From positions 1 through 64,000 of the forward strand of contig NZ_VTPU01000010.1 of assembly GCF_008274785.1 (NCBI RefSeq): DNA of 64,000 nt, read 5' to 3'. The stretch comes from Halomonas eurihalina (GTDB taxonomy: Bacteria > Pseudomonadota > Gammaproteobacteria > Pseudomonadales > Halomonadaceae). Shown here piece after piece: positions 1 through 64,000 of the stretch (position 1 is the first letter of the stretch; each line of letters starts with the position of its first letter). Position numbers and translations under genes: made by a program. Under the pieces are notes generated by a model that was given only the letters and a program-made list of their open reading frames with translations, was not told the DNA's origin and ran no database searches.

Positions 1-445
1 CGAGGAAGAAGCCAAGCGTAAGGCCGAGGAAGAAGCCAAGCGTAAGGCCGAGGAAGAAGCCAAGCGTAAGGCCGAGGCAGCCGCTCAGAGCAGCCTCGAT
101 CGCGCCATCGCTGGTGAGGCCGAGGCGGCAGCCAACGCCGAGCAAGCCCAGCAAGCGGCCAATGGCTTCATCAACCTTGTTCGGCAGGCTGTCGAGCAGG
201 CTTGGGTGATCCCGCCTAATGTGGGAAATAACGCCAATGCGCTGGTGGCGATTCGCCTGGGGCCTTCCGGTGAAGTCTTCTCGGCCAGTATCGCCCGCAG
301 CAGTGGCAACAGTGCCTTCGATCGCGCGGCGATCCAGGCGGTGGAGTCCGCCGCACCATTTTCCGAGTTGCGTGAATTGCCCGCGTCGGTCCAGCGGGAC
401 TATCGTGAGTTCAACCTCAACTTCCGTCCGGGGGACATTCGCTGA
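1..445 (+). CDS. tolA: TolA, C-terminal part (5' end outside window)
   Basis: This is the 3' end of tolA; the reading frame is open from base 2 and the start lies upstream of the window. TolA is the inner-membrane protein that spans the periplasm and links TolQR to TolB/Pal. The first 25 codons are a charged helical stretch of repeated EEEAKRKA units, typical of TolA domain II. The rest is the globular C-terminal domain, with VEQAWVIPP and a C-terminal [10 protein letters not shown]. The stop overlaps the tolB start by one base (TGATG), suggesting translational coupling. The call rests on the repeats, the domain and the tolB-pal-cpoB order that follows. Confidence 0.93.
2..73 (+). repeat. Three tandem 24-bp units inside tolA
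   Basis: The 24-bp unit coding for EEEAKRKA is present three times with identical bases at the left edge of the window, and probably continues upstream. It encodes the alanine/lysine/glutamate helix of TolA domain II. Perfect identity at the DNA level suggests recent expansion or contraction by slippage or recombination. Confidence 0.9.
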
Positions 446-1731
446 TGAGAGCCTTGATGACCACCTGGCTGGCGGCATTGCTGCTATTTTGCACACCGCT
501 TGCTCAGGCCGAACTGACCATCGACATCACCCGTGGCAATGAGCAGGCCACTCCCATCGCGGTGGTACCATTCGCCGAAGGTGCCAATCTGCCCGAAGAC
601 CTGGCTCAGATCATTGCCGACGACCTGGAGCGCAGCGGCTACTTCGCTCCTCTCGAACGTGGGGCGATGTTCGAGAAGCCTTCCAGCAGCGATGAGGTGC
701 GCTTCGGCGATTGGCAGGCCCTGGATACTCGCTACATGGTGGTGGGCCGCGTCTCTCGCGAGGGAGAGGGCGTTCGCGTGCGCTACGAGTTGATGGATGT
801 CAGCGGGGAGTCGCGCATGCTGGGCGAGACCGTCACGGCGAGTTCCGGCCAGCTTCGCGCCGCCGCGCACCGTATCAGCGACCAGGTCTTCGAAGCGATC
901 ACCGACATTCGCGGGGCCTTTTCCACGCGTATCGCTTATGTCACCTCCGAAGGAGTCGGCGATAACATGTCGTTCAAGCTGTTCGTTGCCGATGCCGACG
1001 GTCACAACAGCCAGCAGGCGTTGAGCTCGGACGAGCCGATCATGTCGCCGTCCTGGTCACCGGATGGCAGCAAACTGGCCTATGTCTCGTTCGAGAGCGA
1101 GCGCCCAGCCATCTATGTACAGGAAGTCAGCAGCGGTCGCCGCGTGAAACTGACCTCCTTCGAGGGCCTGAACAGTGCACCGAGCTGGTCGCCGGATGGC
1201 CGCAAGCTGGCCATGGCGCTGTCCCGCGACGGCCAGCCGGAAATCTATACCATCGATATTGGCTCGCGTGACCTGCAGCGGATCACCAACAGCCCTAGCA
1301 TCGAGACCGAGCCTTCCTGGTCGCCGGATGGCCGCAGCCTGATCTATACCTCGGATCGTAGCGGTGGGCCGCAGATCTATCGCCAGGCGCTGGGTGGTGG
1401 TGAGCCCGAGCGCCTGACCTTTACCGGCAACTATAATGCCCGGGCGCGTTTTGCGCCGGACGGTGAGGCGATTTTCCTGATCCACAAGGGCAATAATGGC
1501 TATCAGGTCGCCCGGCAGGATCTGGACAACGGTCGACTGGTCGAGATTAGCGATGCCCAGCAGGCTGAATCGCCCAGTGTCGCGCCGAATGGCACCATGG
1601 TAATCTTCGCCACCCAGCAGGGAAGTCGAGGTGTGCTGGGGGCAGTATCCGCGGATGGACGCGCTTCATTCCGGTTGCCCGCAGCTCAGGGTGACGTACG
1701 CGAACCGGCGTGGTCACCGTTTCTGAACTGA
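445..1731 (+). CDS. tolB: Tol-Pal system beta-propeller protein TolB
   Basis: TolB is the periplasmic beta-propeller that binds Pal and receives force from TolA, helping outer-membrane constriction at division. The 428-residue product begins with a signal peptide (about residues 1-22, ending PLAQA before ELTID). After an N-terminal D1 domain it shows propeller blades marked by repeated SWSPDG motifs near residues 200, 245 and 289, with looser copies near 333, 375 and 421. Length matches the family. The ATG overlaps the tolA stop by one base, and pal follows 29 bases later. No anomalies seen. Confidence 0.97.
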
Positions 1732-1760
1732 TCGATCTCAGTAGCGCAAGGAGTCCTACA

Positions 1761-2300
1761 ATGCAACTCAAGCCCTATGCCCGGTCCTTGGCCGTCGCCT
1801 TCTCCCTGGCCTTCGTCGCCGGTTGCTCCAGCACCGGTGGCACCCAGGATGGTTCCATGTCTGGAAGTGGTACGGCCAGCGGTTCAGGAGCGGGTGCCAG
1901 TGGTACCGGAACTGGCCAGGTCAGTGGTAGTGGCCTGGGCGATGGTTCCGGCCAGATGGCCGATTCCCGCATTCCCGAGGTGCGTACCATCTATTTCGCC
2001 TTCGATAGCGACGCCATCCGTCCCGAGTTCCAGTCAGTGCTGAATGCGCACGCCCGTTTCCTGCGCAACAACCCCAACGCCAACGTGGTCCTGCAGGGGC
2101 ATACCGACGAGCGCGGCACTCGTGAGTACAACCTCGCCCTCGGCGAGCGTCGTGCCGGTGCCGTCGAGGACTTCTTGAGCGTAGAAGGGGTTTCTCCGTC
2201 GCAGGTGGAAGTCGTGAGCTACGGTGAAGAACGTCCCGCTGCCCGTGGCAGTAACGAGGAAGCCTACGCCCAGAACCGTCGGGTCGTCTTCGCCTACTGA
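1761..2300 (+). CDS. pal: Peptidoglycan-associated lipoprotein Pal
   Basis: Pal is an outer-membrane lipoprotein that binds peptidoglycan and TolB. The start at 1761 is chosen because AAGGAG lies just upstream (1748-1753) and because it gives a proper lipoprotein signal with lipobox V-A-G-C22. Residues about 24-66 form a Ser/Gly/Thr-rich linker. The OmpA-like peptidoglycan-binding domain follows, with TIYFAFDSDAI and the LQGHTDERGTREYN signature. The product is 179 residues, normal for Pal. It belongs to the tol-pal operon. Two stem-loops lie directly downstream, before cpoB. Confidence 0.97.
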   Translation: MQLKPYARSLAVAFSLAFVAGCSSTGGTQDGSMSGSGTASGSGAGASGTGTGQVSGSGLGDGSGQMADSRIPEVRTIYFAFDSDAIRPEFQSVLNAHARFLRNNPNANVVLQGHTDERGTREYNLALGERRAGAVEDFLSVEGVSPSQVEVVSYGEERPAARGSNEEAYAQNRRVVFAY

Positions 2301-2324
2301 GCCGATTCTGAAAAAATGCGGTGA

Positions 2325-2371
2325 GAAGCGCGCAAGCGCTTCCCCGTGTGGGCGCCGGCGCGGCGCCCACA
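2325..2371 (+). promoter_or_regulatory. Twin stem-loops between pal and cpoB
   Basis: Two perfect inverted repeats follow one another in the 92-base pal-cpoB gap. The first has arms GAAGCGC/GCGCTTC (2325-2342) closed by a GCAA tetraloop. The second has 10-bp arms TGTGGGCGCC/GGCGCCCACA (2347-2371, counting the outer T-A pair). Neither is followed by a T-run, so they look like RNA-stability or processing elements, or partial attenuators that keep pal mRNA above cpoB, rather than a classical terminator. The function is inferred. Confidence 0.6.
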
Positions 2372-2392
2372 TCCGCGACGAGGGAATACGCG

Positions 2393-3202
2393 ATGAGACA
2401 GAGTCTCAAACGACTGTGCGCGCTGGGCGTCCTCGGATTACCGCTGGCCGTGACATTACCAGCCGTGGCTCAGCAACCGGTGGTCAGGGATCTATCCGCC
2501 GGCGACAGTAACAATACTTTCTACGACCAGACCGCCACGCGCGAGGAGGCGGGCGGCAGCCTGGTGCTCTTCAATCGCGTGCAGCGCAATCAGGAAGAGT
2601 TGCGTCGACTGCGCGGCCAGGTCGAGGAGCTGCGTTATCAGTTGGAGCAACTGCGCGAGCAGACACGCCAACAATACATGGATGTCGAGGATCGTCTGGC
2701 GGCGACCGGGGGAGGTCCTTCGGCCCCGGCAAGCCAAGCATCGTCGCCCAGTGCATCGGACGAGACGGAGTTGGCAACGCCCGACACCTCATCCTCGTCG
2801 GACCAGGCTGCCTCGGGCAGTGACAACGCGGGTCGCGAGGCGTACCAGGCGGCCTTCGCCAAGGTGCAGGAGCGGGATTTCGATGCTGCCAAGCAGGCCT
2901 TCCAGTCCTTCATCGACGAGTACCCGCAGAGCGGGCTGACCGCCAATGCCTATTACTGGCTTGGTGAACTGCACTCCGCAGAGTCCGAGCTGGATGCGGC
3001 GGCGGACGCTTTCGGCCGGGTCATCGAGTCCTATCCCGACAGCAACAAGGTACCGGACGCTCTCTACAAGCTGGGGCTGCTCAAGGCGCGCCAGGGAGAT
3101 ACCGAGGCCAGCCGCGAGCTGCTCGATCGGGTGCAGAATGATTATCCCGACAGCAGTGCTGCCAGCCTTGCCGAGGATTTCCTGAGGCAATCGGGCAACT
3201 GA
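2393..3202 (+). CDS. cpoB: Cell division coordinator CpoB (YbgF)
   Basis: CpoB is the periplasmic TPR protein that coordinates Tol function with PBP1B/LpoB during septal peptidoglycan synthesis. The start at 2393 gives a clean signal peptide (MRQSLKRLCALGVLGL..., cleavage near AVA/QQ at 25-26); a longer in-frame start at 2321 would bury it and overlap the hairpins. Residues about 60-100 are a predicted coiled coil (trimerisation), followed by a Ser/Asp-rich linker, then TPR repeats (AYYWLGELHSAE, DALYKLGLLKAR) to the end. The 269-residue length is typical. It is the last gene of the tol-pal operon. Confidence 0.95.
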   Translation: MRQSLKRLCALGVLGLPLAVTLPAVAQQPVVRDLSAGDSNNTFYDQTATREEAGGSLVLFNRVQRNQEELRRLRGQVEELRYQLEQLREQTRQQYMDVEDRLAATGGGPSAPASQASSPSASDETELATPDTSSSSDQAASGSDNAGREAYQAAFAKVQERDFDAAKQAFQSFIDEYPQSGLTANAYYWLGELHSAESELDAAADAFGRVIESYPDSNKVPDALYKLGLLKARQGDTEASRELLDRVQNDYPDSSAASLAEDFLRQSGN

Positions 3203-3219
3203 CCCGCGCGAGGTGAGCC

Positions 3220-3984
3220 ATGATGCCCTGCAAGATCGATTATGAACCCGCTGATGACCTGCTCGCCGATCGTGTCATCCTCGTGACCGGCGCCGGTGAT
3301 GGCATCGGTCGAGCCGCCGCCCTGAGCTATGCTCGCCATGGTGCCACCGTGATTCTGCTCGGGCGAACCATCGCCAAGCTGGAGAAGGTCTACGACGAGA
3401 TCGAGTCGGCGGGCTGTCCTCAACCGGCGATCTTCCCGCTTAACGTCGAAGGAGCGACGCTCAAGGACTTCCACGAGATGGCCGAAACGCTCGATGGGGA
3501 GTTCGGCCGCCTGGACGGCATCCTGCACAACGCCGGCTTGTTGGGGCGCATCACACCCTTCGAACAGTACGATCCCGCCTTGTGGGAGCAGGTCATGCAG
3601 GTCAATGTCAATGGGCCGCTATGGATGACCCAGGCGTTGCTGCCGCTGTTGCGTGCTTCGCGGGATGCCTCGGTGATATTCACTTCATCGAGCGTGGGAC
3701 GAAAGGGGCGCGCCTATTGGGGAGCCTATTCGGTGTCGAAGTTTGCCACCGAGGGGTTCGTGGAGGTGCTGGCCGAGGAGGTCGAGCACCTTGGCAGCCT
3801 GCGCATCAATAGCCTCAACCCGGGTGCGACCCGCACCGCCATGCGCAAGTCTGCCTATCCAGGTGAAGATCCCATGACCCTGCGAGCCCCGGAGGACATC
3901 ATGCCCACCTATCTGTGGCTGATGGGGCCGGACAGCCAGGGCCACAACGGCGAGAAGTTCGACGCCCAGCCGCCCCGCAACTGA
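3220..3984 (+). CDS. yciK: YciK-family short-chain dehydrogenase/reductase
   Basis: A 254-residue classical SDR, matching the YciK group of gammaproteobacterial oxidoreductases whose substrate is not firmly known. Visible motifs are the NAD(P)-binding VTGAGDGIGRAAAL near residues 22-35, HNAGLLG near 105-111, and the catalytic Ser plus YSVSK (Tyr near 170). Two consecutive ATG codons (3220 and 3223) leave the start ambiguous by one residue. It lies 17 bases after cpoB on the same strand, and is convergent with the phosphatase gene that follows. In Pseudomonas yciK is grouped with ubiG and mupP, so the neighbourhood is partly conserved even though orientation differs. Confidence 0.88.
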   Translation: MMPCKIDYEPADDLLADRVILVTGAGDGIGRAAALSYARHGATVILLGRTIAKLEKVYDEIESAGCPQPAIFPLNVEGATLKDFHEMAETLDGEFGRLDGILHNAGLLGRITPFEQYDPALWEQVMQVNVNGPLWMTQALLPLLRASRDASVIFTSSSVGRKGRAYWGAYSVSKFATEGFVEVLAEEVEHLGSLRINSLNPGATRTAMRKSAYPGEDPMTLRAPEDIMPTYLWLMGPDSQGHNGEKFDAQPPRN

Positions 3985-4010
3985 GCGACGTTGGAGCAAG
4001 GCAAGGCTCG

Positions 4011-4706
4011 CTACCGGCATGCATGGTCGGTGAGCAGGGCCTTTGCCAACTCCTCGGCGGTATCGACGCACAGATCCGCCGACCAGCCGCGATGGTCGTT
4101 TTCCACTTCCATGTAACCGTATCCCACCGCCACGGCGGTCATGCCGGCGGCGTGAGCGGCTTCGATGTCGCGTCGATGGTCGCCGACATACCAGCAACGC
4201 TCGGGCACAACGCCGAGGCGGCGCGCCGCTTCAAGCAAGGGGGCCGGATCCGGCTTCTTGACCGGCAGATCGTCGGCACACAACAGCACATCGGGATGCA
4301 GGCCGAGTTCAGCCTCCACGAGCTCAGCCACTAGAGGGACCGCGTAGGCCCGAGGCTTGTTGGTGACGATGCCCCAAGGGCGTCCCGCCTCCACCCAGGT
4401 TTTGAGCAGTCGATCCAGCGGCGGAAAAACGACGCTGTCGATGGCCACCGCTTCGCCATAGCGGGCCAGCAGAAAATCCCTGGCCGTCCCGTGGTCGGGG
4501 TGGTCCTTGTCAAGCCCGAGCGCCAAGGTTACCAGGGCACTGCCGCCATTGGACACCTGGGTGCGGATTGTCGGATAGGGTAGGGCCGGCATTCCGTGAT
4601 GTGCGCGCAGGGCATTGGTGGCACGTGCCAGGTCCGGCGCGGTATCCACCAGGGTGCCATCCAGGTCGAAGAGCAGCGCTTCGGGCTGTGGCAGGGCAGA
4701 AGTCAA
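4011..4706 (-). CDS. HAD phosphatase next to ubiG: MupP or Gph type
   Basis: A HAD-superfamily hydrolase with [18 protein letters not shown] at its N-terminus, VTNKPRAYA in the middle and [17 protein letters not shown] near the C-terminus. It would usually be named phosphoglycolate phosphatase (Gph). The gene directly follows ubiG, the position held in Pseudomonas by mupP, the N-acetylmuramate-6-phosphate phosphatase of cell-wall recycling, and it has the GYGY...GWSAD tail I recall for that family. There is no ATG. I prefer the TTG at 4706, which overlaps the ubiG stop (TTGA) and has GGAGG four bases upstream. A longer TTG start at 4724 is possible. Function between MupP and Gph is unresolved. 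Confidence 0.8.
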
Positions 4707-5428
4707 AGCGCCTCCCGCCGGCAATGCATGAGGTAGTTGACCGAAACATCATTGGCCGACAAGCGGTAGCGGCGCGTCAGCGGCTGATAGGTGAGTCCAC
4801 TCTGCTCACAGACCTCGAGCCCAGCATCCCGCGCCCAGGCGGCGAGTTCCGAAGGACGGATGAACCGGGCGTAATCGTGGGTCCCTCGAGGAAGCATGCG
4901 CAGCAGGTACTCGGCGCCGATGACCGCCAGCGCATAGGCCTTGGGGTGACGGTTGAGGGTCGAGAAGAAGATCTGTCCGCCGGGCTTGGCCAACCGGGCG
5001 CAAGCCCGCACGACGGATGCTGGGTCAGGGACATGCTCGAGCATTTCCAGGCAGGCGACGACATCGAATTCCCCTGGATGTTGTTCGGCCATGTCCTCGA
5101 CGCTGATGCACCGATAGTCGACGTCGGCCCCTGATTGCTCGGCGTGCTGCCTGGCCACGGCGAGCGGAGCCTCGCCAAGATCGATGCCGGTGACAATACC
5201 GCCCCGGTGCGCCATGGCCTCGGCCAGAATGCCACCGCCGCAGCCCACATCGATTACCCGCCGCTCGGCCAGTCCCGCGCGGGCATCGATGAAATCGAGT
5301 CGCAGTGGGTTGATGTCATGTAGTGGCTTGAACTCGCCGGTGGGGTCCCACCAGCGGTCGGCCAGGGCTTCGAACTTGGCGATCTCCGCCGCGTCGACGT
5401 TGCCCATGTGGGACTGGCTTGCCGTCAT
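4703..5428 (-). CDS. ubiG: Ubiquinone biosynthesis O-methyltransferase UbiG
   Basis: SAM-dependent methyltransferase that carries out both O-methylations of ubiquinone synthesis. The start at 5428 gives [19 protein letters not shown], a normal UbiG N-terminus, and has a purine-rich GGAGAGGA site immediately upstream. A longer open frame extends to 5845 but overlaps galU antisense and has no family support. SAM-binding motif I is [16 protein letters not shown], and [14 protein letters not shown] matches the family. The product is 241 residues. It is divergent from galU and followed by the overlapping HAD phosphatase gene, so the two are probably co-transcribed. Confidence 0.95.
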
Positions 5429-5483
5429 TGTCCTCTCCATTGGATTTGGCTGGCTCGCCGCGGTGGCGAACCTGGGCTCATTC

Positions 5484-5504
5484 GGTATCATGGAGCATGA
5501 TACC
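5484..5504. promoter_or_regulatory. Perfect inverted repeat between ubiG and galU
   Basis: Arms GGTATCAT (5484-5491) and ATGATACC (5497-5504) are exact reverse complements around GGAGC. The site sits in the 145-base divergent promoter region of ubiG and galU. An 8-5-8 dyad suits a dimeric regulator as an operator. No known regulator consensus was recognised, so the role is inferred from shape and position only. Confidence 0.45.
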
Positions 5505-5573
5505 CGTTCCGGGGAGCGCATTCCCATGCCGCTTCTCGATTTCATTCGCCCGTGACATGACAAGGACCGATTC

Positions 5574-6467
5574 ATGATCCGCAAGGCTGTTCTACCCGTT
5601 GCCGGTTTTGGCACCCGTTGCCTGCCCGCCTCCAAGGCGATTCCCAAGGAAATGATCACCATCGTCGATCGTCCAGTGATCCAGTACGTGGTCCAGGAAG
5701 CGGTGGACGCGGGTATTCGCGACATTGTGCTGGTTACCCACGGCAGCAAGAGTGCCATCGAGAACCACTTCGACAAGCACTTCGAGCTCGAGGCCAGCCT
5801 CGAGGCCAAGGGCAAGTGGGAACTGCTGGAAGAATTGCGCGCCATCGTGCCTTCCTACGTCAACATCATCAGCGTACGCCAGCCCGAACCGCTTGGGCTC
5901 GGCCATGCGGTGCTCTGTGCCCGTCCGGTGATCGGCGATGATGAGCCCTTTGCCGTGTTGCTGCCGGATGTCCTGGTCGACGACAGCGATCTGAGCGGTG
6001 GCAACGATCTGGCCGGCATGGTGGCATCCTTCGAACACAGCGATCGCAGTCAGCTGATGGTCGAGGAAGTGCCCCGCGACATGGTGCACAAGTATGGCAT
6101 CGTGGCACCCGAGGGTGAGGCGCCGGTGGCCGGAGAGGCCTGCCCGTTGGCGGGTGTTGTCGAAAAGCCGGCAAAGGAAGACGCTCCTTCCAACCTGGCC
6201 GTGATCGGTCGCTATATCCTGCCGGGACGGATCTTTCCCCTGCTGGCCGAGACGCCCCCCGGCGCTGGTGACGAGATCCAGCTCACCGATGCCATCGAGA
6301 CGCTGCGCCGCGAGGAGGGCGTGGATGCCTGGCGGATGCGCGGGCGTACCTATGACTGCGGCCACCAGCTCGGCTATCTGGAGGCCATCCTGGCCTACGG
6401 GCGTCGTCATCCCAGCTACGGTGAAGGCTTCCGTGACCTGCTCACTCGTTACACTGGCGAGGAGTAA
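5574..6467 (+). CDS. galU: UTP-glucose-1-phosphate uridylyltransferase GalU
   Basis: Makes UDP-glucose from UTP and glucose-1-phosphate for exopolysaccharide, LPS and UDP-glucuronate synthesis. The N-terminus shows the nucleotidyltransferase motif [33 protein letters not shown], the VEKP motif (residue near 196) and [10 protein letters not shown] later in the protein all match GalU. The 297-residue length is typical. It is transcribed together with the ugd-like gene starting 4 bases after its stop, which fits a UDP-glucose to UDP-glucuronate route. Confidence 0.95.
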
Positions 6468-6470
6468 AGG

Positions 6471-7766
6471 ATGCGCGTCGTCGTCATCGGCAGTGAGCTG
6501 GCCGCCGCCACGGCGGCGGCGGCTCTTTCCTGGGTGGGGCATGATGTGGTGTGGCGCCCTCACACTTCCTCGGATTGGAATGCGCTCGCGGCCAGTGCCT
6601 GGCTGAACAGCGAGCCCGAACTACGATCCAGTCTCGAGGAAGGGCGCCAACACGGCAAGCTCGATATTCTACAACCCGAGGAGGCGATTCCGAACGCGGA
6701 GCCATATGAAGTACTGTGGCTGGCTCTCTCCCCGGAGCAGCGCGATGATGGCGGTGACCTGGTCGCCGCCATCACACCCTGCCTGTCGGAATCGGCGGTC
6801 CTTATCAACAATTCCACCTTTCCGGTGGGCGAAACCGAAGCGCTGGAAGCTCGGCTCGGCGATGCACGTCGGACTGCCGTGGCCTTGGCCGATCTGCTCG
6901 AGGAGGGCCGTGCCTGGGAAACCTTCACGCGACCCTCGCGTTGGTTATTGGGCTGCGATGACGATCGCGCCGAACATCAGGTACGCGAGCTGCTGCGTGC
7001 GTTCAACCGCCGACGCGACGTCTTCCAGCGCATGCCCAGGCGGGCCGCCGAGCTGAGCAAGCTGGCCATCAACGGCATGCTCGCCACGCGCATCAGCTAC
7101 ATGAACGAGATCGCCGGCCTGGCCGACAGCCTGGGCGTCGATGTCGAGTATGTACGGCAGGGAATGGGGGCCGATACGCGCATCGGCTACGAATATCTCT
7201 ATCCGGGCTGCGGTTTCGGTGGTCCCAGCTTTTCCCGCGGCCTGATGCGGCTTGCCGATGTGCAGTCGGCTAGCGGCCGCCACTCGCTATTGCTGGATCA
7301 AGTGCTCGATATCAACGAGCACAAGAAGGAGACGCTGTTCCGCAAGCTGTGGGCTCACTACCACGGATGCCTGGAAGGCAAGACAGTGGCCATCTGGGGC
7401 GCGGCCTTCAAGCCGGGTACGGCGCGTATCGACCACGCGCCGGTATTGACGCTGTTGCGTGCGCTTTGGGCGCAGGGCGTGCATGTTCGCCTTCACGATC
7501 CGGCGGCCATCGCGGCGCTGCGTGACAAGGTCGGCGAACATCCGCTGTTGAGCTGCTTCGATGGAGATCCCCGTGAAGCTACCGAAGGGGCCGATGCCTT
7601 GATGCTGGTCACTGAATGGAAGGCGTACTGGAATCCGGACTGGCAGCACCTGGCCTCCCAGCTTGCCGGGCGTCTGTTGCTGGATGGCCGCAATATCTAC
7701 GATCCCCGCTATGTGGCCTCCATGGGGCTGCATTATCGGGGAATCGGAAGAAGCGCCGATCCATGA
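6471..7766 (+). CDS. UDP-glucose 6-dehydrogenase homologue lacking the catalytic cysteine
   Basis: A 431-residue member of the UDP-glucose/GDP-mannose dehydrogenase family, directly behind galU. The central helix AELSKLAINGMLATRISYMNEIA (read in two parts) keeps the conserved Lys197 and Asn201. The active-site motif normally reads GGSCFPKD, but here residues 250-257 are GGPSFSRG, so the catalytic Cys is Ser253 and the following Lys is Arg. The N-terminal nucleotide loop (VIGSELAAATAA) lacks the usual GxGYVG, and the C-terminal GAAFKPGTARID departs from the usual FKPNTDDxR. It may be inactive or have a changed reaction. It is intact, without frameshifts, so it is probably under selection. Confidence 0.8.
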   Translation: MRVVVIGSELAAATAAAALSWVGHDVVWRPHTSSDWNALAASAWLNSEPELRSSLEEGRQHGKLDILQPEEAIPNAEPYEVLWLALSPEQRDDGGDLVAAITPCLSESAVLINNSTFPVGETEALEARLGDARRTAVALADLLEEGRAWETFTRPSRWLLGCDDDRAEHQVRELLRAFNRRRDVFQRMPRRAAELSKLAINGMLATRISYMNEIAGLADSLGVDVEYVRQGMGADTRIGYEYLYPGCGFGGPSFSRGLMRLADVQSASGRHSLLLDQVLDINEHKKETLFRKLWAHYHGCLEGKTVAIWGAAFKPGTARIDHAPVLTLLRALWAQGVHVRLHDPAAIAALRDKVGEHPLLSCFDGDPREATEGADALMLVTEWKAYWNPDWQHLASQLAGRLLLDGRNIYDPRYVASMGLHYRGIGRSADP

Positions 7767-7771
7767 GTCAG

Positions 7772-7809
7772 CTCGATTTGCTCACGACGTAAATCGAGGC
7801 CAACTTTTT
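7772..7809 (+). terminator. Rho-independent terminator of the galU-ugd operon
   Basis: Arms CTCGATTT (7772-7779) and AAATCGAG (7791-7798) form an 8-bp stem with an 11-base loop, followed by a T-run at 7805-7809. It lies six bases after the ugd-like stop codon, on the right strand to end that operon. Confidence 0.6.
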
Positions 7810-7821
7810 AGATGAAGGCGC

Positions 7822-7856
7822 CAAAACAAAACGGCCCCGCCATAAGGCGGGGCCGT
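7822..7856 (-). terminator. Rho-independent terminator of sodB
   Basis: Eleven-bp perfect arms ACGGCCCCGCC (7831-7841) and GGCGGGGCCGT (7846-7856) with an ATAA/TTAT loop. Read on the minus strand the stem is followed by a T-rich stretch (7822-7830). It sits 24 bases past the sodB stop and faces the ugd-like operon, so it also insulates the two converging units. Confidence 0.85.
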
Positions 7857-7880
7857 TGTCGTTCGCGAGGCCGCGTTGGA

Positions 7881-8459
7881 TCAGGCGAAGTTCTGGGCCA
7901 CGAACTCCCAGTTCAAAACCTTCCAGATGTTTTCCAGGTACTTGCGCCGCGCGTTCCGGTAGTCGATGTAGTAGGCATGTTCCCAGACATCGACGCTCAG
8001 CAGAGGCGTGCGGCCGTGGGCGATGGGGCAGTCGGCATCGTCGCTGTTGATGATCTCCACTCCGCCGTCATCGGTCTTGACCAGCCAGGTCCAGCCGGAG
8101 CCGAAATTGCTCATGGCCTTGTCATTGAACGCTTCCTTGAAGTTCTCGAAGGAACCGTATCGAGCCTCGATGGCCTCGGCCAGCACACCACTGGGTTTGC
8201 CTTTCCCCTTCGGAGACAGGCAGTGCCAGTAGAAGCTATGGTTCCAGGCTTGGGCCGCCTGATTGAACAAGGGGCCGGAAGACGACGTGATGATCTCTTC
8301 CAGTGACTTTTCGGCGTCCGCCGTGCCCTCGATCAGTTGGTTGAGTCGGGTAATGTAGGCCTGGTGATGCTTGCCGTAGTGATACTCGAGAGTTTCGGCG
8401 GAAATATACGGTTCCAGGGCGTTCTTCTCGTAAGGCAGTGCAGGCAATTCGAAGGCCAT
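7881..8459 (-). CDS. sodB: Iron superoxide dismutase SodB
   Basis: Cytoplasmic Fe-type superoxide dismutase, converting superoxide to hydrogen peroxide and oxygen. The start at 8459 gives MAFELPALPYEKNALEPYIS, the normal N-terminus; upstream in-frame codons belong to the leader. Metal ligands are visible in order: EYHYGKHH, AWNHSFYWHCL, and DVWEHAYYIDY. The FNQAAQAWNH and SNFGSGWTWLV stretches favour the Fe rather than the Mn type. The 192-residue length is normal. It is monocistronic, with its own terminator, and divergent from the coiled-coil membrane gene. Confidence 0.96.
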   Translation of the reverse strand: MAFELPALPYEKNALEPYISAETLEYHYGKHHQAYITRLNQLIEGTADAEKSLEEIITSSSGPLFNQAAQAWNHSFYWHCLSPKGKGKPSGVLAEAIEARYGSFENFKEAFNDKAMSNFGSGWTWLVKTDDGGVEIINSDDADCPIAHGRTPLLSVDVWEHAYYIDYRNARRKYLENIWKVLNWEFVAQNFA

Positions 8460-8732
8460 TGTCGGATATTTCCTCGTCGTAACGGTGATCGGGATAAGGC
8501 GTCGGGAAGGGAGGCGGAGCTCCGGGGCAGATGTTATATCGGTGCTCGTTGATATTTCACCGTTCGCTCCACCGACAAAAAACTTTACACTATTCAGCGT
8601 GCTGTGCCTGTCCACTTGGCAGCATCATATCACCCGCTCCCGGGTGGCCCAATTCCGGTGACGGGTTGCGCAGGCCTTGAGCAAACTCCGGCACAGCCGC
8701 ACTCATCCGTCTCACCGCCCAAGGAGATCGTC

Positions 8733-9542
8733 ATGGCAGAGCGCCCGGAAGATAGCCGGTTCCACCGACCGATCGTTCCGGACCCGGATGCCAGTCTGGC
8801 CGGCCATCGTGCGCCTTCTTATCGTAGGGTTCGCCTATGGCCACTGTGGTGCCTGATCCTGTTGTTGGTGTTGATGCTGGCCGGCCTGGCCGGCGCTGGC
8901 TGGCTGTTTCATCAGGATATACAGCAGAGGCTGACCCGCCTTGGAGGCGAGTTGTCCAATGTGCATGCGCGCTTCGATGCCGAGGAAGGGCGTGGCGAGG
9001 CGTTGGCCTCGCTCGAGGAACGCCTGGAGGCGCTAGAGACGCACCAGGAAACGGTCGACACCCGCATCGAGGAACGGCTGACACGCTGGGAGGATGAGGT
9101 GCTGTCCTCCATCGAGGGTCGTCAGGAAGAACTCTCCGGGCGCGTGTCGAGCCTGTCGGAAGAGGCCGAAGTGCGCGACGAGACCCTGTCAGCAGTGCGT
9201 AACTCGCTTGATGCCCTGGAGCGTGCCGGCGAAGAGGGGCGTGGCGCACTGCAGGAGCGTCTCTCCACGCTGGAAGACGCTCTCGAAGCCAACGAGTCGC
9301 GCCTCGCCGATCAGGCTCAGCGTGCCGATGAACGCTTTTCGAGCCTGGGTGCCGATCTGCAGGAATTGGATGAACGGCTGTCGGGCCTGGAAGGCGACAT
9401 TGAAGCCTTCTCCGGTTCGCGAGAAGATGCGCGTAGCCAGGTGGCGACGCTGTCGTCACGCTTGGAGGAAGTACAGATGGAGCTGCGTGATCTGCGTCAG
9501 ACACAACTGGCGTTGAGTGCTCAGCTGGAAGCCCTGCGGTAG
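8733..9542 (+). CDS. Membrane-anchored coiled-coil protein upstream of tamA
   Basis: I do not recognise a named family. The 269-residue product starts at 8733, seven bases after AAGGAG (8721-8726). It has a short basic cytoplasmic N-terminus, one transmembrane helix (about residues 35-59, LWPLWCLILLLVLMLAG), then almost only long Glu/Arg/Leu-rich helices with heptad-like spacing to the end, so a periplasmic coiled coil is expected. The stop is 30 bases from tamA on the same strand, suggesting co-expression with the TamAB translocation machinery. A tether or spacer role in the envelope is possible but unproven. Confidence 0.75.
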   Translation: MAERPEDSRFHRPIVPDPDASLAGHRAPSYRRVRLWPLWCLILLLVLMLAGLAGAGWLFHQDIQQRLTRLGGELSNVHARFDAEEGRGEALASLEERLEALETHQETVDTRIEERLTRWEDEVLSSIEGRQEELSGRVSSLSEEAEVRDETLSAVRNSLDALERAGEEGRGALQERLSTLEDALEANESRLADQAQRADERFSSLGADLQELDERLSGLEGDIEAFSGSREDARSQVATLSSRLEEVQMELRDLRQTQLALSAQLEALR

Positions 9543-9571
9543 TCATGAGATGTCAGGAAGACTTCGCTATT

Positions 9572-11428
9572 ATGGATAATCGCGTGTTCATACGCCTCGG
9601 GGCCGGAGCCCTGTGCCTTGGCGTGGCGGCGCCGGCCCTGGCGCTGGATGCCTCGATCGAGGGCGTCGAGGACAAATTGGCCGACAACATCGAGATATAT
9701 CTCGATGGCCTGGACGAATCCCAGTACCAGGCCGAACGGCTCGAGGCCGAGGTCCGTCGCCTCGTCTCCGAGGCGTTGCGCCCCTTTGGCTACTACGAGC
9801 CCAGCCTGACCGTGCGTTTCGACGATCCCGAATCGCCTACCCGGGTCGATCTGGACATCGACAAGGGCGAGCCGGTGCGCATCGAGCAACTGAATTTCGC
9901 GGTGGAAGGGGCGGCTGCCGAGGATTCCCCCTTCGCCAAGGCCATCGAGGCCTATCCGCAGAAGAAAGGGGACGTACTGCAGCACGCGCCCTACGATGCC
10001 CTACGCAGCGAACTCTCGGGGCTGGCATTGCAACGTGGCTATTTCGATTGGCGTTTCACCCAACGGCGCCTGGAAGTGCGGCCCTGGGATCATAGTGCCC
10101 GTTTGTCGCTAGGGCTGGATAGCGGGCAGCGCTACCATTTCGGCAAGGTCTATTTCCGCGGCCAGCATATCGAACCCGAGCGGCTGCAGAACCTGGTGCC
10201 CTTCGAAGAGGGAGCTCCTTATCTCGCCGGCCAGGTAGCGCGTCTCAACCAGAACCTTGGTCAGACCGAGTGGTTCGGCTCGGTCAGCGTGCGACCGCGA
10301 CTCGACCAGGGGCCACAGGCTCTGGCTCTCCCCCCCCAGGAAGCTGGCTGGTGGCACTCGCTGGACGTCGCGGATATTCCTCCGGCACCACCTGCTCCGC
10401 CACGCATCAGCTCGCAGGCCCTGGGCGCCGCTGCCGAGCTTCAAGCACCCGAGACGCCCCAGGTGCCCATCGATGTACTGGTCACACCGGCCGATCGTCA
10501 CCAGTTCGAAACCGGCATCGGCTATGCCACCGATGTCGGCCCCCGGGCCCGACTCACCTGGAATCAGCCCTGGATCAACCGTTACGGCCACAGCTGGAAC
10601 CACGACCTTTATGTCTCTGGCCCCGAACAGAAGTTCAGTGGCACCTATACCATGCCGCTCGAGGATCCGCTGCGGGACAGCTACGAACTGCAGTACGGGA
10701 TTCGCAACAAGGACAGCGAGGATACCGAGTCCCTGGAAGCCAGCGTCGAGTTCGGGCGCCGCTGGAAGTTCGACAACGGCTGGGAACAGTACCTCTATGT
10801 ACGCAGTACCTATGAAGACTTCACCCAGGCAGGAGAGTCCAACCAGGTACTGCTGCTGTATCCCGGTGTGCGCTGGTCACGGACTCGGACACGCAACCCG
10901 ACCTTCCCGACCTGGGGGGATCGTCAGCAGCTCACCGTCCAGTATTCCAACGAGGCCTGGGGGTCGGACGCCGAGTTCTTGAGAATCAACGGCGATACCC
11001 AGTGGATTCGCATGCTCGGTGACGACAATCGCTTCGTCGGCCGTCTCGGGGTCGGCAGCGTGAGTACCGATGACTTCAGTAATGTACCGCCTTCGCTGCG
11101 TTTCTTCGTCGGTGGCGACAACAGCGTGCGTGGCTATTCCTACGAAAGCCTGTCCCCGGAAGACGACGAGGGGCGCCTGATCGGTGGCAAGCAGCGTTTT
11201 GTGGCCAGCGTCGAAGCGCAGCGCCGCATCGCTGACAAATGGTGGCTGGCCTCCTTCGTGGATACCGGCGATGCCTTCACCGACTGGTGGCCAGAGCAGC
11301 TCAAGACCGGGGCCGGACTGGGGGTTCGATGGATCTCGCCGGTGGGGCCGATTCGCTTCGATGTTGCCCATCCCTTCGATGACGATGATGCCTATCGCAT
11401 CCACTTTTCCATCGGACCAGAATTCTGA
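9572..11428 (+). CDS. tamA: Translocation and assembly module outer-membrane protein TamA
   Basis: TamA is the Omp85-family outer-membrane barrel that works with TamB in outer-membrane protein insertion and phospholipid transport. The start at 9572 gives a signal peptide MDNRVFIRLGAGALCLG...ALA. POTRA domains follow (EALRPFGYYEPSLTVRFD, QLNFAVEG, YHFGKVYFRGQ). The C-terminal barrel shows RFFVGGDNSVRGYSYESL and ends in Phe (IHFSIGPEF), a normal Omp85 terminus. A proline/alanine-rich insert near residues 265-295 lies between the last POTRA and the barrel. The protein has 618 residues. tamB follows 11 bases later. Confidence 0.93.
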   Translation: MDNRVFIRLGAGALCLGVAAPALALDASIEGVEDKLADNIEIYLDGLDESQYQAERLEAEVRRLVSEALRPFGYYEPSLTVRFDDPESPTRVDLDIDKGEPVRIEQLNFAVEGAAAEDSPFAKAIEAYPQKKGDVLQHAPYDALRSELSGLALQRGYFDWRFTQRRLEVRPWDHSARLSLGLDSGQRYHFGKVYFRGQHIEPERLQNLVPFEEGAPYLAGQVARLNQNLGQTEWFGSVSVRPRLDQGPQALALPPQEAGWWHSLDVADIPPAPPAPPRISSQALGAAAELQAPETPQVPIDVLVTPADRHQFETGIGYATDVGPRARLTWNQPWINRYGHSWNHDLYVSGPEQKFSGTYTMPLEDPLRDSYELQYGIRNKDSEDTESLEASVEFGRRWKFDNGWEQYLYVRSTYEDFTQAGESNQVLLLYPGVRWSRTRTRNPTFPTWGDRQQLTVQYSNEAWGSDAEFLRINGDTQWIRMLGDDNRFVGRLGVGSVSTDDFSNVPPSLRFFVGGDNSVRGYSYESLSPEDDEGRLIGGKQRFVASVEAQRRIADKWWLASFVDTGDAFTDWWPEQLKTGAGLGVRWISPVGPIRFDVAHPFDDDDAYRIHFSIGPEF

Positions 11429-11439
11429 GAGGCCCTCAC

Positions 11440-14400
11440 GTGAGAGTACGTCGTCTGACCTGGGCTCTGGCCCGTCTAGTGATCCTGATACCGCTCTGGC
11501 TCATCGGCTTGCTGTCGCTGTTGCTCGGTCTGGCCCTTTCTCCCTGGGGCACAGGCCTGTTGCTCGATCAGGGCCAGCGCATGGGCTTCTACGAATTTTC
11601 CCGTGCCGAAGGGGCCCCGCTGGATACTTTCATTCTTGAGGACCTGAGTCTCGATGCCGGTTCGGCCAGCGTGGCGATACGACGGCTGGAACTGGCCTGG
11701 GCCGATGATTGCCTGCTCGATGGCCGCCTGTGCCTGGATCGTTTCGTTATCGAGGGGGCCCGAGTGCGCCTCGCCTCGAGCGAAGAATCGTCCCCGGCTG
11801 AGGACGAAGCGAGCGAGGGCGGTGGTCTGCCCGATCCGATCGAATTGCCGTTCCCCATCGAGCTGCGTGAGCTGGCCCTGAATGATGTAGAGGTGCGCCT
11901 GGCCGACGGCACCCAGTTGCGCTGGGATGAGTTCGAGACTGGCGCGACGGCCGAGTCCGACACCCTGCGGTTGCTGCCGACCCGGCTGGAAGGCGCGCGC
12001 CTGACCCTGCCGCTTTCGGCGGGGAATCAGTTGGCATTGAGCGAAAGCGAGCATGACGGGCCAATCCTCACAGCGGCGGCCATCGATGCCTCGATTTCCA
12101 CCCATTCACCGTTGCCTGCCAGTGCCGCCCCTGAGGCCGCCGGCATGGCCAGCCAGTCGCTGGACGAGAAACCGCGCATCGAGCTGCCGGAAATCCATCT
12201 GCCACTGGCCGTCGAGGTGCCGGAACTGACAATCGCGGATGCCGCGGTGGAGGGCGCCTTTGCCTATCAACTCGAAGAACTGGCGCTGAGCGTCATGGCA
12301 CGCGACCAGGAGATCGTCATTTCCCCGCTGTCGGTGGCCAGCCCGGAGGCCGATGCCAGCCTCAAGGCCCGGATGACCTTGAGTGGCAACTATCCCCTTG
12401 AAGCGCAGTTGAATGCCGATCTCTACCTCCCCGAGCGCATGCCGGCCCTGGAAGGCGAACGCATCGAGCTCGGCTTGAGTGGCGATCTTGCCGATCTGCA
12501 GGTGGACCTGGCCACCACGGGGCCAGTCGAGACGCGTCTCTCCGCCAGGCTCGATGCCCTGGCGCCGACATTGCCCTTTACCGCCAGCTTCCAGAGCCCC
12601 GCCTTGCAATGGCCGCTGCCCGGCGCCGAGAACGCCCCCGGCAAAGCTGCCACGGCAGACGATGCCCAGGATGCCGAAGAGGGCGATGGCGAACCGCCAG
12701 CTCCCTGGCGCGCCGAGAATCTGTCGCTCAAGGCCGAGGGTAAACTGACCGACTACCGCGTCCAGCTCTCCCTGGCCGCCGAGGGGCCGCAGCTACCGCT
12801 CACCCAGCTCGATCTCAGCGGGCGCGGGGACCTGGCCCATTTCATCTGGGAACCCCTGGCGCTCGAGATGGGCGAGGCCAACGTGACCACCCAGGGACGT
12901 GTCGACTGGGCCGACGGCCTGGCCGTCGCGGCCAGCCTGGCCCTGCAAAACGTGAACCCCGAGCCCTTCGTCGAGGGGCTAGCGGGCCAGCTCGACGGTG
13001 ATGCCGAACTTTCCTTCACCCAGGATGCCGATGGCTGGCGGGTCGAGGTACCGTCGCTGAGCGTGGATGGCACTCTGGCCGATTATCCGTTGAAGCTCGA
13101 CGCGCAACTGGCCGGCGACAGCCGCATGAACTGGGACATCCAGACCCTCGAATTCCGCCAGGGCGACAACCAGCTCAGCGCCAGCGGTCAGGTGGCACCC
13201 GAACGACTCGATGTGAACGCCGACCTGGACATGCCGGCGTTGAAGAGCCTGTATCCGGCACTCGCCGGGGCGCTCTCGGGGAGCATCGATGCCTCGGGTA
13301 GCCTCGAGGCACCGCAACTGGACCTGGATCTGAACGGCAACGGTCTCGTTTTCGCCGAGAATCGGGTGGGCTCCCTGAACCTGACGGGCGAAGTCGCCGG
13401 ACTCGAGGATCCAAGTCTCGACCTGGCGCTGAATGCCAAGGGCGTCGAGGCGGGTGGCCAAGCCTTCGACAACATCGACCTGAACCTCGATGGACACCTT
13501 TCGGAGCACCGCTTGACGCTGGATGTCGCCGGGCCAGCGGATGGCTTGCTGTCGTCGTTGAATCTGGCCCTGGACGGCGCCATGGATCGCGACCGTCAAC
13601 ACTACAGCGGCCGCCTGACGCCGCTCGAGGCCGAAACCGAATACGGTAGCCTGGCCCTCGACGACGCCCTAGTCTTCGATGCCGATCTCGCCTCGAGCGC
13701 GGTGGACGTGCAGCCATTCTGCCTGCGTCGCGCCGAGGGAGGCGGCCTGTGTCTCGAAGAGTCACTGTCGGCATCGCCTGACGCCGGTCGAGCCGTACTG
13801 GCCATCCGCGAACTGCCCATGGACCTGATCAACGACGCCATGCCGCCTGGTTGGCGCGTTGACGGCAGCACCGAAGGCGGCCTGGTCGCTCAGTGGTCGC
13901 GCGGCGGCGCGGCCTGGCAGGCCGAGGCGGAACTCGACAGCGAAGTCGAGGTTGCCGGGCAGGACGCCTACGGCAATCCCTGGACGGTTCCCGGCACGGG
14001 CCTCAATCTCGACCTGCAGGCCAATCAGGCGCGTGCCGATGTCAATCTGGCGCTGACCCTGGGCGACAGCGGAGCGGTGCGTCTGGACCTGGGGGTCGAC
14101 GACCCCATGGGCGTCGGCCGTCTCGACGGCAACCTCACTGTCGATGACCTGCGCCTGAATCCCTATCGTCCCTTGGTGACAGACGTGAAGACGCTGGAAG
14201 GCAGCTTCGGGGGCAATGTCGAGATCACCGGCAACCGCGAACAGCCACGCCTTGATGGGAGTCTCGAGCTGGCCGGCCTGCAGGCCGCGGGGCTGGGCTT
14301 ACCGCTGACGGTGGAGGACGGACGCCTGACGGTGAATCTGCAAGGCGACAGGGCCGATATCGACGGTTTCCTGGCGAGCGAACGAGGGCGGCTGCAGATC

Positions 14401-15459
14401 GATGGCGATGCCAGCTGGCCCTCCGCGGATGCCTGGCAGGCCGCTCTCGACCTGCAGGGCCAGGACGAGCCGCTACAGGCGTCACTGCCGGGCTTCGGGC
14501 GCCTGCGTCTGGCGCCGGACCTGAGCATCCAGGCCACCCCCGATCGTCTGCGCGTGCGTGGCGAGGTTCGCATCCCCTGGGCGCGGCTGGAAGTCGGCCA
14601 GGTACCGGCGTCCGCGCAATCGGTGAGCCCGGACGAGGTGATCGTCACCCGTGAGGAGGTCGAGGCTCGGGAAGCCGCCGAGGCTGCGGGCGAGTCCACC
14701 GCCGAAGCCATGGCCGAGGCCGGCATGGCCATGGATGTGCGCGTCACCCTGGCACTCGGCCCCGACATGCGGCTTTCGGCCTACGGCCTCGAGACGGGGC
14801 TGGCCGGTAACCTGGAAGTCCGCCAGGCAGGAGGCCCCGTGCAGATCTTCGGCGACGTCAACCTCGAGGATGGGCGCTTCCGCGCCTTCGCCCAGGACCT
14901 GGTCATCCGTGAAGGGATTCTCTATTTCAGCGGCCCGCCCGGCGAGCCCCTGCTGGACTTCGAGGCCATCCGCAACCCCGACAGCACCGAAGACGATGTC
15001 ATCGCCGGCATCCAGGTCTCCGGACCGGCCTCGAGCCCGAGTCTGAAGATCTTCTCCGAGCCGGCCATGGACGAATCCCGCGCACTGTCCTACGTATTGC
15101 GCGGTCGTGCACCTGATGCCAGTGGCGGTGCCGATGGCGCCCTGACGTCGGCGCTGATCGGCCTGAGCCTAGGGCAGGCCGGCGGTGCCGTGGGAGCGCT
15201 GGGGGAAGCCTTCGGCATCCAGGACCTGCGGCTGGATTCTGCCGGCAGTGGCGATGACAGCCAGGTCGTGGTGACCGGTGACCTGACGGACCGCTTGAGT
15301 GTCGGATATGGTGTCGGGGTCTTCTCTCCCATCGCCGAGCTGACTCTGCGCTACAAGCTGTGGCGCAATCTCTACCTGGAAGCCGTCTCCGGCGCTTCCC
15401 AGGCTGTGGACTTGATCTATACCTTCAGCCTGCCGGGTGATCCACCGACACTCGAGTGA
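11440..15459 (+). CDS. tamB: Translocation and assembly module inner-membrane protein TamB
   Basis: A 1339-residue AsmA-like protein anchored in the inner membrane by one N-terminal helix (about residues 13-35, VILIPLWLIGLLSLLLGLAL) with a long beta-rich periplasmic body that bridges to TamA. The C-terminal DUF490 (TamB) domain is recognisable (GGPVQIFGDVNLEDGRF, LSYVLRGRAP, YKLWRNLYLEAVSG). The start is GTG at 11440, 11 bases after the tamA stop. Acidic Asp/Ala/Glu-rich composition is consistent with a halophile. The stop TGA at 15457-15459 is immediately followed by an ATG that could begin msrA. Confidence 0.93.
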   Translation: MRVRRLTWALARLVILIPLWLIGLLSLLLGLALSPWGTGLLLDQGQRMGFYEFSRAEGAPLDTFILEDLSLDAGSASVAIRRLELAWADDCLLDGRLCLDRFVIEGARVRLASSEESSPAEDEASEGGGLPDPIELPFPIELRELALNDVEVRLADGTQLRWDEFETGATAESDTLRLLPTRLEGARLTLPLSAGNQLALSESEHDGPILTAAAIDASISTHSPLPASAAPEAAGMASQSLDEKPRIELPEIHLPLAVEVPELTIADAAVEGAFAYQLEELALSVMARDQEIVISPLSVASPEADASLKARMTLSGNYPLEAQLNADLYLPERMPALEGERIELGLSGDLADLQVDLATTGPVETRLSARLDALAPTLPFTASFQSPALQWPLPGAENAPGKAATADDAQDAEEGDGEPPAPWRAENLSLKAEGKLTDYRVQLSLAAEGPQLPLTQLDLSGRGDLAHFIWEPLALEMGEANVTTQGRVDWADGLAVAASLALQNVNPEPFVEGLAGQLDGDAELSFTQDADGWRVEVPSLSVDGTLADYPLKLDAQLAGDSRMNWDIQTLEFRQGDNQLSASGQVAPERLDVNADLDMPALKSLYPALAGALSGSIDASGSLEAPQLDLDLNGNGLVFAENRVGSLNLTGEVAGLEDPSLDLALNAKGVEAGGQAFDNIDLNLDGHLSEHRLTLDVAGPADGLLSSLNLALDGAMDRDRQHYSGRLTPLEAETEYGSLALDDALVFDADLASSAVDVQPFCLRRAEGGGLCLEESLSASPDAGRAVLAIRELPMDLINDAMPPGWRVDGSTEGGLVAQWSRGGAAWQAEAELDSEVEVAGQDAYGNPWTVPGTGLNLDLQANQARADVNLALTLGDSGAVRLDLGVDDPMGVGRLDGNLTVDDLRLNPYRPLVTDVKTLEGSFGGNVEITGNREQPRLDGSLELAGLQAAGLGLPLTVEDGRLTVNLQGDRADIDGFLASERGRLQIDGDASWPSADAWQAALDLQGQDEPLQASLPGFGRLRLAPDLSIQATPDRLRVRGEVRIPWARLEVGQVPASAQSVSPDEVIVTREEVEAREAAEAAGESTAEAMAEAGMAMDVRVTLALGPDMRLSAYGLETGLAGNLEVRQAGGPVQIFGDVNLEDGRFRAFAQDLVIREGILYFSGPPGEPLLDFEAIRNPDSTEDDVIAGIQVSGPASSPSLKIFSEPAMDESRALSYVLRGRAPDASGGADGALTSALIGLSLGQAGGAVGALGEAFGIQDLRLDSAGSGDDSQVVVTGDLTDRLSVGYGVGVFSPIAELTLRYKLWRNLYLEAVSGASQAVDLIYTFSLPGDPPTLE

Positions 15460-15486
15460 ATGCCAGCAACAAACGAGGAATGCGAT

Positions 15487-16101
15487 ATGAGCGCACAATC
15501 CGCAGACGCACCGGTGGGGCGCGACAGCCCGATGGAGATTACCGCCGTGCATGTGGTCAACGGGCGACGCATGACGCCGCCCTGGCCCGAGGGTATGCAG
15601 GAGATCGTGCTGGGACTAGGCTGTTTCTGGGGGGCCGAGCGCCTGTTCTGGCAATTGCCCGGCGTGCATGTCACCGCCGTGGGCTACGCCGGCGGTGTCA
15701 CGCCCAACCCGACCTATAAGGAAACCTGTAGCGGTCGCACCGGCCATGCCGAGGTGGTTCGAGTCGTCTTCGATCCCGCCGAGATCGAGCTCGACACCCT
15801 GTTGCGTCATTTCTGGGAAGCCCACGACCCCACTCAGGGAAATCGTCAGGGCAATGACATCGGGCCCCAGTATCGCTCGATCATCCTGAGCGTCGACGAT
15901 GAGCAGCGTGCGACGGCCGAGCGCAGTCGCGACGCCTATGGCAAGGCCCTGGAGGCGCAGGGCAGAGGGCCGGTCACCACCGAGATCGCACCGCTCGAGA
16001 CGTTCTACTACGCCGAGGAATATCACCAGCAGTATCTCGACAAGAATCCCGGCGGTTACTGCGGCCTCAAGGGCACCGGCGTTAGCTGTCCGATCGGCTG
16101 A
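15487..16101 (+). CDS. msrA: Peptide-methionine (S)-S-oxide reductase MsrA
   Basis: Repairs oxidised methionine. The catalytic motif [12 protein letters not shown] is present, followed by VGYAGG and TGHAEVV, and C-terminal Cys residues ([13 protein letters not shown]) suited to disulfide regeneration. I chose the ATG at 15487 because GAGGAA lies six bases upstream; an in-frame ATG at 15460 abuts the tamB stop and would add nine residues. The product is 204 residues. Its 3' end overlaps the convergent hydrolase gene by 20 bases. Confidence 0.94.
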
Positions 16102-17101
16102 TGGCGGGCGTCGATGCCCGGGTACTCCAGGCATCGAGTTGTCGACCGACCCGCCGGGCGAGCCAGCTGGCGGGCCGGCCATTCTGCCACTCGACATAAC
16201 CGACATGACCACCGTGGCGCGCGGTCTCCAGGCGGATGCCGGGACCGAGCGTCAGGCCGTTATACAGCCCCTGTGGCATGAAGGGATCATCGTCGGCATG
16301 CAGGATCAGCGTCGGCAGGGCGATGGTCTCCAGCAACGGGCCGGCGGCGGCGCGATGATAGTAGTCGGCCGCATCCTTGAAGCCGTGCAGCGGAGCGGTG
16401 ATCGCATCGTCGTAGGCACGCAGTGTGGTAAACCGCGCCAGCTCATCACGGCTCAGCGTCAATGGTAGTTCCTGGCGCGCCAGGCGGGGTGCCACCTTGG
16501 CCTTGAGGGCTCCGAGCAAGTGTCGTTGATAGACCCTCGCCACGCCGCGTTGCAGGGTATCGGCACAGGCTGCCAGATCCACCGGGGGCGCCACGGCGAT
16601 GGCACCGGTCAGGCCCAGCGCATTGTCGGTATCCTCGGCGACCAGCTTGAGCAGCATGTTGGCCCCCAGTGAAACGCCCAGGGCGACCCGCGGTGCCGCC
16701 GGGTATCGTTGGGCCAGGCTCTCCAGGCACCAGCGGGCATCCGCGGTATCGCCGCTATGATAAGCGCGAGGCAGGCGGTTGAGGCGAGTGCCGCAACCGC
16801 GAAAGTGCATCAGTACCGCCCGCCATCCCCGACGCTCGGCGGCATCCAACAGATGACGCGCATAGGGCGAATCCACGGATCCTTCCAGACCGTGGAACAG
16901 CACCAGCAAGGGTGTCTCATCGGCAAGGGCCGGGGCATCGACCCAGGCCAGCTCGACGAAATCACCATCGGGCAGCTCGAGTTGCTCCTCGATGAGTCGC
17001 GATGCCGGTTGGGGCAGGGCGCGTGGCAGCAGGGTCTGCAGGTGGCGATTGGCGAGCCAGGGTGGCGGTTTGAAGTCGGCGAGGTGGCGTCCGGTGATCA
17101 T
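16082..17101 (-). CDS. YheT-family alpha/beta hydrolase
   Basis: A 339-residue alpha/beta hydrolase of the YheT group (COG0429). It shows the oxyanion region [17 protein letters not shown], the YheT-type [19 protein letters not shown], a nucleophile elbow GVSLGAN, and a C-terminal catalytic HGGHVGYVE. The physiological substrate is unknown; esterase or lipid-modifying activity is the usual expectation. The start ATG overlaps the LysR stop (ATGA), so the two are translationally coupled. The 3' end overlaps msrA tail-to-tail by 20 bases. Confidence 0.88.
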
Positions 17102-18027
17102 GCTTTGTCTTCCGGCGCGCTGGAATCCTCGCCCAGTGCCTGCCAGAGCACGTCCACGGCCTGATGTTCGACATGACGATGGCGGAACAGGCGAATCTCC
17201 AGCGGCACTTCCCAGCGCTCACTGCCCGCGGGCACCAGTTGCCCGGCGGCCAGGGCCGTTGCCACGCTGCGCTGCGGTAGCCATCCGAGTCCATAGCCAA
17301 GGCCCACCAGTTCACGGATGTTGCCGCTCTGGATGCTCTCGTTGAGCACGCTGAACGTCGGCGCATCGGGCAAGGCTTCGAGGTGGTGGCGAATGACCGT
17401 GTCGATCAAGCCCCGGGGATGATAGGCGATCAGGGGCAACGAACGGCGACCGGTACTTTCCAGATCGAAACGGGGCCGGCCATCGGCTTCCGGCAGCGAG
17501 ACGGGAATAAGGCGTTCCTGGCCGAGCCGACGATACTCGAAGGCCTCGGCTTCGACTTCCAGGGGACAGTCATTGACCGGCCAGTAGCACAGCACCAGAT
17601 CGCACTCGTCACGCCCCAGTGCCTGGAAATAGTCGTTCACCAGCCAGGCGGTGGCCCGAAGGTAAGGCTTTACCGGTGGCGGTGTCGACCAGCCGGCGAG
17701 CCATTCCGGCAGGAAGTTGGCCAGCAGACTCTGGGGAGCAGCCAGCCGCATCTTGCCGGCCTGGCTTTCGGCGAGGTGCCCCAGGCGTTGCCGGGTGTTG
17801 GCCACGCGTTGCGTCACATCCTGGCACAGCGTCAGAAACTCTTCGCCTTCGGGCGTCAATGACAGTGGTAGTGTCTGCCGGTTGACCAGGGTCGCCCCCA
17901 TCTCCTCCTCGAGAAGTTTGATACGCCGCGAAAAGGTCGGCTGGGTGACATTCTGCTCGTCGGCCGCCCGAGAGAAGTGTCGGGTACGCGCCAGGGCGAT
18001 GAAATCTTCCAACCAGCGTATTTCCAT
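17098..18027 (-). CDS. LysR-family transcriptional regulator
   Basis: A 309-residue LysR-type regulator. The start at 18027 gives MEIRWLEDFIALARTRHFSRAADE, the canonical winged-helix N-terminus; RRIKLLEEEMGATLV continues it. The C-terminal region is a substrate-binding-like effector domain. It overlaps the YheT-type hydrolase gene by four bases, which suggests regulation of, or alongside, that enzyme. A short dyad AGACG-N9-CGTCT at 18085-18103 lies upstream of the start and could be an autoregulatory site. The effector is unknown. Confidence 0.88.
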   Translation of the reverse strand: MEIRWLEDFIALARTRHFSRAADEQNVTQPTFSRRIKLLEEEMGATLVNRQTLPLSLTPEGEEFLTLCQDVTQRVANTRQRLGHLAESQAGKMRLAAPQSLLANFLPEWLAGWSTPPPVKPYLRATAWLVNDYFQALGRDECDLVLCYWPVNDCPLEVEAEAFEYRRLGQERLIPVSLPEADGRPRFDLESTGRRSLPLIAYHPRGLIDTVIRHHLEALPDAPTFSVLNESIQSGNIRELVGLGYGLGWLPQRSVATALAAGQLVPAGSERWEVPLEIRLFRHRHVEHQAVDVLWQALGEDSSAPEDKA

Positions 18028-18182
18028 ATCAGTCCTCAAGCCGTCGACCGGTCGGCGGGGTTGCCAGCGACCGGTCACGGCGTTAGACGTTTCAAATGCG
18101 TCTCGTAAAGTCGGGAGCGCCCGGATCATCGGGCCCTCGCCGGGATTCGAACGCTTGTATTATGCCAGAAACGCCAAGGACA

Positions 18183-19226
18183 TCAGATACGCCCCTCTTC
18201 CACGGCATGACAGGCCACCTGGCCGCCATCGTCGGTGGCGATCAGGGCGGGCACTTCCTCGCGACAGCGGGTGTCGGCGTGGGGACAGCGGCCATGGAAG
18301 ACACATCCCGAGGGCAGATGGACCGGCGTCGGCACTTCGCCTTTTAGACGAATGTGCTGCGGACGATCGTCTTCGAGTCGCGGAATGGCTGACATCAGGG
18401 CCTGGGTGTAGGGATGGCGAGGACGGGCGAAGAGCGTGGCCGTGGGCGCCACTTCACAGACCCGGCCGAGATACATCACTGCCACGCGGGTGCCGAAGTG
18501 CTCGACCACGGCGAGATCGTGGGTGATGAACAGGTAGGTGAGATTGTGGCGCTGCTGGGCCTCCATCAGCAGGTTGAGTACCTGAGCCTGAATGGACACG
18601 TCCAGCGCCGAGATCGGCTCGTCGGCGACGATGAACTCGGGGTCGACCGCCAGGGCACGGGCAATGGCGATTCGCTGGCGTTGGCCACCCGAGAATTCGT
18701 GGCCGTAACGCGGGCCCCAATCCGGATCGATGCCGACCGACAGCATGACCTCGTTGACCTTGTCCTTGATCCGCTGGGCCGTCCAGTCGGGATGATGCAG
18801 CCGGATCGGCTCTTCCAGGGTCTGCTGAATCGTCATGCGTGGATTCAGCGACGCATACGGATTCTGGAAGATCATCTGCATGCGTCGGCGATAGGGCAAT
18901 AGCTGCTTGGTGGAGAGATCGTCGATACGCTGGCCAGCATAGTGGACCTCGCCGGCAGACGGCGTGATCAGGCCCATCACGGTGCGCGCCACGGTGGATT
19001 TGCCGCAGCCCGACTCGCCGACCACGCACAGCGCCTCGCCGCGCTGGATTTCCAGATCGACGCCATTGATGGCGTGCACATGCTCCTGATGACGAACCAG
19101 CTTGCCGCCCTTGAATTGGAGTTGTTCGAGAAAGTCGCCGGAGAGCGAGAAGCGCTTTTCCAGGCCGCGTAGCGCCAGCAGGGGCTGCGTCGCTTCCGAA
19201 ACGGGGGATGTGGCGGTCGAATTCAT
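18183..19226 (-). CDS. dppF: Oligo/dipeptide ABC transporter ATPase, DppF type
   Basis: The second ATPase of a peptide-type ABC importer, 347 residues. Walker A GESGCGKSTVARTV, signature FSGGQRQRIAIARAL and Walker B FIVADEPISALD are all present, with the C-terminal oligopeptide-transporter extension including a Cys-rich CVFHGRCPHADTRC, which may bind an Fe-S cluster as in other DppD/F proteins. It is the last gene of the five-gene operon and overlaps the DppD-type gene by one base. Exact substrate (dipeptide, heme, nickel or another peptide) is not fixed by sequence. Confidence 0.92.
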   Translation of the reverse strand: MNSTATSPVSEATQPLLALRGLEKRFSLSGDFLEQLQFKGGKLVRHQEHVHAINGVDLEIQRGEALCVVGESGCGKSTVARTVMGLITPSAGEVHYAGQRIDDLSTKQLLPYRRRMQMIFQNPYASLNPRMTIQQTLEEPIRLHHPDWTAQRIKDKVNEVMLSVGIDPDWGPRYGHEFSGGQRQRIAIARALAVDPEFIVADEPISALDVSIQAQVLNLLMEAQQRHNLTYLFITHDLAVVEHFGTRVAVMYLGRVCEVAPTATLFARPRHPYTQALMSAIPRLEDDRPQHIRLKGEVPTPVHLPSGCVFHGRCPHADTRCREEVPALIATDDGGQVACHAVEEGRI

Positions 19227-20245
19227 CAGTCTTGCTCCTCGGCCGGAATGCGTTCGCTTTCAATCATTTCGGCGACCATGTGACAGGCAGCCTGGCAATT
19301 GCCGGATGTCACGAACTCGGGTACCTGGTCATGGCAGGCCTGGCGACGACTGCCATCGGCGCGCTCGACGAAGCTACAGCGCGGATGGAAGGCGCAGCCG
19401 CTCGGCAGGTTGGATAGCGATGGCATGCTGCCGGGGATCTGATTGAGCCGCGAACCGGGCGTGGCCATCTGCGGCAGGGCATTGATCAGGCCCTGGGTGT
19501 AGGGATGCTGCGGATCATTGATGATCTCGCGGGTCGGCCCCTGTTCAATGACGCGGCCGGCGTACATGACCAGCATGCGCTGGGTGACCTGACTGACCAC
19601 GCCGAGATCGTGAGTGATCAGAATCAGGCCGACGTTGTGCTTCTCGCAAAGCTCGAGCAGCAGCGCCATGATTTCGGCCTGGATCGTTACATCCAATGCC
19701 GTGGTGGGTTCGTCGGCGATGATGATGTCGGGGTCGAGCAGCAGGGCAATGGCGATGATCACCCGCTGTCGCATGCCGCCCGAGAGCTCGTGGGGGTACT
19801 GATCGAGCCTGGCCTCGGGCGAGGGAATCTGGACCTGCTGCAGCTTGTTCAGCGAGATGCCGCGCGCTTCCCGCGTGCTGATCCGGCGGTGGGCCTTGAG
19901 GCATTCGACCATCTGCTCGCCAATGGTCAGCACCGGATTGAGCGTCATCATCGGATCCTGGAAGATCATCGACATGCGATGACCGCGCACCTTGCGCAAC
20001 GCCCGGTCGCTCAGCGTCGTGAGCTCCTGGCCGTCGAAACGGATACTGCCGCCGGCGATGTAGCCTGGCTTGGCGATCAGGTTGAGCAGACTGAAGGCGG
20101 CCACCGACTTGCCGGCGCCGGATTCGCCCACGATCCCCAGGCGCTCGCCGCGGTCCAGGCTGAAGCAGACGTCGCGCAGTGCCCTGACATCGCCGCCACG
20201 CAACGCGAAGCGCACGTCGAGGTGATTAACGTCGAGTAGAGACAT
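19226..20245 (-). CDS. dppD: Oligo/dipeptide ABC transporter ATPase, DppD type
   Basis: The first ATPase of the peptide importer, 339 residues, starting [20 protein letters not shown]. Walker [15 protein letters not shown], signature [15 protein letters not shown] and Walker [13 protein letters not shown] are visible, and the C-terminal extension carries [22 protein letters not shown], typical of DppD/OppD. The ATG at 20245 lies five bases after the permease stop. A longer upstream frame has no homology and overlaps the permease. Confidence 0.92.
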
Positions 20246-20250
20246 GAGAT

Positions 20251-21192
20251 TCAGCCCTTGTAGAGTCGCGGGTTCAGCACATCGCGCAGCCAATCGCCGA
20301 GCAGGTTGATCACCAGCACCAGCACCACCAGCACCAGACCGGGGATCAAGGTGATCCACCAGGAGCCGGACTGCAGATAATCGAAGCCGGATTTGATCAG
20401 CGAACCCAGCGACGGCTGGGTCTCGGGCATACCGAGGCCGAGGAAGGACAGTGCCGCCTCCGAGATGATGGCATTGGCCACCTGTACGGTGGAGATGACG
20501 AAGATCGGCGACAGGGTATTGGGCAGAATATGCCGGAACATGATCCGCCGGCTCGGAAGGCCCATCACCCGCGCGGCATCGACGTATTCCTTGCCTTTCT
20601 CGGCGAGCACCGAGGCACGCACGGTTCGCGCATACTGCGGCCATTCGGCCAGGCCGATGATCAGCACCAGCAGCGGCACCGCATAGTCGCTGAAGGTGCC
20701 ACCACCGAAGATCGCCTTGAACAGCGCGCCGACCACGATGGCCACCATCAGGGTCGAGAAGGAGAGCTGGATATCGGCCAGACGCATCAGGAAGGCATCG
20801 ACGCGTCCACCCAGGTAACCGGCCAGCAGGCCGAAACAGATTCCGAGTGTCGCCTGCAGAGCCACGGCGCCAAAGCCGATGATCAGCGAGACGCGCGCGC
20901 CGTAGAGAATCGTCGACAGCAGATCGCGCCCCTGGGCGTCGGTTCCCATCAGGTAGGTTGGGTCGCTGCCGTCCACCCAGAAGGGCGGCAGCTCGGAAGC
21001 CAGGATGTCGATCTGCGCCAGATCGTAGGGGTTCATCGGTGCCAGCCAGGGAGCCAGGACGGCGGCGGCAACCAGCAGGATGAATACCAGCAGGCTGAGC
21101 TGGGCGATCAGGTCACGTTTGAAACTGTAGAGCAGGAAGGAATCGCGAAAGCGCTCCCACCGGCTCGCGGGTCGAGTCGTCAGCGTAGTCAT
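20251..21192 (-). CDS. dppC: Peptide ABC transporter permease, DppC type
   Basis: A 313-residue inner-membrane permease. It has an N-terminal OppC-type extension (first TM near residues 31-53), then the typical DppC core with AQGRDLLSTILYGARVSL and the cytoplasmic EAA loop (YVDAARVMGLPSRRIMFRHILPN). The ATG overlaps the stop of dppB (ATGA). It pairs with DppB to form the membrane channel. Confidence 0.93.
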   Translation of the reverse strand: MTTLTTRPASRWERFRDSFLLYSFKRDLIAQLSLLVFILLVAAAVLAPWLAPMNPYDLAQIDILASELPPFWVDGSDPTYLMGTDAQGRDLLSTILYGARVSLIIGFGAVALQATLGICFGLLAGYLGGRVDAFLMRLADIQLSFSTLMVAIVVGALFKAIFGGGTFSDYAVPLLVLIIGLAEWPQYARTVRASVLAEKGKEYVDAARVMGLPSRRIMFRHILPNTLSPIFVISTVQVANAIISEAALSFLGLGMPETQPSLGSLIKSGFDYLQSGSWWITLIPGLVLVVLVLVINLLGDWLRDVLNPRLYKG

Positions 21193-22235
21193 GCGGGTTT
21201 TCCTGTCAGCTTGACGGTGGGATTGATCAGGCCATAGATCAGATCGACCAGGGTGTTGGTGATCACGAAGATCAGCCCCACGATCATCAGGTAGGTGACG
21301 ATCAGAGGGATGTCGGAGCGCTCGATGGCATCGAGGAACATCAGTCCCATGCCAGGCCACTGGAACACCGTCTCGGTGAGGATGGTGTAGGCCACCAGGG
21401 TACCGATCTGCACGCCGCCCACGGTGATCACCGGCAGCATGGTGTTCTTGAGCGCATGCAGGAAATAGATGCGACGCGGCGAGATGCCCTTGGCGCGGGC
21501 GAACTTCACGTAGTCGGACTGCAGTACTTCGAGCATTTCGGCGCGGATCAGGCGGATGAACAGCGGCAGCATGATCGAGGCCAGCGAAATGGCTGGCAGC
21601 ACCAGATAGGTCAACCCCTCGAGCGAGGCGAAGTTGGTTTCCCAGGTGCCGAAGACGTGCACCGGATCGCCGCGTCCATAGGCGGGCATGCCGCCCTCGG
21701 TACTGATCAGGTCGTTGAGCCAGGCGCCCCAGCCGGTATCCGCCGGAAAGGGCGACCAACTGACGCCAATGGCGAATATCTGGATCAGTACGATGGCGGT
21801 GAGAAACACCGGAATCGAGATGCCGACGATCGAGACGCCCATGAAGAAGCGCGACAGCCAGGCGCGTGGTTTGATGGCGCTATAGACGCCGATGGGCACC
21901 GACAACGCGATGATCAGGAAGGTCGTTGCGGCGACCAGCTCCAGGGTGGCCGGCAAGTGGCGCAGCACGACGTCAGTGGTCGGCTGGTTGAAGACGTAGG
22001 AATAGCCGAAGTCGAAATGCGCGGCATTGACGGCGAAGCGCAGGTACTGCACCAGGAAGGGATCGTTGAGGCCGAGCTCCTCGCGCAGGGCCTCACGCTC
22101 GCTCTCTGGCACAGACTGACCGACCATCTGCTGGATGGGGTCGCCCAGATTGTCTTGTATGGCGAAGGCGATCACACTGATGACGAACATCACCAGCAGC
22201 GCATGAAAGAGGCGCTTGATCAGAAAAGCGATCAT
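21189..22235 (-). CDS. dppB: Peptide ABC transporter permease, DppB type
   Basis: A 348-residue permease with the DppB N-terminus (MIAFLIKRLFHALLVMFVIS), an insert of about 50 residues between membrane segments (AWLNDLISTEGGMPAYGRGD), and the EAA motif (YVKFARAKGISPRRIYFLHALKN). It starts 161 bases after the binding-protein gene stop; that gap holds a strong hairpin. It overlaps dppC by four bases. Confidence 0.93.
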   Translation of the reverse strand: MIAFLIKRLFHALLVMFVISVIAFAIQDNLGDPIQQMVGQSVPESEREALREELGLNDPFLVQYLRFAVNAAHFDFGYSYVFNQPTTDVVLRHLPATLELVAATTFLIIALSVPIGVYSAIKPRAWLSRFFMGVSIVGISIPVFLTAIVLIQIFAIGVSWSPFPADTGWGAWLNDLISTEGGMPAYGRGDPVHVFGTWETNFASLEGLTYLVLPAISLASIMLPLFIRLIRAEMLEVLQSDYVKFARAKGISPRRIYFLHALKNTMLPVITVGGVQIGTLVAYTILTETVFQWPGMGLMFLDAIERSDIPLIVTYLMIVGLIFVITNTLVDLIYGLINPTVKLTGKPA

Positions 22236-22303
22236 GAGTGGCGTTCCATTTTCGAAGGGGGCTCGTTATTGACAGGGCCCGGTTCAGTCGGGAGCCGAGC
22301 ACA

Positions 22304-22335
22304 CCGAGACGCGCCCCTTGGCGGGGGCGTCTCGG
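22304..22335 (-). promoter_or_regulatory. Stem-loop between dppA and dppB
   Basis: Arms CCGAGACGC...CCCC and GGGGGCGTCTCGG pair over 13 bp with a single bulged G and a five-base loop. On the minus strand no T-run follows, so it probably protects or trims the 3' end of the binding-protein mRNA. Such intercistronic hairpins help keep the binding protein in excess over the permease in many ABC operons; here that is inferred. Confidence 0.6.
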
Positions 22336-22396
22336 CATTGGAGTGTCGAGCTGCCGGCCCTGGCTCAGTGCTGCCCAGGTGCCGGTTGGAAGGTGG

Positions 22397-23974
22397 TTAG
22401 TCTTCTTCCTCGACGACGAGATCCCCGAGGTAGGGGAAGTTCATCACGTTGACGATCGGCTCGAGGTCGACGTTGGTATCAGCGGCCCAGGCCAGATCCT
22501 GCCAGTGCAGCATGATGACAGCGGCATCGTCATAGACGATTTTTTCGGCCTGCTGGAGCATTTCGGCCCGCTTCTGCTTATCGAGTTCGACGTTGGCATC
22601 GGCCACTAGCTTGTCGAGTTCGGGGTTGCAGTAGTTGCTAGCGTTGTACTGGCCGGCACCGGTCTCGGGATCTGGACAGGCCGTCATGTACTCGAAGAAG
22701 TTGGCCGAGTCTTCAGTGTCGGCATGCCAACCGAGCATCATCATGTCGGCAGCGCGGTCATCGAGCTCGCCCCAGTACTGGGCCTTGGGTAGGGTCTTGA
22801 GATCCACCGTGACGTTGATGCGCGCCAGCATGGCAGCGATTGCCTGGGCGATCTTGGCATCGTTCACGTAGCGGTTGTTGGGCGCCATCATGGTGATCTC
22901 GAAGCCATCCTCATAGCCGGCCTCGGCCATCAGTTGCTTGGCCTTTTCCAGGTCGTAGCGAGGCTTCAGTTCAGGATTGTGTCCTGCATAGCCCTCTGGG
23001 GAGAATTGGGCCGCCGGGGTGGCGAAGCCCTTCATCAAGCGGTCGGCGATGCCTTCCTGGTTGATGGCATAGGCGAAGGCCTGGCGAACCCGCTTGTCCT
23101 TGAAGGGCTCGACACGGTCCTGATTCATGTAAAAGTAGATGATCCGTGTGCCGGTCATGGTGACCAGCTTGGCGTTGTCGTCCTCACGGACGCGTTCCAG
23201 GTCGTTGGGCGGCACCGGCGCGATGAAGTCGACATCGCCGGAGAGCAGGGCGGCCACGCGGGTGGCGTTCTCGCTGATCGGCGTCAGCTCGATCTTGTCG
23301 ACATTGCCCGGGGACTGCTCGTCCCAGTACTCGTCGTTGCGCTCGAAGACGACGCGCACGCCTTGCTGCCTGTCGGTGACCTCATAAGGGCCGGTACCGG
23401 ACAAGTGGCTAGAGGCATAGGTACTGCCTTGCTTGCTGATCGTCCCCTTGTCCTTGCCACTCTCATCTTCTCCAGAATAGAACTGGCTATCCATCGGGAA
23501 GATGTAGGTCGCCAGGTTGAGCAGCAGAGGGTAGGGCTTCTTGGTCTTGATCTCGACGGTATGCTCGTCGACCGCCGAGGCGCTCTCAATGGGTTCGAAG
23601 ATAGCCTTGAAATCGGGGCTGCGCTTGAGACGCTCGATGGTCCAGACCACGTCCTTGGCGGTGAAGGTATTGCCGCTGTGGAATTCGACGTCTTCGCGCA
23701 GGTTCATGCGCAGGGTGGTGTCGTCGACCCGCTCCCAGCCGGTCGCCAGGCGCGGCTCGATCTCGAGATCCTTGTTCCAGCGCACCAGCGGGTCGAAGGT
23801 CATGTGCGACAGTTGCAGGATGCCGCCGGAGAGTTGCTGATGGATGTCGAGCGACACCGGGTCGGCGTCGTAGGCCATGCGCAGAGTGGTTTCGGCCTGG
23901 GCGGCCGGGGCGAGGGCAGCGGAGGTCATGGCGGCGCCGATGACGCTAGCCAGCAGAGTCTTCTTGATTGTCAT
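22397..23974 (-). CDS. dppA: Periplasmic peptide-binding protein, DppA/SBP_bac_5 family
   Basis: A 525-residue family-5 solute-binding protein that captures peptides for the DppBCDF importer. The start at 23974 gives a signal peptide MTIKKTLLASVIGAAMTSAALAPAAQA followed by ETTLRMAYDADPVSLD (both read in parts). LATGWERVDDTTLRMNLREDVEFHSG is the family signature region. An ATG four codons upstream (23986) is possible but has no visible ribosome site. The C-terminus is acidic (VVEEED). First gene of the operon. Confidence 0.92.
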   Translation of the reverse strand: MTIKKTLLASVIGAAMTSAALAPAAQAETTLRMAYDADPVSLDIHQQLSGGILQLSHMTFDPLVRWNKDLEIEPRLATGWERVDDTTLRMNLREDVEFHSGNTFTAKDVVWTIERLKRSPDFKAIFEPIESASAVDEHTVEIKTKKPYPLLLNLATYIFPMDSQFYSGEDESGKDKGTISKQGSTYASSHLSGTGPYEVTDRQQGVRVVFERNDEYWDEQSPGNVDKIELTPISENATRVAALLSGDVDFIAPVPPNDLERVREDDNAKLVTMTGTRIIYFYMNQDRVEPFKDKRVRQAFAYAINQEGIADRLMKGFATPAAQFSPEGYAGHNPELKPRYDLEKAKQLMAEAGYEDGFEITMMAPNNRYVNDAKIAQAIAAMLARINVTVDLKTLPKAQYWGELDDRAADMMMLGWHADTEDSANFFEYMTACPDPETGAGQYNASNYCNPELDKLVADANVELDKQKRAEMLQQAEKIVYDDAAVIMLHWQDLAWAADTNVDLEPIVNVMNFPYLGDLVVEEED

Positions 23975-24074
23975 GTGTCGTTCCATGCCGGATGGATTGT
24001 TATCGGTATCACGGCCGACGGTCGTGATGACCATTATGCTCCATTCACCAACATAGAGAGCTTTGAGGGAAGCG

Positions 24075-24090
24075 CACAATCGAAATTGTG
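24075..24090. promoter_or_regulatory. Palindrome CACAAT-CGAA-ATTGTG upstream of dppA
   Basis: A perfect 6-4-6 inverted repeat lies between the carbonic anhydrase gene and dppA, about 100 bases upstream of the dppA start. It is a plausible operator for the importer operon. No regulator is identified. Confidence 0.4.
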
Positions 24091-24101
24091 ACACGCCCCA
24101 T

Positions 24102-24129
24102 GCGCCCGGCGAATAACGATGCCGGGCGC
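24102..24129 (-). terminator. GC-rich hairpin after the carbonic anhydrase gene
   Basis: Nine-bp perfect arms GCGCCCGGC (24102-24110) and GCCGGGCGC (24121-24129) with a 10-base loop lie 11 bases past the stop of the minus-strand carbonic anhydrase gene. No T-run follows, so termination may be weak or the hairpin may only stabilise the mRNA 3' end. Confidence 0.5.
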
Positions 24130-24140
24130 GAGGAGGGCGC

Positions 24141-24794
24141 TCAGTCTTCGCTGGCGGGCGTGACGCGATCGATGCGATACAGCTGAGCGACCTGGTCGAG
24201 GCCGTGGACACTGCATTCCAGGTCGGTGACGCGCCCATCGCTCAGGCCATAGACCCAGCCATGGACGGAGAGCTCCTGGCCACGTTGCCAGGCACGTTGA
24301 ATGATCTTGGTACGGCACAGGTTCTTGACCTGGGCCTCGACATTGAGCTCGCACATGCGATCGACCTGCTCGTCCTGCGACAGTGAGGACAGCGAGGCAC
24401 GATGCTGGCTGTAGAGGTCGCGTACCGAATGCAGCCAGTAATCGACGATGCCGCATTCGCCGCCGGTGACCGCGGCACGAATGCCGCCGCAACCATAGTG
24501 GCCGACGATCATGATGTGCTTGACCTTGAGCACATCCACGGCGAACTGCACCACCGAAAGGGCGTTCATGTCGTTGTGGTGCAGCAGGTTGGCGACGTTG
24601 CGGTGAACGAACACTTCCCCGGGCGGCAGGTCGATGATCTGATTGGCCGGCACGCGGCTGTCGGAACAGCCGATCCACAGGTATTCCGGGGTCTGCTGCC
24701 GTGCCAGGCGAGCGAAGAAGTCGGGATCGTCGCGACACATCTGCTCTGCCCAGGCGCGGTTGTTCTCCAGCAGGGTATCGATGTCATTGCTCAT
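24141..24794 (-). CDS. can: Beta-class carbonic anhydrase
   Basis: Interconverts CO2 and bicarbonate. The 217-residue protein starts [19 protein letters not shown]. The zinc site of beta-carbonic anhydrases is visible as GCSDSRVPA and [10 protein letters not shown], with HRNVANL between them. A longer frame to 24866 has no support. Expressed alone on the minus strand; gor is divergent from it. Confidence 0.95.
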
Positions 24795-24958
24795 GGTCGG
24801 GCTCCGGCAAGGATGGGACGAAAGACGAAGGAGCCTTCTTTTACCGTCAGCGGGGATGCGGGTCAACCGCTCTCCCGGGGCGCCACCTTGGCTGGTATGA
24901 TCGCGCCATTGCCCACAGGGCCTGGATGATGGGGCCCGACCGTTTACAGGAGAATCGC

Positions 24959-26320
24959 GTGTCAGATTTCGACTATGACCTGTTCGTCATCGGGGCAGGG
25001 TCCGGCGGTGTGCGTGCCGCCCGTACCGCCGCCGCCACAGGAGCCCGGGTCGCCGTGGCCGAGGACCGTTACCTCGGGGGCACCTGCGTCAATGTTGGCT
25101 GCGTGCCCAAGAAGCTGTATTCCTATGCGGCTCATTTCCATGAAGCCTTCGAGGACTCCGGCGGCTTCGGCTGGCAATTGGCCGAGGAGCCGTCATTCGA
25201 CTGGGCGACCCTGCGCGACAACAAGATCGGCGAGATCAAGCGTCTCAATGGCATTTATGGCCGGCTGTTGGACAATGCCGACGTACGCCTGATCAATGGT
25301 CGCGCCAGCGTGGTCGACGCGCATCACGTCGAGGTCGGTGGCGAGACGCTCAGCGCCGAGAAGATCCTGGTGGCCGTGGGCGGCTGGCCCTGGGTGCCGG
25401 ATTTCCCGGGCAACGAGCTGACCCTGAACTCCAATCAGATCTTCGACCTCGATGACTTCCCGCAGCGCTTCCTGGTGCTCGGCGGCGGCTACATCGCCGT
25501 GGAGTTCGCCAGCATCTTCAATGGCTTGGGCAGCGAATCCCATCTCGTCTATCGCGGCGAGCTATTCCTGCGCGGGTTCGACAACGAGGTACGCGAATTC
25601 ACCCGCGACGAGATGGCCAAGAAGGGCGTCAACCTGCACTTCAACACCAACATCGAAACCATCGAGAAGGTGGAGACCGGGCTCAAGGTCACGCTCACCG
25701 ACGGCCGCACGCTGGAGGTAGACGCGGTGCTCGCCGCCACCGGACGTCGGCCGCATCTGGCTGGGCTCGGCCTCGACCGGCTCGACGTTGCCACCAACGA
25801 CGATGGCTCCCTCAAGGTCAACGAGCGTTTCGAGACCTCGGTGCCCTCGATCCTCGCACTCGGTGATGTCACCGGTGGCCCCGAGCTGACGCCGGTGGCG
25901 CTGGAAGAGGCCATGAAGCTGGTCGAGCACCACTTTGGCGACACCACCCCCGAGCCGCTGGATTATGAACGTGTGGCGACTGCCGTGTTTTGCCATCCGA
26001 ACATCGGCACCGTCGGCCTCTCGGAAGAGGCGGCCCGTGAGCGTTTCGAGGCGATCCGCGTCTACAGTGCCGACTTCCGTCCCATGAAGCACACGCTCTC
26101 CGGCAGCAGCGAGCGCAGCCTGATGAAGCTGATCGTCGACGATGCCAGCGACGTGGTGGTCGGCGCCCACATGGTGGGCGAGGAGGCTGGCGAGATCATC
26201 CAGGGTATCGCCATCGCCGTGCGAGCCGGGCTGACCAAGGCACAGTTCGACCAGACGGTGGGCATTCATCCCACCGGCGCCGAAGAATTCGTGACCATGC
26301 GTACTCCGACACGCCGCTGA
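24959..26320 (+). CDS. gor: Glutathione-disulfide reductase
   Basis: FAD- and NADPH-dependent reduction of glutathione disulfide in the cytoplasm. The GTG at 24959 is chosen because CAGGAG lies seven bases upstream and because it gives [22 protein letters not shown], a normal N-terminus. The redox-active disulfide motif [19 protein letters not shown] and the C-terminal proton-acceptor motif [11 protein letters not shown] are present. ALGDVTG marks the second FAD motif. The 453-residue length matches glutathione reductase rather than lipoamide dehydrogenase. Confidence 0.93.
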
Positions 26321-26358
26321 CAGCCTTCAGGCAAGCTTGTCACAGTGATGTCATTCGG

Positions 26359-26384
26359 ACGGGCCACCCTCAGGGGTGGCCCGT
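26359..26384 (+). terminator. Hairpin terminator after gor
   Basis: Arms ACGGGCCACC (26359-26368) and GGTGGCCCGT (26375-26384) form a perfect 10-bp stem, 38 bases past the gor stop. The following bases (TGCGTTATAC) are only mildly T-rich. It separates gor from the ectoine promoter region. Confidence 0.6.
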
Positions 26385-26426
26385 TGCGTTATACGTATGG
26401 CCAGGACGAATGTGGGCTAAACTGGG

Positions 26427-26477
26427 TTGTACGAAAGAGTTGTACGAAAGTCCTGCATTCGATGCTTTTCCGTACAA
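26427..26477. repeat. TTGTACGAAAG repeats upstream of ectA
   Basis: The 11-mer TTGTACGAAAG occurs at 26427-26437 and 26440-26450 (13-base period), and a related inverted copy (CTTTTCCGTACAA) lies at 26465-26477. All three sit about 140-190 bases before the ectA promoter, in the 355-base gap after gor. They look like an array of binding sites for an activator or nucleoid protein; the binding protein is unknown. Apart from these repeats, the gor terminator and the promoter, I see nothing else in this gap. Confidence 0.5.
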
Positions 26478-26614
26478 GACCTGCCAGAGGACATCCGGCA
26501 GTACGGTCGCTGGTGGTCGATGTCGAAAGGGAGGAGAGAGCCGCCACATACGCGGCCTGTGGAGTAGGTCATAATTTTCTATTATGGAACTCAGCGAGCA
26601 AGATAACCTGATTT

Positions 26615-26643
26615 TTGAAATGACCATAAGCGGCTGTTATGAT
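26615..26643 (+). promoter_or_regulatory. Sigma-70-type extended -10 promoter of ectABC
   Basis: TTGAAA (26615-26620) and TATGAT (26638-26643) are separated by exactly 17 bases, and a TG at 26635-26636 makes an extended -10. Transcription would begin near 26650, giving a leader of roughly 26 bases before the ectA ATG. This is the clearest promoter in the window and fits osmotically driven ectoine expression. No good Shine-Dalgarno is visible before ectA. Confidence 0.75.
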
Positions 26644-26675
26644 GCCGATCAAATTCGCTACAGCGAACTACGACA

Positions 26676-28602
<1,927 letters not shown>

Positions 28603-28646
28603 TCGCCTGAGGTGCGCCATCGGGCCTGTCCATGGCATCCTGTATC

Positions 28647-28668
28647 GGTCGGCCGCGCGCGGCCGACC
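28647..28668. promoter_or_regulatory. 22-bp perfect palindrome between ectB and ectC
   Basis: An uninterrupted palindrome with half-site GGTCGGCCGCG lies in the 92-base gap before ectC. As RNA it forms a long GC hairpin; as DNA it has full dyad symmetry suited to a dimeric regulator. No T-run follows. ectC therefore sits behind a structured junction and may be tuned separately from ectAB. Confidence 0.65.
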
Positions 28669-28694
28669 AGTCATTGATTCACCGGAGAATCGAC

Positions 28695-29099
28695 ATGATC
28701 GTTCGCAATCTCGAAGAAGCGCGCCAGACCGACCGTCTGGTCACCGCCGAAAACGGCAACTGGGACAGCACTCGCCTGTCGCTGGCCGAGGATGGCGGCA
28801 ACTGCTCCTTCCACATCACCCGCATCTTCGAGGGTACCGAGACCCACATCCACTACAAGCATCACTTCGAGGCCGTGTATTGCATCGAAGGCGAGGGCGA
28901 AGTGGAAACCCTGGCCGATGGCAAGATCTGGCCCATCAAACCGGGTGACATCTACATCCTCGACCAGCACGACGAGCACCTGCTGCGCGCCAGCAAGACC
29001 ATGCACCTGGCCTGCGTGTTCACGCCGGGCCTGACTGGCAACGAAGTGCACCGCGAAGACGGTTCCTACGCACCTGCCGACGACCAGAAGCCGCTGTAA
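28695..29099 (+). CDS. ectC: L-ectoine synthase EctC
   Basis: Cupin-fold metalloenzyme that cyclises N-gamma-acetyl-diaminobutyrate to ectoine. The 134-residue product begins [21 protein letters not shown] and contains the cupin segments [20 protein letters not shown] and [19 protein letters not shown] lies just upstream of the ATG. The stop codon lies in a 15-bp tandem duplication. No ectoine hydroxylase gene (ectD) is in the window. Confidence 0.97.
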
Positions 29100-29121
29100 C
29101 CCGACATGCTGTAACCCGACA
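29093..29121. repeat. 15-bp tandem duplication across the ectC stop
   Basis: GCTGTAACCCGACA occurs at 29093-29106 and again at 29108-29121. The first copy contains the ectC stop TAA. It looks like a small recent duplication and leaves the coding sequence intact. Confidence 0.8.
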
Positions 29122-29145
29122 CAGTATTCTGCCGTCTCGCACGAG

Positions 29146-29176
29146 GAGCCCCCGGTCACCGATCGGGGGCTCTTTC
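29146..29176 (+). terminator. Rho-independent terminator of ectABC
   Basis: Nine-bp arms GAGCCCCCG (29146-29154) and CGGGGGCTC (29164-29172) with a nine-base loop, followed by TTTCGTT. It lies 46 bases after the ectC stop and ends the ectoine operon. Confidence 0.85.
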
Positions 29177-29243
29177 GTTGGTCGTTCCGGCGTGGATTGC
29201 CAGTGGCTGGACGCCCCGGACGTTTCATGCCTACTATTGCATC

Positions 29244-30293
29244 ATGATTGATTCATCGTCCAGAAGCTTCCAGCCCATCGAGGAAGTCGAGCTCGAGGAA
29301 GCTGAGGAGGAAGCTGAGAAAGGGGCATTGCCCAACGACCTGGTCAGCGAGTTGCTGCTCGGCATGCGCCTGAGCGGTATCCAGTATCGCCGCATACAGG
29401 CGGCTCCTCCCTTCGGCATCGGGGGCTTTGGTGCCAGCCCGGGGTGGGCCCACTTCCACTTCATCGCGCGAGGGCCAGTGTATCTGCGCAGCCCCGGTGG
29501 GGCCGTGCATCGGCTCGAGGTCGGTGACGCAGTGCTTCTGCCGCGCGGCGGCCCACACGAGCTGCTGTCGTCGCCGGAGCAATCCGCCAGCCGCGATATC
29601 GCCAGCTTCGTGGCCGCACCGCTCTGCAAGGCCGTCAGCGCGGTGCGCAACGGTTCTCCCGAAGTCTGTCAGGAGAGTGGGGCCGTCATCTTCAGCGGCT
29701 GCATGGAGTTCGATCTCGGTGGCATGCATCCGCTCGTCGGCCTGATGCCCGAAGTGATGCGTGTCGATACGCTCCAGGATCGCCACCCGGAGATACTGCC
29801 GATCCTCCAGGCGATGGAACGCGAAGCGCAAGCTGAACGGGCAGGCTTCGCCAGCATTCTGTCGCGACTCGCCGATGTCGTTTCCGCCTGCATCGTGCGT
29901 GGCTGGGTCGAGTGCGGCTGTGGCGACGCTTCCGGCTGGGTCGAGGCCTTGCGTGACCCACGCCTGGGGCGTGTCATTGCCGCTATGCATCGGGAGCCCG
30001 GCCGTCATTGGACGGTCGCCGAACTGGCGAAGCAGATGGGCAGCTCGCGCTCGGTCTTCGCTGAGCGCTTCCTGACAGTCACCGGTCTAACGCCGCATCG
30101 TTACATGACCGAGTTGCGCATGCGGCTGGCTACCCAGTGGATCGGACGAGACAGGCAGCCCATCGATGCTGTCGCCCAACGCCTCGGTTATGGTTCCCAG
30201 GCCGCCTTCAGCCGTGCCTACAAGCGTATAACGGGCCGCTCCCCTGGAGCGGTGCGTGCCGAAGGGCACCATCGCGAAGGGCCTCGGGCATGA
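29244..30293 (+). CDS. AraC-family transcriptional regulator with cupin domain
   Basis: A 349-residue regulator. Residues about 1-30 are very acidic (EEVELEEAEEEAEK). Then comes an AraC-type cupin sensing region (HFHFIARGPVYLRSPGG, EVGDAVLLPRGGPHELL). The C-terminus holds two helix-turn-helices (HWTVAELAKQMGSSRSVFAERF and PIDAVAQRLGYGSQAAFSRAYK). Its stop overlaps the start of the YcaQ-type glycosylase gene (ATGA), so the two are coupled. It lies downstream of, but is terminated from, ectABC; a role in ectoine control is possible only by proximity. Inducer unknown. Confidence 0.87.
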   Translation: MIDSSSRSFQPIEEVELEEAEEEAEKGALPNDLVSELLLGMRLSGIQYRRIQAAPPFGIGGFGASPGWAHFHFIARGPVYLRSPGGAVHRLEVGDAVLLPRGGPHELLSSPEQSASRDIASFVAAPLCKAVSAVRNGSPEVCQESGAVIFSGCMEFDLGGMHPLVGLMPEVMRVDTLQDRHPEILPILQAMEREAQAERAGFASILSRLADVVSACIVRGWVECGCGDASGWVEALRDPRLGRVIAAMHREPGRHWTVAELAKQMGSSRSVFAERFLTVTGLTPHRYMTELRMRLATQWIGRDRQPIDAVAQRLGYGSQAAFSRAYKRITGRSPGAVRAEGHHREGPRA

Positions 30294-31504
30294 CTGCACG
30301 ACAGTGCCTTACCCTGAGCCTCGCGGATGCCCGGCGCCTGTTGGCAGGCCATCATGGCCGGCCGGGCTCGCTGACGAGCGTGATTCAGCGCCTCGGCACC
30401 ATCCAATTCGATCCACTCGCGCCGCTCGGCACCAATCCCGACCTGGTCCTGCAAGCGCGGGTGCCGGGTTATCGGCAGGGCGGCTGGCAGGATGCGGCCT
30501 ATCGGCAGCGGCTGCTGGTCGATGGCTGGGACAAGCAGGCCAGCCTGATTCTGCCCGAGCACTGGTGGGCTCAAGCTCCTTTTCATCACTGGTTCGCCCG
30601 GCGTTGGCAACAGCGGGGCGTGGACATCGATTCGCCGGAAGCCCGGGACCTTCTCGATCAGGTAGGCCAGCGGGGACCCTCGACCAGTCTCGAACTGGGT
30701 GACCAGCGATCCGATCCGGCCTTGCGTGGCAGCTGGTATGGCCCCAAGCGTTCACGCCATCTGCTCAAGGCGTTGTGGGATTCCGGACGCTTGATGACGC
30801 ATCATCGCGTCAACGGCCGCCATGCCTATGATCTGCCTGAACGCGTCTTGCCGAACGGCGCTTGCATGCCCCATACCAACGAAGATGATGCGCTGGAGCA
30901 CTTGGTCGTGCGTCGCGTCCAGGCCGCTGGGCTATTACGGCCAACCGCCGATGCTGCCGTCTGGCTGCTGCCTTGCCAACGTGCCAAGCGCGATCGTATC
31001 GCGTCGCGAGCTATCGATCGGGGAAAACTGGTCGAGCTCGACGTGGAAGGCGAGCGCTATTGGGCCACTCCCGAGGCCATTTCGCTCCTGGATGACATCC
31101 CGTCATCACCCGGCGGCGAATCGGAATGCTGCATGCGCTTTCTCGCGCCTCTCGATCCATTGATGTGGGACCGACGAGGGATCTCCCGCGTGTTCGGTTT
31201 CGACTATGTGTGGGAGGTCTACAAGCCTCGCGAGCAGCGCCGCTGGGGCTATTATGTACTGCCGATCCTGTGGGGCGATCGCTTCATCGCGCGTTTCGAC
31301 GCTCAATGCCGGGAAGGCATCCTGACCATTCACGCCTGGCACTGGGAGCCCGGCATCGTGCCATCCCGGCTTCCCGAAGGCGCCTCCGAGGCGCTACAGC
31401 GGGCCGCCGGCGATTTTCTCGATTACCTGGGAGCCAAGCGCGTCGTGCTGCCCAGGGGCCTGGGCCGTGAGGCTCGATATGCATGGCAAAGGGCGGCCAA
31501 ATGA
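30290..31504 (+). CDS. YcaQ/AlkX-type winged-helix DNA glycosylase
   Basis: A 404-residue protein of the HTH_42 family (PF06224), whose member YcaQ/AlkX excises alkylated bases and unhooks interstrand crosslinks. The N-terminal LTLSLADARRLLAGHHG, VIQRLGTIQFDPL and the C-terminal FDYVWEVYKPREQRRWGYYVLPILWGDRF (read in parts) match the family. The start overlaps the AraC gene stop by four bases. Coupling to a regulator suggests induced expression, perhaps by a DNA-damaging compound. Family call strong; activity inferred. Confidence 0.85.
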   Translation: MTARQCLTLSLADARRLLAGHHGRPGSLTSVIQRLGTIQFDPLAPLGTNPDLVLQARVPGYRQGGWQDAAYRQRLLVDGWDKQASLILPEHWWAQAPFHHWFARRWQQRGVDIDSPEARDLLDQVGQRGPSTSLELGDQRSDPALRGSWYGPKRSRHLLKALWDSGRLMTHHRVNGRHAYDLPERVLPNGACMPHTNEDDALEHLVVRRVQAAGLLRPTADAAVWLLPCQRAKRDRIASRAIDRGKLVELDVEGERYWATPEAISLLDDIPSSPGGESECCMRFLAPLDPLMWDRRGISRVFGFDYVWEVYKPREQRRWGYYVLPILWGDRFIARFDAQCREGILTIHAWHWEPGIVPSRLPEGASEALQRAAGDFLDYLGAKRVVLPRGLGREARYAWQRAAK

Positions 31505-31552
31505 CATATCGTCCCTTATACTTTCGTAGGCAAACGGATAGGACACACGACC

Positions 31553-31969
31553 ATGAAACGGACCTTTCGCCTCGTCATCCCCGCAATGATGCTCGCCATG
31601 CCGATCGCCTTCAGCCAGCTGGCTCTTGCCACCGAGACAATGGACCCGCTTTGTCAGTCCAAGGTCGAAAACATCCAGAAGCAGCTTGGTATCGCCAAGG
31701 AGCACGGCAATGAGCATCGCGTACGCGGCTTGGAAAAATCTCTGGAAGGCGTGCGGCGCCATTGCAGCAACGAGCGGGTCATAGAAGACGCCGAAGAAGA
31801 AGTCAGCGAGAGCATGGAAGAGGTCCGGGAGCGCCAAGCTGAATTGGCCGAAGCGCAACGTGAAGGCGACACGGACGATATACGCAAGCGCAGCGAAAAG
31901 CTCGAAGAAGCCGTCATGGAGCTCGAAGAACACCAGGATGAACTGGAAGCGCTCCAGAACCAGCAATAG
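31553..31969 (+). CDS. DUF1090-family periplasmic protein
   Basis: A 138-residue secreted protein related to E. coli YqjC (DUF1090). It has a signal peptide (MKRTFRLVIPAMMLAMPIAFSQ..., cleavage near LALA/TE), then two conserved cysteines (DPLCQSKVENIQKQL and RRHCSNERV) and a very acidic helical tail. Function of the family is unknown. It is a single gene between the glycosylase and the NepI-like exporter, followed by an AT-rich 261-base gap in which no further gene was seen. Confidence 0.8.
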   Translation: MKRTFRLVIPAMMLAMPIAFSQLALATETMDPLCQSKVENIQKQLGIAKEHGNEHRVRGLEKSLEGVRRHCSNERVIEDAEEEVSESMEEVRERQAELAEAQREGDTDDIRKRSEKLEEAVMELEEHQDELEALQNQQ

Positions 31970-32230
31970 ACAGCGCCCGGGAAGGATAGGTGGCCATGAC
32001 GACGGGATTTTCCGCGTATATGGCCACTTGGCACATAGTGATGCTTATCTCTTATTTAACATAATATACATTCTGCGAACTAAGGCTGGAGCTGGGTTTG
32101 AAGCGGACTTCACGCCGGCCATCCAGATTAACGATCAAAAATTCGATACATCCTGGTATATACCGTCCGGAAATGGCGCTCTATCCTCCCGAGCCAACGA
32201 CGTCATTTCTCAAGGACACAGGAGCTATCG

Positions 32231-33409
32231 ATGAACGACATTTCGCCACGAGCTGCGCCGGCATGGAGCGCGGTCTTCTCGATGACGCTGGGTGTTTTCG
32301 GATTGGTCACGGCAGAGTTTCTGCCGGTGAGTCTGTTGACCCCCATGGCATCGGATCTCGGTATCAGCGAAGGCATGGCTGGCCAAACGGTAACGGCAAC
32401 GGCCGTGATCGCTCTGGTGACCAGCCTACTGATCACGGCGGCGACCCGGAGGATCGACCGCCGGCATGTTCTGCTGGGATTCTCGACGTTGCTGATCGTC
32501 TCGAATCTCCTGGTGGCACTGGCGCCGAACATGCCGCTGCTGTTGCTCGGTCGCGTTCTGCTGGGCATCGCCCTGGGCGGTTTCTGGACCATGTCGGCGG
32601 CCACGGTGATGCGGCTGGTGCCCGAGGAAAGCGTGCCACGCGCGCTCTCGATGATTTTCAGCGGTGTGTCGGTGGCCACCATCGGCGCTGCACCCATGGG
32701 CAGTTTCTTCGGCGATATCATCGGCTGGCGGAATGTCTTCCTGATTGCCGCATTGTTTGGCGTGTTGGCCTTGCTGGTGCAATTCGCCACCTTGCCAGGC
32801 ATGGCCCCGAACGCCCAGACACGCCTGAAAACCCTGGTCGAGGTGCTGCGGCGCCCGATGGTTGGGCTTGGCATTCTGGCCGCCGCCATGATCTTCGCGG
32901 GCCATTTCGCCTTCTTCACCTATATCCGCCCCTTCCTCGAAACCGTCACCCGCGTCGACGTGAACGGTCTATCCAGCATCCTGCTTGGATTTGGCCTGGC
33001 CAACTTCCTGGGAACTTTCCTGGGAGGCTTCATGCTTGAACGCAACATGCGTTTCACGCAGATCGTCATGCCGGCGACGATGGGAATCCTTGGCCTGGGA
33101 CTGTCGGGCGTCGGCGGCATTCCCATGGTCGATGCACTGATGGTGGCGCTCTGGGGCATGGCATTCGGTACCGTTCCTGTCGCCTGGTCCACCTGGCTGA
33201 CCCGCACGGTGCCCGATGAAGCCGAAAGCGCAGGTGGCCTGCTGGTGGCGGCGATTCAGTTCGCGATCGCCAGTGGCGCGGCCATCGGCGGCCTGGTCTT
33301 CGATACCAGCGGTGCCATCGGTGTCTTTGCGGTGAGTGGCGTCGTGCTGCTGATGGCGGCACTGCTCATCCTGTTCGGTGTCAGAACCCAGGCTGCCATT
33401 CCGACCTGA
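32231..33409 (+). CDS. nepI: MFS exporter, NepI-like (purine ribonucleoside efflux)
   Basis: A 392-residue, 12-helix major facilitator. Its N-terminal AEFLPVSLLTPMASDLGISEG and GGFWTMSAATVMRLVPEE are very close to what I recall of E. coli NepI, which exports purine ribonucleosides such as inosine. GHFAFFTYIRPFLE and VPVAWSTWLTRTVPDEAE also match. A monocistronic unit with its own terminator. Substrate assignment is by resemblance. Confidence 0.8.
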   Translation: MNDISPRAAPAWSAVFSMTLGVFGLVTAEFLPVSLLTPMASDLGISEGMAGQTVTATAVIALVTSLLITAATRRIDRRHVLLGFSTLLIVSNLLVALAPNMPLLLLGRVLLGIALGGFWTMSAATVMRLVPEESVPRALSMIFSGVSVATIGAAPMGSFFGDIIGWRNVFLIAALFGVLALLVQFATLPGMAPNAQTRLKTLVEVLRRPMVGLGILAAAMIFAGHFAFFTYIRPFLETVTRVDVNGLSSILLGFGLANFLGTFLGGFMLERNMRFTQIVMPATMGILGLGLSGVGGIPMVDALMVALWGMAFGTVPVAWSTWLTRTVPDEAESAGGLLVAAIQFAIASGAAIGGLVFDTSGAIGVFAVSGVVLLMAALLILFGVRTQAAIPT

Positions 33410-33432
33410 TCGACACCATCAATGCATACTTG

Positions 33433-33458
33433 GGGCGCCATCATGGCGCCCTTCTTTT
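33433..33458 (+). terminator. Rho-independent terminator of the nepI-like gene
   Basis: Arms GGGCGCCA (33433-33440) and TGGCGCCC (33444-33451) with a three-base loop, followed by TTCTTTT. It lies 23 bases past the stop. Confidence 0.85.
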
Positions 33459-33657
33459 GCTCGTCATCAAGTCCTTCCCGTTCATATTTTCTGCTTGTCC
33501 AGCCTCTCGGCATGCGTTGTCCTACGGATCGTGCTCGGTTGACAGGCCCCTCTATCATGCTGGTTCGGGCCATCATCGTGGACAGCAGGAAGCCGGCTCC
33601 TTATCATCTCTGCAGCTCTTTTACTCGTTCACGTCAGTGCAAAAGGACACCCTCAAT

Positions 33658-34494
33658 ATGCCGAATCGCCCAATGTTGGTGCTATCGCTCTTCGGGTCAA
33701 TGGCATTGCTCGGGGGCTGCGCCCACCTGTCTCCACAGGAGGAAACGCCGCCGCCAGTGACGGCAGCACAGTTCGAGGCCGGCATCCAGGGGCTGGAAAG
33801 CAGCCTTGCTGCTCGTTGCGAGAATCAGTCGCACCTGCTGTCGTTGCAGCGGATGGAACAGCGGACGCTGACGGCTGACGTGCGCGAGGTGGGCAGCTTG
33901 TTACGAGGCCTGCGCGGCGATATTGCCGCTCTTGATGACAACAATGACGAGCAGACCACCAAGGTCGTCACCGAGTGCCGGGCGGCCGATGACAGGCTGG
34001 CCAACAAGGAGCTCCTGGGTCGTAGCGAATGGATCGGCCTGCCGAACGTCGGTACCTATTTGCAGGCACGCGTGGATTCCGGAGCGGATACCTCGTCGCT
34101 CAGCGCCAGGGAGATCACCAGTTTCGAGCGGGATGGCGAAGATTGGGTACGCTTCAAGCTCGGCCTCGATGACGATGACAGTGTCGTCGATACGGTGCGC
34201 GGCAGCTGGGTCGAGGCACCGGTGGAACGCCGTGTCCGAGTCACACAGGCAACCGGAGAGGAATCCCGCCCAGTCATCGAATTGCTGATGACCCTGGGGC
34301 CGATCCGCGAAACAGTGGAATTCACGCTGACGGATCGCGCTCATCTCGATTACCCAGTTCTGCTCGGGCGGCATTTCCTGATGGATATCGCCATCATTGA
34401 TGTCGCCGAGGACTTCCTCCATGAGCGTCCCAAGTTTCCCGATACGTCTGAACAGACGGACGCCGCCGAGCCGGCAGAAGACGAAGCACCCTGA
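33658..34494 (+). CDS. Retropepsin-like lipoprotein (PF05618, 'ATP-dependent zinc protease')
   Basis: A 278-residue lipoprotein: the lipobox L-G-G-C21 is followed by Ala, so outer-membrane sorting is likely. Residues about 35-110 are helical. The C-terminal domain matches PF05618, commonly labelled zinc protease, but the visible motif is D140-S-G-A-D-T-S-S, the active-site pattern of retropepsin-type aspartic proteases, with PVLLGRHFL near the end. AAAGGA lies upstream of the ATG. It is first in a three-gene cluster with an inactive transglutaminase/7TM protein and a RimK-like ligase. Protease activity and substrate are inferred. Confidence 0.82.
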   Translation: MPNRPMLVLSLFGSMALLGGCAHLSPQEETPPPVTAAQFEAGIQGLESSLAARCENQSHLLSLQRMEQRTLTADVREVGSLLRGLRGDIAALDDNNDEQTTKVVTECRAADDRLANKELLGRSEWIGLPNVGTYLQARVDSGADTSSLSAREITSFERDGEDWVRFKLGLDDDDSVVDTVRGSWVEAPVERRVRVTQATGEESRPVIELLMTLGPIRETVEFTLTDRAHLDYPVLLGRHFLMDIAIIDVAEDFLHERPKFPDTSEQTDAAEPAEDEAP

Positions 34495-34542
34495 GACCTG
34501 ATATACGGATGTATTTCACCCTGATTTACCAAGGAAGTTGAG

Positions 34543-36054
34543 ATGTCCCGACTGCCCTTCTATCTGATCGTTGCCTTGTTGCTGGTTGCCGGCATCGGTT
34601 TGAGCATTCATCGCCATGTCCAGTTCGAGGTTCCCTGGACGCCGGGCGAGCAACGACAGGTCTGGGAAATCGAGGCGCAGGTCAACTTTGTCGCCGAGGG
34701 TGGCCCCGCCAAGGTGGAAATGGCACTGCCCTCCACCCAGGAAGGCTTCCGGGTGCTGACCGAGCACACGGCTTCCCCCGGCTATGGTCTCTCGTTTCTC
34801 GAGGAGAACGGCAGCCGCCGCGCCCTCTGGACGGTCCGCGAGGCCTCCGGCAATCAGCAGCTCTATTACAGTAGCCGTATCCAGGTTGCTCCCCAGGCCC
34901 GCGCATCCGAGACTCCTCCTCCTTCGCTCGAACCCGATGTCGTCTGGGAGCGTCCTTACGATACGGCAGCCTCCCAGGTCATCGACCGCGCCTGGTCGCG
35001 CAGTGCTGATCCTTTTACCTTCACCCGCGAACTGGTCCGCGAGTTCAGCGAAGAGCGCCAGGGGGAAAACGCGCGCTTGCTGCTGACACAATTCGATCGT
35101 GTGCCACTGCTGGTCCGTCTGCTTAACCAGGCCGGTGTCCCGGCACGCGAGGTCAGTGGCCTGATGCTGGAGGATGGGCGACGCCGACAGAGCCTGACGC
35201 CCTGGATCCAGGTCTACGACGAAGATGAGCAGTCGCTCTTCAACCCGGCTACCGGCGAGCAGGGACACCCCGACAATCTCCTGTTGTGGGAGAACGCCGG
35301 CAAGTCGGTGCTTGAGGTTCAGGGCGGCACTGACTCTCAGGTCTATTTTTCCATGCTGTCGCGCAATCAGCCTGCCGGGGCCGCCGTGCGCAGCCGCATG
35401 GCCGAGGCTTCCGACACCATCCTCAACTTCTCGATCCACAGCCTGCCCCTCGAGGAGCAGGCGCTGTTCCAGACGATTCTGTTGATTCCCATCGGGGCGC
35501 TGGTCGTGGTCCTGTTACGTGTGCTGGTTGGCATCAAGACCTCGGGGACCTTCATGCCGGTGCTGATCGCCCTCGCCTTCATCCAGACCACTCTGGCCAC
35601 CGGCCTGATCGGCTTCCTGCTGGTGGTGGCCGTGGGCCTGGTCATCCGTAACTATCTGTCCTATCTCAACCTGTTATTGGTGGCGAGGGTCACGGCGGTC
35701 ATCATTACGGTGATCGCCATCATCTCGCTGTTCTCGGTGCTGTCCTACCGCATCGGGCTCAATGCCGGCCTGACCATCACCTTCTTCCCGATGATCATCC
35801 TCTCCTGGACCATCGAACGCATGTCGATCCTCTGGGAAGAGGAAGGCCCCAAGGAAGTCCTGATCCAGGGTGGCGGTAGCCTGTTGACCGCAGTACTGGC
35901 CTATCTGGCCATGAACAATCCCTGGATTCGCCACATCACCTTCAATTTCCTCGGCGTGCAGTTGATCCTGATGGCGCTGATTCTGATGCTTGGCAACTAC
36001 ACCGGTTACCGCCTGCTGGAACTGCGTCGCTTCAAGCCGGTCACGGAGGACTGA
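34543..36054 (+). CDS. Inactive transglutaminase-7TM membrane protein
   Basis: A 503-residue inner-membrane protein. One N-terminal helix (residues about 4-21) is followed by a periplasmic transglutaminase-like domain (about 25-300) and a C-terminal block of about seven helices from residue 308. The transglutaminase fold is seen in LLVRLLNQAGVPAREVSGL and LTPWIQVYDEDEQSLFNP, but the catalytic Cys is absent and the usual HAW reads TPW, so it should be inactive. AAGGAAG precedes the ATG. It is known from families co-located with RimK-like ligases (PF14400/PF14402 type). It may present periplasmic peptides or sense them. Confidence 0.82.
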   Translation: MSRLPFYLIVALLLVAGIGLSIHRHVQFEVPWTPGEQRQVWEIEAQVNFVAEGGPAKVEMALPSTQEGFRVLTEHTASPGYGLSFLEENGSRRALWTVREASGNQQLYYSSRIQVAPQARASETPPPSLEPDVVWERPYDTAASQVIDRAWSRSADPFTFTRELVREFSEERQGENARLLLTQFDRVPLLVRLLNQAGVPAREVSGLMLEDGRRRQSLTPWIQVYDEDEQSLFNPATGEQGHPDNLLLWENAGKSVLEVQGGTDSQVYFSMLSRNQPAGAAVRSRMAEASDTILNFSIHSLPLEEQALFQTILLIPIGALVVVLLRVLVGIKTSGTFMPVLIALAFIQTTLATGLIGFLLVVAVGLVIRNYLSYLNLLLVARVTAVIITVIAIISLFSVLSYRIGLNAGLTITFFPMIILSWTIERMSILWEEEGPKEVLIQGGGSLLTAVLAYLAMNNPWIRHITFNFLGVQLILMALILMLGNYTGYRLLELRRFKPVTED

Positions 36055-36058
36055 GCCG

Positions 36059-37048
36059 ATGTGGACAACCCCCAGCAAGCTGCACGCCAAGGGCATCATT
36101 GGCATGAATCGGCGCAACATCCGCTATATCGGCCGCTACAACGACCGGCGGCTCTATCCGCTGGTCGATGACAAGCTGCAGACGAAACTGCTCGCTCAGC
36201 GCTACGACATTACCACGCCGGCGCTGATCGGCACGGTGTCGACCCAATTCGGCATCAAGCGCATGCGCGATATGCTCGATGGCCACACCGGGTTCGTCAT
36301 CAAACCGGCCAAGGGCAGTGGCGGCAAGGGCATCCTGGTCGTCGAGCACATCGAGGGCCAGCATTACATCAAGCCCAGCGGAGCCCGCCTGACACTCAAG
36401 GATGTGGAGCGCCATGTGTCCAACATTCTCTCGGGGCTTTATTCGCTGGGTGGGTCACCGGACGTGGCGCTCATCGAGGGACTGATCAATTTCGACGAGA
36501 CCTTCAACGAGTACACTTACGAAGGCGTGCCGGATATTCGCGTCATCGTATTCAAGGGCTACCCGGTCATGGCCATGATGCGACTTTCCACTGCCGACTC
36601 GGATGGCAAGGCCAACCTGCATCAGGGGGCGGTGGGCGTCGGCATCGACATAGCTTCCGGCCAGGCGATACGCGGCGTGCAATTCGACCGTTCACGTCAC
36701 GACCACCCCGATACCGGGCACGAGCTGGCCAGCCTGCGAATTGCCAACTGGGGCACTTTGCTGAAGCTGGCGGCGAGCTGCTACGAAATGACCTCGCTGG
36801 GCTATCTCGGCACCGATATGGTGCTGGATCGCGATCATGGCCCCATGTTGCTGGAACTCAACGCGCGCCCTGGCCTGGCCATCCAGATGGCCAACGGCGA
36901 GGGCCTGCGTAATCGCCTGGATCTCATCGAGCAGCAGCCCGATGGGCTCGATGTCGAACAGCGGGTGGAATTTGCACAGCATCACTTCGCACGACGCAGC
37001 GAGCTGGATGCCAGTCGAGCGGCATCGACACAAATGGAATCGGCATGA
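36059..37048 (+). CDS. RimK-like alpha-L-glutamate ligase homologue (ATP-grasp)
   Basis: A 329-residue ATP-grasp ligase of the RimK-related family (TIGR02291 type). ATP-binding GFVIKPAKGSGGKGILVV and the metal-binding LLELNARPGL are visible. Relatives of RimK add glutamates or other amino acids to protein or small-molecule carboxylates; the target of this branch is unknown. Its ATG starts four bases after the 7TM gene stop, with ACGGAGGA upstream, so the three genes are one operon. The C-terminal tail (HFARRSELDASRAASTQ) is variable. Confidence 0.85.
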   Translation: MWTTPSKLHAKGIIGMNRRNIRYIGRYNDRRLYPLVDDKLQTKLLAQRYDITTPALIGTVSTQFGIKRMRDMLDGHTGFVIKPAKGSGGKGILVVEHIEGQHYIKPSGARLTLKDVERHVSNILSGLYSLGGSPDVALIEGLINFDETFNEYTYEGVPDIRVIVFKGYPVMAMMRLSTADSDGKANLHQGAVGVGIDIASGQAIRGVQFDRSRHDHPDTGHELASLRIANWGTLLKLAASCYEMTSLGYLGTDMVLDRDHGPMLLELNARPGLAIQMANGEGLRNRLDLIEQQPDGLDVEQRVEFAQHHFARRSELDASRAASTQMESA

Positions 37049-37118
37049 CACTGCTGCGTGCGATACCTGGCGATGGCGGTGTGCGGCGCGTAGAATGGGC
37101 CATCCACCCCGAAACCGC

Positions 37119-37580
37119 ATGGCCAGCATGACCGATTCCCGCGCCTTGATGGACCAGGCAGAGCGACAGTGTCGTCGCCGTGGCGTCCGTTTCACGCCCA
37201 TTCGCCAGCGAGTGCTGCAGATAATCGCCGACACGCGCGGCGGGCTGAAGGCCTATGACCTGCTCGACCGCCTCGCCACCGAGCATGCCTCTGCCCGTCC
37301 GCCCACGGTATATCGCGCTCTGGAATTCCTCATCGATCAAGGCCTGGTGCATCGCATCGAGTCGCTCAACGCCTATGTGGCCTGCCCGTGCCCCGAGCAT
37401 GCCCACGGCTTTCAGCTTCTGATCTGTCGAGACTGCGGCCGTGTCGAGGAGCTTCACCTCGACGATATCAACGAGCAGTTGGGCCAACGCGCCCATGAGC
37501 TGGGCTTCACGGTGCAGCGTCAGACCATCGAGCTTCTCGGCCGTTGTGATGACTGCCATGCGGCCCCCCAGACCTGCTGA
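37119..37580 (+). CDS. zur: Fur-family regulator, Zur type
   Basis: A 153-residue Fur-family repressor. The N-terminal winged helix contains RRRGVRFTPIRQRVLQIIAD and PPTVYRALEFLIDQGLVHRIES. The metal domain has HAHGFQLLICRDCGRVEEL and a second CDDC pair near the C-terminus. The shortened His pattern and two CxxC pairs favour a zinc-responsive Zur over iron Fur. Start ambiguous between ATG 37119 and 37128. It is followed by hisI and yidD on the same strand with gaps of 20 and 4 bases. Confidence 0.85.
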   Translation: MASMTDSRALMDQAERQCRRRGVRFTPIRQRVLQIIADTRGGLKAYDLLDRLATEHASARPPTVYRALEFLIDQGLVHRIESLNAYVACPCPEHAHGFQLLICRDCGRVEELHLDDINEQLGQRAHELGFTVQRQTIELLGRCDDCHAAPQTC

Positions 37581-37600
37581 ACCAAGCCGGAGCAGCCTCC

Positions 37601-38050
37601 ATGTCAGATGTCTTGAAAGCGCTGGAAGGCGCCGCCCCCGATACTCGTCGCCCGCTCGGCGAAATCCTCGATGCTGTTCGTTTCAACGAGGCCGGCCTGA
37701 TACCTGCCATCGCCCAGCAGCATGACTCCGGCGAGGTATTGATGATGGCCTGGATGAACCGGGAAACGCTGATGGAAACCCTGCGGACGGGGCGTGTTTG
37801 CTACTGGTCGCGCTCGCGTGGCAAGCCCTGGCGCAAGGGAGAGTCCTCCGGGCAACAGCAGCACCTGCGAGCGGCGAGCCTCGATTGCGACGGCGATACC
37901 TTGCTGCTGCAAGTCGACCAGACCGGACCGGCCTGCCACACCGGGCGTCGTAGCTGCTTCTACGTGACGCTCGATGCAGATGAGGCTCGTGTCACCAGCG
38001 AGCCGATGATCGACCCTCAAACCCTTTATGGCGACAAGACGCCCCACTGA
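37601..38050 (+). CDS. hisI: Phosphoribosyl-AMP cyclohydrolase HisI, stand-alone copy
   Basis: The zinc enzyme of the third step of histidine synthesis. [18 protein letters not shown] and [27 protein letters not shown] (read in parts) are the family signature, with the three zinc-binding cysteines. The usual SGH reads SGQ here. No other his gene is near; the gene sits 20 bases after a Zur-type repressor. Zur-regulated paralogues of zinc enzymes, HisI among them, are known, so this may be a backup HisI for zinc limitation. Product 149 residues. Confidence 0.88.
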
Positions 38051-38054
38051 CGCC

Positions 38055-38360
38055 ATGCACGTCCTCATTCGCGGCCTGCGCGCCGGGCTTGCCTTCATCA
38101 TGATCGGCCTGGTGCGCCTCTACCAATGGCTGATCAGCCCCCTGCTCGGCCCACGCTGTCGTTACTGGCCAAGCTGCTCCCATTACACTATCGAAGCCCT
38201 GCGTGTACACGGCCCACTGCGCGGCGGCTGGATGGCGATGCGGCGCATCCTGCGCTGCCACCCGGGTGCTGCGGGGGGCATTGACCCCGTACCCGGCGGC
38301 CCCAGCGAACGGTTATGCCAGGAAGACCCCGAACTGGATGACGATTTCCGCTGCCGATAG
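38055..38360 (+). CDS. yidD: Membrane protein insertion efficiency factor YidD
   Basis: A 101-residue YidD (DUF37) protein, normally encoded between rnpA and yidC. It has an amphipathic N-terminal helix ([21 protein letters not shown]) and the invariant core [21 protein letters not shown], ending with [16 protein letters not shown] at 38055 is four bases after the hisI stop; an earlier ATG at 38028 would overlap hisI. Its position away from rnpA and yidC is unusual. It may be a second copy. Confidence 0.9.
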
Positions 38361-38455
38361 CGAAAGCCCCTACTGCCACCGGTTCCATCCTGCTCTGGAG
38401 CCGCCAAGACGATTGCCCCGTCGAAAAAACGATTATGGCAGGATGGCAGACCAGG

Positions 38456-38881
38456 TCACGCGGCCTCTTGCTCGGCGACGCGGTAGATACGTTCGAGCAT
38501 GGCGTTCAGGCCGTTGCTGCGGGTTGGTGATAGGTGCTTGTCGAGGCCGAGGTCCTTGAGAAAGTGCGGGCTGGTCGCCCGGATGTCCGCCGGATGACGG
38601 TCATTGTAGATGCGCATCAATACCGCGATCAGCCCCGAGACAATGGCGGCATCTGATACGGCATCGAAATGCAGCGCCTCGCCGTCGCGACGATGGTGCA
38701 TCCAGACATTGGACTGGCAGCCCTGGATCTTGAGCTCCTCGACTTTCCACTCCTCGGGGAAGGACGGCAACTGCTTACCCATGTCGATGATGTACTGGTA
38801 GCGGTCCATCCAGTTGTCGAACATCTCGAACTCTTCGAGCAGTTCCTGCTGGGCCTGTTCGGCGGTGATCTCTGTGCTCAT
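38456..38881 (-). CDS. sufE: Cysteine desulfuration protein SufE
   Basis: A 141-residue SufE-family sulfur acceptor that accepts persulfide sulfur from a cysteine desulfurase (SufS or CsdA). The active-site loop KIQGCQSNVWM carries the acceptor cysteine. WMDRYQYIIDMGKQLPSFPEEW and SPTRSNGLNAMLERIY match the family. It lies alone, 27 bases downstream of the recombinase gene on the same strand, so it may be read from it. The cognate suf operon is not in the window. Confidence 0.93.
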   Translation of the reverse strand: MSTEITAEQAQQELLEEFEMFDNWMDRYQYIIDMGKQLPSFPEEWKVEELKIQGCQSNVWMHHRRDGEALHFDAVSDAAIVSGLIAVLMRIYNDRHPADIRATSPHFLKDLGLDKHLSPTRSNGLNAMLERIYRVAEQEAA

Positions 38882-38908
38882 GAGGGCTCCTGATAGCTTC
38901 TGAACGTA

Positions 38909-40123
38909 TTATACCGGTTGCTCCCCCGCTCCGTCCGCCCCCTCTTCATCTCGAGGCGCCAGGCCATGCCGCGCCTGCTGTCGATGCCATTCTTCGGCCT
39001 CGGCATGCAAGTAGCGGGCCGTGGTATCGAGCCGGGAGTGACGCGCCGTCTCGGCGAGATAGCGCAGCTCGATACCGGCCTGGGCCTGATGCGTCAGTGC
39101 CGTATGGCGTAGCCAGTGCGGCGTGGCGCGTCGCAACTGCGCCACCTCGCGTTCTGCTTCGCTGCCGAGTTGCTGTTCCAGTGCGATGGCCGCCTGCTCG
39201 AAGGTGGCCCGAATCAAGCGGTACAGGTGGTTGTCGCCCACACTGCGCCGTCCATCGAGCCCCCGCAGCAATGGCGTCGACTCGTCGGGTGATGGCTCCG
39301 GCGGGAGTCCCAGGGTGGCGCGCCAATCGGCTAGCAATCGCATCATGTCCGGCGGCACGGGGATGCGCGCGATCTTGGCGCCCTTCCCCGTCACTCGCCA
39401 CCACCAGCGGCCCTCGCGTCGTTCGAAGTCGTCCATCCGAGCGGCGGTCATCTCACCGATTCGTGGTGCCAATAGATAGGCGAAGCCAAAGACCAGCCGC
39501 CGACGCGCCCAGATGAAATGCGCACGCTCGGAAGCCTGCTCCGTCAGCGGCCGGTTCAGCCATTGCCAGAGCCAGTCCCACAGCGGTCGCTCCAGATAGC
39601 GCTCGATCGCGGCTTGCCGATTGTCCAGCCGTCGCCGCTTGTCACGCATCAGGCGAAACGGATTGTGGTCGAGCCATCCCGCCTCGACCAGCCAGGCACA
39701 GAGCCCTTGCAGAATAACCAGGCTCTGGCGTCGGCTCGACGGTGACAAGGGGCCGCGAAACGGCCGCCAGCGCAGGTCCTGGCGCGGCCGGGTCGGCCCG
39801 ATCCAGCGTTCTCTCGGCGCTGGATCACCGAGAAAGGCCTCGAAGGCGTCGAGATGATCGCGCCGTAATTCGATCAGCGACATGCCCCGCTCGTCCAGCC
39901 ACAGCAACAAGCGCTCGGCCTCGCGCCGATAGGCTCTCCGGGTATTCGGGCTGGCGCGATACTCCTCCAGCCAGAGCGCTACCGCCTGGACATCGCTGGT
40001 GGCCGCGATACGCCCTACCCCGCTTGTCAGGCCGCCGCCCAGGGGCGTGACGCTTGATTCGTAAAGTCCCGTCCCGATCTCCGGGGCCACGGGATAAGCC
40101 GCTTGCGGCGATTCTCCTTCCAT
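38909..40123 (-). CDS. Tyrosine recombinase (XerC/phage-integrase family)
   Basis: A 404-residue site-specific recombinase. Residues about 45-160 form a SAM-like N-terminal DNA-binding domain (VALWLEEYRASPNTRRAYRREAERL). The catalytic set is visible in order: Arg in LLAPRIGEMTAARMDD, Lys in VTGKGAK, the HWLRH box, the second H/R in ARHSRLDTTARYLH, and the nucleophile Tyr in that same motif. No transposon, phage genes or terminal repeats flank it. It is divergent from a KfrA-like gene across an AT-rich gap with a perfect inverted repeat, which may be its site or an operator. Probably a domesticated, conserved chromosomal recombinase. Confidence 0.88.
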   Translation of the reverse strand: MEGESPQAAYPVAPEIGTGLYESSVTPLGGGLTSGVGRIAATSDVQAVALWLEEYRASPNTRRAYRREAERLLLWLDERGMSLIELRRDHLDAFEAFLGDPAPRERWIGPTRPRQDLRWRPFRGPLSPSSRRQSLVILQGLCAWLVEAGWLDHNPFRLMRDKRRRLDNRQAAIERYLERPLWDWLWQWLNRPLTEQASERAHFIWARRRLVFGFAYLLAPRIGEMTAARMDDFERREGRWWWRVTGKGAKIARIPVPPDMMRLLADWRATLGLPPEPSPDESTPLLRGLDGRRSVGDNHLYRLIRATFEQAAIALEQQLGSEAEREVAQLRRATPHWLRHTALTHQAQAGIELRYLAETARHSRLDTTARYLHAEAEEWHRQQARHGLAPRDEEGADGAGEQPV

Positions 40124-40192
40124 CAGGACGGGCTCCTGCGCACCATTCGACTGCTTGCTCTGCCTGACTCCAGTGTCGCGCTGTAAGCACTA

Positions 40193-40224
40193 ATAATCAA
40201 GATAAGGCGCGTAATCTTGATTAT
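40193..40224. promoter_or_regulatory. Perfect 11-bp inverted repeat in the recombinase/KfrA intergenic region
   Basis: Arms ATAATCAAGAT (40193-40203) and ATCTTGATTAT (40214-40224) are exact reverse complements separated by 10 bases. The site lies in the AT-rich 235-base gap between the divergent recombinase and KfrA-like genes. Arm length resembles a tyrosine-recombinase core site, but the spacer is longer than the usual 6-8 bases. An operator for the KfrA-like protein is equally likely. A smaller palindrome ATTAT-CC-ATAAT lies at 40251-40262. Confidence 0.7.
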
Positions 40225-40358
40225 ATGGCGGATACAATAAATAAAATTACATTATCCATAATACGTAATAAGCTTTATCTTCGCTCCGGAAGGCGCTATC
40301 CTGCGCTCATTGATCGGGCGGCCTGCCGCACCGATAACCCTGTGACGAGGAGAACCCC

Positions 40359-41402
40359 ATGGCACGCACCGGTGTGCGATACGAGGATGTACAGCGCGCC
40401 ATCGACTCCCTGATGGCCAAGGGCGAAGCCCCCAGCGTGCACAAGATTCGCGAGACGCTCGGCACGGGCAGCTTCACTACCATCAGCGAGCACCTGCGCG
40501 AATGGCGCCGCCTGCGCGAGGAGAATCGTGACGTGCCGCCACCCCAGGGCATGCCCGCCGAGCTGCAGGAGCTGGCCGAGACGCTCTGGACCCAAGCCCA
40601 GGAAGCGGCCAATCAGGCACTGGCGCACTATCGCCAGGAAGCCGATTCACGCGTTGATGATGCCCGCCAGCAGGCCGCCGAGGCTGAACGTCGCGCCGAG
40701 GATGCCGAACAGCGTGAAACCGCCCTGTCGGCACACCTGACCCAGATCGATCAGCGCCTCGAGCAGCGCACCTCGGAACTGGCTCAGTTGCGCACAGAGC
40801 ACGAGGCGCTTCAGGAACGGGAGGCCCGGTCGAGGGATCGTCTCGATGAGCTGGTGCGGCGCCTGGAAGCAGCCGAAGAGCAAGCGAAACACCGCGAACA
40901 GGCTCATCGACAGGCATTGGAGGAACAGGCCGAGGCGCACCGTGAGCGCCTGGCGCAGGAGGAAGAGCGCAATGAAACCGCCGAGGCGCGCCTGATGGGG
41001 CTGCTCGATCAGGAACGCCAGGAACGCCAGGCGGCCGAAAAGGCCCATGCCGGCCGGGAACAGCGCCTGACGCGCCGACTGGAAACCCTCCAGGAACAGC
41101 AAAGCGCCCTGCAGACAGATCTCGCTGCTGCCCGCCAGGCACAGCACGACGCCGAACAGGCCCGGGGCAATGCCGAGCAACGCGAGGCCGCCTTGCGCGA
41201 CCAGCACGAACAGCTCAATGCGCGTTTCGAGCAGCAGGAACAGCGTATAGCGGAACAGACGGAACAATGGCGCGAACGTGAGCGCCACTTCGAGCAGCGG
41301 CTATGGGCCTCGCTCGACGCCATGCGCGAAGAATGGCGAAGTGAAAGGACCGCCGCGCCCGGGGACGAAAACGACACCCCAGACGCAACGAACCCCGCTT
41401 GA
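40359..41402 (+). CDS. KfrA-like DNA-binding coiled-coil protein
   Basis: A 347-residue protein. The N-terminus is a KfrA_N-type DNA-binding domain (VRYEDVQRAIDSLMAKGEAPSVHKIRETLGTGSFTTISEHLREWR, read in parts; PF11740). From residue about 75 to 330 it is one very long Gln/Glu/Arg/Ala-rich coiled coil, as in plasmid KfrA, an autorepressor linked to plasmid maintenance. GAGGAG precedes the ATG. Here it is chromosomal and divergent from a tyrosine recombinase. It may bind the inverted repeat between them and bridge DNA. Confidence 0.82.
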   Translation: MARTGVRYEDVQRAIDSLMAKGEAPSVHKIRETLGTGSFTTISEHLREWRRLREENRDVPPPQGMPAELQELAETLWTQAQEAANQALAHYRQEADSRVDDARQQAAEAERRAEDAEQRETALSAHLTQIDQRLEQRTSELAQLRTEHEALQEREARSRDRLDELVRRLEAAEEQAKHREQAHRQALEEQAEAHRERLAQEEERNETAEARLMGLLDQERQERQAAEKAHAGREQRLTRRLETLQEQQSALQTDLAAARQAQHDAEQARGNAEQREAALRDQHEQLNARFEQQEQRIAEQTEQWRERERHFEQRLWASLDAMREEWRSERTAAPGDENDTPDATNPA

Positions 41403-41411
41403 GCGGGGTTC
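41390..41411. terminator. Hairpin straddling the KfrA-like stop codon
   Basis: Arms GAACCCCGCT (41390-41399) and AGCGGGGTTC (41402-41411) form a perfect 10-bp stem that includes the TGA stop at 41400-41402. No T-run follows on either strand. It may mark the transcript end or pause ribosomes. Confidence 0.5.
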
Positions 41412-41460
41412 GAGGAAAAGAAGAGCCCCGGATAGCACCAGGGCATGGGGTGCGCCGTGT

Positions 41461-41492
41461 TACACAGACTTAAAGGTACACAGACTTAAAGG
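41461..41492. repeat. 16-bp tandem duplication
   Basis: TACACAGACTTAAAGG occurs twice back to back at 41461-41476 and 41477-41492, in the 130-base gap between the KfrA-like gene and nfuA. No function evident. Confidence 0.85.
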
Positions 41493-41532
41493 AGCGCTGA
41501 GATATCGAGCGCAGCAATAAATCAGTGTCTCC

Positions 41533-42123
41533 TTAGCGATAATAGGCATTGGTGGTGTCGGTATGGTCGGTGACGTCGCGGATACCGGAGAGCTCCGGAA
41601 TGCGCTCCATCAGCGTCCGCTCGACCCCTTCCTTGAGCGTCAGGTCGACGGCGGCGCAGCCCTGGCAGCCGCCACCGAAGGCCAGCACGGCGATCTGCTC
41701 CTCGGTCAACTGCACCAGCTTGATCTCGCCGCCGTGGGCGGCCAACCCGGGGTTGATCTCGCTGTAGAGCACGTAGTTCACGCGGTCCTCGAGGGGGCTG
41801 TCCGCGTTGACCTTGGGCATCTTGGCGTTGGGTGCCTTGATGGTGAGCTGTCCGCCCATGCGATCGGCATTGAAGTCGACCACGGCTTCCTCGAGGAAGG
41901 GCACGCTGTTCTTGTCCAGGTAGACGGCGATCTTCTCGAGCTCGATTCGCTCGTCGCTGGGCTCCTCCTCGCCGGGCCGACAATAGGCCAGGCAGGTCTC
42001 GGCGTAGGGGGTCCCCGGCTGTGTAATGAAGATACGTACGGCGATCCCCTCGACGTTCTGCTTGGCCAGCAGTTCGGCGAGGTAGTCCTGGGCACTATCG
42101 GTGATCTGGATGCTGTCGCTCAT
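41533..42123 (-). CDS. nfuA: Fe-S biogenesis protein NfuA
   Basis: A 196-residue Fe-S carrier that hands [4Fe-4S] clusters to apo-proteins, important under stress. The N-terminal A-type-like domain has [16 protein letters not shown], and the C-terminal Nfu domain has the cluster-binding CxxC in [20 protein letters not shown]. It is divergent from metH across a 270-base gap in which I see no other gene or riboswitch. Confidence 0.95.
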
Positions 42124-42392
42124 GATGCTCTCACTGGTCTGGCCCGACCGGGGATGAGGATAACGGACGTGGCCGGGAATAATCGGTGTTTTCCCTAATG
42201 GTAAGCGAGCGATGGCGTCGAGACAATCCCGAGTGATTTGCTGGGTCTTTGATGCCCTGCCGCCGGGTCGCACCATTTGCTACCATAGGGCACCTATCCG
42301 GCATGCCACGCCGAACAAGATAAACACGCCTACGCATGCTGCGTGGTGCTCGAACGCTTGTCCCACTTCTACGCTGGAGATCACTCCGACCC

Positions 42393-45300
42393 ATGGCCGA
42401 CGTCCCCGTATCCTCGTTTGCGACTCTTACTGACAGCCTCGCCGGACGCATCCTGATGCTGGATGGCGGCATGGGCACCATGCTGCAGAATGCCGGCCTC
42501 TCTGAAGAGGACTTCCGGGGCGATCGGTTCGCGGATTGGCCGACGGACCTCAAGGGCAACAACGATCTGCTGGCGCTGACCTGCCCCGACCTGGTAACGC
42601 GCATTCATCGTGACTATCTCGAGGCCGGCGCGGACATCGTCGAGACCAACACCTTCAACAGCACTCGGCTGTCCCAGGCCGACTATGGCATGGAAGACCT
42701 GGTACCGGAGCTGAACCGCGAATCCGCGCGGCTGGCCCGTGCCATCTGCGATGCCGTGGCCCAGGAAACCGGCGTACCGCGCTACGTGGCGGGCGTGCTC
42801 GGGCCGACCTCGCGCACGGCCTCGCTGTCTCCGGACGTCAATGACCCCGCGATGCGCAACGTCACCTTCGACGAATTGCGCGACAACTATCGCGAGGCCG
42901 CCGAAGCGCTCATCGAGGGTGGCAGCGACCTGATCCTGATCGAGACGATCTTCGACACCCTCAACGCCAAGGCAGCCATCTACGCCCTCGAGGAATTGTT
43001 CGAGGCGCGTGGCGAGCGCCTGCCGGTGATGATCTCCGGGACCATCACCGATGCCTCCGGGCGAACCCTGTCGGGCCAGACCACCGAGGCCTTCTGGAAC
43101 TCGGTGCGCCATGCCCGGCCGCTGTCGGTGGGCCTCAACTGCGCCCTGGGGGCCGAGGAACTGCGCCCCTACGTCGAGGAGCTCGCCAAAAAGGCCGATA
43201 CCTTCGTCTCCGCCCACCCCAACGCCGGGCTGCCCAACGAATTCGGCGAGTACGACCAGACGCCCGAGGAAATGGCGGCCATCGTCGCCGAGTTCGCCGC
43301 AAGCGGGCTGGTCAACATCATCGGTGGCTGTTGCGGCTCGACACCCGAGCACATCGCCGCCATCCATCGGGCGATCCGCGATACGGCACCACGCCGGATC
43401 CCCGAACGTGCCCTGGCCTGCCGGCTTTCCGGTCTCGAGCCGTTCAACATCGAGCACGACTCGCTGTTCGTCAACGTCGGCGAACGCACCAACGTCACCG
43501 GCTCGGCACGCTTCAAGCGCCTGATCAAGGAAGAGGACTACACCACTGCCTTGGAGGTAGCCCTGGAGCAGGTCGAGAACGGCGCCCAGGTCATCGACAT
43601 CAACATGGACGAGGGCATGCTGGAGTCCCAGGATGCCATGGTACGTTTTCTCAACCTGATCGCCGGCGAGCCCGACATCGCCCGGGTGCCGATCATGGTC
43701 GACTCCTCCAAGTGGGAGATCATCGAGGCCGGCCTGAAATGCATCCAGGGCAAGGCGGTGGTCAATTCCATCTCGTTGAAGGAAGGCGAGGATGCCTTCC
43801 GCGAGCAGGCGACCAAGTGCCGCCGCTACGGTGCCGCGATCGTGGTCATGGCCTTCGACGAGCAGGGTCAGGCCGACACCTTCGCCCGCAAGGCCGAGAT
43901 CAGCCAGCGAGCCTACCGTCTGTTGGTCGACGAGATCGACTTCCCGGCCGAAGACATCATCTTCGACCCGAACATCTTTGCCATTGCCACCGGCATCGAG
44001 GAGCACAACAACTACGCCGTGGATTTTATCGAGGCGACTCGCTGGATTCGCGAGCACCTGCCCCACGCCATGGTGTCTGGCGGCGTGTCCAATGTCTCTT
44101 TCTCATTCCGCGGCAACAACGCGGTGCGCGAGGCGATCCACTCGGTGTTTCTCTACCATGCCATCCGCGCCGGCATGACCATGGGGATCGTCAACGCCGG
44201 TCAGTTGGCGGTCTATGACGACCTGCCCGACGAGTTGCGCGAAGGCGTCGAGGATGTGGTGCTCAATCGACGCGATGATGCCACCGAGCGACTACTCGAC
44301 CTCGCCGACAAGTACAAGGACGACGGTAGCGGCGCCTCCCGCAAGGAAGACCTGGAATGGCGCGGCTGGGAGGTCGAAAAGCGTATCGAGCACGCCCTGG
44401 TCAAGGGCATCACGGCCTACATCGAGGAAGACACCGAGCTGGCCCGGCAGCGTGCCACGCGCCCCATCGAGGTTATCGAAGGCCCCTTGATGGACGGCAT
44501 GAACGTGGTCGGCGACCTGTTCGGCGACGGCAAGATGTTCCTGCCCCAGGTGGTCAAGTCGGCCCGCGTGATGAAACAAGCCGTGGCCTACCTGATCCCC
44601 TATATCGAGGCCGAGAAAGGCGAAGAAACCCAGGCCAAGGGCAAGATCGTCATGGCCACGGTCAAGGGGGACGTCCACGACATCGGCAAGAATATCGTCG
44701 GCGTGGTTCTGCAGTGCAACAACTACGAGGTCATCGATCTCGGCGTGATGGTGCCGGCGGAGAAGATCCTGCAGACCGCCCGCGAGGAGAACGCCGATAT
44801 CATCGGTCTTTCCGGCCTGATCACGCCCTCGCTGGACGAGATGGTCCACGTCGCCAAGGAGATGCAGCGCCAGAACTTCGATATTCCGCTGCTGATCGGC
44901 GGGGCCACCACCTCCAAGGCACATACCGCGGTCAAGATCGAGCCCGGCTACGAGCACCCGGTGATCTATGTCACCGATGCTTCCCGCGCCGTGGGCGTGG
45001 CCGGCAAGCTGCTCTCGCCCGGGCTCAAGGAGGGCTATGTCACCGAGATCCGCGAGGAATACGAGAAGGTTCGCGAGCGTAACGCCAAGCGTCGCCCCAA
45101 GGCCGCCGAGATCAGCTATGCCGAGGCCTGCCGGCACAAGCCGGCCATCGACTGGCAGGATTACACGCCGCCACGTCCGGCGCTGGCCGGCCTTGAGGTC
45201 TTCGAAAACCATGATCTGGCCCCCCTGGTCGAGCGCATCGACTGGACACCCTTCTTCATGAGCTGGCAACTGGCCGGCAAATACCCGCGCATCCTCGACG

Positions 45301-46091
45301 ACGAGAAAGTCGGCGAAGCCGCGCGCAATCTCTTCGACGACGCCCAGGCCATGCTCAAGCGGTTGATCGACGAGCGCCTGGTCGAAGCCCGAGGCGTGAT
45401 CGGCATGTGGCCGGCCAACACCGTCGACGACGACATCATCGAGGTCTATGCCGACGAGGCGCGCAGCGAGGTGATCGAACGGCTGCATCATATTCGCCAG
45501 CAGACCACCAAGAATCGCGAAGGCGTGTGCTATAGCCTGGCCGATTTCGTAGCACCCAAGGACAGCGGCAAGCCTGACTGGATCGGCGGTTTCGCGGTGA
45601 CCACCGGACATGGCGTCGAAGAACTGACAGAGCGCTACAAGGCCGCCGGCGACGACTACAACGCCATCATGGTCCAGGCCCTCACCGACCGCCTCGCCGA
45701 AGCCTTCGCCGAGTACATGCATGAGCGCGTGCGCAAGCAGTACTGGGGCTACGCGCCCGACGAGACGCTGGACAACGAGGCGCTGATCGCCGAGAAGTAT
45801 CGCGGCATCCGCCCGGCCCCCGGCTATCCAGCCTGCCCCGATCACACCGAGAAGGCTACGCTGTTCCGTCTGCTCGAGGCCGAGACGCATAGCGGCCTCT
45901 CGCTGACCGAGAGCTTCGCCATGTGGCCGGCGGCAGCAGTGGCCGGCTGGTACTTCGCGCATCCGCAGTCGAAATATTTCTCCACCGGAAAGATCACCCG
46001 CGACCAGGTCGAGACGCTGGCCGAGCGCAAGGGTATGTCGCTGGCCGAGCTGGAACGCTGGCTCATGCCGGTGCTGTCCTACGATAGCTGA
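42393..46091 (+). CDS. metH: Cobalamin-dependent methionine synthase MetH
   Basis: A 1232-residue B12-dependent methionine synthase transferring methyl from methyltetrahydrofolate to homocysteine. The start at 42393 gives [19 protein letters not shown]; an upstream frame adds only unconserved residues. Homocysteine domain (about 1-340) has zinc ligands Cys250 (GLNCALG) and Cys313/314 (GGCCGSTP). The pterin domain carries INMDEGM and [11 protein letters not shown]. The cobalamin domain has DVHDIGKN with axial His762. The C-terminal activation domain has [12 protein letters not shown]. Probably transcribed with the MATE gene that starts one base after its stop. Confidence 0.96.
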
Positions 46092-46092
46092 C

Positions 46093-47475
46093 ATGTCGGA
46101 GCGTACCAGCCGACACGCATGCTCCGGTGCCGAGATCGCCGCGCCGCTGCCCAGCGGCGGTGACAGGCGGCGCGTCATCCTGCGTCTCGCCCTGCCGATC
46201 ATCGGCGGTATGCTCAGCCAGAGCCTGCTGAACTTGATCGATGCCGCAATGGTCGGCGCCCTGGGCGAGATCCCGCTGGCCGGTGTCGGCATCGGTGGCT
46301 ATGCGATCTTTCTGATCACCGCCGTGGTGTTCGGGCTTTCCTCCGGGGTGCAGGCGCAAACCGCCCGGCGGCACGGCGAGCAGGCATGGGGCCAGCGAGC
46401 CCAGGCCCTGAATGCGGGGCTCGTCATCGCCCTGGTGGTTGCCATTCCCCTGACCCTGCTTTGCCTGTGGCAGGCACCACGGCTGATGTCCTGGATCAAC
46501 CAGGACCCGGCGGTGAATGTAGAAGCCGTGGCCTACTTCCGCTGGCGCGTGGTGTCGCTGGTTCCCGTGGCCATGATCTTCTGCTTTCGCGGTTACTGGA
46601 ACGGCATCCAGCGCACTGGGCTCTACCTGCGCATCATGCTGGCCATGCACCTGGTCAACGGCCTGGCCAGCGTCGGGCTGATCTTCGGTCTCGCGGGGCT
46701 ACCCGCCATGGGGGCCGCCGGCGCCGGCGCGGGGACCACGCTCTCACTTTACGTGGGGCTGGCAATCTGGTCCTTCTATAGCCTGCGACACGCCATGGCC
46801 AGCGGCTTTCTCGCTGCCCGTCCTCACCTCGAGACCCTGCTGACCACCCTGCGACTGGCCATTCCCCATTCCTTCCAGCAGATCTGGTTCGCCGCCGGCT
46901 ACGCGATGCTGTTCTGGATCCTCGGCCATATCGATACCGCCAGCGTGGCGGTGGGTCACGTGCTGGTGAACCTCTCGCTGCTGCTGATACTGCCCGGCGT
47001 CGGGCTGGGCATGGCGGCGATGAGTCTGGTGGGACAGTCCCTGGGCCGCCAGGATCGGCGCGATGCCCATCGTTGGGGATGGGACGTAGTGCGCGTGGCC
47101 TTGCCATGCCTGCTGCTTCTGGCGCTGCCCTTGTTGGCCTTTCCCGAGGCGGTTCTGAGCCTGTTCCTGCACGATGCCGAACTCATCGCCCTGGGACGGC
47201 TTCCCCTGCAACTCACGGCACTGATGATCGTGATGGATGCCGCGGCTCTGGTATTTGCCCAGGCCCTGCTCGGCGCTGGTGCCAACCGCACCGTGATGAC
47301 CACCACTCTGACCCTGCAATGGCTAATCTTCCTGCCGCTTGCCTGGTGGGTCGGCGTGCACCTGGCATTCGGCCTGGTCGGCATCTGGTGGGTACAACTC
47401 GGCTATCGCTGTCTGAATTCCGCCTGGTTCGCTGTTATCTGGCAACGTGGCCGCTGGGCAGCACTCAGCGTATAA
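46093..47475 (+). CDS. MATE-family multidrug/Na+ antiporter
   Basis: A 460-residue, 12-helix MATE (DinF/NorM) exporter. Residues 20-60 show the family entry RRVILRLALPIIGGMLSQSLLNLIDAAMVG (read in parts), and MAAMSLVGQSLGRQD marks the second half. It presumably exports cationic drugs or toxic metabolites in exchange for Na+ or H+. It starts one base past the metH stop, so it is probably co-transcribed. Substrate unknown. Confidence 0.9.
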   Translation: MSERTSRHACSGAEIAAPLPSGGDRRRVILRLALPIIGGMLSQSLLNLIDAAMVGALGEIPLAGVGIGGYAIFLITAVVFGLSSGVQAQTARRHGEQAWGQRAQALNAGLVIALVVAIPLTLLCLWQAPRLMSWINQDPAVNVEAVAYFRWRVVSLVPVAMIFCFRGYWNGIQRTGLYLRIMLAMHLVNGLASVGLIFGLAGLPAMGAAGAGAGTTLSLYVGLAIWSFYSLRHAMASGFLAARPHLETLLTTLRLAIPHSFQQIWFAAGYAMLFWILGHIDTASVAVGHVLVNLSLLLILPGVGLGMAAMSLVGQSLGRQDRRDAHRWGWDVVRVALPCLLLLALPLLAFPEAVLSLFLHDAELIALGRLPLQLTALMIVMDAAALVFAQALLGAGANRTVMTTTLTLQWLIFLPLAWWVGVHLAFGLVGIWWVQLGYRCLNSAWFAVIWQRGRWAALSV

Positions 47476-47625
47476 GGAAACGGAGACAGCCGCCTTGCAA
47501 GACAGGGATACTACCGCTCATTCCATTTCGAATATAAACTATGCACATTTATTCTTTTCTCGTATAAAGATCACCCGGTAAGCTATTCGCAACCGTGCCA
47601 CTTCCCTATTGCAGGAAGGCGTTGA

Positions 47626-49278
47626 ATGTATCGCTACGACAACCATGACCAAACCCTGGTAGACGAGCGCGTCGCCCAGTTTCGCGACCAGATGCGCCGT
47701 TACCTGGAGGGCAAGATCAGTGATGAGGAGTTTCTGCCACTGCGCGTGCAGAACGGCCTCTATATCCAGCGCTACGCTCCCATGCTGCGTATCGCCATCC
47801 CTTACGGCATGCTGGCTTCCTATCAGCTGCGCAAGCTCGGCGAGATCGCCGCGCGTTACGACCGTGGCTACGGTCACTTCACTACGCGCACCAATCTGCA
47901 GCTGAACTGGCCGAAGCTCGAGGACGTGCCGGACATCCTGGCCGATCTGGCCAGCGTGCAGATGCACGCCATCCAGACCAGCGGCAACGATATCCGCAAC
48001 ACCACCACCGACCAGTTCTCCGGCATCGCCGCCGACGAAGACGTCGACCCGCGCCCCTGGTGCGAACTGGTCCGTCAGTGGTCGACCTTCCACCCGGAAT
48101 TCGCCTATCTGCCGCGCAAGTTCAAGATCGCCGTGACCGGCGCGGAAGAAGACCGCGCGGCCATCCAGGTCCACGACGTGGGCCTGCGCCTGTGGCGCGA
48201 CGAGGACGGCGAAGTGCGCGTCAAGGTACTCGCCGGTGGCGGCCTGGGACGCACGCCGATGATCGGCGGCGTTGTGTGCGAGGACCTGCCCTGGCGCCAC
48301 CTGCTCACCTATCTGGAAGCCCTGGTGCGGGTGTACAACCAGTTCGGTCGTCGCGACAACAAGTTCAAGGCGCGCATCAAGATCCTGGTCAAGGCGCTTG
48401 GCATCGACGAATTCCGGCGTCGCGTCGAGGAAGAATGGGCCCATCTCAAGGATGGCCCCCAGACCCTCACCGAGGACGCGGTATCCGCCGTGGCCGAGCA
48501 CTTCGTCGACCCGCCCCGTCGTGAGGTCGCCGAGGACGCTATCGAGGCCTACGAACGTCTGCGCGGGGAAAACCGTGCCTTCGCACGCTTCGTGACCAAC
48601 AACGTCACCGACCACAAGGTCGCCGGCTACAAGGCCGTGACCCTGTCGCTCAAGCGTCACGACCACTCGCCCGGCGACGTGACCTCCGAGGACATGGCCG
48701 CGGTGGCGGACCTGGCCGATGAATTCGGCTACGGCGAACTGCGCGTCACCCACGAGCAGAACCTGGTGCTGACCGATGTGCCGGTGGATCGCATGGAAGA
48801 ACTCTGGCAGCGCCTCGATGCACTCGGCATGGCCAATCCGACCGTGGGCACCCTGGCCGATCTGATCTGCTGCCCCGGCGGCGATTATTGCTCGCTGGCC
48901 AACGCCAAGTCGATTCCGGTCGCCCAGGCCATCCAGGAGCGCTTCGAAAATCTGGATTTCCTCTACGACCTGGGCCCGCTGGAGCTCAACATCTCCGGCT
49001 GCATGAATGCCTGCGGCCATCACCACGTGGGCCATATCGGCATTCTCGGCGTCGACAAGAAGGGCGAGGAGTACTACCAGATCTCGCTCGGCGGCAGCCA
49101 GGGCAACGAGTCTTCGCTGGGCAAGATCCTCGGCCCCTCCTTTTACCGCGAAGATGTGACGGACGTGATCGACAAGCTGTTGAAGGTTTACATCGGGCAG
49201 CGCAATCCCGACGAGACCTTCCTCGACACCTATCGTCGCATCGGCCTGAAACCCTTCAAGGAGCAAGTCTATGCCTGA
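47626..49278 (+). CDS. Nitrite/sulfite reductase hemoprotein (CysI-like)
   Basis: A 550-residue siroheme/[4Fe-4S] reductase of the assimilatory sulfite reductase group. Repeats of the sulfite-reductase fold are seen (GHFTTRTNLQLNWPKLEDV; YGELRVTHEQNLVLTDVP). Cluster and siroheme Cys motifs are CCPGGDYCSLANAKS and SGCMNACGHHHVGHIG. It overlaps a DUF934 gene by 8 bases, the pseudomonad type of sulfite-reductase operon. The AT-rich 150-base upstream gap should hold its promoter, but no consensus is clear. Sulfite is the more likely substrate. Confidence 0.9.
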   Translation: MYRYDNHDQTLVDERVAQFRDQMRRYLEGKISDEEFLPLRVQNGLYIQRYAPMLRIAIPYGMLASYQLRKLGEIAARYDRGYGHFTTRTNLQLNWPKLEDVPDILADLASVQMHAIQTSGNDIRNTTTDQFSGIAADEDVDPRPWCELVRQWSTFHPEFAYLPRKFKIAVTGAEEDRAAIQVHDVGLRLWRDEDGEVRVKVLAGGGLGRTPMIGGVVCEDLPWRHLLTYLEALVRVYNQFGRRDNKFKARIKILVKALGIDEFRRRVEEEWAHLKDGPQTLTEDAVSAVAEHFVDPPRREVAEDAIEAYERLRGENRAFARFVTNNVTDHKVAGYKAVTLSLKRHDHSPGDVTSEDMAAVADLADEFGYGELRVTHEQNLVLTDVPVDRMEELWQRLDALGMANPTVGTLADLICCPGGDYCSLANAKSIPVAQAIQERFENLDFLYDLGPLELNISGCMNACGHHHVGHIGILGVDKKGEEYYQISLGGSQGNESSLGKILGPSFYREDVTDVIDKLLKVYIGQRNPDETFLDTYRRIGLKPFKEQVYA

Positions 49279-49786
49279 ACAGCAGCGTACCCTGATTGCC
49301 GATCGCCGTGTCCAGGATGATGACTGGGTGTTCCTTGAGGAAGGCGCGGAACGCCCCGCCGGTGCGCGCGCCATCGTCGCCCTGGCGGAGTGGCTGGATG
49401 CCCCGAGCACAGACGCCGCCCCGCTGCTGGCCAGCGATACTGAACTCACGCCCGAGCTCGCCGGGCAACTGCTCGAGGCTCCGCTGATCGCCATCGACTT
49501 TCCCAAGTTCACCGACGGCCGCGGCTACAGCATCGCGCGTCTGCTGCGCGAGCGTTACGGCTACACCGGGCAGATTCGCGCCGTGGGTGACGTGCTGATC
49601 GATCAGTTGTTCTACATGTCGCGGTGCGGCTTCAACGCCTTCCTGCTGCGCGAAGACCAGATCGTCGAGGACGCCTTGAACGCGCTGGATACCTTCAGTC
49701 TGAGCTATCAGCCCGGCACCGATACCGCCGAGCCGCTGTTCCGGCGCCGGATGCGTGAGGCGCAGCGCGAACAAGCCGTCGCCTGA
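49271..49786 (+). CDS. DUF934 protein, sulfite reductase partner
   Basis: A 171-residue DUF934 protein. The core FTDGRGYSIARLLRERYGYTGQIRAVGDVLIDQLFYMSRCGFNAF (read in parts) is the family signature. DUF934 genes regularly follow CysI-like reductases and are thought to serve as an accessory or electron-transfer partner; the mechanism is not established. It overlaps the reductase gene by 8 bases. A terminator follows. Confidence 0.9.
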   Translation: MPEQQRTLIADRRVQDDDWVFLEEGAERPAGARAIVALAEWLDAPSTDAAPLLASDTELTPELAGQLLEAPLIAIDFPKFTDGRGYSIARLLRERYGYTGQIRAVGDVLIDQLFYMSRCGFNAFLLREDQIVEDALNALDTFSLSYQPGTDTAEPLFRRRMREAQREQAVA

Positions 49787-49831
49787 CAGCGTCGCGTGCA
49801 ACGGCCATCAAACTAGCGGCAATGCCCAAAG

Positions 49832-49858
49832 AAGCCGGCCACGGTGGCCGGCTTTCTC
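49832..49858 (+). terminator. Rho-independent terminator of the sulfite reductase operon
   Basis: Ten-bp arms AAGCCGGCCA (49832-49841) and TGGCCGGCTT (49845-49854) with a three-base loop, then TTTC, about 45 bases past the DUF934 stop. Confidence 0.8.
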
Positions 49859-49986
49859 ACGTTTAGCGTCTCTCAAACCCACGGCGCTTGCCCGTCGTGT
49901 CGAATGGGAAGCCCATGTTATCGTCGCCCTCGTACGCTAGGCCGCTGGTGCCGACAAGATGAGACTTTCACGCTACGAGACCGATC

Positions 49987-50415
49987 ATGATAACCCCTCG
50001 CCGCTTGGGCCTTTTGAGCGTATGTTGCGCCCCTTTCGTCATTGCCGGCTGGTTCTGGCTGACCTGGCTCAGCCCCTGGACCTATGAACGCCCCGATTCG
50101 CTCCCGGAGGTGGCCAGCGGCGAACACCATCTCTTCGTTTACGGCACCCTGCGTTACGCCCCGATTCGCTGGCTCGTCTATGGTCGAACCGGTAACCCGC
50201 AATCGGTCGAACTGCACGGTTACCAACGCCAGGGTCTCGACCTCGCGCCGTCCGCAGGAGACAGCGTCGAAGGGCTCATGCTGACGGTCAACGGCGAGGA
50301 ACTGGAACACCTCGACCGCTACGAACGTCTGGGGATTCGCTACCTTCGTCAGGAAGTCACGCTCTCCAATGGGCAAGAAGCTTGGGTGTATCGACGGATG
50401 GAATCTTCGCGGTGA
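49987..50415 (+). CDS. Membrane-anchored gamma-glutamylcyclotransferase-like protein
   Basis: A 142-residue protein with one N-terminal transmembrane helix (about residues 8-30) followed by a small AIG2/GGCT-fold domain: the substrate loop reads FVYGTLR and the C-terminal part contains EELEHLDRYERLGIRYLRQEV with the likely catalytic Glu. GGCT enzymes release 5-oxoproline from gamma-glutamyl peptides. The membrane anchor would place the domain outside the cytoplasm, which is unusual for this fold. Activity inferred. Confidence 0.78.
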   Translation: MITPRRLGLLSVCCAPFVIAGWFWLTWLSPWTYERPDSLPEVASGEHHLFVYGTLRYAPIRWLVYGRTGNPQSVELHGYQRQGLDLAPSAGDSVEGLMLTVNGEELEHLDRYERLGIRYLRQEVTLSNGQEAWVYRRMESSR

Positions 50416-50541
50416 GATTTGTTTTACAGCATATAAGATAACGGTATAAATCGAAATTATTTTCCCAGGGAAGTCCTGAGTACACCACTCTCATATAGAC
50501 GATATGGCTTCGGCATGAGACGACCCTGACAGGAGGACGTC

Positions 50542-51003
50542 ATGGATTCTGAACTGACACTACTGGAAATGTTCACCCGCCTGACGGCGGCCTCAGGACT
50601 GGCGCTGGTGCTCGGCATCGAACGTGAATTCCGTGGCAAGCCCGCCGGACTGCGATCTCACATGCTGGTCGCGTTGGGAGCGGCCGCCTTTCTACTGGTC
50701 GGCCTGGAAATTCTCTTTTCCACCACTGGCAACGACCCGACAGCGCGCATCGATCCGACCCGAATCGTCGAGGGCGTCATCGGCGGCATCGGCTTTCTGG
50801 GCGCCGGCAGCATCATCCGCAGCGGCACCACCGTACAGGGCATCACCACGGGTGCTTCGATCTGGCTGGCCGGCGCCATCGGTATCTGCGCCGGCGTCGG
50901 CGATCTTGCGTTGGCGACCATGGTCACGCTGCTGGCATTGATCATCATGACGGTGCTCGGCGCCATTGAGCGTGCCCTGCCCTGGCATAAGCGCGAGGAA
51001 TGA
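50542..51003 (+). CDS. MgtC/SapB-family membrane protein
   Basis: A 153-residue MgtC-type protein with four to five membrane helices. The conserved N-terminus ASGLALVLGIEREFRGKPAGLRSHMLVALGAAAFLLV (read in parts) is the family signature, and GVIGGIGFLGAGSIIRSG follows. The family is linked to growth in low magnesium and to ATP-synthase inhibition in pathogens; here a general role in ion stress is likely. AGGAGG lies just before the ATG. The upstream gap is AT-rich and contains no visible leader ORF. Confidence 0.88.
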   Translation: MDSELTLLEMFTRLTAASGLALVLGIEREFRGKPAGLRSHMLVALGAAAFLLVGLEILFSTTGNDPTARIDPTRIVEGVIGGIGFLGAGSIIRSGTTVQGITTGASIWLAGAIGICAGVGDLALATMVTLLALIIMTVLGAIERALPWHKREE

Positions 51004-51087
51004 GCCGAGTGAACAGCGGTGTTGTGGGGCTGAGTGGCGACGGCCTACAATGGCTCCGCGCCATTCGACCGACCATAAGGCCCCGCC

Positions 51088-52473
<1,386 letters not shown>

Positions 52474-52566
52474 TCCGACCCGTACCGACCGATGACACTG
52501 CTCCAATCATGCCTTGAGCTTGGTACGCCAAGCGGCGACCATGACGGAATATTCTAGGAGAACGCC

Positions 52567-53208
52567 ATGACACGAGATATTGCCGATATACGGCGCGACT
52601 ATGAAGGCGGTCGGCTCGAAGAAGACCAGGTACCCGACCAGCCCTTGTCCCTGTTTGATGAGTGGCTGGCCCTGGCCCTGGAGTCCGAGGGGGACGACGG
52701 CAATGTCATGACCCTGGCCACTGCCGACAGCCAGGGCATGCCCCATGCTCGCGTGGTGTTGCTCAAGGATTTCAGCGAACAGGGGCTGGTCTTCTATACC
52801 AATTACCAGAGCCACAAGGGCAGCGAACTGGCCAATGTGCCACATGCCGCCCTGGTCTTCTGGTGGCCGTCCCTGGGCCGGCAGGTGCGCGTCGAGGGCC
52901 CTGTGGAACAAGTCAGCGATGCGGAATCCGACGCCTACTTCGCCAGCCGCCCCCGGGCCAGCCAGCTGGGCGCCTGGGTCGCCACCCAGAGCGTGGTGAT
53001 TCCGGGCCGTAACTGGCTCGAGGAACGCGAACAGCGCTTCCAGCGAGCCTATGAAGGCCAGGAGATCGAGCGGCCCGGCCATTGGGGCGGCTATCGTGTG
53101 GTACCGGAAATGATCGAGTTCTGGCAAGGACAGCCGAGCCGCCTGCACGACCGTATTCGCTACGAGCGACGCGCCAGCACCTGGAGCCATTTCCGGCTGG
53201 CTCCCTGA
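52567..53208 (+). CDS. pdxH: Pyridoxamine 5'-phosphate oxidase PdxH
   Basis: FMN-dependent final step in pyridoxal-5'-phosphate synthesis and salvage. The 213-residue sequence has RRDYEGGRLEEDQVPDQPLSLFDEWL, the FMN/PLP-binding RVVLLKDFSEQGLVFYTNY, and the C-terminal signature RLHDRIRYER...W. TAGGAGAA precedes the ATG. PLP supports EctB and other aminotransferases here. Convergent with the acetyltransferase gene. Confidence 0.96.
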   Translation: MTRDIADIRRDYEGGRLEEDQVPDQPLSLFDEWLALALESEGDDGNVMTLATADSQGMPHARVVLLKDFSEQGLVFYTNYQSHKGSELANVPHAALVFWWPSLGRQVRVEGPVEQVSDAESDAYFASRPRASQLGAWVATQSVVIPGRNWLEEREQRFQRAYEGQEIERPGHWGGYRVVPEMIEFWQGQPSRLHDRIRYERRASTWSHFRLAP

Positions 53209-53223
53209 CAGCGGAGGCGCCGG

Positions 53224-55974
53224 TCAATCCGGCAGCGCCGTCTCGAGACGATGGCGCTGCCATTCGCTCTGCGGTTCGTTGAGGCGCAGCACGGCATCCA
53301 CGACCTGTTCTTCCATGTTGTAGCGTTGACGAAAGCCGAGCTGCTTCATCAGTGCACGCATCGGATGGTTATCGGCCATGATCTGGCCGACCATCTCCAG
53401 GGTGCCAACCCCCTTGCTGTAGCGGATCATCCTTTCCATCAGCAGCTTGCCGATGCCCAGCCCCTGCAGGTCGTCGCGGATGATGATCGAGAATTCGGTG
53501 CGAATATTGTCCGGATCGTTCCAGACCCGCACCACGCCCAGCATCTCCTTGGTCCCATCGTCGAGCAGGTGCTCAGCGATGAACGCCATCTGGCGGTCAT
53601 AGTTGATATGCGAGAGCATCGACAGGTCTCGCTGTGACAAGTCCGCCTTGTGGTGGAAATAGCGGAACCGGATGCTCTGCTCGGAAAGCTGGGTGTGAAA
53701 GCGCGTGATCAGCGGCGCGTCCTCGGCACGAATCGGTCGCACCTCGACGTCCCAGCCATTGCCGAGCGTCACCCATTCGCGCAGTTCCTCGGGATAGGGC
53801 ATGATCGCAAAGCGTGCCGGCTCGCCGAGATCCATGGCGAAATCCACGGCCACCAGGCCATCACGATTGAGCAGCACCGGGTTGAGTTCGAGCCCATTAA
53901 GCGCCGGCAGATCGCTGGCCATCTGCGAGAGCTTGACCAGCAGCTCGCAGATGCGCTCGATGTCCCGTTCGGGATCGCTCGAATGCTCGCGAATCAAGCG
54001 CGCCGCATGGGTTCGTCCGACCACATCCGCCGCCAGGGACATGTTCAATGGCGGCAAGGCCACTTGCCGATCGGCCAGGATATTGACCTTGTAGCCACCG
54101 ATACCGAACACGATCAGCGGCCCGAACACCGGGTCCCGGGTGATACCCGCGCACAGCTGCATGGAATGCTTGCCGCGCTGCATCGCCTGGAGGCAATACT
54201 CGCGAATGACGAGATCGGGAAACTTCTCGCGCACCTTGTCACCCAGCCGGATCACCCCTTCGGCCACCTGTTCGGGTGTGGCCAGATCCTGCAACAGCCC
54301 TGCCGAAAGCTTGTGCGGATGGCGTCGATACCGAAAGGGACGACAATTGCCATCGTGCACCACCTTGAGCGCCATGGGCCCGTCGAAGCCTTGCGCGGCC
54401 TCGTCGGCCTGTTCGGGCGACTGCAGATAACGACTCGGGGCGGGAGGAATGCCGTAGGTCTCGAGTACCCGCGACACCTCGGAGTGGTCGAGACTCTGAC
54501 GCCCCTCGGCCCGGGCGCTGTCGATCAGTTCGCGGCAATGGGCACGGATCGCCGGCGTGGTATCGAAAGGCAAGCTCGGCGGCGTTTCCTGGAGCAGCAA
54601 CTGCACTCGCTGGTAATCGACCATGTGCATGAAGGCCTTGATAGCCTTCTCCGGCGAGATGTAGGTGGGAATTCCCGCCTGATTGCACTCATGCCGGGCC
54701 GATAGAGCTTCCTCCAACCCCATCCAACTGGTCAGCAGGTTACGCTTGAACCGCTTGCGGGCCTCGATAACGGCTCGTGCCGTGTCTAGCGACGGTGCCA
54801 GTCGGGTCGGCGCATGCACCACCAGCACGGCATCGACGCCAGGGTCGGCGGCGACCAGTTCCAGGGTCTCGACGAAATCCTCTGGCGTGGCAAGCCCCCC
54901 GAGATCCACCGGATTCTCGCCTGGCTTGCTGCGGTCCCGGTGTTCCTGCCGAAGCCTGCGCTGCGTTGCCTCCTCGAAGGTCGCCAGGCGACCGCCGGCA
55001 CTGATCAGCTTATCGATGGCCAACATCGCCGGCCCCAGGCCATTGGCAACCACCGCCAGACGATCGCCGCGCAGCGGCTTCATGCGCGACAACGTCTCCA
55101 GGGCATCGAACAGCTCATCTGAGTCATCGACGCGCACCACCCCGGCACGCGCGAAGGCGGCATCGAAGACCTGGTCGCGGTTGGCAACGCCCGGTGTCGG
55201 CGGCAAATTCGAGATGTCCGATTCCGCGGTGCGGCCGCTCTTGATGGCCAGCACTAATCGATGACGCGAGGCATCGCGCATCGCGGTCATCAAGTGCTGG
55301 GCGTCGAGGATGCGCTCCAGGTGCAGCAGGATGGCCTGAGCCGGCGCGTACTGATTGATGTAGTCGATCAGGTCCGGCAGCATCACGTCGACGCTGTCGC
55401 CCAGCGTCAGCAGATGTGAAAAGCCGATGCCACGCCCCGCTGCCCAATCGATCATGGCATTGCCCAGCATTCCCGACTGCCCCAGGTAGGCGACGCGACC
55501 ACGCTTGACCGGTTGACTGGCGTAGGAGGCGTTGAGCTTGCGACCCGGCACGATCAACCCCATGCACTCGGGACCGAGCACGCGTATGCCGGAGGCCCGC
55601 GCCGCACCCAGCATGCGCGAGCGCACCGATCCTGTCTCACCACAGGGATCATCGAGATGCGCGCCACCCGACAGCACCAGTGCCGCCCGTATCCCGAAAC
55701 GTCCCAGCCGCTCGATCATGGCCGGCACCGTTTCCACCGGCGAGCAAATCACCGCCAGGTCCGGCACCTCCGGCAGGCGTGAGACACGACTCACGCAGGG
55801 TTCACCGAACACCTGCTCGTAGCCCTTGGGATTGAGCGCCCAGATCGCGCCGGAAAAGCCTCCCTCACGCAGATTGCGCAGCACCAGCCCCCCCATGGAG
55901 TGAGGTTTCTCCGACGCGCCGACCACCACAATGCTGCCCGGCTCGAAGAAGTGGGAAAGAAAGCGGGTGCTCAT
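53224..55974 (-). CDS. Protein lysine acetyltransferase, Pat/PatZ type
   Basis: A 916-residue protein combining an NDP-forming acyl-CoA synthetase-like region (CoA-binding FFEPGSIVVVGASEKPHSMGG at the N-terminus, then GQSGMLGNAMIDWAAGRGIG, then an ATP-grasp region) with a C-terminal GNAT domain (VRPIRAEDAPLITRFH, LQGLGIGKLLMERMI). That architecture is Pat/PatZ, which acetylates acetyl-CoA synthetase and other proteins. The ATG at 55974 has GGAG upstream; an ATG four codons earlier has none. Divergent from a deacetylase-family gene. Confidence 0.9.
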   Translation of the reverse strand: MSTRFLSHFFEPGSIVVVGASEKPHSMGGLVLRNLREGGFSGAIWALNPKGYEQVFGEPCVSRVSRLPEVPDLAVICSPVETVPAMIERLGRFGIRAALVLSGGAHLDDPCGETGSVRSRMLGAARASGIRVLGPECMGLIVPGRKLNASYASQPVKRGRVAYLGQSGMLGNAMIDWAAGRGIGFSHLLTLGDSVDVMLPDLIDYINQYAPAQAILLHLERILDAQHLMTAMRDASRHRLVLAIKSGRTAESDISNLPPTPGVANRDQVFDAAFARAGVVRVDDSDELFDALETLSRMKPLRGDRLAVVANGLGPAMLAIDKLISAGGRLATFEEATQRRLRQEHRDRSKPGENPVDLGGLATPEDFVETLELVAADPGVDAVLVVHAPTRLAPSLDTARAVIEARKRFKRNLLTSWMGLEEALSARHECNQAGIPTYISPEKAIKAFMHMVDYQRVQLLLQETPPSLPFDTTPAIRAHCRELIDSARAEGRQSLDHSEVSRVLETYGIPPAPSRYLQSPEQADEAAQGFDGPMALKVVHDGNCRPFRYRRHPHKLSAGLLQDLATPEQVAEGVIRLGDKVREKFPDLVIREYCLQAMQRGKHSMQLCAGITRDPVFGPLIVFGIGGYKVNILADRQVALPPLNMSLAADVVGRTHAARLIREHSSDPERDIERICELLVKLSQMASDLPALNGLELNPVLLNRDGLVAVDFAMDLGEPARFAIMPYPEELREWVTLGNGWDVEVRPIRAEDAPLITRFHTQLSEQSIRFRYFHHKADLSQRDLSMLSHINYDRQMAFIAEHLLDDGTKEMLGVVRVWNDPDNIRTEFSIIIRDDLQGLGIGKLLMERMIRYSKGVGTLEMVGQIMADNHPMRALMKQLGFRQRYNMEEQVVDAVLRLNEPQSEWQRHRLETALPD

Positions 55975-56087
55975 CGGATGCTCCATCGGCTGGATGTTAC
56001 AAGGTTTTTCCCTATGTACGACTTATTGCCAGTGTCATGCAAGGACTCCCGCCCCCTATGGTAGGCGCAACTCAGCGGAGGGCACGC

Positions 56088-57020
56088 ATGATCACGGCCT
56101 ATATCACCCACCCCGACCATCCCCGACACTACATGGGGCCCGAACATCCCGAGTCGCCCCAGCGGCTGGATGCCATCCGCGCCCGCCTGCTGCGCTCGGG
56201 CATTCTCCAGCAGACCATGCAGTCCGAGGCGATCGAGGCCAGCGCGGCACAATTGCAGCGTGTCCATCCCGAGACGCACCTGCGCACTCTCGAGCGTTGC
56301 TTGCCGGAGCAAGGCATCGTACCGATCGACGGCGATACCCTGATAACCCCCGATAGCCTGCGCATCGCCAGGCTCGCCGCCGGTGCGGCGATCAAGGGCA
56401 TCGATCGTGTCTATCGGCATCAGGCGGACAACGTCTTCTGCGCCATGCGCCCACCCGGCCACCATGCCGAGGCCAACGACGCCATGGGCTTTTGCCTCTA
56501 CAACAATGTCGCGGTGGCCGCCGCCCATGCCCGGAGCGAATATGGCGCGCGTCGGGTGGCGATTCTCGATTTCGATGTCCACCAGTGCAACGGCACCATC
56601 GATATTTTCCAGAACGACCCGGGCGTGCTGATCTGTACCAGCTTCCAGTATCCCTTCTATCCTTGGCGCTATCTCGACTGCCGAGCTTCCAACATCGTCA
56701 ATACACCACTGCCGGCCGGCACCGACGGCCCCGCCTTCCGTCGCGCCATCGAAGCAAGCTGGCTGCCCGCCCTGCACCATTTCAAGCCCGACCTGGTGCT
56801 GGTCTCGGCAGGCTTCGATGCCCACCGCGAGGATCCCCTGGCCGAACTCTGCCTGGGCGACGAAGATTTCTACTGGGTGAGCCGCCTGGCCGTGGAGATC
56901 GCCGAGCGCTATGCCCAGCGCCGACTGGTCACGGTTCTCGAGGGCGGCTACGCGGGCGACGCCCTGGGGCGCAGCACCGAGGCCTATCTCAAGGCCTTGC
57001 TCGGCCTGCCCTTCGATTGA
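56088..57020 (+). CDS. Histone deacetylase-family protein
   Basis: A 310-residue member of the HDAC/acetoin-utilisation family. MRPPGHHAEANDAMGFCLYNN gives the catalytic His pair, DFDVHQCNGT carries the Asp and His zinc ligands, and SAGFDAHREDPLAEL a later Asp ligand. The usual DVHHGNGT reads DVHQCNGT. CGGAGGG precedes the ATG. It is divergent from a Pat-type protein acetyltransferase, so it may remove the acetyl marks that enzyme adds, or act on acetylated polyamines. Confidence 0.88.
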   Translation: MITAYITHPDHPRHYMGPEHPESPQRLDAIRARLLRSGILQQTMQSEAIEASAAQLQRVHPETHLRTLERCLPEQGIVPIDGDTLITPDSLRIARLAAGAAIKGIDRVYRHQADNVFCAMRPPGHHAEANDAMGFCLYNNVAVAAAHARSEYGARRVAILDFDVHQCNGTIDIFQNDPGVLICTSFQYPFYPWRYLDCRASNIVNTPLPAGTDGPAFRRAIEASWLPALHHFKPDLVLVSAGFDAHREDPLAELCLGDEDFYWVSRLAVEIAERYAQRRLVTVLEGGYAGDALGRSTEAYLKALLGLPFD

Positions 57021-57028
57021 ACCACGCC

Positions 57029-57048
57029 GTTTCCCAGCATCGGGAAAC
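57029..57048 (+). terminator. Hairpin after the deacetylase-family gene
   Basis: Arms GTTTCCC and GGGAAAC with a six-base loop, eight bases past the stop. No clear T-run follows, so it is a weak terminator or a second copy of the GGAAAC/GTTTCC site seen before the XRE gene. Confidence 0.4.
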
Positions 57049-57143
57049 ACGACCGGCAACACCTGGCGGTACCGACATGTCGCCATCGGCCAGGTACGGG
57101 TCGCCGGGACTACCCGACGGCCCGGCTGGTTATGGTAATCTGG

Positions 57144-57160
57144 CGGAAACTCCGTTTCCG
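57144..57160. promoter_or_regulatory. Inverted repeat operator upstream of the XRE-cupin regulator
   Basis: Arms CGGAAAC (57144-57150) and GTTTCCG (57154-57160) around TCC, 14 bases before the regulator ATG. A TATGGTAAT element just upstream (about 57131-57139) could be the -10. The position fits autorepression by the XRE protein. Inferred. Confidence 0.55.
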
Positions 57161-57173
57161 ATAGTGAATTCCG

Positions 57174-57806
57174 ATGACCGCCAGCAACGATCAGGACGCC
57201 GCCCTGCGCATTGCCTCCGGGCGCAAGCCATTCGTCGAGCCCTTGCGGCTCGGCGAACGGCTCAAGGAGATCCGCCTGGCCAATGAATGGACCCTGGGCG
57301 ATGTCAGCGAGCGCACGGGGCTGGCACGCTCCACCCTTTCCAAGATCGAGAACGACCAGATTTCACCGACCTTCACCGCGGTGCAGAAGTTGATCAGCGG
57401 CCTGGATATCGACCTGCCGCAGCTACTCAGCCAACCGCGGACCAAGACGCGCACCATGGGCCGCCGAGACCTGACGCGCCGCGGCGAGGGTCAACAGCAT
57501 CCCACCCCGACCTACGAGCATGAGCTGCTCAGTTGCGAACTGGCCCAGAAGCGCATGATCCCTTTCAAGACCATCGTGCGAGCGCGTCGCTTCGAGGAAT
57601 TCAGCGAATGGGTCCGCCACGACGGCGAGGAGTTCCTGATGATCCTCGAGGGCGATATCCTGCTGTTCTCCGAGTTCTACGAGCCGCTTCAACTGGCCAA
57701 GGGCGACAGCATCTACTTCGACAGCGACATGGGTCATGCTCTGGTCTCGGTCAGCGAAGAGGACGCCGTGGTGCTGTCAGTGTGCACGCCGCGGGATGGG
57801 AATTGA
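57174..57806 (+). CDS. XRE-family regulator with C-terminal cupin domain
   Basis: A 210-residue regulator. N-terminal helix-turn-helix (LGERLKEIRLANEWTLGDVSERTGLARSTLSKIENDQISP, read in parts) is followed by a linker and a cupin_2 domain (DGEEFLMILEGDILLFSEFYEPLQLAKGDSIYFDSDMGHAL, read in parts). Regulators of this kind often control amine, polyamine or amino-acid metabolism. A perfect dyad lies directly upstream. The DUF1244 gene follows 56 bases later. Confidence 0.87.
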   Translation: MTASNDQDAALRIASGRKPFVEPLRLGERLKEIRLANEWTLGDVSERTGLARSTLSKIENDQISPTFTAVQKLISGLDIDLPQLLSQPRTKTRTMGRRDLTRRGEGQQHPTPTYEHELLSCELAQKRMIPFKTIVRARRFEEFSEWVRHDGEEFLMILEGDILLFSEFYEPLQLAKGDSIYFDSDMGHALVSVSEEDAVVLSVCTPRDGN

Positions 57807-57862
57807 CGAACAGCGTACCTCCTTCGGCAAGATATCGAACCTCTACTCAATGGAGCGACACC

Positions 57863-58189
57863 ATGCAGGACTTCGACGACGCCACCCGTACCGAACTCGA
57901 GGCCGCCGCCTTTCGCCGCTTGCTGAGCCATCTCGACGAGAACAAGGACGTTCAGAACATCGACCTGATGATCCTTGCCGACTTCTGCCGCAACTGCCTC
58001 TCCAAGTGGCTGGTGGCCGAGGCCGAAGCGCGCGGCGAATCGCTGGATTACGAAGCCGCCCGCGAGTATGTCTACGGCATGCCCTATAGCGAGTGGAAGT
58101 CACGCTATCAGGCCAAAGCCACGCCGGAACAACTGGCCGCCCTCGAGGCTCGCCAGGCCGCGAAGCGCGAACGGGGCGACGAAGAATGA
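57863..58189 (+). CDS. DUF1244 family protein
   Basis: A 108-residue cytoplasmic helical protein. The core QNIDLMILADFCRNCLSKW (with CxxC) and YVYGMPYSEWKSRYQ is the DUF1244 signature; function unknown. Its stop overlaps the moaB start (ATGA), so it is coupled to molybdenum cofactor genes. Confidence 0.85.
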   Translation: MQDFDDATRTELEAAAFRRLLSHLDENKDVQNIDLMILADFCRNCLSKWLVAEAEARGESLDYEAAREYVYGMPYSEWKSRYQAKATPEQLAALEARQAAKRERGDEE

Positions 58190-58707
58190 ACGAGGCGATG
58201 ATCCCCCTGAACGTGGCGGTACTCACCGTCTCCGACACGCGCACCGAAAAGACTGACCGCAGCGGCCGGACCCTGGTGGAACGTCTCGAGGCCGCCGGCC
58301 ACCGGCTGCACGAAAAGCGCATCGTCGTCGACGACGTCTACCGCATTCGCGCCCAGGTGGCAGCCTGGATCGCCGAGCCCGAGGTGCAGGTCATCCTGAC
58401 CACCGGCGGTACCGGCTTCACCGGGCGCGACTCCACCCCGGAAGCCGTCGACGTGCTGCTCGACAAGCGGATCGAAGGCTTCGGCGAGCTCTTCCGCCAC
58501 CTCTCCTGGCAGGAAATCGGCAGCTCCACCGTGCAGAGCCGCTGCCTCGGTGGCCTGGCCAACGCAACCGTCATCTTCTGCCTGCCCGGCTCCACCGGCG
58601 CTTGCCGCACTGCCTGGGACGGCATCCTCGCCGAACAGCTCGACAGCCGCCATCAACCCTGCAACTTCGCTAACCTGGTGATTCCGGAACGAGGCCAGCA
58701 TGTCTGA
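58186..58707 (+). CDS. moaB: Molybdenum cofactor biosynthesis protein MoaB
   Basis: A 173-residue MoaB/MogA-family protein that adenylylates molybdopterin. [38 protein letters not shown] and [17 protein letters not shown] are the family motifs. It overlaps DUF1244 by four bases and moeA by eight, so the three genes form a coupled unit. Confidence 0.94.
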
Positions 58708-59917
58708 AGCCGCATCCCTCCAGTCGGTGGAAGCCGGCCTAGAGGCCCTGCTCGAGGGCGTCCCGGTACTGCCGACGGAAACCCTGCCCTGCGAACGAGC
58801 GGCACGCCGCGTGCTTCCGGCCGATGTCACCGCCCGCCTCGACGTGCCGCCTTTCGACAACAGCGCCATGGACGGTTATGCCCTGCGCCATACCGATGCC
58901 GGACGCGTCCTGCCGGTTTCCCAGCGCATCACCGCCGGCGCGAGCGCCGAGCCCCTGGCACCGGGCAGTTGTGCCCGCATTTTCACCGGCGGTGCGATGC
59001 CTCGAGGCGCCGATTGTGTCGTTCGGCAGGAAAACGCCGAAGTCACCGCCGATGGCATCCGGGTGCCCGACGACATCCCCGTCCATGACAATGTGCGTCA
59101 TCGCGGCAGCGACGTGCGCTCGGGCACGCCATTGCTGAGCGCCGGCATGCGCCTCGATGCCGCCGCCCTCGGCCACCTCGCCGGGCAGGGCATCACCGAG
59201 GTCGAGGTGCGCCGCCGTCCACGCGTCGCCCTGCTCTCCACCGGTGACGAGATCGTCGAACCCGGCCAACCACTGAAAGCCGGCCAGATCTACAACAGCA
59301 ACCGGCCCATGCTGATCGAGTTGCTCGAGACCTTCGGGGCCGAGGTCACGCATCTGGCAACGGTGCCGGACGAGGCCGAAGGCACCCGCAAGGTACTCAG
59401 CGAAGCGGCACGGGACGCCGATGTCGTCATTACCACCGGCGGAGTCAGCGTCGGCGAGGAAGATCACGTCAAGGCGGCGCTCGAGTCGCTGGGTCGTCTC
59501 GATCTGTGGAAGCTGGCCATGCGTCCGGGCAAACCGCTCGCCCTGGGCCGCCTGCCCGACGACAATGGCGGCGAGACGCGCTTCGTCGGACTGCCGGGTA
59601 ACCCGGTTTCAAGCTTCGTGGCGGCCTGGTTGTTCCTGCGCCCACTCATCGGCGCCTTGCTCGACTGCCCCGAGCTTGGGCAGTTGCCGCGGCTCACCGC
59701 CCGGGCCGACTTCACGGCACGCACGGGGCCACGCCGCCACTACATGCGCGTGACACTGGCATTTTCTGCAGAGGGGATCGTAGCCCAAGCCTTTCCCGAC
59801 CAGAATTCCGGCGTGCTGTCGTCCTGTGTCGGTGCCGACGCCCTGGCGATCATCGAGCCCGACTCGAGTATCAGCGCCGGCGATTCCGTCGACTGCCTGT
59901 GGCTGCGCGGGGCTTGA
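58700..59917 (+). CDS. moeA: Molybdopterin molybdenumtransferase MoeA
   Basis: Inserts molybdate into adenylylated molybdopterin. The 405-residue product has DVPPFDNSAMDGYALR, IFTGGAMPRGADCVV, VALLSTGDEIVEPGQPLKAGQIYNSN, VITTGGVSVGEEDHVK and RPGKPLALG, all MoeA motifs in order (longest read in parts). Works with MoaB. No molybdoenzyme gene is in the window. Confidence 0.95.
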   Translation: MSEAASLQSVEAGLEALLEGVPVLPTETLPCERAARRVLPADVTARLDVPPFDNSAMDGYALRHTDAGRVLPVSQRITAGASAEPLAPGSCARIFTGGAMPRGADCVVRQENAEVTADGIRVPDDIPVHDNVRHRGSDVRSGTPLLSAGMRLDAAALGHLAGQGITEVEVRRRPRVALLSTGDEIVEPGQPLKAGQIYNSNRPMLIELLETFGAEVTHLATVPDEAEGTRKVLSEAARDADVVITTGGVSVGEEDHVKAALESLGRLDLWKLAMRPGKPLALGRLPDDNGGETRFVGLPGNPVSSFVAAWLFLRPLIGALLDCPELGQLPRLTARADFTARTGPRRHYMRVTLAFSAEGIVAQAFPDQNSGVLSSCVGADALAIIEPDSSISAGDSVDCLWLRGA

Positions 59918-59921
59918 AGCC

Positions 59922-60485
59922 TCAGGGAGATACGCCCAGTTCGGCCTCAAGATCGTCCCAGAGCGATTCGAAATCTCGAGCCAGCTGGATATAGTCGCGC
60001 TCCATCCAGGGCACCAGTCGCGCCAGTTGATTGGGGCCGTCGATGCGGCGGCCCAGGCCTGCCACCGCCCGGCAGGTGAAGGAGAAATCGGCGTATCCCC
60101 TCAGCCAATCCTGGCTTATCAAGGCCGGCATCATCGCCTCCAGACGACGCGGCGCGACACGGCCGTCCAGCACTCGATAACAACGCCCCACCAGGGCATC
60201 GCGTTCGCCGACCTCCAGGTGGCGGGCCAGGAAATGATCCCACAATAGATCGAGGGCGATGCCCGCATAACGGCGCTGCGGCGTTGGCGCCCTCGCCCGT
60301 GCATCGCGCACGATCGGATGCGCATCCACATAGGCATCCACGCGGCGGTGGTGACGGATACCACGGGCGATCTCCGGCCCCCAAGCCTCGAAATCCACGC
60401 CCTTGACGCCATCGGCAATGAGGTTGCCGTACAGGAAGTCGTCCGTCCCGCCTCTTGCCAGCCAGCCATGCGCCAGAAAATTCAT
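59922..60485 (-). CDS. acpH: Acyl carrier protein phosphodiesterase AcpH
   Basis: A 187-residue AcpH-type protein that removes the 4'-phosphopantetheine arm from acyl carrier protein. MNFLAHGWLA, FLYGNLIADGVKG and GIRHHRRVDAYVDAHPIV are the family signature (HD-like metal residues). It starts one base after the tusE stop, so it is the last gene of the tus operon; the link may be only transcriptional. Confidence 0.9.
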   Translation of the reverse strand: MNFLAHGWLARGGTDDFLYGNLIADGVKGVDFEAWGPEIARGIRHHRRVDAYVDAHPIVRDARARAPTPQRRYAGIALDLLWDHFLARHLEVGERDALVGRCYRVLDGRVAPRRLEAMMPALISQDWLRGYADFSFTCRAVAGLGRRIDGPNQLARLVPWMERDYIQLARDFESLWDDLEAELGVSP

Positions 60486-60486
60486 G

Positions 60487-60843
60487 TCACAGACAATGGC
60501 TGGGTTTGGGCAACCCCGCCAGACGAGCCGCCACCTTGGCGGGACTGCCAGGGAACAGTCGCATCAGATGGATAGAGCGCCCCTTCTCCGGGCCCAGGGC
60601 ACGCCCCACGGCCTTGACCAGGGGGCGCATGGCAGGCGCCATCTCATAACGCGCATAGAAGTCGCGTAGCACTTCGATCACCTCCCAGTGCGCCTCATCC
60701 AGCGTGATGCCCTCTTCATCGGCCAGCGCCCTGGCGACATCGGGGGTCCACTGTTCGATCTCGACGAGATAACCTTCGGGATCGAGGGCCACATTCGTTG
60801 TGTCGGAAACAATAAGATAACGGTATATTTCTGTGGTTGCCAT
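60487..60843 (-). CDS. tusE: Sulfurtransferase TusE (DsrC family)
   Basis: A 118-residue DsrC-family protein. The conserved WTPDVARALADEEGITLDEAHWEVIEVLRDFY (read in parts) and the C-terminal LAGLPKPSHCL, with the penultimate cysteine that accepts sulfur from TusD, are present. It passes sulfur to MnmA for tRNA 2-thiouridine synthesis. The ATG overlaps the tusB stop by one base. Confidence 0.94.
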   Translation of the reverse strand: MATTEIYRYLIVSDTTNVALDPEGYLVEIEQWTPDVARALADEEGITLDEAHWEVIEVLRDFYARYEMAPAMRPLVKAVGRALGPEKGRSIHLMRLFPGSPAKVAARLAGLPKPSHCL

Positions 60844-61133
60844 CAATACCAGCTCAAGGTTCGTTCAGCCTGCTCGGTCAAGGTCACGAAGCCGTCGACA
60901 TCCACCACCTTCACCCGCTCATCGTGGCGCCCCATGAGACCACGGGCCTCGAGATCGTCGCGCAGGGCGTAGAGTCGCCCCTCGATATCCGCGAATCCAT
61001 CGACCTGGGACGGCAGTGCGCCCTGCACGCCGTCTTCGATGAGCAGCAACCGATCTTCGGCCGTCATGGCCGAGAGCGCCTGTTCGACCGCTCGCCCGGC
61101 ATCCGGCGCTCGGTTCACGATATGCAGTTTCAT
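60843..61133 (-). CDS. tusB: Sulfurtransferase complex subunit TusB
   Basis: A 96-residue TusB/DsrH-like subunit (MKLHIVNRAPDAGRAVEQAL...LLLIEDGVQGAL). It lies between tusC and tusE in the usual DCBE order. Weakly conserved by itself; the call depends partly on context. Confidence 0.9.
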   Translation of the reverse strand: MKLHIVNRAPDAGRAVEQALSAMTAEDRLLLIEDGVQGALPSQVDGFADIEGRLYALRDDLEARGLMGRHDERVKVVDVDGFVTLTEQAERTLSWY

Positions 61134-61161
61134 AGATTCCTCGTCGACGAGACCCGGGACA

Positions 61162-61539
61162 CTAGAATGTCAGTACCAGGGCATTGCGATCCACCAGTTC
61201 CGCGATGGCCGCAGCATCCAGGCAACGCGTCTCCAGCAGCAGATCCTGCTGTTCGAGGCCATAACGTTCCATGGCCCGCCCTTCAACATACAGCGCCTCG
61301 ATATCGTACATCTCGAGCATCTCGAGCGTCGGCCCCGTGCCCTTCTGGCCCAGTGCTCCCGGTCCCTGTCCCTCCAGCAAGGCCAGGACACCCTCGCCCA
61401 TGAACAGCAGCGCCACCTCTCGGCCGAAAGCGGCGCCCACCAGGGCGGCATCGAGACCTTCCCGCAGCCAGCTCGTACCATGAGGGCCATGGCGAAGGAT
61501 CACCAGCAGATCGCCATCGGGCGTTTGCTCATCACGCAT
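61162..61539 (-). CDS. tusC: Sulfurtransferase complex subunit TusC
   Basis: A TusC/DsrF-like subunit. Three consecutive ATG codons open the frame (61545, 61542, 61539); an AGAGGA site directly abuts the first, so the third (61539) has the better spacing, giving 125 residues. GPHGTSWLREGLDAALVGAAFG and FMGEGVLALLEGQ match the family. Middle gene of tusDCBE. Confidence 0.9.
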   Translation of the reverse strand: MRDEQTPDGDLLVILRHGPHGTSWLREGLDAALVGAAFGREVALLFMGEGVLALLEGQGPGALGQKGTGPTLEMLEMYDIEALYVEGRAMERYGLEQQDLLLETRCLDAAAIAELVDRNALVLTF

Positions 61540-61562
61540 CATCATTCCTCTGGACGGTGCTC

Positions 61563-61955
61563 CTAGGATGCAAAGGTCACCAGACGGTCACAGTTCAGCC
61601 CCAAATCGACGAGTTGGCCGAGCCCAGTCAATTCGAAGGGAGCTTCCACACTGTATCCCGATTTGCCATGCCGGCTCGCTTCCCGCTCATCCATCAGCCC
61701 ACGTCGCAATGCCGCCGCAATACAGACCTGCAGGGCAACGCCGTGTTCGGCGTTCAAGGTTATCCAACCATCCACCAGATGGGGTTCGTCCTGAGGGGGA
61801 GCGGCAAGCCTGGCAGCGTTGTAGACGCCGTCATGGTAGAAGAAAACAGTTTCCAACTGATGCCCCCGCGCCAGCACCGCACGGGCGAAACGCAGTGCCG
61901 AATGGCTGGCCTGATCGCTGTAGGGAGCGCCCATCAACAGGATCGCATAGCGCAT
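61563..61955 (-). CDS. tusD: Sulfurtransferase complex subunit TusD
   Basis: A 130-residue TusD/DsrE subunit: MRYAILLMGAPYSDQASHSALRFA, FFYHDGVYNA and the active-site cysteine in LQVCIAAALRRGL. It receives persulfide sulfur, classically from TusA, and passes it to TusE. First gene of the operon. TusA and MnmA are not in the window. Confidence 0.94.
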   Translation of the reverse strand: MRYAILLMGAPYSDQASHSALRFARAVLARGHQLETVFFYHDGVYNAARLAAPPQDEPHLVDGWITLNAEHGVALQVCIAAALRRGLMDEREASRHGKSGYSVEAPFELTGLGQLVDLGLNCDRLVTFAS

Positions 61956-61974
61956 GATACATCTCTCTGAACGC

Positions 61975-62000
61975 GCTGGCCCCGCCGTAGCGGGGCCAGC
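61975..62000. terminator. Hairpin between yccA and tusD
   Basis: Perfect 11-bp arms GCTGGCCCCGC (61975-61985) and GCGGGGCCAGC (61990-62000) with a CGTA loop, 25 bases past the yccA stop on the minus strand. No T-run follows, so it may allow some read-through into tusD. Confidence 0.6.
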
Positions 62001-62024
62001 ATGGCAGTGGACGTCCGAGTCGGA

Positions 62025-62693
62025 TCAGTCCTGACTCATGATACCTAGGATGGAGAGCAGGCTGACGAACAGGTTGTAGATGGAAACATACAGGGTAATG
62101 GTGGCGAGAATGTAGTTGGTCTCGCCGGCGCGATGCACGATCTCGCTGGTTTGATAGAGAATCGCCGCGGCGGAGAAGAGCACGAAGCCGGCGGAAACCA
62201 TCAGCGAGAGGCCGGGAATCTGCAGGAAGATGCTGGCCAGCATGGCAAGCACCAGCACGATGGCCCCGGCCAGCAGGAAGTTGCTCAGGAAACTGAAGTC
62301 CTTGCGGGTCACCAGTGCCACGGCTGAGAGGCCGAGGAAGGTAAGGCCGGTCATGCCCAGCGCGGTCATGATCAACTGAGCCCCATTGGGCAGGGTCAGG
62401 TAGGCGCTGAGGAGCGGCCCGAGGGTAAAGCCCATGAAGCCGGTGAAGGCAAAGGTCGCGAGCAGGCCGAAGGCAGAGTTCGCGGTCTTGTGGACCAGGA
62501 ACATCAACCCATAGGCACCAATGAAGAACACCAGAATGTTCATCTGCTGGACGCCCATCGCCACAGCAGCGCCAGCCGTCACGGCCGAGAACAGCAGCGT
62601 CATCGCCAACAGTCCATAGGTGTTGCGTAGCGTCTTGTTGGCACTGACGCTTCGTGACTGCTGGTGTGTCACGTGAGTGTCTTGGTAAGCCAT
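62025..62693 (-). CDS. yccA: BAX inhibitor-1/YccA (TMBIM) family membrane protein
   Basis: A 222-residue, seven-helix protein of the TMBIM family. The N-terminal NKTLRNTYGLLAMTLLFSAV and the C-terminal ILATITLYVSIYNLFVSLLSILG fit; E. coli YccA inhibits FtsH proteolysis and yccA-tus linkage is also seen in enterobacteria. The 252-base gap upstream to tRNA-Ser holds no clear gene. Confidence 0.92.
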   Translation of the reverse strand: MAYQDTHVTHQQSRSVSANKTLRNTYGLLAMTLLFSAVTAGAAVAMGVQQMNILVFFIGAYGLMFLVHKTANSAFGLLATFAFTGFMGFTLGPLLSAYLTLPNGAQLIMTALGMTGLTFLGLSAVALVTRKDFSFLSNFLLAGAIVLVLAMLASIFLQIPGLSLMVSAGFVLFSAAAILYQTSEIVHRAGETNYILATITLYVSIYNLFVSLLSILGIMSQD

Positions 62694-62902
62694 TGATCCA
62701 GAGCTCCCTGTTTATAATGATCCAGGCAATCGACACAGAATGCCCCGTGAAGGTTCCCGACGCAAGCGCCCATCGAGCAGCTCCGCCGCTCCCCTCCAGG
62801 AGCGGCGCCTCGTCGTCCTGATAGACAATACAAGAGACGCTTCCTTGCAGTATACGGCACACGCGCTCATTGCATAGGTAACATCTTGATCGGCCAGGGC
62901 TC

Positions 62903-62930
62903 TTGACTCATCGAAAAATCTTGGTAGGAT
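62903..62930 (+). promoter_or_regulatory. Sigma-70 promoter of tRNA-Ser
   Basis: TTGACT (62903-62908) and TAGGAT (62925-62930) with 16 bases between; transcription would start close to 62937, just before the tRNA 5' end at 62946. Confidence 0.65.
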
Positions 62931-62945
62931 ACACCGCCGTGAGCC

Positions 62946-63035
62946 GGAGGGATGGCAGAGCGGTTGAATGCACCGGTCTTGAAAACCGGCGAAGGCGCGA
63001 GTCTTCCCAGGGTTCGAATCCCTGTCCCTCCGCCA
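62946..63035 (+). tRNA. tRNA-Ser (anticodon UGA)
   Basis: A 90-base class-II tRNA. Acceptor arms GGAGGGA (62946-62952) and TCCCTCC (63025-63031) pair perfectly; discriminator G and an encoded CCA follow. The anticodon stem CCGGT/ACCGG encloses CTTGAAA with anticodon TGA. A long variable arm and the T-loop GGTTCGAATCC are present. Confidence 0.97.
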
Positions 63036-63044
63036 CCTTCTTCA

Positions 63045-63076
63045 AGGGAATCAGCTACTTAGCTGGTTCCCTTTTT
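63045..63076 (+). terminator. Terminator of tRNA-Ser
   Basis: A 12-bp stem (63045-63056 with 63061-63072, one G-T wobble) with a four-base loop and an uninterrupted T-run to 63076, ten bases past the tRNA. Confidence 0.88.
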
Positions 63077-63091
63077 CATTTCAGCGCTCTC

Positions 63092-63131
63092 CAGAACCCC
63101 GCTTTCTATTCTTCAGAACCCCGCTTTCTAT
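63092..63131. repeat. 18-bp direct repeat downstream of tRNA-Ser
   Basis: CAGAACCCCGCTTTCTAT occurs at 63092-63109 and 63114-63131 (22-base period). Apart from this and the terminator, the 329-base gap between the tRNA and the metallohydrolase gene holds nothing recognised. A repeat beside a tRNA can mark past integration, but no integrase or element is present. Confidence 0.75.
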
Positions 63132-63364
63132 AACGTCTATAACAGACCCCGCCAACTGGCCACTTGCAGGGGCCGGGCTACCATAGCTATCTTCAGACCG
63201 CCCGGCCTGGTGAACCACTCACCGGGAATTGACCCCCTATGAGTCCTACCAGGCCGGACCCACGAATACACATATCCAGAACAACTCGGTGTTCAGAATT
63301 CCGCCCTGGCTGAATACGCCAAATAGGGAGAAACGAGTCGCCATGGAGGTGACGGCCCTTTGGA

Positions 63365-64000
63365 TCAGAAGGAAATAACCTCGCCGTCAGCGGGGATCAC
63401 GACATGATCCTCGATGCCCTCTTCCTGCACATAGTCGGCCAGTTCGTTACGGCTTAGCGTCATGTGATTCACGGCATCCATATGCACCGTGATGATGGTG
63501 GCATCTGGGGCCGCCTGGTGGGTACGCAACGTACCTTCCTTACCCATGATGATGGGGTCATCTTCGAAGCCGGTTACCTCGGCAGCGCCGGTATTCAACA
63601 CGATCACCTCGGGGTTGTAACGCTCCAGTGCCCGCTCGACCTCGTCACGCCAGACCGTATCGCCAACTACGTAGGTGGTCTTCTGTCCCGGCGCCTCGAA
63701 GACCACCCCCATGACATCACCGAGCGCCTGGGCCAGTTCGGGGATAGCATAGTGGGCATCGGAGCCGTGCTGACCGCCCGTCTTGTGGAGCTGTACCCCG
63801 CCGAACTCGGCATCACCGTCAAGGATGCGCACATTACTAAAGCCCTGGGAGCGAATCAGCTCGGCATCGGCGACATTCTGGGCAAACAAGGGGATGTCCT
63901 TCGGCAGCAGCTCCTGAGCGGCAGCGTCCCAGTGGTCGAGATGGGTGTGGGTGACAATCACGGCATCCGCATCATCAATCACCTCCTCTGCTGGCATTGG
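63365..64000 (-). CDS. Metallo-beta-lactamase-fold hydrolase, 3' part (start outside window)
   Basis: At least 211 residues of an MBL-fold hydrolase resembling the UlaG-like group. The zinc motif THTHLDHWDAAA is near the left end of the visible part; GGQHGSDA, VVGDTVWRDEV and the C-terminal TVHMDAVNHMTLSR carry further candidate metal ligands. The frame stays open to the window edge beyond an internal ATG at 63997, and the zinc motif lies too close to that ATG for a full N-terminal strand set, so the true start is probably outside. Substrate unknown. Confidence 0.82.
   Translation of the reverse strand, partial: PMPAEEVIDDADAVIVTHTHLDHWDAAAQELLPKDIPLFAQNVADAELIRSQGFSNVRILDGDAEFGGVQLHKTGGQHGSDAHYAIPELAQALGDVMGVVFEAPGQKTTYVVGDTVWRDEVERALERYNPEVIVLNTGAAEVTGFEDDPIIMGKEGTLRTHQAAPDATIITVHMDAVNHMTLSRNELADYVQEEGIEDHVVIPADGEVISF

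Follow-up and report, generated by a model that had tools for sequence, protein, structure and literature searches.

The window analysed here, a stretch of 64,000 nucleotides from Halomonas eurihalina, contains three consecutive genes on the forward strand between positions 33658 and 37048. The first (33658..34494) encodes a homologue of RloA, a retropepsin-like aspartic peptidase lipoprotein of 278 residues (PF05618, E=4.6e-37). The second (34543..36054) encodes a homologue of RloB, an inner-membrane protein of 503 residues with an N-terminal transmembrane helix, an inactive transglutaminase-like domain in the periplasm and a 7TM domain (PF14400, E=6e-56; PF14402, E=8e-110). The third (36059..37048) encodes a homologue of RloC, a cytoplasmic RimK-related ATP-grasp ligase of 329 residues (TIGR02291, 446.7 bits with a cut-off of 314.2; PF14397, E=1.2e-93). 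These family matches bear out the gene identities and positions given in an earlier sequence-only reading of the window, and we judge its assignment of the products to compartments (lipoprotein, membrane and periplasm, cytoplasmic ligase) to be right. The gaps between the genes are 48 nt (rloA-rloB) and 4 nt (rloB-rloC), and the three genes therefore look like one operon. Scans for a promoter and a terminator upstream of rloA found neither above the shuffled background: a sigma-70-like match on the forward strand (TGGACA-17-TATCAT, 33579..33607) is a weak candidate for the operon promoter, with one match found and 1.3 expected in shuffles, and a terminator-like hairpin at 33432-33452 is at background level.

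Upstream of rloA lies a gene for a NepI-related MFS exporter (32231-33409), preceded by a gene for a secreted DUF1090 protein (31553-31969, PF06476); no tie of these genes to the operon was found. Further along the window, at 38909-41402, a tyrosine recombinase (PF00589) and a KfrA_N coiled-coil DNA-binding protein (PF11740) are encoded by a divergent pair of genes that adjoins sufE and has no obvious mobile element around it.

From its gene families and their order we identify the trio as the halomonad copy of the rlo operon; the system is already known, and the copy is new. The sequence-only reading had described the trio as known from comparative genomics, and in Pseudomonas aeruginosa the operon has moreover been given a name and examined by genetics (mBio 2025, PMC12239564). 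Removal of all three secreted RloA proteases makes P. aeruginosa cells fail at low salt and costs them their biofilm and their shape, the shape also without osmotic stress; they also become sensitive to antibiotics including ampicillin (PMC12239564). The low-salt (hypo-osmotic) defect disappears completely when rloB or rloC is deleted, and the other defects are partially relieved (PMC12239564). RloA cleaves runs of at least eight glutamates in vitro and needs its own Glu-binding residues in the cell, and the study found no genome-encoded polyglutamate substrate (PMC12239564). In the rlo literature no product of the operon has been detected, and no ligase activity of RloC has been shown. The window proteins do not reach the cut-offs of the Pseudomonas NCBIfam models for RloA1-3 (116.3/210, 113.2/250 and 89.4/280 bits) and RloB (339.5/900 bits), but these models are narrow, so that the missed cut-offs speak only against membership of the same ortholog group.

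The window RloA is a secreted PF05618 retropepsin with the D-[ST]-G-A motif. Its lipoprotein signal peptide (33658..33720) ends in the lipobox LGGC (Cys21, with Ala at position +2), and the catalytic motif D140-S-G-A (34075..34086) is located in the retropepsin-like domain (34015..34428). Codon 140 does encode the aspartate that had been read from the letters, and the residue is found in 81/81 aligned homologues, as are G142 and A143 in 80/81 each and Cys21 in at least 95% of the 81. Between the lipobox and the protease domain lies a poorly conserved spacer of 90 residues (mean identity to the window protein 24% in the homologue alignment, compared with 57% for the catalytic domain). The best PDB sequence matches of the window protein, 9g59_A (E=6.7e-25) and 9g58_A (E=6e-18), are the two solved RloA structures. 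The same genome encodes two further secreted RloA paralogues, and a RimB adjoining a RimK. The window trio is distinct from this true RimB-RimK pair, which lies elsewhere in the genome, in that RloA carries a lipoprotein signal and RloC has no Rimk_N match. One secreted paralogue, on contig C57 (L002:59-1959), is encoded 51 nt 3' of a lytic-transglycosylase-like gene, whose product has a peptidoglycan-binding C-terminus and offers a possible link to the cell-wall phenotypes.

RloB combines PF14400 and PF14402 and has lost the catalytic triad. With the periplasmic domain (34630..35373) aligned to homologues in which the triad is intact, the position of the catalytic cysteine falls in a deletion, the histidine is replaced by threonine and the aspartate by asparagine, so that the loss of catalytic residues noticed earlier is confirmed, and the protein does not qualify as an active transglutaminase or papain-like peptidase with a Cys-His-Asp triad. 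An AlphaFold2 model of RloB (mean pLDDT 80) begins with a helix, which is followed by a periplasmic domain and then by a helical membrane domain. The modelled periplasmic domain matches 3isr (VIA Z 14.2, rmsd 4.1 over 215 residues; Foldseek E=3.6e-8), a transglutaminase-type cysteine protease, and a PDB search with the RloB sequence returned no match.

The 7TM domain (35449..36033, PF14402) is the better conserved part of RloB, with a mean identity to the window protein of 82%, compared with 54% for the transglutaminase domain, and contains many invariant charged residues (R326, R369, R382, E425, R426, E432-E434, E493 and R496). With the membrane domain modelled alone (pLDDT 74.5), the nearest solved folds are the membrane subunits of Rnf, Nqr and Mtr (rmsd 3.1-4.7 over 115-154 residues), at Z scores of 7-8.1 that are under the level counting for helical proteins; ALMT anion channels follow, and the next unrelated groups have Z scores of 7.1 and below. 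Foldseek gave only E-values above 1 for the domain against solved structures. These comparisons, made to see whether the domain has the inverted-repeat fold of the Rnf/Nqr/Mtr-type subunits, establish no homology to a transporter. An internal duplication of the domain was considered and rejected (hhalign probability 0.9%).

A relationship of the 7TM domain to PgsC/CapC (PF14102) is likewise unsupported. The comparison started from a Bacillus subtilis PgsC sequence (PF14102, E=2.2e-38) and a common G-x-x-x-P...Q pattern. RloB has no PF14102 match at E<=10, and the hhalign probability is 3-10%. With the RloB profile as query, three tandem CapC repeats came out ahead of 169 membrane decoys (14.9 vs 4.6 bits); the reverse search and PgsC itself were not separated from these decoys, and the Halomonas eurihalina genome contains no PF14102 protein. 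We therefore treat the likeness to PgsC as analogy only. In a few genomes of the phylum, long proteins open with two tandem CapC-type repeats (L054:3987-7226, L053:1-2064 and L055), and look like a tandem build of the membrane subunit of poly-gamma-glutamate synthase; the neighbour in L053 looks like a CapA-type phosphatase.

The window RloC, the third gene product, is a RimK-like ATP-grasp protein of the cytoplasm. It retains the ATP-grasp motifs common to RimK and RloC in a motif alignment and is without the RimK N-terminal domain; the mean identity of its homologues to the window protein is 69%. We predict it to be an enzyme of the glutamate ligase type. Its Pfam family, PF14397, bears a name taken from sugar transfer.

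The three families co-occur far above chance. A search for relatives with one genome per species returned hundreds, and in all 80 loci that were kept (80/80) the gene order is A-B-C. These loci span Halomonadaceae, Aeromonas, Vibrio, Photobacterium, Shewanella and Methylophaga. Among 200 genomes sampled across the phylum, PF14402 is found in 34, PF05618 in 72 and both in 31, so that PF05618 is present in 31/34 genomes with PF14402 and in 41/166 without it (Fisher p=2.6e-13, uncorrected for shared ancestry). Where RloB has the inactive transglutaminase form, PF05618 is present in 28/28 genomes and adjoins rloB in 27 of them. The sequence-only reading had proposed counting co-occurrence and had staked its grouping on conservation beyond the genus and on connected phenotypes. 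The trio is conserved far outside the genus, and the rescue of protease-null P. aeruginosa by deletion of rloB or rloC ties the phenotypes together (PMC12239564). A contig labelled as an Azoarcus MAG (L073) carries a halomonad-like rlo operon with 73% identity to the window RloB, possibly through a binning error.

Distant versions of the system have other compositions. In one gammaproteobacterial-type clade (L033, L034, L051/L220, L052/L221 and L196/L223, in genomes G172, G096, G060, G136 and G328), the Cys, His and Asp residues of RloB are in place, and the protein gives a PF01841 match at E about 1e-17. None of these five genomes encodes a secreted RloA: four are without any PF05618 protein, and in the fifth the sole one is a cytoplasmic RimB beside RimK. 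It is as if the live transglutaminase-type domain stood in for secreted RloA. The pattern is suggestive, since the genomes belong to one clade, in which one event may account for the absence of RloA, and for two of the five the assembly has a completeness of about 88%. These loci encode, in order, a PepSY-TM-like protein, RloB, RloC, a TPR protein and, in the four with a contig reaching far enough, a beta-barrel of about 395 residues that is predicted to lie in the outer membrane.

In a divergent family (G087 and G131; L048/L224 and L049/L225), a 7TM domain without transglutaminase is followed by RloC, with no RloA adjacent to the pair. A different predicted barrel, of about 315 residues and ending in F, is encoded directly upstream of the 7TM gene. 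The barrel calls rest on a signal peptide, strand-like sequence and C-terminal aromatic residues, and neither kind of barrel matches a Pfam family over its cut-off. Homology between the two barrel families was rejected by profile-profile comparison (probability 0.5%). In G131, RimB and RimK are encoded about 1 kb upstream of the 7TM/RloC cluster.

Because these two genomes keep only the 7TM domain and RloC, the 7TM domain and the ATP-grasp protein form an irreducible pair. Judged from gene content and sequence conservation, the pair is the constant core of the system, and the transglutaminase domain and RloA are variable. The distant versions point to an export machine: two separate associations with putative outer-membrane barrels are what an export function would predict, and favour synthesis and export of a polyglutamate-like chain over a purely regulatory reading. 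More tentatively, and here we lean against our own proposal, the core might produce an acidic peptide polymer in Gram-negative bacteria and export it, as a machine that comes in three builds: a secreted retropepsin with a dead transglutaminase, as in the window; a live transglutaminase with a TPR protein and an outer-membrane barrel, and no secreted retropepsin; and a 7TM domain only, with a barrel. With the last two builds the chain would leave the cell, and with the rlo form it would be cleaved within the periplasm. The distinction between core and variable parts, the live-triad clade without secreted RloA and the barrel partners are what the present analysis adds, and the divergent clusters may already be listed by Iyer et al. 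2009, reportedly the comparative-genomics source on the trio.

We hypothesize, at about even confidence, that an acidic chain is assembled by RloC, carried over the inner membrane by the 7TM domain of RloB and cleaved by RloA in the periplasm. The building block used by RloC would be glutamate or an acidic residue much like it; the short chain would form in the cytoplasm, whether free or attached to a small carrier, and the 7TM domain would take it across the inner membrane. The dead transglutaminase-like domain would bind or guide the emerging chain, and RloA, anchored in the outer membrane, would cut it, so that it does not build up. The suppression of the protease-null defects by loss of rloB or rloC implies that whatever RloA has to remove arises through RloB and RloC. 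We infer that RloC makes the acidic chain, that RloB exports it and that it is the substrate of RloA in the cell. Of the earlier suggestion, that a product is made inside, passed by the 7TM protein and trimmed by the lipoprotein, the outline is the reading best supported by the genetics and the in vitro cleavage of polyglutamate (PMC12239564) and by the pattern of core and partners; the product and the transport step are inferred.

A somewhat unlikely alternative is that the operon modifies the envelope instead of making a free polymer. RloC and RloB would then decorate a component of the envelope, be it a lipid, a periplasmic protein or a precursor of peptidoglycan, with acidic residues, and RloA would take this tag off again, as a periplasmic counterpart of RimK and RimB acting on RpsF. 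There is precedent in RimK/RimB, a pair that the same genome encodes, and the cell-wall, cell-shape and ampicillin phenotypes of P. aeruginosa (PMC12239564) would fit, as would the RloA paralogue directly 3' of the lytic-transglycosylase-like gene. However, with RloC in the cytoplasm and RloA beyond the inner membrane the tag would still need a way across that membrane, no acceptor for it is known, the search for a genome-encoded polyglutamate substrate came up empty (PMC12239564), and the outer-membrane barrel partners fit export better.

It is improbable that the trio is a system of regulated proteolysis without export, in which RloB is receptor-like, RloA cuts RloB or a partner and RloC modifies the cytoplasmic side. 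Rescue by loss of rloB or rloC would be expected here too if uncut RloB were harmful, and the dead transglutaminase domain resembles a module for binding a ligand. Against this, RloA prefers at least eight consecutive glutamates and requires its Glu-binding residues in the cell, the sequence of the window RloB contains no such run, and the 7TM-RloC pair occurs without a transglutaminase domain or an adjacent RloA. Least probable, and by our estimate very doubtful, is that the trio only adjusts glutamate or polyglutamate pools as an osmolyte or glutamate store with secondary envelope phenotypes, a possibility raised by the P. aeruginosa authors (PMC12239564) that suits the hypo-osmotic phenotype and the halophilic host here, but not the wide occurrence of the system in non-halophiles (Vibrio, Aeromonas, Shewanella and the Pseudomonas-type order) or the shape defects of unstressed cells (PMC12239564).

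The proposed chain of synthesis, export and cleavage bears on an operon through which P. aeruginosa controls its shape, its biofilm formation and its survival under hypo-osmotic conditions, as well as its sensitivity to beta-lactams (PMC12239564). Should the core indeed synthesize and export acidic peptides, it would constitute an overlooked Gram-negative pathway for poly-alpha-glutamate. The divergent builds make the export reading testable, as a live transglutaminase may replace RloA and the outer-membrane barrels suggest secretion.

Among known systems, RimK/RimB likewise consists of an ATP-grasp glutamate ligase and a retropepsin-like protease, and the proteins are homologous. However, both RimB and RimK are cytoplasmic and have no membrane partner, and RloC is shorter by the RimK N-terminal domain. 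PgsBCA/CapBCA is comparable by analogy only, in pairing a cytoplasmic amide ligase with a small multi-helix membrane protein and a separate polymer hydrolase. The ligase fold of PgsB is of the Mur-ligase type and differs from that of RloC. In Shewanella vesiculosa, disruption of HM2192, which encodes an inactive transglutaminase, increases the output of membrane vesicles and alters their size; that study covers this gene alone of the trio and gives no product or mechanism (PMC12096838). The closest counterpart is the rlo operon of P. aeruginosa (PMC12239564). The halomonad copy differs from it in the window RloA, with its 278 residues, lipobox and 90-residue spacer, but consists of the same three families in the same order, and both genomes encode further secreted RloA paralogues and RimB-RimK.

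Follow-up and report, generated by a model that had tools for sequence, protein, structure and literature searches.

The window, that is the whole 64,000-nucleotide stretch of Halomonas eurihalina DNA analysed here, contains a divergent pair of genes for a tyrosine recombinase and a KfrA-type protein with a predicted recombination site in their shared gap, and on balance this locus is probably a chromosomally fixed (domesticated), KfrA-assisted, single-recombinase resolution module. The reading draws on what is present in the sequences, namely the architecture of the locus, its conservation, the joint loss of core site and recombinase, the copies of the core on plasmids and the proximity to dif. 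A module with its own site near the terminus, and with copies of that site on small plasmids, is suggestive of a hitherto undescribed system that would separate joined DNA circles, second to the classical XerC/XerD-dif; no direct account of it was found in the open-access literature. The features concerned are as follows:

32054 to 32081, minus strand: canonical dif of XerC/XerD, 8.1 kb from the core
38456 to 38881, minus strand: sufE, conserved flank
38909 to 40123, minus strand: tyrosine recombinase (Cre/Xer fold) of 404 aa, identified by its ORF, profile matches and R-K-H-R-H-Y set
40193 to 40224, no strand: predicted core recombination site, ATAATCAAGATAA-GGCGCG-TAATCTTGATTAT, with 13-bp arms and a 6-bp spacer; kept and lost with the recombinase, with copies on plasmids
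40236 to 40272, no strand: AT-rich repeat tract (TTACATTA / TACGTAAT type), candidate and likely KfrA operator and accessory site
40359 to 41402, plus strand: KfrA-type protein of 347 aa, with an HTH at its N terminus and an unbroken helix of ~260 residues
41533 to 42276, minus strand: nfuA ORF, true start probably at 42123, conserved flank

The recombinase and kfrA are divergently oriented, with sufE on one side and nfuA on the other, and an earlier note on this DNA had described the pair correctly: both ORFs are exactly as it gave them, the recombinase is full-length with all of its catalytic residues (R221, K247, H336, R339, H362 and Y371), and the product of kfrA matches PF11740 at 100 bits and is modelled as an HTH head with a single long helix, thereby combining the PF11740 HTH head and long alpha-helical tail of the KfrA family. 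The claim that no other mobile-element gene lies nearby likewise fits the ORFs scanned within ~15 kb of the module, whose flanks consist of sufE, nfuA and housekeeping genes with no tnpA or transposon IRs; defence-system models gave no match. The description of the gap as AT-rich applies to its centre, but not to the gap overall, which is 50% AT.

The R-K-H-R-H-Y residues and two-domain fold of the superfamily are both found in the recombinase: profile searches returned PF00589 and a weak SAM-like N domain, phage integrase profiles show similarity to it, and XerD, Cre and XerH are matches for its structural model, whose confidence is low near the tyrosine. Its scores lie below the XerC and XerD equivalog cut-offs (68.8 and 42.1 bits vs 335 and 330), genuine XerC and XerD are encoded elsewhere in the genome, and the recombinase tree places it in a clade separate from both. 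The Halomonadaceae recombinases form one clade (99/96) in this tree, consistent with vertical descent within the family, and those of H. elongata and H. caseinilytica are 83–84% identical to the one in the window. The catalytic residues are kept in 43 relatives with at most one exception, and dN/dS is ~0.25 for the recombinase gene, 0.42 for kfrA and 0.10–0.19 for neighbouring genes; by these comparisons the recombinase, catalytic residues included, is under purifying selection.

In the gap, the exact 11-bp inverted repeat with a 10-base spacer reported at 40193–40224 was confirmed (11+10+11), and it is best read as a Xer-type core in which 13-bp arms, pairing at 12 of 13 positions, surround the 6-bp spacer GGCGCG. 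This core lies 135 bp upstream of kfrA and is unique in the 3.84-Mb genome with up to three mismatches allowed. As a single observation the 11-bp repeat is only mildly improbable, an 11-bp arm being reached in 7 of 2000 dinucleotide shuffles of the 235-bp gap and the window having nine perfect 11-bp inverted repeats (spacers up to 20 bp); it is conservation that carries the weight. Across Halomonadaceae cores the arms hardly change and the second and fifth spacer positions vary freely; the column table for this is illustrative, because the search pattern had fixed some arm positions. Distant relatives located on plasmids and in other families have a 6-bp-spacer palindrome of their own, and several of them also have a TACGTA-type tract and a KfrA gene in divergent orientation; a Mycetohabitans plasmid relative has the palindrome ACACGACATTA-CGCCTA-TAATGTCGTGT and a Halioglobus plasmid relative AATTCATGATTA-ACCCTA-TAATCATGAATT. 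Similar palindromes occur in some other families (L181–L184) and are absent from the most distant homologues compared alongside.

The pairing proposed earlier recurs in related genomes: of 201 Halomonadaceae genomes in 24 genera, 175 (20 genera) have the recombinase, 198 (23 genera) the KfrA head and 160 (19 genera) the core pattern CAAGATAAGNCGNGTAATCTTG, with up to two mismatches allowed. The gene order dif, Zn-protease, 7TM, ATP-grasp, fur-like, hisI, sufE, recombinase, kfrA, nfuA, metH is kept, for nearly all named loci, in Halomonas, Chromohalobacter, Kushneria, Modicisalibacter, Billgrantia and Bisbaumannia. Pairing, repeat and synteny are therefore conserved through the family, in agreement with the suggestion of a domesticated site-specific recombination module with a KfrA partner, and by sequence comparison the pair has been passed down vertically in Halomonadaceae as a chromosomal module. 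In Modicisalibacter ilicicola (L109) and genus g38 (L085/L086) the recombinase is separated from the core and kfrA by 3–9 kb of other genes, with all parts retained; core-mediated integration at these disrupted loci was rejected, there being no second core beside the recombinase.

The distance between core and dif ranges from 4.9 to 32.4 kb, with a median of 8.1 kb (50 genomes, 15 genera), and in single-contig genomes starting at dnaA the region lies near mid-chromosome; KOPS and the GC-skew switch within the window were too weak for use. The window shares with H. elongata, H. caseinilytica, H. halmophila and one further genome (G130) a dif that is inverted relative to the adjoining block, in contrast with most of the family. 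ectABC-like ectoine genes are situated at window positions 26676–29099, ~3 kb from dif, and ectB and ectC are near dif in relatives too.

A conserved second site-specific recombination system beside dif is unexpected where XerCD-dif is complete, and XerC, XerD and dif are intact in all eight genomes tested, including that of the window. It is possible, if doubtful, that the module serves the chromosome as a genuine second system for resolving dimers or terminus links, used alongside XerCD-dif, given that the core lies 5–32 kb from dif in the 50 genomes from 15 genera, that there is one chromosomal site and that the module is conserved in most genera of the family; however, XerCD-dif is itself intact, the recombinase has repeatedly been lost, and the distance to dif follows from block synteny. 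Since the proximity results from a conserved gene block, it provides no independent support for a terminus function.

Other copies of the arms, which the earlier note had thought worth seeking, do not occur elsewhere in the genome of the window (up to three mismatches) but do occur on plasmids of the family. The core is present on pHAL40 (4.3 kb), p2-bachu37 (4.4 kb), pTHAF12_c, pTHAF12_a and a plasmid of H. qaidamensis, in variant form on Zymobacter pZB5060, and also on small contigs of further genomes, several of which have Rep3 initiators or Mob relaxases; cores away from the module are mainly on small Rep3/Mob plasmids. Six of the seven plasmids among BLAST matches covering at least 80% of the query belong to Halomonadaceae. 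Core matches inside an acetyl-CoA-synthetase-like coding region (genus g23) were taken as chance. The plasmid cores keep the arms and have quite different spacers, e.g., TGACAA and GGTGAA, as would be expected where sites need match only one another. Most plasmid copies are without KfrA repeats, so KfrA may not be needed there, and the family's genomes with core-bearing plasmids have a single recombinase match, the chromosomal one. By analogy, the plasmid cores look like a cer/psi-style use of a chromosomal recombinase: as with cer/psi, small plasmids bear the predicted site of a chromosomally encoded recombinase, whereas here the recombinase is not XerCD and obvious accessory sites are missing from most plasmid copies. 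The core is also a candidate stability site for vectors in Halomonas, a biotechnology host.

One plasmid contig (L076, G106:C29) consists of a 3.75-kb unit repeated head to tail, with two cores in all, and may be a real dimer or an assembly effect. In Halomonas sp. THAF12, the whole of pTHAF12_c (23 kb) is found inside pTHAF12_a (L145, L146), joined at the short direct repeat TCTACTTATTAAAATGATGATTT; with this junction, core-mediated integration was ruled out, and the joining is probably due to another integrase. No recombination junction at a core was seen, the sole plasmid cointegrate examined, pTHAF12_c in pTHAF12_a, being joined at this other sequence.

These plasmid copies bear on a further explanation, likewise possible if doubtful, that the module serves plasmids only, an old plasmid or transposon resolution module having been trapped in the chromosome and kept because resident plasmids, or the host in dealing with them, make use of it. 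Outside the family, homologues are often plasmid-borne, and cores are found on several small plasmids, but family-wide selection for a chromosomal gene serving plasmids would be unusual, and the plasmid copies seem sporadic.

Which of the two proteins the palindrome follows can be seen from 112 distinct regions upstream of kfrA, 101 of them with a recombinase and 10 from recombinase-less genomes. The consensus CAnGATAA-N6-TAATCnTG is matched by 94 of the 101 distinct recombinase-bearing regions, which bears out the conservation of the inverted repeat; the remaining seven comprise two with one arm-base change, one (L167) with only a 50-aa recombinase remnant and four that are diverged, whose recombinases (40–44% identity) have different palindromes of the same geometry (11–12-bp arms, 6-bp spacer). 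None of the 10 regions from genomes without the recombinase has the core, and in the apparent exception, L086, the recombinase is present ~9 kb away. Recombinase and core have been lost together in genera g25, g39, g41 (two species, one with pseudogene remnants) and g1, with the sufE-kfrA-nfuA order and the TACGTA-type tract retained, and g45 probably represents a further recombinase loss in which KfrA and sufE remain. Because the losses remove recombinase and core and spare KfrA and tract, the palindrome is very likely the recombinase's own site and the AT-rich tract that of KfrA. In g25 (L168–L173, L214, L215, L224, L225) none of the genomes examined has the recombinase, and KfrA lies 2–3 kb from dif.

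Such repeated loss means that the recombinase is not essential and is dispensable in some lineages, while KfrA, which outlasts it, must have another, separate use; the lineages with KfrA but without recombinase and site thus offer a natural comparison for the function of KfrA-type filament proteins. Organisation of the terminus by KfrA itself would explain its survival, and we consider it speculative, and rather unlikely, that two terminus resolution systems exist side by side, XerCD-dif and a KfrA-assisted single recombinase at its own core ~8 kb away, and that KfrA by itself also holds or organises the terminus.

The sequence at 40236–40272, adjoining kfrA, is the likely KfrA site, and its position aligns across relatives. 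Of 20 relatives' genomes, 8 have its strong motif TTACGTANTACGTAA, at the module and nowhere else, and the other 12 lack it; being confined to the module, the motif forms no matS-like set, and KfrA as a MatP-like genome-wide terminus binder was ruled out. The tract resembles dif in L027 and others, and a role as a dif-like site was rejected, the canonical dif being 8 kb off in the window. The KfrA of RA3 binds its own promoter at iterated 9-bp repeats, KfrA proteins autoregulate through own-promoter sites, and the target of RK2 KfrA is an imperfect palindrome (PMC7783346). It could be argued from this autoregulation and palindrome binding, and from the position of the repeat 135 bp upstream of kfrA, that the palindrome is a KfrA operator or bidirectional regulatory site and the recombinase a passenger. 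This is improbable, as the palindrome is gone from recombinase-less genomes that retain KfrA and tract, occurs alone on plasmids, and accompanies a recombinase whose catalytic residues are under selection. The expectation that KfrA would occupy 40193–40224 was for the same reason not borne out, the core vanishing with the recombinase while KfrA stays.

For the KfrA-assisted resolution module, binding, strand exchange, direction and the substrate in the cell are what we infer from the above. The recombinase would bind both 13-bp arms at 40193–40224 and exchange strands across the 6-bp spacer, while KfrA would bind the tract at 40236–40272, repress its own promoter and, as an accessory factor by analogy with TnpT at rst of Tn4651, help through its long coiled coil to align two copies of the site, giving resolution and not integration or inversion. 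Because there is a single chromosomal site, the productive substrates would be a pair of sister copies, in chromosome dimers or in termini that are linked, near dif, and multimers of core-bearing plasmids, and the occurrence of core copies on plasmids, not elsewhere in the chromosome, speaks for resolution and against inversion or excision. A switch for integration or inversion operated by a phage-like integrase or invertase is very improbable, for although the tyrosine recombinase family and the phage integrase profile similarity would fit, there is no second chromosomal site, no attL/attR pair at the disrupted loci of two genera and no attached element, and the position is constant through the family.

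Among known systems, XerCD/dif, XerH/difH and XerS/difSL share with the module 11–13-bp arms, a 6-bp spacer, an XerD/XerH-like fold and a terminus location, from which it differs in its own recombinase clade, its KfrA helper and its coexistence with XerCD-dif. The KfrA-type protein has the PF11740 head, long helical tail and repeat tract at its own promoter known from KfrA of RK2, R751 and RA3, and unlike these it is chromosomal and adjoins a recombinase gene, with no Kfr/Inc/Kor partners seen nearby. The layout was also compared with the TnpS-TnpT/rst cointegrate resolution system of Tn4651 and TnXax1 (PMC7157771, PMC4619425). Like TnpS-rst-TnpT of these Tn3-family elements, the locus combines a divergent tyrosine recombinase with a KfrA_N helper, and like rst of Tn4651 it has a core palindrome and accessory repeats within the shared gap; unlike Tn4651, it has no transposase or terminal repeats at the loci examined, is chromosomally fixed near dif and has a different core sequence. 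The pair at 29463–31613 of pWW0 we take to be that of Tn4651 from its layout, the record giving no such name. BLASTP gave no significant match between the recombinase and TnpS, which stands on a very long separate branch of the tree; on sequence grounds TnpS is only remotely related and the Halomonadaceae recombinase is of another subfamily. The Tn4651-type TnpT (L144:1464–2462, minus strand, pWW0), a protein described in 2020 as being without apparent homology, matches PF11740 (KfrA_N) at 93 bits, a finding that connects the KfrA proteins of plasmids with the TnpT helpers of transposons.
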